DNA of 38,831 bases from Ruminiclostridium sp. Its GTDB lineage: Bacteria > Bacillota > Clostridia > Oscillospirales > Ruminococcaceae. The position numbers and the translations under genes are program-made. Under the pieces are notes generated by a model. That model saw only the letters and a list, made by a program, of their open reading frames with translations, was not told the DNA's origin and made no database searches. The stretch is taken from NCBI GenBank assembly GCA_017942025.1, contig JAGAVH010000043.1:1-38831 (forward strand), in the 5' to 3' direction. Positions 1 through 38,831 of this stretch are shown one piece after another (position 1 is the stretch's first letter; each line of letters starts with the position of its first letter).

Positions 1-130
1 AAATATTTTGCCTTACGGCAAAATGTGAAATAAAATAAATCCCTCATACGCCGCAGCGTATTTCATAGCGTCAGCTATTTCATAACGCGAAGCGTTATTT
101 CACAAATCCCGCAAGGGATTTATTTCATTG
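1..130 (-). repeat. Array of short hairpins with TGAAAT linkers (array A)
   Basis: Read on the minus strand, this stretch is a string of small stem-loops: TAAATCCC/GGGATTT, AACGC/GCGTT, AGC/GCT, ACGC/GCGT and ATTTTGCC/GGCAAAAT. They are joined by near-identical TGAAAT linkers. It lies downstream of tRNA-Leu and its terminator. The layout resembles the arrays at 20776-20955, 23704-23900 and 26774-26962, but the linker is different. The left end may continue outside the window. Confidence 0.7.
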
Positions 131-158
131 AAAAAACCACCCTCACGGGTGGTTTTTT
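131..158 (-). terminator. Rho-independent terminator of tRNA-Leu
   Basis: A perfect 12-bp stem (131-142 with 147-158) with a TCAC loop carries A and T runs in its own arms. It could therefore act in both directions. It lies directly next to the CCA end of the minus-strand tRNA-Leu gene. Confidence 0.85.
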
Positions 159-159
159 C

Positions 160-245
160 TGGTGCCGGCAGTGGGACTTGAACCCACACGGTATTGCTAC
201 CAGCGGATTTTGAGTCCGCCACGTCTGCCATTCCATCATGCCGGC
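160..245 (-). tRNA. tRNA-Leu (anticodon CAA)
   Basis: On the minus strand the acceptor arms GCCGGCA and TGCCGGC pair, the anticodon loop is CTCAAAA (anticodon CAA, leucine UUG), and the T arm has GGTTCAAGTCC. A long variable arm is present, as expected of a class II tRNA. The CCA end is encoded (160-162). The length is 86 nt. A consensus promoter lies upstream at 301-329 and a strong terminator directly follows, so it is probably a single-gene transcript. Confidence 0.95.
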
Positions 246-300
246 GAATATTCGGTTTTTGTGTCAACTAATTTTGCTTTACAGCTGTTTCGATTTGATT

Positions 301-329
301 ATTATATCACAGCTTATAGGCGTTGTCAA
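301..329 (-). promoter_or_regulatory. Consensus sigma-A promoter for tRNA-Leu
   Basis: On the minus strand TTGACA (329-324), a 17-bp spacer and TATAAT (306-301) match the consensus perfectly. Transcription would start about 48 nt before the mature tRNA-Leu 5' end at 245. Confidence 0.85.
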
Positions 330-380
330 TAGATTTTATCAAAATTTCAAAATATTTCAGTATAAATTTATAAAAAACCC

Positions 381-409
381 TTGACAATTTAGTCAAAATG
401 CCGTAAAAT
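381..409 (+). promoter_or_regulatory. Sigma-A promoter for rny and its leader
   Basis: TTGACA (381-386), a 17-bp spacer and TAAAAT (404-409). It points away from the tRNA-Leu promoter and gives a leader of about 200 nt before the rny start at 620. Confidence 0.75.
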
Positions 410-415
410 TAAATA

Positions 416-590
416 GAGTAATTTTTAATTTAAACTCGGGGTATATTTTTTGTTACAGGAACACCCTTTGATATCGGTGGTTTTATACTCTGTGACAATG
501 GTCTGCCCACGATTTTACATACATACAAACAATAGAATTCTTTATGTTGTTTAATGTAAAATCTCCGTCATACCTATATATAAAGGTATG
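416..590 (+). promoter_or_regulatory. Structured 5' leader of rny, possibly an independent small RNA
   Basis: This long leader contains a perfect 10-bp inverted repeat, GATTTTACAT (511-520) with ATGTAAAATC (554-563), enclosing further A/T pairing (AACAA/TTGTT). A second stem, CATACCT (569-575) with AGGTATG (584-590), is followed by an AT-rich stretch. Upstream, CACC/GGTG and GGGTAT/ATACTC can also pair. I do not recognise a known riboswitch or 6S consensus. Its size and promoter-proximal start would suit either an rny leader, for example an autoregulatory cleavage target, or a separate small RNA. Confidence 0.35.
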
Positions 591-619
591 AGCAATTTTA
601 ATTTAAGGAGGACGCTACA

Positions 620-2218
620 ATGGAACTGTGGCTTGCAGTCACACTCATTGCGGTAGCGTTTGTTGTTGGTGCAGCGATATTCGGCTTTATAATGTTCAGA
701 GCCGGTATTTCGCACAGAAAAAAGACCGCAGAGGCTCAGATAGAGTCAGCGGAAAAAGAGGCTCAGCGTATAGTAGCTGAGGCTAATGAAAAGGCTCAGT
801 CAACAAAGAAAACCGCATTAGTGGAAGCAAAGGATGAAATTTTCAGACTGAAAGAAGCGAATGAAAAGGAAATCCAGAAACAGAAAAGTGAAACAGACAG
901 AGAACTGAAGGAGCGCAGAGCGGAAATCACCCGTTCAGAACGCAGACTTCAGCAGAAGGAAGAGAACTTAGACAAGAAGAACGACAAGATTGAACGACTT
1001 GAAGAATCTCTCCAGAGCAAAAACAAGAAGGCAGAAGAAAAACTCGCTGAGGCAGAGGCTATCAAGAAGAGCCAGATGGATATCTTAGAAAAGATTTCAG
1101 GCTTTACTCTTGAACAGGCAAAGGAACATCTCCTTACAATGCTTGACAGCGAATTATCCCACGAAAAGGCGCTCAAGATTACATCCTACGAACAGAAGCT
1201 CAAGGATGAATGCGATGAAAAGGCAAGACAGTACATATCCCTTGCTATTTCAAGACTTGCCGCTGATACCGTATCAGAGGCGGCTGTATCGGTTGTTCCC
1301 CTTCCCAATGATGAAATGAAGGGCAGAATCATCGGTAGAGAGGGTAGAAATATCCGCACATTAGAACAGCTTACAGGTGTTGACCTTATCATTGACGATA
1401 CACCCGAGGCAATCACACTTTCATGTCACGATCACGTAAGAAGAGAGATTGCAAGAATCTCCCTTGAAAGACTCATTCAGGATGGACGTATCCACCCCAC
1501 AAGAATCGAAGAAACTGTAGACAAGGCTCGTCGTGAGATTGAGCAGAAGATAAAGCAGGAGGGCGAAAGAGCCGCAATGGATACCAATGTAAACGGTCTG
1601 CATCCTGAGCTTGTAAAGCTTATCGGCCGTCTTTACTACCGTACCTCCTACAGACAGAACGTACTCAATCACTCTATCGAGGTTGCACATCTCGCAGGCA
1701 TTATGGCAAGCGAGCTTGGTGTTGACGCTACTTTAGCAAGAAGAGCAGGTCTGCTCCACGATATCGGTAAGGCGCTCAACCACGAAATCGAAGGCTCCCA
1801 CGTACAGATCGGTGTTGACGTATGCCGCAAGTACAAGGAAAATGCCGAGGTTATCCACGCTATTGAGGCACACCACGGCGATGTTGAAATTCACTTAGTT
1901 ATCGCGGCTCTCGTTCAGGCGGCTGACGCAATCAGCGCGGCAAGACCTGCGGCAAGAAGCGAAAACTACGAAAACTACATCAAGAGATTACAGAAGCTTG
2001 AAGAAATCTGCTGCTCCTACACAGGTGTTGATAAGTCCTTTGCTATTCAGGCAGGTAGAGAAGTAAGAATTATGATCAAGCCCGAACAGGTAAACGACGA
2101 CAAGATGATAGTGCTCGCAAGAGAGATTTCACAGCGTATCGAAAACGAAATGGAATATCCCGGTCAGATAAAGGTTCATCTCATCAGAGAGAGCCGTGCT
2201 ATCGACTATGCAAAATAA
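620..2218 (+). CDS. rny: Ribonuclease Y
   Basis: A membrane-anchored endoribonuclease that starts mRNA decay in Firmicutes. The 532 residues fit the family length. The order is an N-terminal transmembrane helix (about 5-27), a long charged coiled coil (about 30-200), a KH RNA-binding domain with [12 protein letters not shown] from residue 235, and an HD domain with the metal-binding His-Asp pair at residues 380-381 (LLHDIGKA). The start is supported by AAGGAGG at 605-611. The gene is alone on its strand, has its own promoter at 381-409 and ends in a strong terminator at 2226-2257. Nothing suggests truncation. Confidence 0.97.
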
Positions 2219-2225
2219 AAAACAA

Positions 2226-2257
2226 TCAGCCCGAGAAAACTCGGGCTGAATTTTTTT
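2226..2257 (+). terminator. Rho-independent terminator of rny
   Basis: TCAGCCCGAG pairs with CTCGGGCTGA around an AAAA loop and is followed by a run of seven T. It begins 8 nt after the rny stop. Confidence 0.93.
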
Positions 2258-2757
2258 GGCGGCGTGTCATTGCCCTGAAGGGCGCCGCAGTATTTCATAC
2301 TGCTGCCGCGGACTGTTCCTATATTTTTGAAATCAAAAATTTCAAAAATGGTCGCAGTCCTGCGGACTGCTGCCTTTAAATATGATGCTGATATCTGCAA
2401 CCACGAGAACGGCAGGGGTTACATATTGGTTGTAAGATAAATTGTAGTTTATCGCTCCGCTTGGGTCATTGTAGCCCCCAACCCCCAGACCCCCTTCCCC
2501 CTTAGGGAAGGGGGAAAATAGAGGGGCTACCGCCCCTTGGAACCCTTTGGGGCTACCGCCCCAACCCCCCGTTTATATCGATGTTTGTGGGCGGTCTTAT
2601 CAAATCGTTTTAATTTACGATTGTAGGGGGCGACCTCCCGGACGCCCCGCCGCCGAAGGCGGAATTGCCCGCAGGTGCAACCTGCAAACAACAATTTATC
2701 GCTACATTATAGACGGGCAAAATTGCAATAAAACGGCGAATGAAATCGTCTTTATTT
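2258..2757. repeat. Non-coding repeat block between rny and the zinc-ribbon gene
   Basis: About 500 bases with no credible gene. 2258-2371 holds small hairpins (GCAGTAT/ATACTGC, an 11-bp ATTTTTGAAAT/ATTTCAAAAAT stem, GCAGTCC/GGACTGC). 2372-2432 is a 61-base element beginning GCCTTTAAATATG and ending ACATATTGGTTG, with a second copy in the same orientation at 34648-34708. 2439-2540 is a GC-rich element whose inverted copy lies at 34945-35042. 2541-2757 has more G/C tracts, including TTGTAGGGGGCGACC. Reading frames through it are low-complexity and lack good ribosome sites. Confidence 0.75.
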
Positions 2758-3843
2758 TTAGTCTTTGTGCATCGCCATTAAGTCCTTGCAGAAACGGATT
2801 TCTTCCGCTGAAAAAAGCGACTGATATTTTGGATTGCAAACAGACGCTTCCATTGTTAGCTCGAGCGCATTACATTCGACCAACTTCAAAAATCCATCAG
2901 GAAGTTTCCCTGATTTTGTTATTGCTATAAGTCTCTTTACTGCCGCTACAGCACCGTACTGTTTAATCATACGGATATATTCTTTAGGATTGTATCCGTA
3001 TAAAATTTTGCCTCTTTCAGCATTTTCAATAAGTTCATCCTTAAACTTTTCTTCGAGCTGTTTTAAATACAATTCTTCACTTTTGCCGTATTCGCTCTGC
3101 TCTGACATGTAACCCTCCAGAAATTCTTCTGTAAGCTGAATATAACCTCTCTTATTTTCTGCAATTCCTGCCCAATCAAGTATGGCAGCAAAAACAGAAA
3201 CAGGATCGTCAACCGACTCACCTAAAATTTTCCCTGCATACATTGCTATACGACCAACAACAGTGTTTTCATCGCAGCCGAGTTCCCCGAATTTCTTTCC
3301 TCTGCCATCACCTTTCGGCAATTTATAATCAGGCATTGTCTTTGCGCCTTCCACAATCTCATCAAACACCTTATAATTATATCTCGGAGAGGATTCAAGT
3401 TCAGCACAGTAAAACTTATCATCCTGTAAGGCACAAAGCTCATAGGTTTTACCAGTCAACGATTTAATGGTCGCTCTTCCGCCTGAAGAGATCAACAGTG
3501 CCTTTATAGTATCCGAAGCCAGACTGTTTGTTTTACTCTTTGTGTTACTCATAGTATCTTCCTCCTGCAACATTTCGCTTTTTGTCGGGTTAAGTATTTT
3601 TAAAATCTCTGCAATCATTTTTTTACCGTGAGAATATGCTACGCCTTGTTTTTTAAAATTTCCTTGGCACTCGAGAAATTTTATCAGAAAATCATATTGC
3701 TCTTCACTTAGTCCATTGATAACGGACTGCTTGTAATCCGAACATTTGATATCCGGCTTGATCTCTCGGCTACAATATTTACACTCTAACGCAGATATTC
3801 GTAGCTCGCCATTACATACAGGGCAAAATTTTGTAGTACTCAT
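2758..3843 (-). CDS. Zinc-ribbon DUF2089-like protein with a separate C-terminal domain
   Basis: A 361-residue protein if started at the ATG at 3843, which is preceded by AAAGGAGG and a perfect promoter at 3869-3897. An upstream in-frame extension reads across that promoter and is rejected. Residues 7-24 form a zinc ribbon (C7xxC10...C21xxC24). A helical segment then contains CQGNFKKQGVAYSHGKK, resembling the helix-turn-helix part of DUF2089 proteins (CRGNxKE...SYxTVR). The last ~90 residues (YNPKEYIRMI, LPDGFLKL, LTMEA) resemble a C-terminal domain seen in many uncharacterised bacterial proteins. The middle is unassigned. It may be a DNA- or nucleic-acid-binding regulator; the function is inferred only. 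Confidence 0.75.
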   Translation of the reverse strand: MSTTKFCPVCNGELRISALECKYCSREIKPDIKCSDYKQSVINGLSEEQYDFLIKFLECQGNFKKQGVAYSHGKKMIAEILKILNPTKSEMLQEEDTMSNTKSKTNSLASDTIKALLISSGGRATIKSLTGKTYELCALQDDKFYCAELESSPRYNYKVFDEIVEGAKTMPDYKLPKGDGRGKKFGELGCDENTVVGRIAMYAGKILGESVDDPVSVFAAILDWAGIAENKRGYIQLTEEFLEGYMSEQSEYGKSEELYLKQLEEKFKDELIENAERGKILYGYNPKEYIRMIKQYGAVAAVKRLIAITKSGKLPDGFLKLVECNALELTMEASVCNPKYQSLFSAEEIRFCKDLMAMHKD

Positions 3844-3868
3844 CACAAACCCCCTCCTTTTGATTAAC

Positions 3869-3897
3869 ATTATACACTGTTTCCACACAATTGTCAA
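3869..3897 (-). promoter_or_regulatory. Consensus sigma-A promoter for the zinc-ribbon gene
   Basis: On the minus strand TTGACA (3897-3892), 17 bp, TATAAT (3874-3869). It lies about 25 bases before the ATG at 3843 and settles the start choice. In the rest of the 3844-4161 gap I see only AT-rich sequence and the terminator at 4115-4154. Confidence 0.85.
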
Positions 3898-4114
3898 GGG
3901 GAAATTTAAAATAATTACACCTTGTTTTATAAAAAGGTGTATTTGCTTCACCCTAAAATTAATACAAAGCCGCTGTAACATTATTATTTACACACAGTAA
4001 ACTCGCATTACAACGACTTATTACATTCATTTTCAAACAAACACGGTGTCAGCAATTAAAATATTCCACCCGGTTGTTATAAATACTCATTTTACTTTAA
4101 CTCCGACATTTTAT

Positions 4115-4154
4115 TACAAAAAATCCCCGATACACCTTCAGCACATCGGAGATT
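4115..4154 (-). terminator. Terminator of the SLOG gene
   Basis: On the minus strand AATCTCCGAT (4154-4145) pairs with ATCGGGGATT (4131-4122), with one G-U pair, and a T run follows. It begins just after the stop codon at 4162. Confidence 0.8.
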
Positions 4155-4161
4155 ATCGTAT

Positions 4162-4650
4162 TCACTTCACAAGCTCAAGGACATTTATAACTTCTATCCC
4201 TTTACTTTCCGCCATTCGCACCGTCTGTCCCGTCCCGCTGCGAAAATCATTTATATTATAGTAGCATACACAGCAGTCAGCAAGCTCTACAAGCCTTGCA
4301 TTGCGTTTTTTCATACAGTCCTTTGTGTAATCGCTACCTATATATTCAATCGAATCTGCGTGCATAAGGATAGTATAGAAGATATGCTTGTCTTCATCGC
4401 TCCACTTTTTTGTCTGCTCCTCATTGCGGCAGGGTAAAACAAGATGAAGCCTGATATCAAGCTGCTTGCGTTTTTTCAGATAAAGCACCATATTAGCACA
4501 CATCGTATCCCAGCCAAGAGCACCGCCGCAATAAAAATCGGTAACTCCTTTCCTTACAAGGGCGCAGATTGTTTTATCAAGCAGGGTCTTCAGCTGAATG
4601 TTATCCGACTCGGTAATATTTCGGTGTCCGGTAAAACAAGCTGACGTCAT
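4162..4650 (-). CDS. SLOG-superfamily protein (DUF1273/YpsA-like)
   Basis: A 162-residue Rossmann-like protein. Hallmarks are FTGHR at 6-10, the glycine turn CGGALGWD at 41-48, KKRN at 114-117 and SGTGQTVRMA at 138-147. These match the SLOG/DprA-like nucleotide-binding fold of DUF1273 proteins such as B. subtilis YpsA. Such proteins are thought to bind nucleotide-derived ligands; YpsA has been linked to cell division and stress in Firmicutes, but the molecular role is not settled. AAAGGAGG lies at good spacing before the ATG. It follows the acpP terminator on the same strand and I see no clear promoter, so it may depend on read-through. Confidence 0.8.
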   Translation of the reverse strand: MTSACFTGHRNITESDNIQLKTLLDKTICALVRKGVTDFYCGGALGWDTMCANMVLYLKKRKQLDIRLHLVLPCRNEEQTKKWSDEDKHIFYTILMHADSIEYIGSDYTKDCMKKRNARLVELADCCVCYYNINDFRSGTGQTVRMAESKGIEVINVLELVK

Positions 4651-4675
4651 AATGACTTCCTCCTTTAAGTGCAGT

Positions 4676-4713
4676 TAAAAGAAAATAAGCCGTATCCGGT
4701 TTTGGATACGGCT
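4676..4713 (-). terminator. Terminator of acpP and the fatty acid cluster
   Basis: On the minus strand AGCCGTATCC (4713-4704) and GGATACGGCT (4697-4688) form a perfect 10-bp stem, followed by TATTTTCTTTT. Confidence 0.9.
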
Positions 4714-4740
4714 TTAATTTCAACTATTTGTTCCGACTAA

Positions 4741-4968
4741 TCAGGAATTTTCTTCGATGAACTTAACGATGTCGCCAACAGTCTTGATCTTTTCAACCTG
4801 ATCATCAGGGATTTCAAGATCGAACTCTTCTTCGAAGCTCATTACGAGGTCAACGATGTCTAAAGAGTCAGCGCCTAAATCTTCCTGAATGTTAGCTGCT
4901 TCTGTTACGTCCTTTTCATCTACGTCGAGCTGGTCAACGATGATTTCTTTTACTTTTTCGAATACCAT
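4741..4968 (-). CDS. acpP: Acyl carrier protein
   Basis: A 75-residue acidic helical protein that carries growing acyl chains on a 4'-phosphopantetheine arm during type II fatty acid synthesis. The attachment serine is S35 in [10 protein letters not shown] strong GGAGG precedes the ATG. It is the last gene of the cluster but has its own near-consensus promoter at 5018-5046, which fits the need for more acyl carrier protein than enzymes. In the Streptococcus-type fab cluster acpP lies between fabH and fabK, so its 3' placement here is a rearrangement. Confidence 0.97.
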
Positions 4969-5017
4969 TGTACTTTCCTCCGTTTTTTTAAAAAAGAATT
5001 GTTTTTTCTTATAAACT

Positions 5018-5046
5018 ATTATACGGCATTACGCCGAAATAATCAA
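5018..5046 (-). promoter_or_regulatory. acpP promoter with an imperfect palindrome in the spacer
   Basis: On the minus strand TTGATT (5046-5041), 17 bp, TATAAT (5023-5018). The spacer contains CGGCGTAATGCCG, an imperfect palindrome that could be an operator. It lies in the 190-base gap between accA and acpP. Confidence 0.75.
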
Positions 5047-5158
5047 GTCTGTTTTTCGCCAAATCTTAAATAAACTTGCACTAAAAAGACAGCGAAAATT
5101 CATCATTTTACACAAAACCGGAATTATGCAATACCTGTTACTGAAGAACGGTAAATTT

Positions 5159-5962
5159 TTATTCTTCTGTAAACATACCTATCTTTCTGAACTTCTGATA
5201 TCTGTTTTCAAGAAGGGTGTCGATGTCGATTTTTGTAAGTCTTCCGATAGCTTCAATAAGATAATCGGAGATATTTTCCGCTGTAGCAGAGGGGTCGTTA
5301 TGTGCACCGCCCACAGGCTCTGCTATTATCTTATCGCATACGCCGAATTCCACCAGATTCTCGGCTGTTATCTTCATAAGCTCTGCGGCTTCCTTTTCTC
5401 TTGCAGGGTCCTTCCAGAGAATCGATGCAAAGCCTCTTGGTGAAATTACCGAGTAGAGTGCATTTTCAAGCATTGCCAGCTCATCGCATACTGCAAGTGC
5501 CAGCGCACCGCCTGAACCGCCCTCGCCGAGAACCACTGATATAACGGGAGTTTTAAGAGTCATAAACTCTGCTATGTTCTTTGCGATAGCCTCTCCCTGA
5601 CCTCTTTTTTCCGCCTCTACTCCGCAGAATGCACCGGGAGTGTCCACAAGGCAGATAACGGGACGGTGGAATTTTTCCGCCTGCTTTGCAAGGCGTAAAG
5701 CCTTTCTGTAGCCCTCCGGATGAGGCATTGAGAAATTACTCTTCTTGTTTTCCTCTAAATTTCTGCCCTTTACCTGTGCGATAACCGTTACGGGTGTACC
5801 GTCTATAGTTGCAATACCGCTTAATATTGCCGCATCGTCACCGTAGAGTCTGTCACCGTGCAGCTCGGTAAAGTGATTGAAAATAGCAGGAATATAATCA
5901 TTTACAGTAGGCCTTGTTTTTTCTCTTATGATTTCAAGGCGCTGTGTTGCTGAAAGCGTCAT
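5159..5962 (-). CDS. accA: Acetyl-CoA carboxylase carboxyltransferase subunit alpha
   Basis: With AccD it forms the carboxyltransferase that moves CO2 from carboxybiotin to acetyl-CoA, giving malonyl-CoA. The crotonase-like fold is visible in ELHGDRLYGDD, VDTPGAFCGVEAEKRGQGEAI and GEGGSGGALALAV, with ISPRGFASILWKD near the C terminus. It has 267 residues, shorter than the ~319 of E. coli, mostly because the N-terminal segment is reduced, as in other Firmicutes. It starts 18 bases after accD and is the last of the tightly spaced acc/fab genes before acpP. Confidence 0.96.
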   Translation of the reverse strand: MTLSATQRLEIIREKTRPTVNDYIPAIFNHFTELHGDRLYGDDAAILSGIATIDGTPVTVIAQVKGRNLEENKKSNFSMPHPEGYRKALRLAKQAEKFHRPVICLVDTPGAFCGVEAEKRGQGEAIAKNIAEFMTLKTPVISVVLGEGGSGGALALAVCDELAMLENALYSVISPRGFASILWKDPAREKEAAELMKITAENLVEFGVCDKIIAEPVGGAHNDPSATAENISDYLIEAIGRLTKIDIDTLLENRYQKFRKIGMFTEE

Positions 5963-5980
5963 ATTCTCTTCCTTTCTTTA

Positions 5981-6868
5981 TCAGCCGTGCTGCCAGCTGT
6001 CGCTCTGTTTTTTATAGTTGTGAAGTCTTAAAATATTGGAAAGCGCCTTTCTCATACCCTTGCGCTCTACAATAGCGTCCACAAAGCCGCTCTGCAGTAA
6101 GAATTCTGCCGACTGGAAATCGTCGGGGAGCTTCTGCTTTATGGTATCCTGGATAACTCTTCTGCCTGCAAAGCCGATAAGTACCTTAGGCTCTGCCAGA
6201 ATAATATCTCCAAGGCTTGCAAAGGATGCTGTAACGCCTCCCGTTGTGGGATCGGTCATAACGGTGATATAAAGTCCGCCTGCATCGCTGTGGCGCTTTA
6301 CTGCGCCCGAGGTCTTTGCCATCTGCATAAGGGAAACTATACCCTCCTGCATTCTTGCACCGCCTGAGGCTGTAAATAGTATCACAGGGAGCTTATTTTC
6401 TGTGGCATACTCAAAGGCACGGGTAATCTTTTCACCCACTACACTACCCATACTCGCCATCATAAAGTTTGAATCCATAATGCCGATAACCGTCTTATAG
6501 CCTCTTATAGTGCAAACGCCTGTTGCAATGGCGTCGTTTATGTCGTTCGCTTCCTGAAGGCTCTTTATCTTCTTTTCGTATTCAGGGAAGCCGATGGGAT
6601 TCAAAGAATTCATCTTTTCGTCAAAGGGCTCGAAGCTGTCCTTATCCGCTGTAATTTCAAGTCTTTCCTTCCAGGAGAGTCTTGCGTGATAATTACAGGA
6701 GGGACAGGTCTTTCTGCGCTTTTCAAACTCGTCCATAAAGATAACGCTCTGGCATCTGGGACATTTGAAAAGCAGGTCCTTCGGAATTTCAGGTGCTTTT
6801 ACCTTTTCTGTTTCACTTTTTTCTGCATTGAAACGGTCTTTAACCGTTTTGAATAAATCTTCTAACAA
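5981..6868 (-). CDS. accD: Acetyl-CoA carboxylase carboxyltransferase subunit beta
   Basis: The partner of AccA in the carboxyltransferase half of acetyl-CoA carboxylase. The 295-residue protein has the family's N-terminal four-cysteine zinc ribbon (C36xxC39...C55xxC58), then the crotonase-like core with FTASGGARMQEG, TDPTTGGVTASFA and GFAGRRVIQDT. It lies 15 bases after accC and 18 before accA, in the usual accC-accD-accA order. AAAGGAGGTGC precedes the ATG. Confidence 0.97.
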   Translation of the reverse strand: MLEDLFKTVKDRFNAEKSETEKVKAPEIPKDLLFKCPRCQSVIFMDEFEKRRKTCPSCNYHARLSWKERLEITADKDSFEPFDEKMNSLNPIGFPEYEKKIKSLQEANDINDAIATGVCTIRGYKTVIGIMDSNFMMASMGSVVGEKITRAFEYATENKLPVILFTASGGARMQEGIVSLMQMAKTSGAVKRHSDAGGLYITVMTDPTTGGVTASFASLGDIILAEPKVLIGFAGRRVIQDTIKQKLPDDFQSAEFLLQSGFVDAIVERKGMRKALSNILRLHNYKKQSDSWQHG

Positions 6869-6883
6869 CGAAAAGCACCTCCT

Positions 6884-8227
6884 TTAAGTCAGATCCTTAC
6901 GACTTAAAAAGCCGATATCTACGTTTCCGCTTTCCACGTCTTCGTCACGAAGAAGGTTAAGCTGGAAATCTATATTAGTATTGATTCCCTCAATAAGAAA
7001 CTCGGATAAGGCTACCTTCATCTTCTGAATGGCTTCCTTTCTGTTTCTTCCCTTTACCAGTACCTTTGCTATCATACTGTCATAGTAGGGAGGGATTTCA
7101 TAGCCCTGATATACAGCGGTATCGATTCTTACCCCGAAGCCGCCAGGCATATGAATTGACTTTATCTTACCGGGGCAGGGACGGAAGTTGTTTTTAGGCT
7201 CTTCCGCATTGATACGGCATTCGATAACGTGGCCGTTTATTTTTATATCATCCTGAACGTATTCAAGAGGCTGTCCGTCGGCAATCTTTATCTGCGCCTT
7301 TACAAGGTCAACACCTGTAACCATTTCGGTTACTGGATGCTCTACCTGAATTCTCGCATTCATCTCCATAAAGTAGAAATTTCTGTCCTTGTCCACAAGG
7401 AATTCTACAGTACCTGCATTGGCATAGCCGCAGGCCTTTGCCGCTCTTACCGCCGCTTCGCCCATAGCCTTACGAAGCTCCTCCGTCATAATAGGACTGG
7501 GGCTTTCTTCAAGCACCTTCTGATTTCTTCTCTGGAGTGAGCAGTCACGCTCGCCAAGATAAATGACGTTGCCCTGCTCGTCGGCAAGAAGCTGTATTTC
7601 AACGTGACGGGGGTCTACAATAAACTTTTCGATATAGATATCATCGTTTGCAAAGAACTGCTTTGCCTCCTGCTTTGCGGCGGTTATAGCCGCCTCCAGC
7701 TCATCGGGAGTATCAACCCTTCTGATACCTCTGCCGCCACCGCCTGCACTCGCCTTTACCATTATGGGATAGCCAATCTTATCAGCAATCTCCTTTGCCT
7801 CTTCGATGCTTTCTATAACACCGTCAGAGCCGGGAACAACGGGTACGTTGTTTTCTATCATAGTCTTCTTGGCATTCGCCTTGTCGCCCATAGCGTCCAT
7901 AGCGTCGGCAGAAGGTCCGATGAATTTTATACCACACTTGTCGCACAGTCTTACAAACTGGCTGTTTTCGGATAAAAAGCCGAAACCGGGATGTATAGCC
8001 TCTGCGCCTGTTACCTCACAAGCGGCAAGAAGTGCCTTGCTATTCAGATAGCTGTCCTTTGATAAGGCAGGGCCTATGCAGATTGCTTCATCGGCAATCT
8101 GTGCGTGAAGGGCGGAACGATCGGCAGTTGAATACACCGCTACCGTCTTTACGCCAAGCTCACGGCAGGCTCTTATTATTCGTATAGCGATTTCGCCACG
8201 GTTTGCAATTAAAATCTTGTTAAACAT
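6884..8227 (-). CDS. accC: Acetyl-CoA carboxylase, biotin carboxylase subunit
   Basis: An ATP-dependent enzyme that carboxylates the biotin on AccB with bicarbonate. The 447 residues match the family. The N-terminal domain starts FNKILIANRGEIAIRIIRA. The ATP-grasp domain has K116, the glycine loop AGGGGRGIRR (161-170) and E275. The catalytic E288, N290 and R292 lie in FMEMNARIQVEHPVTEM at the same numbers as in E. coli AccC. It lies between fabZ and accD with short gaps. Confidence 0.97.
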   Translation of the reverse strand: MFNKILIANRGEIAIRIIRACRELGVKTVAVYSTADRSALHAQIADEAICIGPALSKDSYLNSKALLAACEVTGAEAIHPGFGFLSENSQFVRLCDKCGIKFIGPSADAMDAMGDKANAKKTMIENNVPVVPGSDGVIESIEEAKEIADKIGYPIMVKASAGGGGRGIRRVDTPDELEAAITAAKQEAKQFFANDDIYIEKFIVDPRHVEIQLLADEQGNVIYLGERDCSLQRRNQKVLEESPSPIMTEELRKAMGEAAVRAAKACGYANAGTVEFLVDKDRNFYFMEMNARIQVEHPVTEMVTGVDLVKAQIKIADGQPLEYVQDDIKINGHVIECRINAEEPKNNFRPCPGKIKSIHMPGGFGVRIDTAVYQGYEIPPYYDSMIAKVLVKGRNRKEAIQKMKVALSEFLIEGINTNIDFQLNLLRDEDVESGNVDIGFLSRKDLT

Positions 8228-8253
8228 TCAGGTTACCTTTCAGCTTTATGTAA

Positions 8254-8682
8254 TTATTTTAACGCAAAGGAAATTTCAGCGGAAACCGCCTTTTCTCCGT
8301 TTACTGTAGCAAGCGCCTTGCCAACACCTACGGGGCCCTTTATCTTGATTATCTCAACTTCAAGCTTTAAAAGATCTCCCGGAACTACCTGTCTGCGGAA
8401 TTTAGCTTCCTTGACGCCACCGAAAAAGCCTATCTTACCCTTGTTTTCAGGAAGGGAGAGCATTGCTACTGCGCCTGCCTGAGCAAGCATTTCAAGCATA
8501 AGTACACCGGGAACTACGGGGTAGTCGGGGAAATGTCCCTTGAACCAGAATTCGTCCTCGCTCATATACTTTGTAGCTACTACGCTGACGCCGGGTACCA
8601 TTTCTTCAATGGTATCGATGAGCATAAAGGGGTCTCTGTGGGGGATTATCTCCATTATCTGTTCTTTATTCATTAAAGGCAT
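8254..8682 (-). CDS. fabZ: 3-hydroxyacyl-ACP dehydratase FabZ
   Basis: Dehydrates 3-hydroxyacyl-ACP to trans-2-enoyl-ACP in each elongation cycle. The 142-residue hot-dog protein has HRDPFMLID (15-23) and the catalytic pair H50 (KGHFPDYPVVPGV) and E64 (LMLEMLAQAGA). It lies between accB and accC, as in Streptococcus- and Clostridium-type fab clusters. No FabM, FabN or FabA homologue is in view, so the source of unsaturated fatty acids cannot be told from this window. Confidence 0.96.
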   Translation of the reverse strand: MPLMNKEQIMEIIPHRDPFMLIDTIEEMVPGVSVVATKYMSEDEFWFKGHFPDYPVVPGVLMLEMLAQAGAVAMLSLPENKGKIGFFGGVKEAKFRRQVVPGDLLKLEVEIIKIKGPVGVGKALATVNGEKAVSAEISFALK

Positions 8683-8698
8683 AATCTTTATTCCTTTC

Positions 8699-9166
8699 TC
8701 AGGAGAGTAAAATGATGGGCTGACCGAATTCTACCGCTTCGCCGTCCTTTACAGCAATAGCTGTAACAACGCCTGACTTATCAGCAAGTACCTCGTTCAT
8801 AACCTTCATACTTTCAACGATGCATACTACGTCGCCTTCGTTAACGCTGTCGCCCACCTTTACAAAGGGAGCCTTATCAGGTGCAGGAGCAGCGTAGAAT
8901 GTGCCTACGATGGGACTTGTGATGCTCTTGCCTGCTGTGGGAGCAGCTTCAGCTGCCGCTTGTGTAGTAGTGGGAGCAGCCTGCATACCCATAGCCATAG
9001 GAGGCATAACGGGCATAGGAGGAAGGGGACGGGGCTCGGGGTACTTCTGTCCCAGCTCCAATTCAAATTTATCGTTCTTTACGCTTATATAACCGAGTCC
9101 GCTTTCCTTCATCACTCCGATGAGTTCCTTTACTGCGGATATAAGCTCGTTCTTTTCAAACTGCAT
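8699..9166 (-). CDS. accB: Biotin carboxyl carrier protein of acetyl-CoA carboxylase
   Basis: Carries biotin between AccC and AccA/AccD. The 155 residues comprise an N-terminal helical domain (about 1-40), a Pro/Ala/Met-rich flexible linker (about 42-80) and a biotinyl/lipoyl domain. The biotinylated lysine is K121 in VESMKVMNEV. The usual motif is EAMKM, so Ala-to-Ser and Met-to-Val changes flank the lysine. ESMK variants occur in other biotin proteins, so function is probably kept. It sits 27 bases after fabF and 16 before fabZ. Confidence 0.96.
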   Translation of the reverse strand: MQFEKNELISAVKELIGVMKESGLGYISVKNDKFELELGQKYPEPRPLPPMPVMPPMAMGMQAAPTTTQAAAEAAPTAGKSITSPIVGTFYAAPAPDKAPFVKVGDSVNEGDVVCIVESMKVMNEVLADKSGVVTAIAVKDGEAVEFGQPIILLS

Positions 9167-9193
9167 TTCATTGTTTCCTTTCAGTTGTGTAAA

Positions 9194-10429
9194 TCAGTCC
9201 TCAACGGGTGCAAAGGCTACGCAGGCATTGTGGCCGCCGAAGCCTAAGGAGTTGCTGAGCGCACCTGTTATCTTCATCTTTCTGGGTGCGTCGGGTACGT
9301 AGTCGAGATCGCATTCGGGGTCGGCTGTCTTGTAGCCGAGCGTCTGATGAACTGTCTGATTCTTTATCTGTAAAGCAGTAGCAACCGCCTCAACACCGCC
9401 TGCCGCACCTAAAAGGTGACCTGTCATGGACTTGGTGGAGTTTATTGCGATATTCTTTGCGTGGTCGCCGAAGCATATCTTGATTGCCGCTGTTTCTGTT
9501 TTATCGTTCATAGGTGTTGATGTGCCGTGAGCATTGATATAGTTGAAGGTATCAGCATTTCTGCCTGATTCTGCTACTGCAAATTCCATAGCCTTTGCAC
9601 CGCCTCTGCCCTCAGGGTCGGGGCTGGTTTCGTGGTAGGCGTCGCAGGTTGCACCGTAGCCGATTACTTCTGCATAGATTTTAGCGCCTCTTGCCTTTGC
9701 GTGCTCGTATTCTTCTAAAATTACAATACCGCATCCATCGCCTAAAACAAAGCCGTTTCTTTCTGCGTCAAAGGGAATACTTGCCTTGTCGGGGTCTGTA
9801 GACCTTGTTACAGCGTGCATATTGTTGAAGCCTGCGTATGCAAAGCCGATAGACGCCTTTTCTGTACCGCCTGCAATAGCGCAGTCCATATAGCCGTGCT
9901 TTATTGCGTGGAAGGCTTCACCAATGGCGTGTGTGCCGCTGGCGCAGGCTGATACTGCACAGAAGTTTGCACCCTTGAAGCCGGTTTTGATAGCAACGGT
10001 ACCTGCAGGCATATTGCCTATCATCTTGGGGATTGTGAATACGGAAACTCTCTTGTTGCCCTTGTTGTGATATGCAAGAAGCTCTTCCTGAGTTGTTTCA
10101 ATACCACCGATACCGCTACCGATAAGAACACCGCATCTGAAGGGATCGAGGTCGCTGAAATCTGTACCTGCGTCTTCGATTGCCTTCTTTGCCGCATATA
10201 CGGCATACTGGGTGATTATATCTGTACGGCGAAGCTCCTTCTTATCAAAGTATTCTTCTGCACTGAAGTCCTTTACAAGCGCCTTTACGTTCTTTTCTTC
10301 GGTCTGACCGGGAAACCACTCTTCAAGTGTGAAGCCGTGCTTACCTGCCATAAGGCTGTCCCAGAATTCTTCTACTGTGTTACCGATGGGGCTTACTACT
10401 CCAAGACCTGTTATAACTACTCTGCTCAT
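9194..10429 (-). CDS. fabF: 3-oxoacyl-ACP synthase II
   Basis: Condenses malonyl-ACP with acyl-ACP to elongate the chain. I chose the ATG at 10429 (411 residues, MSRVVITGLGVVSP) because GAGG lies 9 bases upstream; an in-frame GTG at 10444 lacks a ribosome site. Catalytic residues are C162 (VSACASGTH), H301 (NAHGTSTPMND) and H338 (KSMTGHLLGAAGG), a typical KAS II Cys-His-His set. It starts 20 bases after the fabG stop and is followed by accB. Confidence 0.96.
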   Translation of the reverse strand: MSRVVITGLGVVSPIGNTVEEFWDSLMAGKHGFTLEEWFPGQTEEKNVKALVKDFSAEEYFDKKELRRTDIITQYAVYAAKKAIEDAGTDFSDLDPFRCGVLIGSGIGGIETTQEELLAYHNKGNKRVSVFTIPKMIGNMPAGTVAIKTGFKGANFCAVSACASGTHAIGEAFHAIKHGYMDCAIAGGTEKASIGFAYAGFNNMHAVTRSTDPDKASIPFDAERNGFVLGDGCGIVILEEYEHAKARGAKIYAEVIGYGATCDAYHETSPDPEGRGGAKAMEFAVAESGRNADTFNYINAHGTSTPMNDKTETAAIKICFGDHAKNIAINSTKSMTGHLLGAAGGVEAVATALQIKNQTVHQTLGYKTADPECDLDYVPDAPRKMKITGALSNSLGFGGHNACVAFAPVED

Positions 10430-10449
10430 TTCTTTTGTCCTCACTTTTC

Positions 10450-11184
10450 TTACATTGAAAGTCCGCCGCTTATCTCGATTACCTGACCTGTTACGTAGCT
10501 TGCGTCAGGAGATGCGAGGAAGGATACAACGCCTGCAATCTCGTTTACTTCGCCGTATCTCTTCATAGCGATCATACTTAAAATGGAGTTTTTAACTTCG
10601 TCGGAAAGCTTATCCGTCATAGGTGTGCTGATGAATCCGGGTGCTACCGCATTGCAGGTGATACCACGGGAGCCAAGCTCCTTTGCGGTGGTCTTTGTCA
10701 TACCTATTATAGCCGCCTTACTTGCAGAATAGTTCATCTGTCCTGCGTTGCCGTAAAGACCTGCAACAGAGGAAAGGTTGATGATTCTGCCGCTTCTCTG
10801 CTTCATCATTACAGAGCCCGCAAATTTTGTCATATTGAATACGCTCTTCTGGTTTACCGCAATAACAAGGTCGAAGTTTTCCTCGCTCATTCTTGCAAGC
10901 AAGCCGTCACGGGTGATACCTGCATTGTTTACCAGTACGTCGATACTGCCGAAGCGTTCCTTTACAGCCTTGACCATATCAGAGCACTGCTGATGGTCGG
11001 ATACGTCTGCAATATACTTTTCACACTGTACGCCAAGCGCCTTGATATCCTCCATAATGCTGTTGTCTTCAAACATAGCCTCGGAAATATCGTTAAGTGC
11101 GATATCGTAGCCGTCCTTTGCAAGTCTTAAAGCGATTGCCGCTCCGATACCTCTTGCGGAGCCTGTAATAATTGCTGCTGCCAT
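10450..11184 (-). CDS. fabG: 3-oxoacyl-ACP reductase FabG
   Basis: NADPH-dependent reduction of 3-oxoacyl-ACP. A 244-residue classical short-chain dehydrogenase with the Rossmann glycine motif TGSARGIG (7-14), NNAG (86-89) and the Ser-Tyr-Lys catalytic residues S139, Y152 and K156 (YSASK). In the standard cluster fabD would lie immediately upstream; here a surface protease gene ends 32 bases upstream on the same strand. Confidence 0.95.
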   Translation of the reverse strand: MAAAIITGSARGIGAAIALRLAKDGYDIALNDISEAMFEDNSIMEDIKALGVQCEKYIADVSDHQQCSDMVKAVKERFGSIDVLVNNAGITRDGLLARMSEENFDLVIAVNQKSVFNMTKFAGSVMMKQRSGRIINLSSVAGLYGNAGQMNYSASKAAIIGMTKTTAKELGSRGITCNAVAPGFISTPMTDKLSDEVKNSILSMIAMKRYGEVNEIAGVVSFLASPDASYVTGQVIEISGGLSM

Positions 11185-11216
11185 AGTTGTTTTCCTTTCT
11201 TTTGACTATAACTGTT

Positions 11217-13103
11217 TTATTTTGCCTTCTTTTTGTGTATAAGTGCCGCTGAAGCTACGCCTAAGCTCAGTACAGCACAGATAAATCCGCTTGTCTTTAC
11301 ACCTGTCGGAGGGTTGGTTCCGTCAATATCCGGCTCTTCATCCTTGTCGGGCTCTTCATCCTTGTCGGGTTCTTCATCAGGTGTGGTTGTATCTCCGGGG
11401 GCAGGCTCTGTATCAGGCTCGTCGTCCTCGGGTATATCGGTGGATTCGCCGGGTGTGGGTTCCTGCTCAGGCTTACGTACATATGCCTTTATAGAATGGT
11501 TGTCACAATCTCTGTAATCAACCAGTGCGCCAAGAATATGGACAAGTATTCCGTCGCCCTCGTCCTCTGTTGCCCAGTCGTGCCATGCATCATCGTACAT
11601 AACAAAGCTTTCGCCTTCATTTACTACAGCCTTACCGTATAAGGGCATTTCTATTCCGTTTGCCACCGCAAACTCATAATACGCCTGGTTTTCTATCAGC
11701 TTTACCGGAAGAACTGCGGTGTAAACGTCGGTATGCTGATGGATAACGATAGAAACAAGCTTGCCTTCGGGAATGAAATATTCTTCACCGAGAGATACAC
11801 GATGGAAGCCGGGATAATCAAAGGTGTAGGAGCGCTCGCAGATAAGCTCTCCATCCTCGGGATTCTCATATCCATTGTCAAGAAGATAAATGCTTACGTC
11901 AGTTACTGTATTAAGATTATTTGTTTCAAAGGATACCTCAAAAAGATTTACATCCTCTTTAGGGTTGAATACATTTGCATATCTGATAGCAGAGCCGTCG
12001 TTAAAGCCCATTGAGCTTTTAGCGCTGAATGAAGGCAGATAATCGTATGCAAGTATGCCTGTAGCGGTATCGGTTGATTCTACATCGAAATCAAAGGTTT
12101 CGAGATTGGTAATAGTTCTGTCATAATATGAAAGGTAGAAATAACCGGAACCCTCATAACCCCAGTCACGGTAGTTGGGATTGTCCTTGTCATAATCGGT
12201 GCAGCCCCAGCTGTTCTTTACTATCCATGCACCGTCACCCTCGGGCTGAGGTACGCTTACGGGATTTCCTTCATCGTCAGTGATTTCGGAAAGGAAGTTT
12301 TCCTTGGGATAGTTGTCATCCCAGCCTATGATGGTAACACCGTGGTTTACGCCTACCTTTTCATATGTAAAATGCGCCCAGGTATCTGTATTTATATACC
12401 GTGCATTTTTTTCCGTCTGACCGGGCAGGTAAGAATCCGCACAGAAGGATATGGATATGCCATGTCCTGCCATAAGCTCTGCCTTCAGGTCTTCAAGTGC
12501 CTGTGCGTCAAACACATAATTTCCGTCCTGATCGTAGGTAGCCGTACTCGGAAGAACGTTACTGTTCTGGAGTACGTAGTTGTAGTAGGAGCGAAGCTCC
12601 TCGTCTACTGACCAGTCAGCGTTCGGAGATCTGGAAGGATTTCCGTTTTCATCTATGCCGTTATAGGGTACTGTCTGTTCATAAAGAGGTCCTATATTCG
12701 TGCCGTAGAGGGAGGTTGCAAGATACTGCGTAGCACCTGTCATCTGTTGACCGCTCATATTGTATATACCCTCGCCTGCCTGTGAATGACCGCTGTCCTC
12801 GGGGATGGGATTCAGCGAAAACCATGCCAGATGACGTTCTGAAAGGTCAAGGGGATATTCCTCATAGGTATATCCGAGCTCTGAAAGAATACTTGTTTCT
12901 ACTGATGCAATAGCCGAAAAGCTCCAGCAGGTGCCCCAGGGGTCCTGATTCTTTACGGGAGTTACGTAGCCGTAATCTCTCAGGTCGTATTTTTCGGGAA
13001 GAGTCTGAGCTTCTTCCGCATATGCGTTTGTTGTTACTGTAAGTGCCGCTAAGAATGTTGCCAGAGAACCACTGATGATTCTTTTTAAAGATGTCTTTTT
13101 CAT
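11217..13103 (-). CDS. Secreted papain-family (C1) cysteine protease with a cell-wall anchor
   Basis: A 628-residue surface protease. It has a signal peptide (about 1-29, cleavage near NAYA-EE) and a C1 catalytic domain beginning LPEKYDLRDYGYVTPVKNQ. The oxyanion Q53, catalytic C59 (GTCWSFS), H254 (GVNHGVTIIGWDD) and N297 (IVKNSWG) are all present. A beta-rich accessory region (about 340-530) follows. The tail is a Pro/Asp/Glu-rich stalk with DEEPDK repeats, then NPPTG, a hydrophobic stretch and KKK, a sortase-type anchor of the NPxTG class. AAAGGAATT precedes the ATG. Family members degrade extracellular protein. Its place inside a fatty acid operon has no obvious metabolic reason. Confidence 0.9.
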   Translation of the reverse strand: MKKTSLKRIISGSLATFLAALTVTTNAYAEEAQTLPEKYDLRDYGYVTPVKNQDPWGTCWSFSAIASVETSILSELGYTYEEYPLDLSERHLAWFSLNPIPEDSGHSQAGEGIYNMSGQQMTGATQYLATSLYGTNIGPLYEQTVPYNGIDENGNPSRSPNADWSVDEELRSYYNYVLQNSNVLPSTATYDQDGNYVFDAQALEDLKAELMAGHGISISFCADSYLPGQTEKNARYINTDTWAHFTYEKVGVNHGVTIIGWDDNYPKENFLSEITDDEGNPVSVPQPEGDGAWIVKNSWGCTDYDKDNPNYRDWGYEGSGYFYLSYYDRTITNLETFDFDVESTDTATGILAYDYLPSFSAKSSMGFNDGSAIRYANVFNPKEDVNLFEVSFETNNLNTVTDVSIYLLDNGYENPEDGELICERSYTFDYPGFHRVSLGEEYFIPEGKLVSIVIHQHTDVYTAVLPVKLIENQAYYEFAVANGIEMPLYGKAVVNEGESFVMYDDAWHDWATEDEGDGILVHILGALVDYRDCDNHSIKAYVRKPEQEPTPGESTDIPEDDEPDTEPAPGDTTTPDEEPDKDEEPDKDEEPDIDGTNPPTGVKTSGFICAVLSLGVASAALIHKKKAK

Positions 13104-13136
13104 AGTGTAAATTCCTTTCTGGTAGTAATTGTGTGC

Positions 13137-13164
13137 CTTTGAATAAATAATTTATGCATCAAAG
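13137..13164. repeat. Palindrome at the 3' end of the transposase-like gene
   Basis: CTTTGA-ATAAAT-A-ATTTAT-GCA-TCAAAG is a near-perfect inverted repeat. It overlaps the stop codon of the transposase-like gene and runs into the gap before the protease gene. IS200-like and REP-associated transposases act on such hairpins, so it could be a remnant element end. It could also be a weak transcript-processing hairpin. Confidence 0.5.
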
Positions 13165-13578
13165 CTGTGCCAGAATATCAGAAAGCTCTTTTCCTCTCTT
13201 TATGCGATGACAAAAATAACTTTCCTGCCACAACCTTGTTTGTGCCTTTTCTTCGGTACGCCTTTTAAATATATTCATAAAGGACTGCACGGTCTTGTTA
13301 CCTGCATTTCTGTCCTTTACTGTTTCCTTATGCTTTGCATATAACATAAGCTCTGTGTAGCGGGGCTTTAAGAGGTAATAAATCAGGGTTATCCTGCCCC
13401 TCTTCTGTACCACGTCCTGCAGTGTTTCCTTTACAGCCATGCCATATACGGTTGCCTTTTCATCCTCGCAAAGGGGAGTTTCAAAGCTGTGTACGGGGAT
13501 TCTGATAAGATAGTAGCCGTCGCTGTTATAGTCCGCTGATGTAACTATCACAGCCTTCCATTTTTTCTGCTTTTTCAT
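13159..13578 (-). CDS. Degenerate IS200/REP-associated (Y1) transposase-like protein lacking the HUH motif
   Basis: A 139-residue basic protein with a strong AAGGAGGG ribosome site. Its layout follows the ~170-residue Y1 transposase-like proteins of gut Clostridia. DYNSDGYYLIRIPV (17-29) corresponds to the usual DYSTPGVYFVTICT. FKRRTEEKAQTRLWQESYFCHRIKR matches the FKR..N......WQ.SYHDHVIR block with the expected tyrosine (Y121). Where the metal-binding MPNHIHLL should lie, the sequence is LKPRYTELML (70-79), so both HUH histidines are gone. It is therefore unlikely to be an active nuclease. The frame is intact, so it may be recently inactivated or reused as a nucleic-acid-binding protein. The assignment is from remembered family patterns. 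Confidence 0.55.
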   Translation of the reverse strand: MKKQKKWKAVIVTSADYNSDGYYLIRIPVHSFETPLCEDEKATVYGMAVKETLQDVVQKRGRITLIYYLLKPRYTELMLYAKHKETVKDRNAGNKTVQSFMNIFKRRTEEKAQTRLWQESYFCHRIKRGKELSDILAQL

Positions 13579-13594
13579 ATCAGTACCCTCCTTA

Positions 13595-13666
13595 CTAAAC
13601 CGCTCTTTGCTTTATAAGCTCTAAAAGTGTGTCGTAGTCATTCATATCGGGATAGGCAAAGGCCAT
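13595..13666 (-). pseudogene. 23-codon reading frame, possible nitroreductase N-terminal remnant
   Basis: An ATG at 13666, 11 bases after the fabK stop, opens a 23-residue frame (MAFAYPDMNDYDTLLELIKQRAV) ending at 13595. The DYDTLLELIKQR stretch resembles the start of nitroreductase-family proteins (typically ETLLELIKKRRSxR) and stops where the conserved RRS would come. It lies directly before the transposase-like gene. It may be a truncated gene or chance. Confidence 0.3.
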
Positions 13667-13677
13667 TCTTTACCATC

Positions 13678-14604
13678 TTATCTGCCCAGGAGCTTTTCAG
13701 CTTCGGCAAACATTTCTTCAATCATTTCGCCTGCGGGCTGAATCTTCTTTACCATACCTGCAATAGCGCCGCAGAGGAAGGAGCCTTCTTCAAGGTTGCC
13801 GTCCTGAACTGCCTTACGGAGTGAGCCTAAGGTAATCTGCTCGAACTCGTCGGGAGTGATAGAGCCGTTTGCTTCGCCGCTGGCAAGTCTCTTTGAGAAC
13901 TTTGTCTTTACATTTCTGCAGGGGTGACCTGTGTATCTGCCTGTTACGATGCTGTCTGTGTCCTTTGCATCAACTACAAGTTGTTTATATGTGGGGTGAA
14001 TCTGACATTCTTCTGCGGCTAAGAAGCGTGTACCTATCTGTACGCCCTCAGCACCGAGCATAAAGCTTGCGGCAATACCTCTGCCGTCTGCGATACCGCC
14101 TGCGGCAATTACGGGGATGCTTACTGCGTCTACTACCTGGGGAACAAGACACATAGTGGTATTTTCACCGATGTGACCGCCTGACTCGGTACCTTCTGCA
14201 ATAACTGCCGCCGCACCGCTTCTTTCCATTCTCTTTGCAAGGGCAACGCTTGGTACTACGGGGATAACCTTAACGCCTGCATTGTTCCAGCCTTCCATAA
14301 ACTTACCAGGATTGCCTGCGCCTGTTGTGATAACGGGTACCTTTTCGTCGATAACAAGCTGGGCTAAATCCTCGGCGTTGGGTGACATAAGCATAATGTT
14401 TACGCCGAAGGGCTTATCTGTAAGCTCCTTGCAACGTCTTATCTGATCTCTTAAATAATCAATGGGAGCAGAGCCGCCTGCGATAAGTCCCACGCCGCCT
14501 GCGTTGGAAACTGCCGCCGCTAATGTGCTTTCTGCAATCCACGCCATACCGCCCTGAAAAACGGGGTACTTTATTCCTAAAAGCTCGGTTATTCTTGTTG
14601 TCAT
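13678..14604 (-). CDS. fabK: Enoyl-ACP reductase II (FMN-dependent)
   Basis: The last reduction step of each elongation cycle. A 308-residue TIM-barrel flavoprotein of the nitronate monooxygenase/FabK family, unrelated to FabI. Motifs are YPVFQGGMAW (14-23), GGVGLIAGG, PFGVNIMLMSP, EGTESGGHIG and the phosphate-binding IAAGGIADGRGI...GAEGVQIGTRF. Position between fabH and the other fab genes supports FabK over a stand-alone nitronate monooxygenase. It starts 20 bases after fabH. Confidence 0.95.
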   Translation of the reverse strand: MTTRITELLGIKYPVFQGGMAWIAESTLAAAVSNAGGVGLIAGGSAPIDYLRDQIRRCKELTDKPFGVNIMLMSPNAEDLAQLVIDEKVPVITTGAGNPGKFMEGWNNAGVKVIPVVPSVALAKRMERSGAAAVIAEGTESGGHIGENTTMCLVPQVVDAVSIPVIAAGGIADGRGIAASFMLGAEGVQIGTRFLAAEECQIHPTYKQLVVDAKDTDSIVTGRYTGHPCRNVKTKFSKRLASGEANGSITPDEFEQITLGSLRKAVQDGNLEEGSFLCGAIAGMVKKIQPAGEMIEEMFAEAEKLLGR

Positions 14605-14624
14605 ATCGTTAAATTCCTTTCAGA

Positions 14625-15623
14625 TTAGTATTCAAATATACATGCACCATAGGTAAGACCTGCGCCGAAGCCTACAAGACATACCTTCATACCTCTTTCA
14701 AGTCTGCCCTGTGCCATAAGCTCGGCTAATGCCACGGGGATGCAGGCGCTTGATGTGTTGCCGTGATCCTGAAGGTTTATAAGTACCTTGCTGTCGTCAA
14801 CCTTCATCTTTTTGAGAGCTGACTGGATTATACGGATATTTGCCTGATGGGGTACTACGATATCAATATCGTCAATAGTACAGCCTGCCTTTGTCAGCAC
14901 CTTATCAACGGCAGAAGCCATAGCGTCAACGGCAAATTTATATACCGCCTTGCCATCCATCTGTAAATAGCACTCCTTTTCGGGAGTATTGCAAAGCTCC
15001 TTAAAAATCTCGTTGCCGTCAAATTTCGGGAAATTAGGCTTGTAGTTTGCCTTGCAGTATAAAGCCCCGAACATATCGCCCTCGGCACCGAGAATAGAAT
15101 AGTAAGGCTTGTTTTCGCCGTATTCTACAACTACTGCGCCTGCGCCGTCACCGAAAAGGATACAGCTTCCTCTGTCGTTGAAATCGATCTGGGGAGAAAG
15201 TCTTTCGCTGGAGACTATAAGAATAGTCTTATAATCTCCCGTTGCAAGGTAGTTTCTTGCCACGTCAAGAGAATTTATAAAGCCTGTGCAGGCAGAATTT
15301 ATATCAATGCAGGGACAGTTTTCTGCGCCTATCTGCTTTTGTACAAGGCACGCCATATTAGGATAGTAGAAATCAGGCGAGCAGGTGGAAACTATTATAA
15401 AGTCAATATCCTGTGCTGTCTTGCCTGCGTTTTTGAGAGCCGCCTTTGCCGCCTCAGCCGCCATTTCGTAGTTTGCCTTGTCAGGACTCATATAGCGGTT
15501 TCTTATACCCGTTCTTGAGCTTATCCACTCGTCAGAGGTATCAATAAACTCCGTAAGCATATCGTTTGAAACTGCGAAGGAGGGAGTATAGCTACCTGCT
15601 CCGAGGATGGTAATTCCGTTCAT
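14625..15623 (-). CDS. fabH: 3-oxoacyl-ACP synthase III
   Basis: Starts fatty acid synthesis by condensing an acyl-CoA primer with malonyl-ACP. The 332 residues show the KAS III triad: C112 (NSACTGF), H259 (VPHQANIRI) and N289 (DHGNTSSACIP). AAAGGAAA precedes the ATG. It is the first gene of the minus-strand operon, about 145 bases downstream of the promoter at 15769-15798, and divergent from fabD. Confidence 0.97.
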   Translation of the reverse strand: MNGITILGAGSYTPSFAVSNDMLTEFIDTSDEWISSRTGIRNRYMSPDKANYEMAAEAAKAALKNAGKTAQDIDFIIVSTCSPDFYYPNMACLVQKQIGAENCPCIDINSACTGFINSLDVARNYLATGDYKTILIVSSERLSPQIDFNDRGSCILFGDGAGAVVVEYGENKPYYSILGAEGDMFGALYCKANYKPNFPKFDGNEIFKELCNTPEKECYLQMDGKAVYKFAVDAMASAVDKVLTKAGCTIDDIDIVVPHQANIRIIQSALKKMKVDDSKVLINLQDHGNTSSACIPVALAELMAQGRLERGMKVCLVGFGAGLTYGACIFEY

Positions 15624-15768
15624 ATTTTTTCCTTTCCGTACCGCTATGGCGGTTTTTCTTCTTTATTTATATTTAATATTGATTTTAATCCGAATTTGTT
15701 GTATAATAAATCCGTCACAGACAGATTTTCGTTATAATAAGCATAGCATAAAAAATACTACACTATTT

Positions 15769-15798
15769 ATTTTACCCCAATTTAAACGGGCTTGTCAA
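15769..15798 (-). promoter_or_regulatory. Promoter of the fabH-accA operon
   Basis: On the minus strand TTGACA (15798-15793), 18 bp, TAAAAT (15774-15769). GGGGTAAAA overlaps the -10 and is echoed at the divergent fabD promoter. Confidence 0.65.
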
Positions 15799-15809
15799 TA
15801 AAAAACAAG
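15790..15809. promoter_or_regulatory. Inverted repeat between the fabH and fabD promoters
   Basis: GCTTGT (15790-15795) and ACAAGC (15804-15809) form an inverted repeat overlapping the -35 of the fabH promoter. It is a candidate operator for joint control of both operons. It does not match the FapR consensus I remember. Confidence 0.35.
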
Positions 15810-15816
15810 CGAGAAA

Positions 15817-15846
15817 TTGAAAAATCAACAAAAAATAGGGTAAAAA
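15817..15846 (+). promoter_or_regulatory. Promoter of the fabD operon
   Basis: TTGAAA (15817-15822) and TAAAAA (15841-15846) with 18-bp spacing. GGGTAAAA (15838-15845) repeats the sequence at the fabH -10, so the two divergent promoters look alike. Confidence 0.5.
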
Positions 15847-15898
15847 AGCGAAATTTCTGAAAAATTTAAATTTTTTTACTAAAAAAGGAGCGTAAAAA

Positions 15899-16837
15899 AT
15901 GGCAGATAATTCCAAAACAATATTTTTATTTTCAGGTCAGGGCTCACAGTATAAAGAAATGGGCAAAGAATTATATGATAACATTCCCGAGTGCAGAAAG
16001 GTACTCGAAACAGCACAGAGCGTTCTTTCAATGCCTCTTGCCGATATAATTTTTAATGGTGAAGAAAGCGAGCTTTCCCGTACAGTAGTATCCCAGCCCG
16101 CAATTCTTTCCATGTCCCTTATGGCGCTTGAAGCGGTAAAGACAAAGGGTATCGGTGCCTCTGCCGTTGCAGGTCACTCCCTTGGTGAGTATGCGGCTAT
16201 GGCGGCCAGTGGAATGTTAAGTTACGAAGAAGCCTTCAGAGCAATAAAGTACCGTAGCGAGGCTATGGAAAAAGCGGCAAACGCAAACCCCGGCGGTATG
16301 GCGGCGGTTTTAGGTCTTTCCGCATCTGATATAGAAGAAGTCTGCAAGCAGATTGCCGACGGCGGAAACTACATCACTCCCGTAAACTACAACTCTCCTG
16401 CACAGACTGTTATCGCAGGTACTGTAGAGGCTCTTGCAAAAGCAGAGGAGGCACTCTCCGCAAAGGGCGCAAAGAGAATAGTAAGACTTGCAGTTTCAGC
16501 GGCATTTCATTCAGAGCTTATGGTATCCGCATCAGAAGAATTCAAGGAAAAGGCAAAGGATATAAAGTTTAACGTTCCCGAAAAGGCGTTCTACTGCAAC
16601 GTTTACGGCAACAGACTTACCGACTTTTCCGATATGCCCTCCTATCTTGCAAAGCACATCTGCTCACCCGTAAGATTTACAGACGAGCTTAATTGCATAA
16701 AGGCTGACGGCTACGAAAACTATATCGAGCTTGGCCCCGGCAAGGTGCTTACAGGACTTGTAAAGAAAACTCTCGACGGCGTAAACGCTCTTAACGTAGA
16801 AAACTTAAAGACACTTGAAAAGGCGGCTGAGCTTTAA
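15899..16837 (+). CDS. fabD: Malonyl-CoA:ACP transacylase
   Basis: Moves malonyl from CoA to acyl carrier protein, feeding both FabH and FabF. The 312 residues carry FSGQGSQ (11-17), the nucleophile S94 in AGHSLGEYAA, and H204 in AAFHSELM. AAAGGAG precedes the ATG. In related clusters fabD lies between fabK and fabG. Here it is transcribed divergently and heads an operon in which the next ATG overlaps its stop codon by one base. Confidence 0.97.
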   Translation: MADNSKTIFLFSGQGSQYKEMGKELYDNIPECRKVLETAQSVLSMPLADIIFNGEESELSRTVVSQPAILSMSLMALEAVKTKGIGASAVAGHSLGEYAAMAASGMLSYEEAFRAIKYRSEAMEKAANANPGGMAAVLGLSASDIEEVCKQIADGGNYITPVNYNSPAQTVIAGTVEALAKAEEALSAKGAKRIVRLAVSAAFHSELMVSASEEFKEKAKDIKFNVPEKAFYCNVYGNRLTDFSDMPSYLAKHICSPVRFTDELNCIKADGYENYIELGPGKVLTGLVKKTLDGVNALNVENLKTLEKAAEL

Positions 16838-17415
16838 TGGAGGCTATACTCGGTTTTGATTTTGCTGTTCTTGATTTTATAAGAGAGAATATCGCAAATC
16901 CCGTGCTGGATGTTATTATGAAAATAATAACAGGTAGCGGTGACGCAGGGCTTATATGGATAGCGGCGGCACTCCTCTGTCTTATCTTTAAAAAGACACG
17001 AAAAGCGGGAGTATGTATGGCTATTGCCATGATACTGGTGCTGCTTATCTGTAACCTTACCTTAAAGCCGATAATCGCCCGACCAAGACCTTTTTCCCTT
17101 AAAGAAGGTATAGAGCTTATCATTGCCGCTCCGAAGGATTTTTCCTTCCCCTCGGGGCATACCGCCTCCAGCTTTGCCGCCGCTGTAGGACTGTTCATCT
17201 ATCATAAAAAGCTTGGCATAGCGGCGCTTATCTGGGCGTTTCTGATAGCATTTTCAAGGCTTTATATGTACGTGCATTATCCCACCGACGTAATGGCGGG
17301 TATGCTTGTAGGAATACTCTGTGCCGTTATAGGTATGGTGCTTGTGAATAAATTCTATCAGCCGATATCAGACAGAATAACCGAAAAATTCAAAAAGAAA
17401 AGAGAGAATAACTGA
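16837..17415 (+). CDS. PAP2-family phosphatase (membrane)
   Basis: A 192-residue integral membrane phosphatase with several hydrophobic helices. All three PAP2 motifs are present: KPIIARPRP (77-85), PSGH (105-108) and SRLYMYVHYPTD (140-151, with R141, H147 and D151). Family members dephosphorylate lipid phosphates such as undecaprenyl diphosphate or phosphatidylglycerol phosphate. The substrate cannot be fixed from sequence. Coupling to fabD would fit lipid metabolism. It overlaps fabD by one base and ends two bases before aroE. Confidence 0.92.
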   Translation: MEAILGFDFAVLDFIRENIANPVLDVIMKIITGSGDAGLIWIAAALLCLIFKKTRKAGVCMAIAMILVLLICNLTLKPIIARPRPFSLKEGIELIIAAPKDFSFPSGHTASSFAAAVGLFIYHKKLGIAALIWAFLIAFSRLYMYVHYPTDVMAGMLVGILCAVIGMVLVNKFYQPISDRITEKFKKKRENN

Positions 17416-17416
17416 C

Positions 17417-18247
17417 ATGAAGACCTACGGAATTTTAGGCTATCCTTTAGGACACAGCCTTTCTCCCCAGATACACGAAAGACTTTTCGCTTTATCAGGC
17501 GTAAAGGCGGAATATAAGATTTTTGAAATTCCTGCCGAGGAGCTTAAAGCAAATTTCGAAATGCTGAAAGGTACAAACGGCTTTAATATTACTATTCCCC
17601 ACAAGATAGGCATTATCGATATGTGCGACAGTCTTGACGATACCGCAAAGCGTTATACCAGCGTAAACTGTGTTGATATAAAGGACGGAAAGGTCACAGG
17701 CTACAATACCGATTGCGTAGGCTTTACACTTTCTATAAAGGCTATGGGAGCTACCCTTTCAGAAAAGACTCTTATGCTGGGTTGCGGCGGCGTAGGCAGA
17801 ATGATTGCCATTGAAACCGTGAGAAGCGGCGGAGATATTACTATAGCTGTAAGAGAAGAGGATATTGAAACAGCAAAGAAGATGTGTGAGGAGCTTAAAA
17901 ACTTCCGCAGCGACGTAAAGGCAGACTACTGTCTTTTAGGCGAAATAAAGGGCGACTATTCTCTCGTTGTCAATGCTACTCCCGTAGGCATGTATCCTAA
18001 AACTGAGTTTTCCCCCATATCCGAGGAGGCTCTTTGCAATATCACCACAAAGCATTTCTTTGACGTTATATATAATCCCCTTGAAACAAAGCTGATGTCA
18101 AATATGCGGGCTAAGGGCGTAAATGTTTCGGGCGGTATGGATATGCTGGTATGGCAGGCGGTTGCCGCTCATACTATCTGGGACGGCTCAGAATATGACG
18201 AAAAGGATATAAAGAAGCTCATTGAAGATATGAAGGAGCTGGTATAA
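17417..18247 (+). CDS. aroE: Shikimate dehydrogenase
   Basis: NADPH-linked reduction of 3-dehydroshikimate to shikimate in aromatic amino acid synthesis. The 276 residues start with GILGYPLGHSLSP (5-17, shikimate-binding serines). The catalytic K63 is in NITIPHK and D99 in GYNTDCVGF. The Rossmann motif LGCGGVGRM is at 121-129. It overlaps the next gene, aroK, by one base (TAATG). The two catalyse successive steps, so they are probably translationally coupled. Confidence 0.96.
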   Translation: MKTYGILGYPLGHSLSPQIHERLFALSGVKAEYKIFEIPAEELKANFEMLKGTNGFNITIPHKIGIIDMCDSLDDTAKRYTSVNCVDIKDGKVTGYNTDCVGFTLSIKAMGATLSEKTLMLGCGGVGRMIAIETVRSGGDITIAVREEDIETAKKMCEELKNFRSDVKADYCLLGEIKGDYSLVVNATPVGMYPKTEFSPISEEALCNITTKHFFDVIYNPLETKLMSNMRAKGVNVSGGMDMLVWQAVAAHTIWDGSEYDEKDIKKLIEDMKELV

Positions 18248-18753
18248 TGAAGCCTGTTTACTTATGCGGATTTATGGGCTGCGGCAAAAGTCACATCGGC
18301 AGACTGCTTGCAAGGGAGCTTAAAGCAAAATTTGTCGATCTGGACAGATATATTGTAGATAACGAGGGCATGACCATCCCCGAAATATTCGAAAAAAAGG
18401 GAGAGCCTTATTTCAGGGATATTGAAGCAAGGTTTATAAAGAATTTCAGCGGCAGGACTATCGTTGCCACCGGCGGCGGCGCTATGCTCCGTGACGAGAC
18501 AGCACAGTTTGCGAGAGAAGTTGGTACGGTATTCTTTTTAGATGTCAGCTTTGACACCTGCTATAGCAGAATAAAGAATGACAAAAACCGCCCTCTTGTC
18601 GTAAACAACAGCAAGGAACAGTTATGCAAAATCTTTGATAAGCGTTTTCCTGTTTATAAGAAGAACAGCGATTACGCCATTGACGGTGAAAGAACCGACA
18701 AGGAAATAGCAGGGGATATAATCGGTATTCTCAGAGAAAAGGGAAGGATATAA
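18247..18753 (+). CDS. aroK: Shikimate kinase
   Basis: Phosphorylates shikimate using ATP, the step after AroE. The 168 residues fit the family. The P loop is GFMGCGKSH (8-16), the substrate-binding DLD is at 31-33, R57 lies in PYFRDIE and the Gly triplet ATGGGAML is at 74-81. The lid region contains NRPLV. It ends 3 bases before the amidohydrolase gene. Confidence 0.96.
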   Translation: MKPVYLCGFMGCGKSHIGRLLARELKAKFVDLDRYIVDNEGMTIPEIFEKKGEPYFRDIEARFIKNFSGRTIVATGGGAMLRDETAQFAREVGTVFFLDVSFDTCYSRIKNDKNRPLVVNNSKEQLCKIFDKRFPVYKKNSDYAIDGERTDKEIAGDIIGILREKGRI

Positions 18754-18756
18754 CAT

Positions 18757-19923
18757 ATGATACTTTATAATGCCCGTATAGTGACTATGTCGGGAGAAAA
18801 TATCGAAAACGGCTTTATAGAAATCCGTGACGGAAAGATATATAATCTTGGTGGTATGGAAAATATGCCGAAGCAGACCGATGAATACACAGACCTTTGC
18901 GGAAAAACCGTTTATCCCGGTTTTATCGACATACACAGTCATATAGGCGTATGGGAGGACGGACTGGGCTTTGAGGGTGACGACGGCAACGAAGAGACCG
19001 ATCCTGCAACACCTCATTTAAGAGCTATCGATATGATAAACCCTCTTGACAGATGCTTTGACGAAGCGGCAAAGGCAGGTATCACCTCGGTAATCAGCGG
19101 TATGGGTAGCGCCAATGCTATCGGCGGCACTTTTTTAGCTATGAAGACCGCAGGCTCTAAAAATATAGATAAGAGAATAATAAAAAATCCCGTTGCCATG
19201 AAATTTGCCCTTGGCGAAAACCCGAAATCGGTATATAAGGACAAGGACACAGCCCCTATAACAAGAATGGCAACAGCGGCAATCATAAGAGAAAACCTCT
19301 ATAAAGCGAAAAGATACCTTTCAGATATGGAGGAGTATGAGCGCCTTCAGGGAACTGACGACGAAGTGGATATGCCCGATTATGACGCCAAGTGCGAGGC
19401 GCTTATTCCGCTTTTAAAGAAGGAGATTCCCGCACATTTCCATTGTCACAGAGCGGATGATATATTCACCGCTATAAGAATTTCAAAGGAATTTGATATA
19501 GACTATGTGCTTATCCACTGCACCGAAGGTCACCTTATAGCAGACGAACTAAAGGAAGAAAATGCGGTAGCGGTAGTAGGCCCCATCCTATGTGACAGGA
19601 GCAAGCCTGAGCTACGTAACCATACTATAGAAACCGCCTCGGCACTTTCTGAGGCAGGCATAAAAATTGCAATCTGCAACGATCATCCCGTAGTACCCCA
19701 GCAGTATCTCCCCTTATCGGCGGCGCTTGCCGTAAGAGGCGGACTGTCAGAGGAAGAGGCTTTAAAGGCTATCACGATAAATGCGGCAGAGATAGGCGGC
19801 ATTGCTGACAGAACAGGTAGTATAGCAGTCGGCAAGGATGCGGATTTAGTAATATTTGAGGGCAACCCCTTATCTGCCACAAATGAGCCTTATATGGTCA
19901 TAATTGACGGAAAAATTATCTGA
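18757..19923 (+). CDS. Imidazolonepropionase-like amidohydrolase
   Basis: A 388-residue metal-dependent hydrolase of the amidohydrolase superfamily. The composite N/C-terminal beta domain is visible (ARIVTMSG...GKIYNLGG, and GKDADLVIFEGNP at the end). Metal ligands are H60 and H62 (GFIDIHSHIG), then FHCHRADD, LIHCTEGH and the aspartate in ICNDHPV. The substrate is not evident; members act on cyclic amides and ureas, including imidazolonepropionate, but no histidine-degradation gene is nearby. Spacing of 3 and 17 bases places it firmly in the fabD-aro operon. Confidence 0.88.
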   Translation: MILYNARIVTMSGENIENGFIEIRDGKIYNLGGMENMPKQTDEYTDLCGKTVYPGFIDIHSHIGVWEDGLGFEGDDGNEETDPATPHLRAIDMINPLDRCFDEAAKAGITSVISGMGSANAIGGTFLAMKTAGSKNIDKRIIKNPVAMKFALGENPKSVYKDKDTAPITRMATAAIIRENLYKAKRYLSDMEEYERLQGTDDEVDMPDYDAKCEALIPLLKKEIPAHFHCHRADDIFTAIRISKEFDIDYVLIHCTEGHLIADELKEENAVAVVGPILCDRSKPELRNHTIETASALSEAGIKIAICNDHPVVPQQYLPLSAALAVRGGLSEEEALKAITINAAEIGGIADRTGSIAVGKDADLVIFEGNPLSATNEPYMVIIDGKII

Positions 19924-19940
19924 AGCTGAAAGGAAAAGCT

Positions 19941-20783
19941 ATGCGTGAAATTGACGTAAAGGTAATAACAGAAAAAATCAGCGAGCTTTGTATAAAGGCG
20001 AATTTATATCTCCCCGAAGGTATGAAGGAAAAAATAAGCTCCTGCATAGGCTGTGAAAAAAGTCAGCTCTGCAAGGAAGTCTTATCGGATATAGTAAGAA
20101 ATATCGACTGTGCAAAGGAAATGGAAGTGCCCATCTGTCAGGATACGGGTATGGCGGTAATCTTTATAGATATCGGTCAGGATGTACATTTTACGGGCGG
20201 CAGTCTTGAAAAGGCAATAAACGAGGGCGTAGCAAAGGGCTACGTAGAGGGAAAGCTCCGCCTTTCGGTTGTTGAAGACCCTCTTATGAGAAAGAACACC
20301 GACAACAACACTCCTGCCATTATACACACAAGAATAGTAGACGGCGACAAGGTGCATATTATGGTTGCACCCAAGGGCTTTGGCAGTGAAAATATGAGCA
20401 GTATGAAAATGTTCACTCCCTCTGCCACAGCCGAGGATATTATAGACTTTGTTACCGATACGGTATCAAGAGCAGGTAGTAACCCCTGTCCTCCGATAAC
20501 TGTCGGAGTCGGTATCGGCGGCGATTTTGAGTATGCCGCAATCCTTGCAAAGAAGGCGCTTTGCAGAGATTTAAATAAGCGCAATGAAAATAAGCTTTAT
20601 GCCGATATGGAAGAAAAGATGCTGGAGAAGATAAATAAGCTCGGTATAGGCTCCCAGGGCTTTGGTGGTACTGTGACGGCTCTATACGTAAATATAGAGC
20701 GATACCCTACCCACATTGCAGGACTGCCCGTGGCGGTCAATATCGGCTGTCACGTAACAAGACATGCAGAGGCGGAGGTATAA
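19941..20783 (+). CDS. Class I fumarate hydratase/tartrate dehydratase alpha subunit
   Basis: The alpha (N-terminal) subunit of the oxygen-sensitive, [4Fe-4S] two-subunit fumarase or L-tartrate dehydratase. The 280 residues carry three cysteines in family contexts: C66 (ICQDTG), C183 (NPCPPITVG) and C270 (NIGCHVTRHAEAEV). It is full length. The beta subunit gene that normally follows directly is absent; a hairpin array and an unrelated lipoprotein gene come next. Either the beta subunit is elsewhere or the downstream gene was lost. It ends the fabD-aro operon. Confidence 0.92.
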   Translation: MREIDVKVITEKISELCIKANLYLPEGMKEKISSCIGCEKSQLCKEVLSDIVRNIDCAKEMEVPICQDTGMAVIFIDIGQDVHFTGGSLEKAINEGVAKGYVEGKLRLSVVEDPLMRKNTDNNTPAIIHTRIVDGDKVHIMVAPKGFGSENMSSMKMFTPSATAEDIIDFVTDTVSRAGSNPCPPITVGVGIGGDFEYAAILAKKALCRDLNKRNENKLYADMEEKMLEKINKLGIGSQGFGGTVTALYVNIERYPTHIAGLPVAVNIGCHVTRHAEAEV

Positions 20784-20955
20784 CCTGAAGGTTACACCTC
20801 AGTTATATTGAAACCTTCGGTTTCGGTGATATCAAAGCCTTCGGCTTTGGTGATATTCCGACTTCGTCGGAGTGATATATCGTGCTTAGCACGATGTTGT
20901 GGAATCCTGTATTTTGAAATCAGAGATATCAAAATACAGGATAGATTAAAAAAGA
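20776..20955 (+). repeat. Modular hairpin array B, downstream of the fumarase subunit gene
   Basis: Stem-loops in order: AGGTATAACC/GGTTACACCT (20776-20799, overlapping the stop codon), GAAACC/GGTTTC (20810-20824), AAAGCC/GGCTTT (20834-20848), CCGAC/GTCGG (20858-20870) and CGTGC/GCACG (20881-20893). Linkers are GTGATAT-like. GTTGTGGAATC follows, then a 12-bp stem CCTGTATTTTGA/TCAAAATACAGG (20906-20940) and GATTAAAAAAGAA. The same module order recurs in arrays C and D. Confidence 0.9.
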
Positions 20956-20987
20956 ACATATATTTTACCGGCAAGGAGGGAATGAAC

Positions 20988-22133
20988 GTGAAGAGACTAT
21001 GTTGTCTCATATTATCTGCTGTGTTTATCGTCACGGCTTTTTCGGGTTGCGGCTTTTTAAATGGTGAGCAGGGCTTTCGGTTTTCTTCTGTCGGCAAGGA
21101 TGCGGTAAGCATTACCGTAGAAGAGATATTATCCTATACCCCTTCACGACCTGACGCTGTGGGGGATTACTTCAAATCACGACTGTCAGGCAATGAGCTT
21201 TATATCTACAATGCTGTAAGCTATGCGGTAGATAATGGCTATACTCAGATCGAGATACCGTCAGAATACGGCTCTTCTACTCCCGAAGGCTATACAAAGG
21301 CTATCACCTTCTACAGCTGTGACAGCCCTTTTTTAGAGCACAACTACACTCAGGACGGCACCTTCAGACTAACTGAAAACCAATCGGCAACAAGCAAAAG
21401 CTACAGCTTCAGTCTGCCCAGAAACAGCACAATATTTACAAACGAAAAGAACCTTGCCTATGAAAAGGCAAAGGAAATAGTTGACAATATCCCTGTGGGA
21501 CTTATCACCAAAAAGCAGAAGATGGATTATCTTTACGACTATGTAGCAACCAATGTAAAGTATATTAAAAACGTCAACGGCTACAGCTACGATACAGTAC
21601 CGATATACGACGCGCTTATAGGCGGCAGGGAAACCATATGTGACGGCTTTGCAGATACACTCATCCTGCTTTTTAATCTTGCAGATATAGAATGCTTTAC
21701 CGTTGAGGGTATCAATAACAAGAATACAGGTCACGTGGTAGTCTGTGCAGAGCTTGAGGGACAGCATTATTATTTCGATCCCACCAACGATGCAAACGTA
21801 TATGAAAACGGCTTTAAATCAGGCTTTTACTATGCGCTTTCCGCCAAACAGCTTTCATCATATTTTCAGTCGGAAGAGGATTTCAAGGGCGATCTCCCTG
21901 TATGTCCCGACAGCAGAACATCTCAGAAAGCAGATGTTATAGCTATGGGCGACGATGACAATTCCGTAAACAATGCAAAAAGCATACTGGAACGTGAAGG
22001 CTCGGTAAATGTTTATTTTGCCGATAGCATTTCTGACAGCGTAAGACAGAATTTCGGCAGGAAATTAGCCACCGCCTTTGGCGGCTCTCTTATAAATACC
22101 ACCGCAAACGGTATAACAGGATATGCAAAATGA
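20988..22133 (+). CDS. Transglutaminase-like lipoprotein
   Basis: A surface lipoprotein with a transglutaminase-like/papain-fold domain. I chose the GTG at 20988 because AAGGAGG (20973-20979) lies 8 bases upstream; the in-frame ATG at 20982 is only 2 bases from it and longer extensions read into the hairpin array. The product is 381 residues. The signal peptide ends at the lipobox AFSGC with lipidated C21. The catalytic triad is C218 (ETICDGFAD), H249 (TGHVVV) and D264 (YYFDPTND). Such domains act as proteases or amide-bond enzymes on the cell surface; the substrate is unknown. The C-terminal ~100 residues look like a separate domain. Confidence 0.85.
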   Translation: MKRLCCLILSAVFIVTAFSGCGFLNGEQGFRFSSVGKDAVSITVEEILSYTPSRPDAVGDYFKSRLSGNELYIYNAVSYAVDNGYTQIEIPSEYGSSTPEGYTKAITFYSCDSPFLEHNYTQDGTFRLTENQSATSKSYSFSLPRNSTIFTNEKNLAYEKAKEIVDNIPVGLITKKQKMDYLYDYVATNVKYIKNVNGYSYDTVPIYDALIGGRETICDGFADTLILLFNLADIECFTVEGINNKNTGHVVVCAELEGQHYYFDPTNDANVYENGFKSGFYYALSAKQLSSYFQSEEDFKGDLPVCPDSRTSQKADVIAMGDDDNSVNNAKSILEREGSVNVYFADSISDSVRQNFGRKLATAFGGSLINTTANGITGYAK

Positions 22134-22170
22134 TGACCTTGCAGGGTTATATTACATCGTTTTTTAAAAG

Positions 22171-22192
22171 TTTTGTTGAAATTTCAACAAAA
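22171..22192. promoter_or_regulatory. Perfect 22-bp palindrome upstream of the trmL promoter
   Basis: The sequence from 22171 to 22192 equals its own reverse complement (arms TTTTGTTGAAA/TTTCAACAAAA). It lies 13 bases before the -35 of trmL and 38 after the preceding stop. It could be an operator or a weak terminator; the T tail is poor. Confidence 0.5.
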
Positions 22193-22205
22193 TTTCGTAA
22201 AACGG

Positions 22206-22234
22206 TTGATTTTGCAACAAATATAATATATAAT
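22206..22234 (+). promoter_or_regulatory. Promoter of trmL
   Basis: TTGATT (22206-22211), 17 bp, TATAAT (22229-22234). It gives a short leader before the ATG at 22258. Confidence 0.75.
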
Positions 22235-22257
22235 ATATACTGAAAAGGAAATTTGAT

Positions 22258-22764
22258 ATGGAACTTAACATTGTTCTTGTTGAGCCGCAGATACCGCAGA
22301 ACACGGGAAATATTGCCCGCACCTGTGCAGTAACGGGCGCAAGATTACATATTGTTAAGCCTATGGGCTTTCAGATAGACGATAAAAAGCTGAAGCACGC
22401 AGGACTTGATTACTGGCATTATCTTGATATAACCTATTATGATAGTATGACGGATTTCTTTGAGAGAAACCCCGACGGAGAATTCTTCTACTTCACCACA
22501 AAGGGCAGAAACACCTACTGCGACGCAGAGTACAAGGATAAGACCTATATCGTATTCGGCAGAGAGGACAAAGGACTCCCCGAGGAGCTTTTATTTAAGA
22601 ATAAGGAGCACTGCGTAAGAATACCTATGGGCGATAATATGAGAAGTCTCAACCTTTCAAACAGCGTTGCAATCGGCGCTTACGAGGTACTAAGACATTG
22701 GGGCTTTCCGAAGCTTCAGAATAAGGGTAATCTTACAAAATTTGACTGGGACAGCATAAACTGA
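22258..22764 (+). CDS. trmL: tRNA (cytidine/uridine-2'-O)-methyltransferase
   Basis: A SPOUT-class enzyme that methylates the wobble ribose (position 34) of certain leucine tRNAs. The 168 residues show the N-terminal NIVLVEPQIPQNTGNIART and the trefoil-knot motifs VFGREDKGLPEE, RIPMGDNMRSLNLSNSVAI and AYEVLRH. It is a close family match in length and motifs. GGAAATTTGAT precedes the ATG. It is followed by an AT-rich gap with weak promoter elements for degV. Confidence 0.95.
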   Translation: MELNIVLVEPQIPQNTGNIARTCAVTGARLHIVKPMGFQIDDKKLKHAGLDYWHYLDITYYDSMTDFFERNPDGEFFYFTTKGRNTYCDAEYKDKTYIVFGREDKGLPEELLFKNKEHCVRIPMGDNMRSLNLSNSVAIGAYEVLRHWGFPKLQNKGNLTKFDWDSIN

Positions 22765-22833
22765 GATAAAACACACTTTTGTGTTGATATAAAGAAAAGT
22801 AAAGTATTGTAATATAATAGAAAGGAAAAAACG

Positions 22834-23703
22834 ATGAAAGTAAAATTTCTCACCGACAGCTGTAGCGACTTGACCTACGAGGATGAGGAAAAGTATGGTA
22901 TAGATATACTTTCCTTCGATATAACTCTCGGAGAAAGAAGTATCAGAGAACGTGTAGACCTTACTCCTCAGGAATTTTTAACACTTATAGATAAATCAGA
23001 GCATCTGCCCAAGACCTCTCAGGTAGTATCCTACCGTTTCGAAGAAAAGTTCGAACAGTATTACGAAGAGGGCTACGAGGCGGTTGTATGCGTTCTTATA
23101 AACTCCACCGGCTCACAGACCTACAACAATGCAATAATGGCAAAGGAAAAGGTTCTTGCTGACCGTCCCGAAATGGCGTCTATGAGAATTGAGATAGTAG
23201 ATACCCATTGCTATTCCGTAGGTTATGCCTACCCCGTTGTAGAAGCCTGCAAGAAGATAAAGGCAGGTCAGACTCTTGATATGGTAATAGCATATCTCAA
23301 CGATATGTTTAACTGTGTTGAAACCTACCTTATAGGCTTTGAATTAAGACATATGAAAAAGTCAGGCAGAATCAATGCGGCGGCGGCATTCTTAGGCGAG
23401 CTTATGGGACTTAAACCCATCATCTCCCTTATTGACGGAGAAAGTGCGGTAGTAAAGAAGAGTCGTGGCGACAAGAAGGCTATAGCTGATGCTGTGGAAT
23501 ACATAGCAAGCAGAGCAAAGCCCGGCACACCCTGGCAGTTCTTACGTACCACCGAAACAGAAAACGAGGACGAATTTATAAAGCAGTACACCGCAAAGGT
23601 AGGCTATCCCCCTGCAATGATAAGCTATGCAGGCGCGGCTGTATCCTCAAATACAGGCCCTCACACCTTAGGCATAGTAATCCGTGGCGAAGCAAGACGT
23701 TAG
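22834..23703 (+). CDS. DegV family protein (fatty acid-binding, FakB-like)
   Basis: A 289-residue DegV-fold protein. The N terminus has FLTDSCSDL, followed by LPKTSQVV (the usual TSQPS site). ETYLIGFELRHMKKSGRI and the C-terminal GPHTLGIVIRGE are typical. DegV/FakB proteins hold a fatty acid that the kinase FakA phosphorylates, so host or dietary fatty acids enter phospholipid synthesis. No fakA is in the window. GAAAGGAAAAA precedes the ATG. TATAAT at 22813-22818 may be a -10, without a convincing -35. The gene ends at a 12-bp hairpin beginning at its stop codon. Confidence 0.92.
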   Translation: MKVKFLTDSCSDLTYEDEEKYGIDILSFDITLGERSIRERVDLTPQEFLTLIDKSEHLPKTSQVVSYRFEEKFEQYYEEGYEAVVCVLINSTGSQTYNNAIMAKEKVLADRPEMASMRIEIVDTHCYSVGYAYPVVEACKKIKAGQTLDMVIAYLNDMFNCVETYLIGFELRHMKKSGRINAAAAFLGELMGLKPIISLIDGESAVVKKSRGDKKAIADAVEYIASRAKPGTPWQFLRTTETENEDEFIKQYTAKVGYPPAMISYAGAAVSSNTGPHTLGIVIRGEARR

Positions 23704-23900
23704 AAATAATCGGTCGGTGACCGATTATTTCAGTGATATCGTGCCGTTGGCACGGTGATATCAAAGCCTTCGGCTTTGGTGATATTCCGACTTCGTCGGA
23801 GTGATATATCGTGCTTTGCACGATGTTGTGGAAATCATATGTTGACAAAATCTTTGATTTTGTCAACTGCCGTAGTTATTGCCATAGGCAATAACTACTC
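23704..23900 (+). repeat. Modular hairpin array C, downstream of degV
   Basis: It starts at the degV stop with the 12-bp stem AAATAATCGGTC/GACCGATTATTT (23704-23730). CGTGCC/GGCACG (23740-23754), AAAGCC/GGCTTT (23763-23777), CCGAC/GTCGG (23787-23799) and CGTGC/GCACG (23810-23822) follow, with GTGATAT linkers. GTTGTGGAAATC comes next, then two longer stems, GTTGACAAAATC/GATTTTGTCAAC (23841-23867) and TAGTTATTGCC/GGCAATAACTA (23873-23897). The three middle-to-last small modules match array B almost base for base. Confidence 0.9.
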
Positions 23901-23931
23901 ACTTTAGGGCGATTGATGGATTATAAAAGGA

Positions 23932-23960
23932 AAAGCGTTCAGATTTCTGAACGCTTTTTG
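23932..23960 (+). terminator. Terminator closing array C
   Basis: AAAGCGTTCAG pairs with CTGAACGCTTT around an ATTT loop, followed by T residues. The upstream stretch GATTATAAAAGGAAAAGCGTTCAGA is shared with array D, so the terminator belongs to the repeat. In 23961-24242 I see only AT-rich sequence with no gene. Confidence 0.8.
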
Positions 23961-24242
23961 TTGCGGCTTGTAGCCGCTCCCGATTCCGCCCTTTTTTACA
24001 GTCTGCTATTTGTAAAATATAGCGGCAGAGTATTCCTGTATTAAACAATAAAAGAAAATGCTGTTAAAAACAAAGTAATAAAAAAATGTCGCTTGCTGTG
24101 GATAATACGATAAAATTACCATATTACACTCTTTGAAATCTGCAAGCGGCTTGTTTTGTTGTCATTTTACACAAAAGCGCACACTTTATTTGTATTTAAT
24201 TGTATAAAATTCTTTTTCTTACTTTACTTAACAGTTAATTTA

Positions 24243-24251
24243 TGGTACAAT
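24243..24251 (+). promoter_or_regulatory. Extended -10 promoter of the chemotaxis receptor gene
   Basis: TGGTACAAT is an extended -10 (TGnTACAAT), about 40 bases before the ATG at 24293. No good -35 and no SigD-type GCCGATAT are seen here. Confidence 0.45.
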
Positions 24252-24292
24252 CGTTTTATAGTATTCGGCTACAAACGGGAGGTATAACCATA

Positions 24293-26401
24293 ATGAAAAG
24301 TATCAGTATAAAAATCATGGCAGCAATGATAGCAATAGGTCTTTTATCATCGGTTCTTCTTGGAATTGCAGGAACAATGCTCAACACCTCTTCTGCAAAT
24401 GACGTTATGGGCAAATCCCTTACCGAAACGGCAAAGGTTGCGGCGTCAAGAGTGGAGAAGGAGCTTCAGCTTTACCTGACGATAGCTACAGAACTTGGCT
24501 GTACCGCTTCGGTAGCCGACGAGGAGGGCGGTAGTCTCAAAAGAGCCTCCGCAATCGAGGACAGAGTGGCAAGATACGATCTCAGCTCAGGCGGTGTTCT
24601 GGGCGCAGACGGTAAGAATATAGCAACAGGTGCGGATTGCTCCGAGGAGGAATTCTTCAAAAAGGCGCTCAACGGTAAGGCGAATATATCCGATTTTGCC
24701 CTTGAAAGTCCGCTGAAGATTTACAATACGGCAGTAATTGCGGCACCTATCTGGAAGGGCGGCGTTGCAGGTACCTCCATTATCGGTGTAGTATATATAG
24801 TACCATCCGCAACATTCTTTGAAGAGCTGGCAACTTCTATAAAGGTAGGAGAGCAGGGTAACGCATACCTCCTTTCAGGAACAGGTATCACAATGTGCAA
24901 CGTAAATGCCGATTTAGTCGGGGTGAACTCCCAGGAGCTTGCCTTAGAAGACGCCTCTCACAAGAGCCGTGCCGAGGTTGAAAAGAAGATGATGGAGGGC
25001 GAGCCGGGATTTTCCACCTACACCTTCGGTGGAAAAACAGAATATATAGCCTATGCTCCCATTGCAAACACGGTAGGCTGGTCCATCGGTATAAACGTTG
25101 AACAGCAGGAATTTTTAGGCGGCGTATACGTATCCCTTGTTATAAATATTATAGTTGCACTTGCCGTTCTGGTAATTGTAGCCTTTGTATCAATAATATT
25201 TGCCAATAAGATAGCAAAGCCTATAACCTTATGTGCAGGCAGACTGCAGAAGCTTGCCGAGGGCGACCTTTCCTCGCCTGTTCCCGTCGCAACGACAAAG
25301 GACGAGATCGGCGGTCTTATGAGAGATATGAAGAAGGTTACCGAGGAGCTTAATGCGGTTATCGGTGACGTTTCAGACAACCTCGGAGAAATGGCAAAGG
25401 GCAACTTTGCGCTTGAAGTAACGGCAGAATATAAGGGCGATTTCAGTAAGATAAAAACCTCCATTGAGGCTATTACGGAATCTCTCAGCCGCACATTAAA
25501 GCAGATAAACGAAAATGCGGATCAGGTATCCAACGGAGCAAAGCAGGTATCCAGTGGTGCAAATGCGCTGTCCATCGGCGCAACACAGCAGGCATCCTCT
25601 ATAGAAGAGCTTGCGGCAACTATCACAGAGCTTACCGCACAGGCTAAAAAGAATGCGGAAAGCGCCGCTTCTGCCCACAAGGAAACAGACGATACTGTAG
25701 CGGAAATACTTGCATCACGTGAAAAGATGAACGAGGTAACCGTTGCAATGGACGCAATTTCCGACAAGTCGGATGAAATAAGCAACATTATCAAGACGAT
25801 TGAGGATATAGCCTTCCAGACGAACATTCTTGCTCTCAATGCGGCGGTAGAAGCGGCAAGAGCGGGAGAAGCGGGCAAGGGCTTTGCAGTCGTTGCCGAC
25901 GAAGTAAGAAACCTCGCATCAAAGAGTGCTGAGGCGGCTAATACGACCAATGCTCTTATCGCCGATACGGTAGCGGCGGTTAACAACGGTAATTCTATCG
26001 TTGCCGAAACCGCACAGAGCCTTGAAGAGGTAGTAGAGCTTGCAAATAACGTAAAGGGCAGAGTAGACGATATAGCAAAGCAGTCGGAAAAGCAGGCAGA
26101 ATCCTTCGCTATGCTTAACGTTGGCCTTGATCAGATCAACGGCGTTGTACAGACAAACTCCGCAACAAGCGAAGAAAGTGCTGCAGCAAGCGAAGAGCTT
26201 TCCGCTCAGGCAGCGGCTCTCAACGAGCTTGTATCAAACTTCAAGCTGAAGGGCGAAAATCCCGAAGAGGCTGAAGAGGATATCGCAGAGGAGTCAGAGG
26301 AAACGCCCGTGACCGAGGAAACGCCCGTGACCGAAGAAACTCCCGAAATAACGGAAGCTCCTGAAACAGAGCAGACCGAGGAAACCGAAGAAATGGTATA
26401 A
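24293..26401 (+). CDS. Methyl-accepting chemotaxis protein
   Basis: A membrane receptor that passes ligand signals to CheA/CheW. I chose the ATG at 24293, with GGGAGG 10 bases upstream; this gives 702 residues. The order is TM1 (about 7-29), an extracellular Cache-type sensor (about 30-275), TM2 (about 280-302), HAMP ([21 protein letters not shown] onward) and a long helical signalling domain. Its conserved hairpin tip ([20 protein letters not shown]...[13 protein letters not shown]) is at about 505-543. The last ~45 residues are an acidic Glu/Thr/Pro tail with repeated TEETPV. No CheB/R pentapeptide is obvious. The gene stands alone between inverted copies of a repeat. Confidence 0.95.
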
Positions 26402-26413
26402 AATAAAAATGAA

Positions 26414-26438
26414 AAGCGTTCAGGTAACCTGAACGCTT
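26414..26438. terminator. Hairpin after the chemotaxis receptor gene
   Basis: AGCGTTCAGG pairs with CCTGAACGCT (stem within 26414-26438), close to the stop. The plus-strand tail is not T-rich, but the minus-strand tail is, so on its own it is a poor terminator for this gene. It shares GCGTTCAG with the terminators of arrays C and D. Confidence 0.5.
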
Positions 26439-26523
26439 CAGACTGAAGACAAACTCACGCACCGCAAAAATGCGAAAAAATTTATACTTATCATACGGAC
26501 AAATAAAAATGTTGATACAAAAG

Positions 26524-26561
26524 TTTAGGGAAGCCGAAAACGGCTTCCCTAAAGCATTTTT
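26524..26561 (+). terminator. Strong terminator downstream of the chemotaxis receptor gene
   Basis: A perfect 13-bp stem TTTAGGGAAGCCG (26524-26536)/CGGCTTCCCTAAA (26541-26553) is followed by GCATTTTT. Confidence 0.85.
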
Positions 26562-26569
26562 GCTTACTT

Positions 26570-26772
26570 CGTCAACTGACGCCTACCGTACCTTATGTGA
26601 ACACTTTGCTGTGCGTCGTCCTGACGCACTTTGTGTGTTCACTTTACGGCATCCTTGCCGTTCGTACGCCTGTCGGGGCGGTTGACGATTTTGACCGAAC
26701 GGGTCAAAATCAATGGCTGACGTGCGTTTTTCATCGTCTGACAGCGTGTAGACAAAGAATTTGTCTACACGC
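26570..26772. repeat. Nested palindrome block between convergent genes
   Basis: An outer repeat CGTCAAC (26570-26576)/GTTGACG (26681-26687) encloses GTGAACAC (26597-26604)/GTGTTCAC (26635-26642) and TGCGTC (26612-26617)/GACGCA (26623-26628). Two perfect hairpins follow: GATTTTGACC/GGTCAAAATC (26687-26711) and a 13-bp GCGTGTAGACAAA/TTTGTCTACACGC (26744-26772). No gene is seen. It may form a cruciform or bidirectional transcription barrier. Confidence 0.75.
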
Positions 26773-26773
26773 T

Positions 26774-26962
26774 GAAGCGTTCAGATTTCTGAACGCTTTT
26801 CCTTTTATAATCTATCAATTGCCAAAGGCAATTGATTCCACAACTTCGTGCGTAGCACGAAACATCACTCCGACGTAGTCGGTACATCACTCGGCGTAGC
26901 CGTACATCACTTCGTGCAAAGCACGAAACATCACTTTGAAATTTGTCTCCGACAAATTTCAA
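26774..26962 (-). repeat. Modular hairpin array D, downstream of the beta-helix lipoprotein gene
   Basis: On the minus strand, directly after the stop: TTGAAATTTGTC/ACAAATTTCAA, TTCGTGC/GCACGAA, CGGC/GCCG, CCGAC/GTCGG and TTCGTGC/GCACGAA. Linkers are GTGATGT. GTTGTGGAATC follows, then AATTGCC/GGCAATT, GATTATAAAAGGAAAAGCGTTCAGA and its terminator stem. It is array C's family in the opposite orientation on the chromosome, but in the same sense relative to the upstream gene. Confidence 0.9.
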
Positions 26963-28852
26963 TCACCATGTCGGTATAAAGTCTTCGCCTCTACCGGGCT
27001 TGTGACCGCCGCCACCGCCGAAGCCGTTTCCGCTACCACCGTAAAGGAGTGTATCAAGTGTAATCTGCTGATTCTGTCCGCCGTATTTCAGAGTGTAGGT
27101 ACCGCCGACCTCCATACCGGGAGCAGATATTACTATTATCTGATATTTCATTTCTGAAACGTATGACGCCAACACCTTGCCTGTGCTGTCCTCCAGGCTT
27201 ATCTCATCACCTGCATTGCCGTTTGCATTTATCATAATAACGCCCTGGGTAGAGGTATTGGAAAAGCTCTGTGCCATACCGTTACTACCTGCGGCAATAA
27301 ATATACCGCCTGTAATTGTGGCGTTTCCGCCGTAGTCGAGAGAGCCGTTGCCGCCATTCTCGGGACCGCTTACATATACCTCGCCGCCTGAAATGGTGAT
27401 ATTTCCGTTACTGTCTACTCCGTCGCCTCTGGCGATTACCTGAAGCTTACCGCCTGTAATGGTAATGCCTGCATTAGGATCATTTTCCATACCGCCGCCA
27501 GGTCTGAAGCCGCCGCCGAAGTTATCAGGATCGAAGTTGCCTCCCATACCCGAGCCGTCGTTGCCGCCTGCCGCATTGAGTCCGTCATCGCCGGTTACTA
27601 CTCTTGTGTCGCCGCCTGAAATGGTTATGGTAAGACCCTCAATACCCTCGTAGCAGTCGGTTCCGTTTATAGTACCGCCCGAAATATTTACTGCAAGATC
27701 GCTGTGTACAGCGTCGTCGCCGGTCTTTATTTCTATAGTGCCGCCTGATACATTGACATCAGCCGCCCCGTGAATTGCATCGTCAAGGCAGTTCATATTT
27801 ATATTGCCGCCGCTGATGGTTATAACTCCGTCAGCCTTTATGCCCTTGCAGGAATCCTGACTCGCACTCTTATCTGCGCCGCCGCCTGATGTAATATCCA
27901 GTGTGCCGCCCTTGATATCTATCTTGCCTGATGCGTCGATAGAATCGGTGGTGCTGTTGAGCTTTATATTACCGCCTGCGATATAGATATAGCCTTTTGA
28001 GGTGTCCTCTGTATTTTCGCTATGGAGAGCGTCCTTGCCGCTGTTTACGGTAATGTTGCCCCCTGCTATTCTTATACTGTCGTTACCTGAAAGTCCACGC
28101 TTTGCACCGCTTATTTCATAACTGCCGCCTGCAATCTTCAGATTGTCCTTGGAGATTACACCGTGAGCTGTTTCACAGTCTACTTTAAGACTGCCTGCAC
28201 CGTTCAGCACAACGTCAGATTTTGAGAATATCGTGCCGTCTACGTTATCTTCAGTCACACCAAAATCGCCCTTTGATGAAAGACTGTTCTGTGTGCCCTC
28301 CTTTGTAGTAACGAATACCTTGTCGGCAGTCTTTACCTGAATTGCCGCACCGCCGTTTTTGGTTATATTTACATTGTCAAGAACTATCTGAACCTTGTCA
28401 TTGCTACCTGCCGCAACTATTATCTGACCGTCGGAAAGGCTTCCCTTAAAGAGATACACGCCCTCTCTTGCGATGGTGACTGTGTTTCCGTTTACCGCAA
28501 CGCCGTTTGCGGTAGTCTTTATATTGTTATCCGCAAGCTCTACTGTGAGTGCGCCCTCGTAGGTGCTTCTCATATCTCTTTCGGTAAACATTCCGTCAGC
28601 TATTACATCTACGGCAGGAGAGCTGTCGTTGGAAGGTGTATTGCTTTCGGGGGTACTGCTTTCAGTATTGCTTTCGGTAGTACTTGTTTCTGTACTGCTG
28701 TCTGTGTTGCTGTCCTTGCTTTCTGTTTCGGTCACACTACTCTGTGTGGTATCTGAGCCTGTGGGCAGACTTACGTTATCTCCGCCGCAGGCGGTAAGGG
28801 AGGACAGCATAAGTGCTGTTATTATTGCCGCTGTCAGTATCTTTCTTTTCAT
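26963..28852 (-). CDS. Beta-helix lipoprotein, carbohydrate-binding (Cthe_2159-like)
   Basis: A secreted lipoprotein of 629 residues when started at the ATG at 28852 (AAAGGAAAG upstream). The signal peptide ends in LTAC with lipidated C22. A Ser/Thr/Glu-rich linker (about 25-85) precedes a long right-handed beta-helix-like region. Repeats of the type ITISGGxI, DAIHG, DDAVHS and GIEG are spaced about 20-25 residues apart. This matches the family of Clostridium thermocellum Cthe_2159, which binds cellulose and acidic sugars. A Gly/Pro/Asn-rich insert and a Gly-rich C terminus are present. It is last in an operon with DUF4956 and VTC-domain genes, 13 bases after DUF4956. Confidence 0.85.
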   Translation of the reverse strand: MKRKILTAAIITALMLSSLTACGGDNVSLPTGSDTTQSSVTETESKDSNTDSSTETSTTESNTESSTPESNTPSNDSSPAVDVIADGMFTERDMRSTYEGALTVELADNNIKTTANGVAVNGNTVTIAREGVYLFKGSLSDGQIIVAAGSNDKVQIVLDNVNITKNGGAAIQVKTADKVFVTTKEGTQNSLSSKGDFGVTEDNVDGTIFSKSDVVLNGAGSLKVDCETAHGVISKDNLKIAGGSYEISGAKRGLSGNDSIRIAGGNITVNSGKDALHSENTEDTSKGYIYIAGGNIKLNSTTDSIDASGKIDIKGGTLDITSGGGADKSASQDSCKGIKADGVITISGGNINMNCLDDAIHGAADVNVSGGTIEIKTGDDAVHSDLAVNISGGTINGTDCYEGIEGLTITISGGDTRVVTGDDGLNAAGGNDGSGMGGNFDPDNFGGGFRPGGGMENDPNAGITITGGKLQVIARGDGVDSNGNITISGGEVYVSGPENGGNGSLDYGGNATITGGIFIAAGSNGMAQSFSNTSTQGVIMINANGNAGDEISLEDSTGKVLASYVSEMKYQIIVISAPGMEVGGTYTLKYGGQNQQITLDTLLYGGSGNGFGGGGGHKPGRGEDFIPTW

Positions 28853-28865
28853 CAGCTTTCCTTTC

Positions 28866-29558
28866 TTACAGAAGCTCTCTGCTATCTGCATTCATAGACA
28901 TAAGATTTACCTCAAGATTTCCGTTACGGCATCTGAGCTCGTCAATAAACTGCTTTTCCTCACCTGATTTTTTAAGTGTTATGTTATATGTAAGTCTGTT
29001 TAAGCTACCGAGGTTTGTAGTCTTTACCTGGGACAGCTCGTGCTTTGTTGTGTACTTTTCAAAAAGATCGTCGAACATACTGTTATATTCTAAATCCTCG
29101 GGTACTGTGATACGAAGTACCTTGCGCAGAGTGGAATTCTTACCCTCGCCGAAGCCGATGGCATTGAGCAGTAAGAAAGCGCCGCCTACTACTACAACGA
29201 ATAAAAGTCCGTAGATGGGATAACCCATACCGCATACAAGACCTACCGCCATAGCAAGGAAGATAACGCCTATCTCCTTTGCTGTACCGGGGATACTACG
29301 GAAGCGTACAAGTGAGAAGGTACCTGCCGCCGCAACGCCGGCACCGAGAGAGCCGCTTACCATCATAATAACTATAGCTACAACCGCAGGAAGTATGGCA
29401 AGAGTTACCACAAAGCTCTTTGTATAAACGGATTTGAACATATAGATAAGTGCCAGCACTACGCCAAGTCCTAAGGCGCTTGCCACACCTATAAGGAAGT
29501 TCGGTACAGATATAGTACCCAGTCCCGTTGTAAATAATGCGTTAAATAACTCGTCCAT
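28866..29558 (-). CDS. DUF4956 membrane protein
   Basis: A 230-residue protein with about four to five transmembrane helices in the first 130 residues. A conserved, charged turn FSLVRFRSIPGTAKEIG lies between helices, and a soluble C-terminal domain of about 95 residues follows. This matches DUF4956, whose biochemical role is not established. GAGG precedes the ATG. Its start overlaps the VTC gene by 17 bases, so the two are translationally coupled. DUF4956 and VTC proteins are often encoded together, which suggests a shared membrane complex. Confidence 0.88.
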   Translation of the reverse strand: MDELFNALFTTGLGTISVPNFLIGVASALGLGVVLALIYMFKSVYTKSFVVTLAILPAVVAIVIMMVSGSLGAGVAAAGTFSLVRFRSIPGTAKEIGVIFLAMAVGLVCGMGYPIYGLLFVVVVGGAFLLLNAIGFGEGKNSTLRKVLRITVPEDLEYNSMFDDLFEKYTTKHELSQVKTTNLGSLNRLTYNITLKKSGEEKQFIDELRCRNGNLEVNLMSMNADSRELL

Positions 29559-30267
29559 TGCAAAGTCCTCGTCTTTCTGTTAATTCGTCTTTAAGTATTG
29601 ATGTGTAGGCGTTGCCGTACTTTGAAAAGCTCGACCTTTTAACGCCCGATTTATTGATTATATCCACAAGCCATAGCGGCATTGCCGTACCTGATTTTAT
29701 CTCCATCAGCGACTGACCTTCCTTTAAAATGTCGGTGCCGTAATGGTCATGCCTTAAATCAAGCTCTTCTCTTCGCCAGAGAATATTTCTGTCGAAGGTG
29801 ATTCTAAGATCCCTGTCGGTAGCGGAAAAATATGCTGTTCTGTCATAGCACAGATAAACTCTCGGTTTTAAGGTCTCGTAGTATTTTATAAAATACTTTA
29901 TCTCTCTGCCTATCTGGGTATCTTCCTTTAAATCGGTCTTGCCCTCCATAAAGTCTACCGCATCCTTGCAGGGCAGAGAAATTCTCCTCTTGTACACTAC
30001 CCCGTCGTATTTCTTTTTAAGCTCTAAAAATACCGTTTTGTCATCTGCGGACTTTCCGTAGCTTCGTAGTCTTAATTTTTCCTTATACATCGGCTTTTCT
30101 ATCGAGCGGCGGATAAGTCTGTAGTTATCGGTATCATAGTAGATGTTACATATGGTACTTTCACCGTATTCGTCAGGCGTCATATATTCACATATCGCCC
30201 TTTCGATATATTCTCTTTGCTCGGCTGTAATGAGATATTTAAGCTCGTGCCGTTTGAAAATATTCAC
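29542..30267 (-). CDS. VTC domain-containing protein (polyphosphate polymerase-like)
   Basis: A 241-residue soluble protein of the VTC/triphosphate-tunnel type. It starts with a GTG at 30267 behind GGGAGG. The N terminus FKRHELKYLITAEQ and the basic tunnel residues in EKLRLRSYG, FLELKKKYDGVVYKRR and YDRTAYF are typical, with the acidic end LMEIKSG. In yeast the VTC domain makes polyphosphate from ATP. Bacterial forms beside DUF4956 and cell-surface genes are mostly uncharacterised. It is the first gene of the three-gene operon. Confidence 0.88.
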   Translation of the reverse strand: MNIFKRHELKYLITAEQREYIERAICEYMTPDEYGESTICNIYYDTDNYRLIRRSIEKPMYKEKLRLRSYGKSADDKTVFLELKKKYDGVVYKRRISLPCKDAVDFMEGKTDLKEDTQIGREIKYFIKYYETLKPRVYLCYDRTAYFSATDRDLRITFDRNILWRREELDLRHDHYGTDILKEGQSLMEIKSGTAMPLWLVDIINKSGVKRSSFSKYGNAYTSILKDELTERRGLCNGRVI

Positions 30268-30533
30268 TTTTCCGCCTCCCTTCAGCCTTTATATTTTACA
30301 TTGTTCAGTTTATGAACAGTTTATCATAAAGTGAAAATTATTGTGTTTTTTGTGAAATGTATGTGTATCAGACAAACTATATACATATATCTTAATTTTA
30401 CCATATCTTTACCTCTTTCGTCAATAAAAAAGCGCAACAAAGTCAGAAAAAAGCTATATGTCACTTTTATGAAGAAATATGAAGAAAAAATTTTTTCAGA
30501 AGTTATTTTTTTACTTCATTTTACTTTTTTTCT
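30268..30533. other. AT-rich divergent control region
   Basis: No gene is visible. It contains GTTCA/TGAAC (30303-30317), a short palindrome within 40 bases of the VTC start. TAAAAT on the minus strand (30298-30293) could be a -10 but lacks a clear -35. The remainder is AT-rich and leads into the SigD-type -10 at 30534. Confidence 0.5.
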
Positions 30534-30541
30534 GCCGATAT
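30534..30541 (+). promoter_or_regulatory. SigD (sigma-28)-type -10 element for the flagellin operon
   Basis: GCCGATAT matches the SigD/FliA -10 consensus exactly, 38 bases before the zinc-ribbon start. The -35 TAAA is not clear at the expected distance (TTCA or TACT instead). A sigma-A-like TATAAT at 30550-30555 lies just downstream without a good -35. Confidence 0.6.
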
Positions 30542-30578
30542 AACATATGTATAATTATATTTTATAAGGAGCGGGCTG

Positions 30579-30959
30579 ATGGGACAGATTGTAAGGGTTA
30601 GCTGTGAAAAATGTGACAAAAGCGAAGAGCTTTATATAGGCGGCGGCTTTTCAGACTGCAATTTCGAAACCGTCATATCGGGTATGAGCAACCTGCAGAA
30701 GGATAATCTGTGGGAGGCAAAGCATCTGGGCGCTGTGCGATTCAGCATAAACAGAGTCCCTTGTATATGTCAGTCCTGCAACAGCTTTTATACAGCAAAT
30801 AAAGTAAGCTATATTCTTGAAGGAGAAAAGAAGATTATATGGAGCAGATGCCCCTCCTGCAGCTCCTTTAAGAAAAAGATAATAAGCACCGATAACAAGT
30901 CGGTATGTACCGTATGTGGACAGCCGATAAAGGTAGAAGAAATCGGCCTGTGGGATTAA
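30579..30959 (+). CDS. Small multi-cysteine zinc-ribbon protein
   Basis: A 126-residue protein of unknown function. Its cysteines form C9xxC12, C62xC64xxC67, C91xxC94 and C110xxC113, enough for two zinc sites. There is no signal peptide, so it is probably cytoplasmic. AAGGAG precedes the ATG. It sits 26 bases before the flagellin gene on the same strand and behind the SigD-type -10. It may assist or control expression of that flagellin; this is inference from position only. I do not recognise the family. Confidence 0.75.
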   Translation: MGQIVRVSCEKCDKSEELYIGGGFSDCNFETVISGMSNLQKDNLWEAKHLGAVRFSINRVPCICQSCNSFYTANKVSYILEGEKKIIWSRCPSCSSFKKKIISTDNKSVCTVCGQPIKVEEIGLWD

Positions 30960-30985
30960 AATCAGGTTTAATGGAGCAATAAACA

Positions 30986-33900
30986 ATGCGACTTGACAGT
31001 CTTTCGTCGGTAAAGGCGAATAATTCGATAAAAAAGACAAACTTCAGGGTTTGTAAAAATACAGAAAAGCTTGCAAGCGGGTTACAGATAAACAAAAGTG
31101 CTGATAACGCCGCAGGCCTTGCTATTTCTGAAAAGATGCGCTCTATTATTCGTGGCCTCAATCAGTCCCACGATAACACAAACGAGGGTATCGACCTTGT
31201 AAACGTAGGCGAGGGTGCATTGGGCGAGGTACATAGCATCCTGCAACGAATCAGGGAAATGGCGGTGCAGTCTGCCAACGCCACTTATATGGACGAGGTG
31301 GACAGAGAAGCTTTACAGTCCGAGCTGGACGCTCTGCGCTATGAGGTTGACAGAATTGCGGGCTCAACCGAATTCAACGGAATAAAGCTCTTTCAGGATG
31401 AGGGCTATGATTCCGAATATGAGCTTACGGGATACTGGAGCAGATTCAACACCATGTTTGACGACATATACAGCAGTACAAGGTATATGGAAACACCTCT
31501 GCAGACCTTACTCAGTCAGACAAAGCCCGGCGAAACCAATATTATATATACCGAAATTATACACGATTTTACCACTACGCAACAGCCTGACGGCAGTAAC
31601 AGCTTTACAGGAACAGACAAGACTCTGGCGGACACGCTCAAGGCGTCAATAGTGCCGAACGTAGTAAGCAGTATTGTGTCCCGCTATCCTGCCTTCAGCT
31701 ATCTCAACGGTACAAATCTCGGTATCGGTCTTAATCTGTACAGCGACGCGTCAAGCAGCACTCTGGCATATGTACGTGCAGGCGCGGGAATAAGCGCAGG
31801 TACAGGCTTTAAACATTATCAGCTGGCGGTTAATACAGCAAAGGTTGATTTGTCCACAGAAGCAGGCAGAAGCGACCTTGAACGTACAATAGCCCACGAA
31901 ATGGTACACGCCTTTATGGACGAGGCGATGGCTTCGGGTATGTTCGGCGTTGCCGACGACGGCGCTTCTGTAACACGTTTTCCTATGTGGTTTATTGAGG
32001 GTATGGCGCAGACGGCTTCAGGCCCCGGCAACTGGGTAGAATACGGTCTCGGACTGGACGAAAGCTCCACAGCCGCTGATATATCTGCGGCTCTGGCTCA
32101 GTCAGACGCCAGACTTTCTCTCAGCGCTTCGTCTACCCTGGCACAGTACGGCACAGGCTATCTTGCCTCTATGTATCTTGGCTATAAGGCATACACCTCC
32201 GACGGCGGAACGGTAAATATGGACAGTCCCTCTTTATCGGCTTCTGCTATATCGACCGGCGTTTCAAGGATACTTTTCGATATTACCGCAGGCAATTCTT
32301 TAAGCGATACTATAGCAAAATATACAGACTACGCTTCTCTGAGCGATTTTGAATCAGGCTTTGCAAACGATGATGATGTAATACAGTTCATTCAGGAGCT
32401 TCTGAAATATACCGCAGACGGAAAGGGCGGACTTATAAGTGGCGACCTTGCCGATACAAACCCCGTACCCAATAACGATCTGACAGGAATAAAGCTGTTT
32501 GAGCTGAACCCCGACAATCAGACGGTAAAGAACTTTTACCCCGATGATGTAAATATTTTTTCAGGCGGCTCCGCTATAGACGGCGGCGTACCGCCGATAG
32601 ATTCGCTGGATCCTCCCGACGAGGACGTTCCGACGATTATGTATCCTATCGACATATTTACGGTAACCGGCGGTACAGAAGGCGTAGACTGGAAATTTGA
32701 TACGGCTACGGGCGTTCTTAATATCCTGACCGGCACCGATATGACCATTTCAGGCGGCTCAAAGGACGGCACATATTTCGGCAGGATAGTAATTGCCGAC
32801 AATATCGGAGATGTAAATATTACTCTTGACGAAGTAAATATTGATATGACAATGGAGGATGGCACTCACTCGGGTATCTATACAGGTGACGGAAACAATG
32901 TAAATCTTACCCTTAAAGACGGCAGTACCTCTACCGTAATGGGCGGCGGAAGAGCCGCAGGTATTCAGCTTTCAGAGGGTGGAGCAGGCACAACTCTTGT
33001 CATAAACGGCAACGGCGAACTGAATGCTCACGGTGGAAGCGAAAGCTTTTACGGCGGTGCCGCTATCGGAAACAGCTACGGTAAGGGTGGCTATGGCAAT
33101 AACATTATCATAAACAGCGGAACAATAAACGCCGAAGGCGGATATGGTGCGGCGGCTATAGGTGCCGCAGAAAGAAGTAACCTCGGCGATATAACCATAA
33201 ACGGCGGCGATATTACAGCCGTTGCCGACCATCACGGCGCAGGTATCGGCGGTGGCTGGACCCCGTCAAATATAGGCAACATCACCATAACAGGCGGCAA
33301 CATACTTGCCTCAGGCGTAGAGCACGGCACAGGTATCGGCGGCGGCTGTCGTGGTACAGTAGGCGATATCACCATAAGCGGTGACGATACCGTAGTTGTT
33401 GCGCTGGGCGGTCACGAAGGTGCGGCTATCGGTGCCAGCTGGGAAGGAAAAGCAGGTACCATCACCATAGACGGTGGCACAGTAACCGCTACAGGCGGCA
33501 GAAAGGGCGCAGGTATAGGCTCAGGTCTGGACGCAACCGGAGGAGATATTATAATAAACGGCGGTACTGTTACCGCTACCGGCGCAACCGACGCCGCAGG
33601 TATAGGCAGTGGACGTGGTGCGTCAAATACAGGAATATACATAAACGGCGGAACAGTAACCGCTACAGGTGGTCTGACCAACGGCGGCGGTAATATAGGC
33701 GCGTATCTGCCTCAGGCAGACAAAAGTGCTCCGCCGGAGGCGGCGCCTCTTGAGATAGCTCCCGGTCTTACGATAAAGGCAGGCGAAAGCGGCGAAGGTC
33801 TTTACAATACAACGGGTGCGGTTTCACCCGACGGAACACCTATATTCAGCTTCAAGCTGGATTCGTCACTTCTTCCCGACGGCTTCACCTTCCCCGTATC

Positions 33901-34594
33901 TGCTCAGACAACCACAGGTATGAGCTTTAGCTGGGATGCTCTGAAGCATATGGACGAGGACGCCGTATATATCTGGATGAACGGCGAGGATCATATTCTC
34001 GAAGTAACCGACGCAAACGGCAATACAGCTACTCTCGACCTTGTATTCCATCCCGGCGCAGGCGTATGGAAATTAAGAGGCGAGCCTGCACCTCCCGATG
34101 CAGAAAAGCCCGAATACTCTGACGGTGTTGTGCCCCCCGACTATCCCGGAAAGCCTGTCCCGAATCCTGTTCCCGAAAAAGAACAGTCGGCAGCATGCAA
34201 GGGAATAATACTGCAGATAGGCGCATACAGCGAAAATATATTTGTGGTGCCTCAGTTCTATTTCTCGGCAAAAGCGCTGAAAATGGGAGAACTGGATATT
34301 TCCACCCGTCCTGCCGCAAACGATACTATTGATAAGGTTGACGGAATGGTAAAGAGAGTGTCGATGATGCGCAGTACCTACGGAGCTATCACCAACTGTC
34401 TTGAACATACCGTAAGCAATCTTGTGAATACGGCAGAAAATACAACCGCCTCAGAAAGCCAGATAAGAGATACCGATATGGCGACTGAGATGGTTGAATA
34501 TACTAAAAACAACATACTGGCGCAGGCAAGCCAGGCGATACTTGCCCAGACCAACGGCAATATGTCAAAGCTGCTGAGCATTATACAGCAATAG
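30986..34594 (+). CDS. Giant proteolytic flagellin (flagellinolysin-like) with a beta-helix module
   Basis: A 1202-residue flagellin. The N-terminal D0/D1 (about 1-145) has KLASGLQINKSADNAAGLAI and GEGALGEVHSILQRIREMAV. The C-terminal D1/D0 (about 1085-1202) has GIILQIGAY, AIDK-like TIDKVDGMV and NILAQASQAILAQTNG. The variable region holds a metalloprotease of about 370 residues with H304-E-M-V-H308 and E338 (MWFIEGMAQ), the zinc ligands and catalytic Glu305 of a gluzincin. A Gly-rich region (about 555-915) follows, with repeats such as ITINGGTVTATGG...GAGIGGG about 28-30 residues apart, predicted to be a beta-helix. An Ig-like part and a Pro-rich stalk (about 1040-1078) come next. There is no signal peptide, as expected for flagellar export. 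Proteolytic flagellins are known from Clostridium haemolyticum and relatives; the beta-helix addition is unusual. Confidence 0.92.
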   Translation: MRLDSLSSVKANNSIKKTNFRVCKNTEKLASGLQINKSADNAAGLAISEKMRSIIRGLNQSHDNTNEGIDLVNVGEGALGEVHSILQRIREMAVQSANATYMDEVDREALQSELDALRYEVDRIAGSTEFNGIKLFQDEGYDSEYELTGYWSRFNTMFDDIYSSTRYMETPLQTLLSQTKPGETNIIYTEIIHDFTTTQQPDGSNSFTGTDKTLADTLKASIVPNVVSSIVSRYPAFSYLNGTNLGIGLNLYSDASSSTLAYVRAGAGISAGTGFKHYQLAVNTAKVDLSTEAGRSDLERTIAHEMVHAFMDEAMASGMFGVADDGASVTRFPMWFIEGMAQTASGPGNWVEYGLGLDESSTAADISAALAQSDARLSLSASSTLAQYGTGYLASMYLGYKAYTSDGGTVNMDSPSLSASAISTGVSRILFDITAGNSLSDTIAKYTDYASLSDFESGFANDDDVIQFIQELLKYTADGKGGLISGDLADTNPVPNNDLTGIKLFELNPDNQTVKNFYPDDVNIFSGGSAIDGGVPPIDSLDPPDEDVPTIMYPIDIFTVTGGTEGVDWKFDTATGVLNILTGTDMTISGGSKDGTYFGRIVIADNIGDVNITLDEVNIDMTMEDGTHSGIYTGDGNNVNLTLKDGSTSTVMGGGRAAGIQLSEGGAGTTLVINGNGELNAHGGSESFYGGAAIGNSYGKGGYGNNIIINSGTINAEGGYGAAAIGAAERSNLGDITINGGDITAVADHHGAGIGGGWTPSNIGNITITGGNILASGVEHGTGIGGGCRGTVGDITISGDDTVVVALGGHEGAAIGASWEGKAGTITIDGGTVTATGGRKGAGIGSGLDATGGDIIINGGTVTATGATDAAGIGSGRGASNTGIYINGGTVTATGGLTNGGGNIGAYLPQADKSAPPEAAPLEIAPGLTIKAGESGEGLYNTTGAVSPDGTPIFSFKLDSSLLPDGFTFPVSAQTTTGMSFSWDALKHMDEDAVYIWMNGEDHILEVTDANGNTATLDLVFHPGAGVWKLRGEPAPPDAEKPEYSDGVVPPDYPGKPVPNPVPEKEQSAACKGIILQIGAYSENIFVVPQFYFSAKALKMGELDISTRPAANDTIDKVDGMVKRVSMMRSTYGAITNCLEHTVSNLVNTAENTTASESQIRDTDMATEMVEYTKNNILAQASQAILAQTNGNMSKLLSIIQQ

Positions 34595-35086
34595 CGGTCG
34601 GTGACCGCTGACAATTCCGCCTGCGGTCGGTGACCGCTGACGGTTCCGCCTTTAAATATGTTTGTGGTCGGCGTAACCTCGTGGACGGCGGTTTCACATA
34701 TTGGTTGCGTCTCAAAGCCTTCTCCCTCGGGAGAAGGTGTCACCGCAGGTGACGGATGAGGGGAAAATAATAAATTGAAATTTGTCGGCGGGTTGCACCA
34801 TCAAAAATGCGGTAATTTATGCGGGGCGTCGGGGACGTCGCCCCTACATTTTCCCTATAAATTCTTGAGGTAATTCAAAATAATAAAAGGCTCGCAATCT
34901 CCGTATTACACGGGGCTTGGGGCGAAGCCCCAAACAAGGTCGCAGGGGCGGTAGCCCCCGATTTTTCCCCCTTTCCTCAGGGGAAAGGGGGTTAGGGGGA
35001 TTGGGGCTACAATAACCCGAGCGGAGCGACAAATTGTAGTTTTGCGGTCGGTGACCGCCGACAATTTTACCATTACATATAAACAG
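34595..35086. repeat. Non-coding repeat block downstream of the flagellin gene
   Basis: No gene is seen. The hairpin GCGGTC/GACCGC with a GGT loop occurs three times (near 34595, 34624 and 35044), the first abutting the flagellin stop. 34648-34708 is the second copy of the 61-base element at 2372-2432. CTTCTCCCTCGGGAGAAGG followed by GTCACCGCAGGTGAC is a common repeat type in gut Clostridia. 34945-35042 is an inverted copy of the element at 2439-2540. Confidence 0.8.
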
Positions 35087-35115
35087 AAAAGACGGCTTTC
35101 GCCGTCTTTTCCGTT
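35087..35115. terminator. Bidirectional terminator at the htrA 3' end
   Basis: AAAAGACGGC (35087-35096) pairs with GCCGTCTTTT (35101-35110) around TTTC. A/T runs in both arms let it act for htrA (minus) and for transcripts from the left. Confidence 0.8.
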
Positions 35116-35149
35116 TTGGGAGTTATTTTATGAAAGTTTCTTGTACGCA

Positions 35150-36526
35150 TTACTGAAGGTTAAGCTCTGAAAGCTCTACCGTTATTTTTGTTTCCTTATA
35201 CTTACCTGTGATGTTTGCACGATATACAGTAAGCTCTACCGTATCGCCCACATTATTCTTTACCACCTCTGTCTGGATAGCATTTATTGTGGGAGTGAGC
35301 ACGCCGTTTACTGCCACTATCACATCGCCTTCTTTAAGACCGCTCTTTGCAACGGGTTTATCCTCTGCAATGTAGGAAACATATACGCCTGCATGGGGGA
35401 TACCCTCGCGCTGTGCGTTATATTCGCTGATATCCTGACCGTTTATTCCAAGTCCGGGACGATTTGTAACATAACCATGCACCATAAGGTCGTTTATAAC
35501 AGGCTTTGCCTCGTCAATGGAAATAGCGAAGCCGATATTTTCGACGCTTGCCGTTCCGCCTGTAGAAACAAGCTTGTAGTCAATAATTCCGATTACGTTG
35601 CCGTACATATCAAAAAGTGCGCCGCCGCTGTTACCTGAGTTTATAGCCGCGTCAATCTGAATACTGCTACAGCCGTATCCACTGCCTGAGTATGCCGCTC
35701 TGCCAAGTCCTGATACGATACCCTTTGTAAGAGTGCTTACAAGAGATTTGGGGTTACCGAGTACGCATATATCCTGACCTACTCTTACATTTCCGGAATC
35801 GCCGAGCAAAGCATACTTGAAAGGCTCGTCACGGGTTATCTTGATTACCGCAAGGTCGGTGGAGGTATCGCTTCCGATAATGGTAGCCTCATACTCGTGA
35901 GTTATCTCGTCATTTTCGTAATCATATACTACCGCTGTCATTTTTGACGCGTTTGCTACTACGTGTGCATTGGTTACTATATATCCGTCTGCTGTAAAGA
36001 CAACGCCGCTTGCCGAGCCCGAAAGCACCGGCTCCTTATAGCCCTGCACATCCTGATAGTTATAAAGAAGTACGACTGTATCCTTTACCTTTGCGTAAAG
36101 CTCCTCAGCATTCAGAAGATAGCTGTTGTTTGCGTCGTTTATCTTTGTTTCATCAAGAGGTCTGGGGTCTGAATTCTTTGATGTATCTATAGTGGTTTCA
36201 GGTCTTGGGATATTGCTTTCGGTAGCGGAATTGCTATCCTCCTTGTTTTCGCCGGGAACTTCGTTTCCGCTTATTACAGGTAATGAAACCGTACCGATAT
36301 TGTTTCCTATTACAGAACCTGCAAAGCCTGCAACACCGCCTACCACAAGAGCAGTTGCTATGATACCTGCCACAAAGCCTGCCTTGCTCTCCTTTTTGGG
36401 CTGAGGCTGAGGCTGATTCATAACAGGCTCACTATAATTGTTGACGCCGTAGGGCTGATTATAATTCTGATTATAGCCGTTATTGTAACCGCTGTTATAT
36501 CCGTTGTTGAAGTTATTCTCGTTCAC
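35150..36526 (-). CDS. HtrA/DegP-like membrane-anchored serine protease with PDZ domain
   Basis: A quality-control protease at the cell surface. I chose the GTG at 36526 (458 residues); the upstream ATG at 36535 abuts its own AAAGG and would have no spacing, whereas the GTG is 9 bases from it. The N terminus is a cytoplasmic Asn/Tyr/Gln-rich tract, then one transmembrane helix (about 51-72) and a Ser/Pro/Glu-rich linker. The trypsin-like domain has H188 (VTNAHVV), D224 (STDLAVIKI) and S300 (NSGNSGGALFD). A PDZ domain (about 350-445) follows, with GVYVSYI and GLKEGDVIVAVNG. The length fits Firmicutes HtrA proteins. Confidence 0.94.
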   Translation of the reverse strand: MNENNFNNGYNSGYNNGYNQNYNQPYGVNNYSEPVMNQPQPQPKKESKAGFVAGIIATALVVGGVAGFAGSVIGNNIGTVSLPVISGNEVPGENKEDSNSATESNIPRPETTIDTSKNSDPRPLDETKINDANNSYLLNAEELYAKVKDTVVLLYNYQDVQGYKEPVLSGSASGVVFTADGYIVTNAHVVANASKMTAVVYDYENDEITHEYEATIIGSDTSTDLAVIKITRDEPFKYALLGDSGNVRVGQDICVLGNPKSLVSTLTKGIVSGLGRAAYSGSGYGCSSIQIDAAINSGNSGGALFDMYGNVIGIIDYKLVSTGGTASVENIGFAISIDEAKPVINDLMVHGYVTNRPGLGINGQDISEYNAQREGIPHAGVYVSYIAEDKPVAKSGLKEGDVIVAVNGVLTPTINAIQTEVVKNNVGDTVELTVYRANITGKYKETKITVELSELNLQ

Positions 36527-36568
36527 AAAAAGCATCCTTTCTCATCAGTCGTTTTATTCTATGCTTAA

Positions 36569-36602
36569 AGTATATCCCTGCTATGTGAAAATATCGTGAA
36601 AA
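36569..36602 (-). promoter_or_regulatory. htrA promoter region with 11-bp-spaced direct repeats
   Basis: TATACT on the minus strand (36574-36569) is a -10 without a good -35. In its place are two direct repeats, GTGAAAA on the plus strand at 36585-36591 and 36596-36602, offset by 11 bases, about one helical turn. That layout is typical of response-regulator activators, and htrA genes of Firmicutes are often under two-component control. Confidence 0.45.
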
Positions 36603-36649
36603 CCGATAGAAATTAGATAAATAATTGGATTAAAAAAGTAAAATAAATG

Positions 36650-36678
36650 TGGACTTTTTATGACAGCTATGTTATACT
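36650..36678 (+). promoter_or_regulatory. Promoter of the small gene at 36718
   Basis: TGGACT (36650-36655), 17 bp, TATACT (36673-36678). Confidence 0.6.
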
Positions 36679-36717
36679 TTTAAAAAAGAGCTATCTTTTG
36701 TAAAAGGAGATAATGCC

Positions 36718-37080
36718 ATGTTCGGATTTCTGAAAAAAAGCAAAGCCCTTGCCGATCCGCCTCTTGCCAAAAAAGCAAAGGCTATGCCCTATACCAAGAA
36801 GGTGCAGTTCTGCTACCTGAAGCTTCAGGAGCTTACAACACAACTTGAAGAGGATACAGCAAGCGTTCTCACCTTAACGCCTGTCAATTATTATGCGGAA
36901 AAGAACCGCTATTATCAGTGTGTGTTCTATCACAATGACGATTACAGCGAGATATTTATGAATTTTGAGCTTTACGAAAATGATATCAGAAAAAGCTCAA
37001 CACCCTTTTACAGCATAGATATGGAGCTTTATTCAAAAATTCTGCTGAAGTTCGGACAAAAGCCGATAAACTACAGATGA
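36718..37080 (+). CDS. Small conserved-looking protein of unknown function
   Basis: A 120-residue protein with a clear AAAGGAGA ribosome site, promoter and terminator, so it is a real single-gene unit. The N terminus is basic (FGFLKKSKALADPPLAKKAKAM). The rest looks like a mixed alpha/beta fold with YYQCVFYHNDDYSEIFMNF. There is no signal peptide or membrane segment. I do not recognise a family and give no function. Confidence 0.75.
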   Translation: MFGFLKKSKALADPPLAKKAKAMPYTKKVQFCYLKLQELTTQLEEDTASVLTLTPVNYYAEKNRYYQCVFYHNDDYSEIFMNFELYENDIRKSSTPFYSIDMELYSKILLKFGQKPINYR

Positions 37081-37083
37081 ATT

Positions 37084-37110
37084 AAAACCCGCCGTTGAAG
37101 GCGGGTTTTA
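37084..37110. terminator. Bidirectional terminator between the small gene and tyrS
   Basis: AAAACCCGCC (37084-37093) and GGCGGGTTTT (37100-37109) form a perfect 10-bp stem with T/A runs on both sides. It serves the two convergent genes. Confidence 0.88.
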
Positions 37111-37118
37111 TTCGTTTT

Positions 37119-38330
37119 TTATAATGTTATCTTGTGGTAATTCTTCTTACCCTTCTTGATAACTGCGTATTCGCCGATTTCAATCATCGCCATAGGATCG
37201 GTTATCTTTTCATCGTTTACAGATACGCCGCCGCCGGTAACGTTTGTTCTTGCATCTCTCTTTGAGGGGCAGAGCTTTGTTGCAACAAGAGCGTCAAGAA
37301 TACCCACCTTGCCATCCTGTACCATTTCGGCAGGGATTACTGTTGTAGGCATATCACCGCTGACGCCTGCACCGCCGAAGAGCGCCTTTGCCGCGTCAAG
37401 TGCCTTGTTAGCTTCTTCTTCGCCGTGTACAAGCTTTGTAAGCTCAAAAGCGAGAATTTCCTTTGCCTTGTTGAGCTGTGCGCCTTCCCAGCTCTCCATA
37501 GCTCTGATTTCTTCTAAAGGTAAGAAGGTCAGCATCTTGATGCACTTCATAACATCGGCGTCCGCTACGTTTCTCCAGTACTGGAAGAACTCGAAAGGAC
37601 TTGTCTTTTCTGCGTCAAGCCATACAGCACCCTTTTCTGTTTTACCCATCTTCTTGCCTTCGGAGTTTAAAAGAAGTGTGATGGTCATAGCGTAAGCATC
37701 CTTGCCCAGCTTCTTTCTGATAAGCTCAGTACCGCCCAGCATATTGCTCCACTGGTCGTCGCCGCCGAACTGCATATTACAGCCGTAGTCCTTGTACAGC
37801 TTGTAGAAGTCATAGCTCTGCATAATCATGTAGTTGAATTCGAGGAAGGAAAGTCCCTTTTCCATTCTCTGCTTGTAGCACTCTGCTGTAAGCATCTTGT
37901 TTACTGAGAAGCAAGCGCCTACCTCACGCAGTACCTCAACATAGTTTAAATCTAAAAGCCAGTCAGCGTTGTTTACAAGCATTGCCTTACCTTCGGAAAA
38001 GTCAATAAAACGGCTCATCTGCTTCTTGAAGCATTCGATGTTGTGGTCGATATCCTCCTTTGTGAGCATCTTTCTCATATCGGTCTTGCCCGAAGGATCG
38101 CCTATCATACCTGTACCGCCGCCGAGAAGAGCAATAGGCTTATTGCCTGCCATCTGTAATCTCTTCATAAGGCAAAGCGCCATAAAGTGACCTACGTGTA
38201 AAGAATCTGCTGTAGGGTCAAAGCCAATGTAGAAGGTTGCTTTTCCGTTGTCTATCATCTCACGGATTTCTTTTTCGTCTGTAACCTGTGCGATGAGTCC
38301 TCTTTCAATAAGCTCGTCGTAAATTTTCAT
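37119..38330 (-). CDS. tyrS: Tyrosyl-tRNA synthetase
   Basis: Charges tRNA-Tyr. The 403 residues fit bacterial TyrRS with a C-terminal S4 RNA-binding domain. The class I signatures are HVGH (45-48) and KMGKT (227-231). The tyrosine pocket shows [15 protein letters not shown] and QSYDFY, and GGDDQWSN lies at 189-196. The S4 part ([20 protein letters not shown]) is at the end. A ribosome site (AAAGGATAT) precedes the ATG. Only about 88 bases separate it from the upstream tRNA-Thr, with no room for a T-box leader. Confidence 0.97.
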
Positions 38331-38418
38331 TTTTATATATCCTTTCTTTTGTTTTCAGATATCGGGTTTTGTCATATTTTTTTCTTACATTACTGATAAC
38401 AAACCCGACAGAGGGCTT
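38331..38418 (-). promoter_or_regulatory. tRNA-Thr to tyrS spacer with an imperfect hairpin
   Basis: On the minus strand CGGGTTTGTTATCA can pair imperfectly with TATGACAAAACCCG, with an A-rich stretch in the loop. It may be a processing site or weak attenuator between tRNA-Thr and tyrS. No T-box (AGGGTGG-type) motif is seen. Confidence 0.35.
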
Positions 38419-38494
38419 TGGTGCTTGTGACAGGGCTCGAACCTGCGACCTGCTCATTACGAATGAGCTGCACTACCATCTGTGCTACACAAGC
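38419..38494 (-). tRNA. tRNA-Thr (anticodon CGU)
   Basis: On the minus strand the acceptor arms GCTTGTG/CACAAGC pair, the D arm is GCACAGATGGTAGTGC, and the anticodon arm GCTCA/TGAGC has loop TTCGTAA (anticodon CGT, threonine ACG). The T arm is GCAGGTTCGAGCCCTGT. The CCA end is encoded (38419-38421). The length is 76 nt. It is followed on the same strand by tyrS. Confidence 0.95.
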
Positions 38495-38515
38495 ATATTA
38501 AATTTTTTATAAACT

Positions 38516-38635
38516 TTTTGTGTATGCAGGTCGGCGACCTGCTCATATACGGTCAGAAATATAGTCGCATTGCTCGGCAGTCGCCGTCGCACTTCTCCTT
38601 ATTTCTTCCCTTCGAATGCTCCCTTTTTCCGCCAC
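38516..38635. repeat. Tandem repeat copy 1 (120 bp)
   Basis: It matches 38712-38831 with a single difference (C38568 versus T38764), at an offset of 196 bases. It includes the hairpin GCAGGTC-GGC-GACCTGC near the tRNA-Thr side. On the minus strand, TGAGCAGGTCGC near its edge repeats the anticodon-to-variable part of tRNA-Thr. Confidence 0.93.
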
Positions 38636-38656
38636 CGGCGGCGGTCGCATTCTCAG

Positions 38657-38691
38657 CAAATGAGCTGCACTACCACCTGTGCTACTGGGGC
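38657..38691 (-). pseudogene. 5' fragment of a tRNA-Thr-like gene
   Basis: On the minus strand GCCCCAGTAGCACAGGTGG begins a 35-base match to the 5' half of tRNA-Thr (acceptor strand, D arm, start of the anticodon arm; GTAGCACAGRTGGTAGTGC is shared). After CTCATTTGC the tRNA pattern breaks down and runs into the repeat. The anticodon arm has lost loop bases and there is no T arm or acceptor 3' strand, so it cannot be a working tRNA. Confidence 0.8.
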
Positions 38692-38711
38692 ATATTTAAT
38701 TATTATTTTAG

Positions 38712-38831
38712 TTTTGTGTATGCAGGTCGGCGACCTGCTCATATACGGTCAGAAATATAGTCGTATTGCTCGGCAGTCGCCGTCGCACTTCTCCTTATTT
38801 CTTCCCTTCGAATGCTCCCTTTTTCCGCCAC
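38712..38831. repeat. Tandem repeat copy 2 (cut by the window end)
   Basis: The second copy of the 120-base repeat, truncated at the window edge. With the AT-rich spacer and tRNA fragment it defines a 196-base unit, so further copies may follow outside. Confidence 0.93.

Follow-up and report, generated by a model that had tools for sequence, protein, structure and literature searches.

The protein encoded at 30986..34594 (+) of the window, the whole 38,831-nucleotide stretch of Ruminiclostridium sp. DNA analysed here, is a flagellinolysin, in a variant form which carries a beta-helix module resembling Cthe_2159 and has a conserved zinc-ribbon gene as its neighbour. The reading frame is open and complete and codes for 1202 residues (125 kDa). 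As in flagellinolysin, the protease is bracketed by the two terminal domains of a flagellin (PF00669, PF00700). The N-terminal region (D0/D1) is located at 31004..31399 (+; residues 7-138, Pfam PF00669 Flagellin_N, E 1e-34) and the C-terminal region at 34202..34591 (+; residues 1073-1202, with PF00700 Flagellin_C at 1115-1198, E 1.1e-19). The insert between them, given as ~940 residues in an earlier note on this DNA, measures about 930 (141-1072). It starts with a gluzincin-type metallopeptidase domain (31406..32575, +; residues about 141-530, modelled over 149-530), which is followed by a predicted parallel beta-helix (32657..33667, +; residues about 558-894; six stretches matching Beta_helix_3, PF18889, in Pfam, E 4.5e-10). 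Next comes an all-beta block of the model (33749..34075, +; residues about 922-1030, strands within 392-500 of the model), for which we keep the descriptive label "Ig-like" of the earlier note, and then a Pro-rich linker, recognised from sequence (34076..34201, +; residues about 1031-1072), the last 28 residues of which have a model pLDDT below 50.

The NCBIfam flagellinolysin model NF033876 covers residues 208-496 and matches the whole protein with E 2.6e-50 and 172 bits, which is under the 205-bit cut-off applied at NCBI, a threshold for naming only that does not define a biological feature. None of the 60 genomes searched had a match above it. H304, E305, H308 and E338 are present, as is A341 three residues after E338, so the protein has the HExxH, distal Glu and Ala of the family. 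The zinc motif HEMVH (31895..31909, +; residues 304-308) lies inside model helix 144-166 and E338 (31997..31999, +), the predicted third zinc ligand, inside model helix 186-197; WFIEGMAQ occupies residues 335-342, and these positions are exactly those reported earlier. All 14 sequences aligned in A9 (window included) share both motifs, E338 among them, although 13 of the 14 were retrieved by patterns containing one or other motif, so the conservation is in part a product of the search. The predicted fold is that of a gluzincin related to the collagenase peptidase domain. A sequence search of the PDB gave no clear relative of the protease or the helix (best E 0.11 and 0.25). The proposed flagellinolysin layout with a gluzincin-type active site and fold is therefore borne out by the model match, the residues and the predicted fold. 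The flagellin-embedded domain would be proteolytically active.

The zinc-ribbon gene and its promoter-like element

Separated from the flagellin frame by 26 bases, the upstream partner gene (30579..30959, +) is probably the first gene of a two-gene unit. Its product has 126 residues, four CxxC pairs, which suggest two zinc ribbons, and a C-terminal WD. Neither this gene nor the promoter-like element figures in the earlier note. A sigma-28 (FliA/sigma-D)-type -10 element, GCCGATAT, was placed in front of it by a six-locus alignment (30534..30541, +); the scan and the naming of the -10 element use the sigma-28 consensus. Scanning upstream of the partner in 10 loci (-35 TAAA, CTAA or TTAA; spacer 13-17) revealed sites with an exact -10 in L093, L094 and L097, with one mismatch in L095 and L104 and with two in L177; no site was found in the window, L096, L102 and L105. 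Strict matches are present in 5 of the 10 loci, and 1-5.5% of shuffles contain a site with at most one mismatch. When the five scan matches are aligned with the window, a chosen set of six loci, CGATATAA is invariant throughout. The -35 of the window is weak, and its site taken alone has 2 mismatches to the full consensus and lacks significance, as the window contains 10 matches of this kind vs 4.76 expected. The zinc-ribbon and flagellin genes would be co-transcribed.

By our count a flagellin-embedded protease is present at 19 loci (the window; L093-L097 and L099-L105; L175 and L177-L181), leaving out L098, which has no flagellin part in frame. The partner is directly upstream in 11 of them (the window, L093-L097, L102, L104, L105, L175, L177); L175 (E 1e-21) and L177 (E 1.7e-32) were matched, among locus frames, by a profile not containing them. 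At L177 (2440-2808; genome G643) the zinc-ribbon gene stands next to a flagellin that retains the front part of the protease and no longer has the C-terminal part. L178-L180 have a CxxC protein of 101-106 residues directly downstream, possibly a divergent form of the partner, with weak scores (E 0.014-0.33); a class-wide search using the close family missed their genomes. The partner was not found at L099, L100, L101, L103 and L181 within the examined DNA (part of it N in L101), nor beside the secreted relatives L080, L091, L174, L176 and L182 (about 1.5 kb of flank). In the genus, a profile built from five partner proteins was found in 5 of 71 genomes, exactly those with a protease flagellin; as the profile was made from those five, the informative part is its absence from the other 66.

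In the class, where the best 11 or fewer candidates per genome were scored, the partner profile matches at least 20 of 393 genomes at E 1e-3. Three matches are strong (5e-37 or better); each is next to a flagellin and had already contributed to the profile. For 10 of the 17 weaker ones (L185-L192, L195, L196) there is no flagellin within about 1.5 kb on each side, suggesting that the partner belongs to a wider zinc-ribbon family. The Pfam matches are generic zinc ribbons, a PDB search with the zinc-ribbon profile returned only generic zinc-finger proteins (best 5.3e-5), and the tree of zinc-ribbon proteins, which has long branches with one of 11 forks starred, was set aside. Identities between zinc-ribbon proteins correlate with those between proteases (10 loci, r 0.83, 0 of 5000 permutations). 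Since they correlate even more with those of the flagellin N part (9 loci, r 0.93), shared ancestry explains the correlation as well as interaction does.

We infer that, until export, the zinc-ribbon protein holds the protease in an inactive or unfolded state. The idea of such an inhibitor or chaperone comes from the link of the partner to flagellin-embedded rather than secreted proteases (few cases) and from the reported cutting of flagellin and of itself by flagellinolysin, as far as described in the consulted part of PMC7643111. There is a substantial chance, somewhat short of even, that the protein is instead an unrelated nucleic-acid-binding regulator which merely shares the operon. Nucleic acid is a common ligand of zinc ribbons, and the generic Pfam matches and the diverged relatives located elsewhere agree with such a regulator; against it, strong partner matches were seen only beside flagellin genes (with profiles built from such neighbours) and beside none of the five secreted relatives.

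The helix module and its possible ligand

The solved fold nearest to the helix is Cthe_2159 (PF14262; PDB 4phb, 4peu), ahead by 3.7 Z units, and the predicted parallel beta-helix is of the same build. The PF14262 model gives no significant match to the window protein (E 0.34, 10.6 bits against 25.8), which by sequence is not filed as a member of that family. The Cthe_2159 family was reported to bind celluloses and polygalacturonic acid (PMC6712302, seen in part). The earlier suggestion of mucin binding finds no support in this analysis; by analogy, the helix module may bind polysaccharide, more likely of the plant cell wall type than mucin.

It is also conceivable, though unlikely in our view, that the beta-helix and Ig-like parts are a stiff spacer without a ligand, thickening the filament or distancing the protease from neighbouring subunits. 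Thick filaments are known from giant flagellins that lack enzyme domains (PMC6248924, part consulted), shielding could be useful as flagellinolysin cuts the D0/D1 regions of flagellin in vitro (PMC7643111, likewise), and L097 has three helix blocks and a repetitive stalk. Polysaccharide binding is favoured over a spacer by the identity of the closest fold, a polysaccharide-binding protein leading by 3.7 Z units, and by the related helices of the genus, which are found in proteins other than flagellins, several of them having signal-like N termini (partial frames). Helix motifs occur in 22 of the 30 loci scanned; four of these are protease flagellins and in the other 18, judged on partial frames, no flagellin motif was seen, so among them no helix was found in a flagellin lacking the protease.

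Upstream of the zinc-ribbon gene the window carries three genes (26963-28891, 28866-29558 and 29542-30267, all -), namely one for a Cthe_2159 carbohydrate-binding-type protein (PF14262 E 1e-84) together with DUF4956 and VTC-domain genes. The trio recurs upstream of the partner in L073 (= L094) and L074 (= L093); the G004 contig ends about 1 kb upstream, so the trio cannot be judged there. Similarity of the helix to the neighbouring Cthe_2159 gene is weak and at repeat level (hhalign probability 88 over 122 columns; BLASTP E 0.004), and we do not claim derivation of one from the other. Elsewhere the window has two copies of Gut-1 RNA (RF01706; 55-130, - and 23731-23812, +), the second adjoined by a GGTCGGTGACCGC palindrome with one mismatch, of which three more lie downstream of the flagellin gene (34596-35058), and a gene for a papain-like C1 peptidase with a Lectin_like domain (11217-13103, -).

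Filament share, distribution and evolution

FlhA is present in the own genome and in all seven further genomes checked. The own genome and G072 have only one Flagellin_N match each, in assemblies that are 83% and 90% complete. Other flagellins coexist in G004 and G074, and a weaker third or fourth Flagellin_N match, in frames of 332-602 residues that we guess to be FlgL-like, occurs in G004, G074 and G006 and is absent from the own genome and G072. As these assemblies are incomplete and the FlgL-like match is missing too, we do not claim that the protein is the sole flagellin. In C. haemolyticum, flagellinolysin makes up to 10% of the filaments according to the consulted part of PMC5595980. 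Together with the coexisting flagellins of G004 and G074 this makes a minor subunit the likelier state, and the window protein is probably one; thousands of protease copies per filament, as envisaged earlier, are unsupported as stated. An improbable variant is that the protein leaves through the flagellum and is mostly released as a soluble protease-binder instead of being a filament subunit. Release has been raised for flagellinolysins (PMC7643111, in the part seen), but both flagellin ends are intact here and conserved among four orthologues, which argues for incorporation.

The complete module was found at E <1e-238 in 4 of 71 genomes of the genus, own genome included. The three orthologues keep the layout at 1202-1216 residues and align with the window protein over their full extent at 66, 75 and 74% identity. 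G072, G074, G004 and G006 correspond to the records L093, L094, L095 and L104, in that order; the sources of L093-L097 are the colon of goat, the colon and rectum of roe deer, and the cecum of water deer. In G004 the flagellinolysin gene is closely followed at its 3' end by a gene on the opposite strand that by eye is serine recombinase-like (L032:7042-8547, +). The protease profile matches 7 of the 71 genus genomes, namely the five with protease flagellins, the secreted relative G090 and, weakly, G031 (E 7.8e-4; the frame looks unrelated by eye). It also matches 3 of 394 genomes of the order (own, the secreted relative G136, and G372) and 10 of 393 of the class, own one included. In the class, the domain is inside a flagellin in six others (G472, G528, G604, G635, G643, G815), while G670, G754 and G790 have signal-like N termini and no flagellin part. 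The protease-domain relatives L080 (G136), L091 (G090), L174 and L176 likewise have signal-like N termini and lack a flagellin part. G372 carries an 897-residue open frame (L198:3436-6129) which looks like a decayed helix flagellinolysin, with a faint flagellin N part (E 1.1e-5), a protease tail without HExxH and the helix start kept; FlhA and other flagellins are present in that genome.

Among named genomes, 341 pattern stretches yielded 168 relatives; the 80 retained include 13 loci (L093-L105) at E <=4e-39, the remaining 67 being short matches (E 2e-7 or weaker). These counts are lower bounds, as relatives beyond the search patterns are possible. Helix modules were also found in L096 (1238 residues; 40% identity to the window's module), L097 and L102 (1162 residues), with the PF18889 cut-off reached in L097 and L102 and not in L096, and none was found in L099, L100, L101, L103, L104 and L105 (the L098 frame is cut). 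The L097 protein (4488-10280; water deer cecum), a flagellinolysin of 1931 residues, combines three beta-helix blocks with an Asn/Asp/Gly-rich repetitive stalk. A tree built from 22 protease domains groups the window with L093-L097 in a supported clade (95/92) and leaves the placement of L102 unsettled. This tree and the distribution of the module suggest a probable single gain of the helix in the window/L093-L097 clade, with perhaps another in L102. All 30 comparisons (five regions by six pairs of the four orthologues; dS saturated in 6) give a pN lower than pS, with dN 0.19-0.28 and dS 0.98-1.95 for the beta-helix. Plasmids gave no match for the protease or the zinc-ribbon protein, and 20 pattern stretches for the protease from viral contigs contained no relative; a mobile origin is without support from these searches.

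Metagenome misassembly or a chimera can be discounted almost entirely: L093-L095 stem from metagenome bins, and the own assembly consists of 80 contigs, but four assemblies, of which three are named and differ in host animal or site, contain co-linear orthologues, each with the zinc-ribbon neighbour, and recurrence of the layout in three further genomes of the genus excludes chance as well.

Proposed role and comparison with known systems

We lean, with some reserve, towards a flagellinolysin variant that is a late flagellar unit with a zinc-ribbon partner, its flagellin a minor subunit bearing a protease and a polysaccharide-holding module. The computed features it builds on are the architecture, active-site residues, predicted folds, clade conservation, gene partnership, promoter-like element and the FlhA of the genome. 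The two genes would be transcribed together as a late flagellar unit, and the 125-kDa subunit would pass through the flagellar export apparatus and co-polymerise by its conserved ends into the filament, of which it would probably be a minor component. Each copy would display the zinc gluzincin protease, the Cthe_2159-like beta-helix and the Ig-like domain; the latter two may hold polysaccharide, of the plant cell wall more likely than mucin, so that cutting would take place on the bound surface. The zinc-ribbon protein would stay in the cytoplasm, keeping the protease inactive or unfolded until export. A more specific picture, in which the helix of a ruminant-hindgut flagellum grips plant-fibre polysaccharide, the protease cuts protein there and the zinc-ribbon protein is a cytoplasmic export chaperone or inhibitor, is speculative and, as a whole, doubtful.

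The biological role of flagellinolysins was described as unclear in the consulted part of PMC7643111. A binding-type module added in one clade points to a surface-bound substrate and makes this role testable. The partner raises the question of how a flagellin-attacking protease is restrained inside the cell before export. If the proposal is true, the zinc-ribbon protein would be an undescribed answer to the export of a protease filament subunit without self-digestion; the flagellinolysin literature names no dedicated control in the parts consulted. The literature on proteolytic flagellins, flagellin beta-helices and Cthe_2159, mostly at the level of titles and abstracts, does not describe the combination.

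Giant flagellins (Thomson 2018, PMC6248924, part consulted) share with the window protein a length of >1000 residues and a large central insertion, but have no similarity to enzyme domains in that account. EtpA of enterotoxigenic E. coli is a separate protein binding flagellar tips, with no protease part mentioned in the source as far as consulted. In contrast to Cthe_2159 itself, the window helix lies inside a flagellin, and its binding is predicted by fold only. The closest systems are the flagellinolysins, here two characterised proteins of the 2017 set, C. haemolyticum FliA(H) and Hylemonella gracilis HgrFlaMP (PMC5595980, PMC7643111, both seen in part). Shared features are the flagellin ends around a centrally inserted gluzincin, HExxH, the distal Glu and the Ala three residues on. 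The family is further described as having a putative calcium site. In the parts consulted the protease alone is described in their hypervariable region, and the beta-helix and Ig-like module, which the earlier note had rightly set apart from the flagellinolysin layout, is without counterpart in these two. The window protein has about 540 more residues after the protease (helix, Ig-like domain and linker), and its gene is preceded by that of the zinc-ribbon protein.
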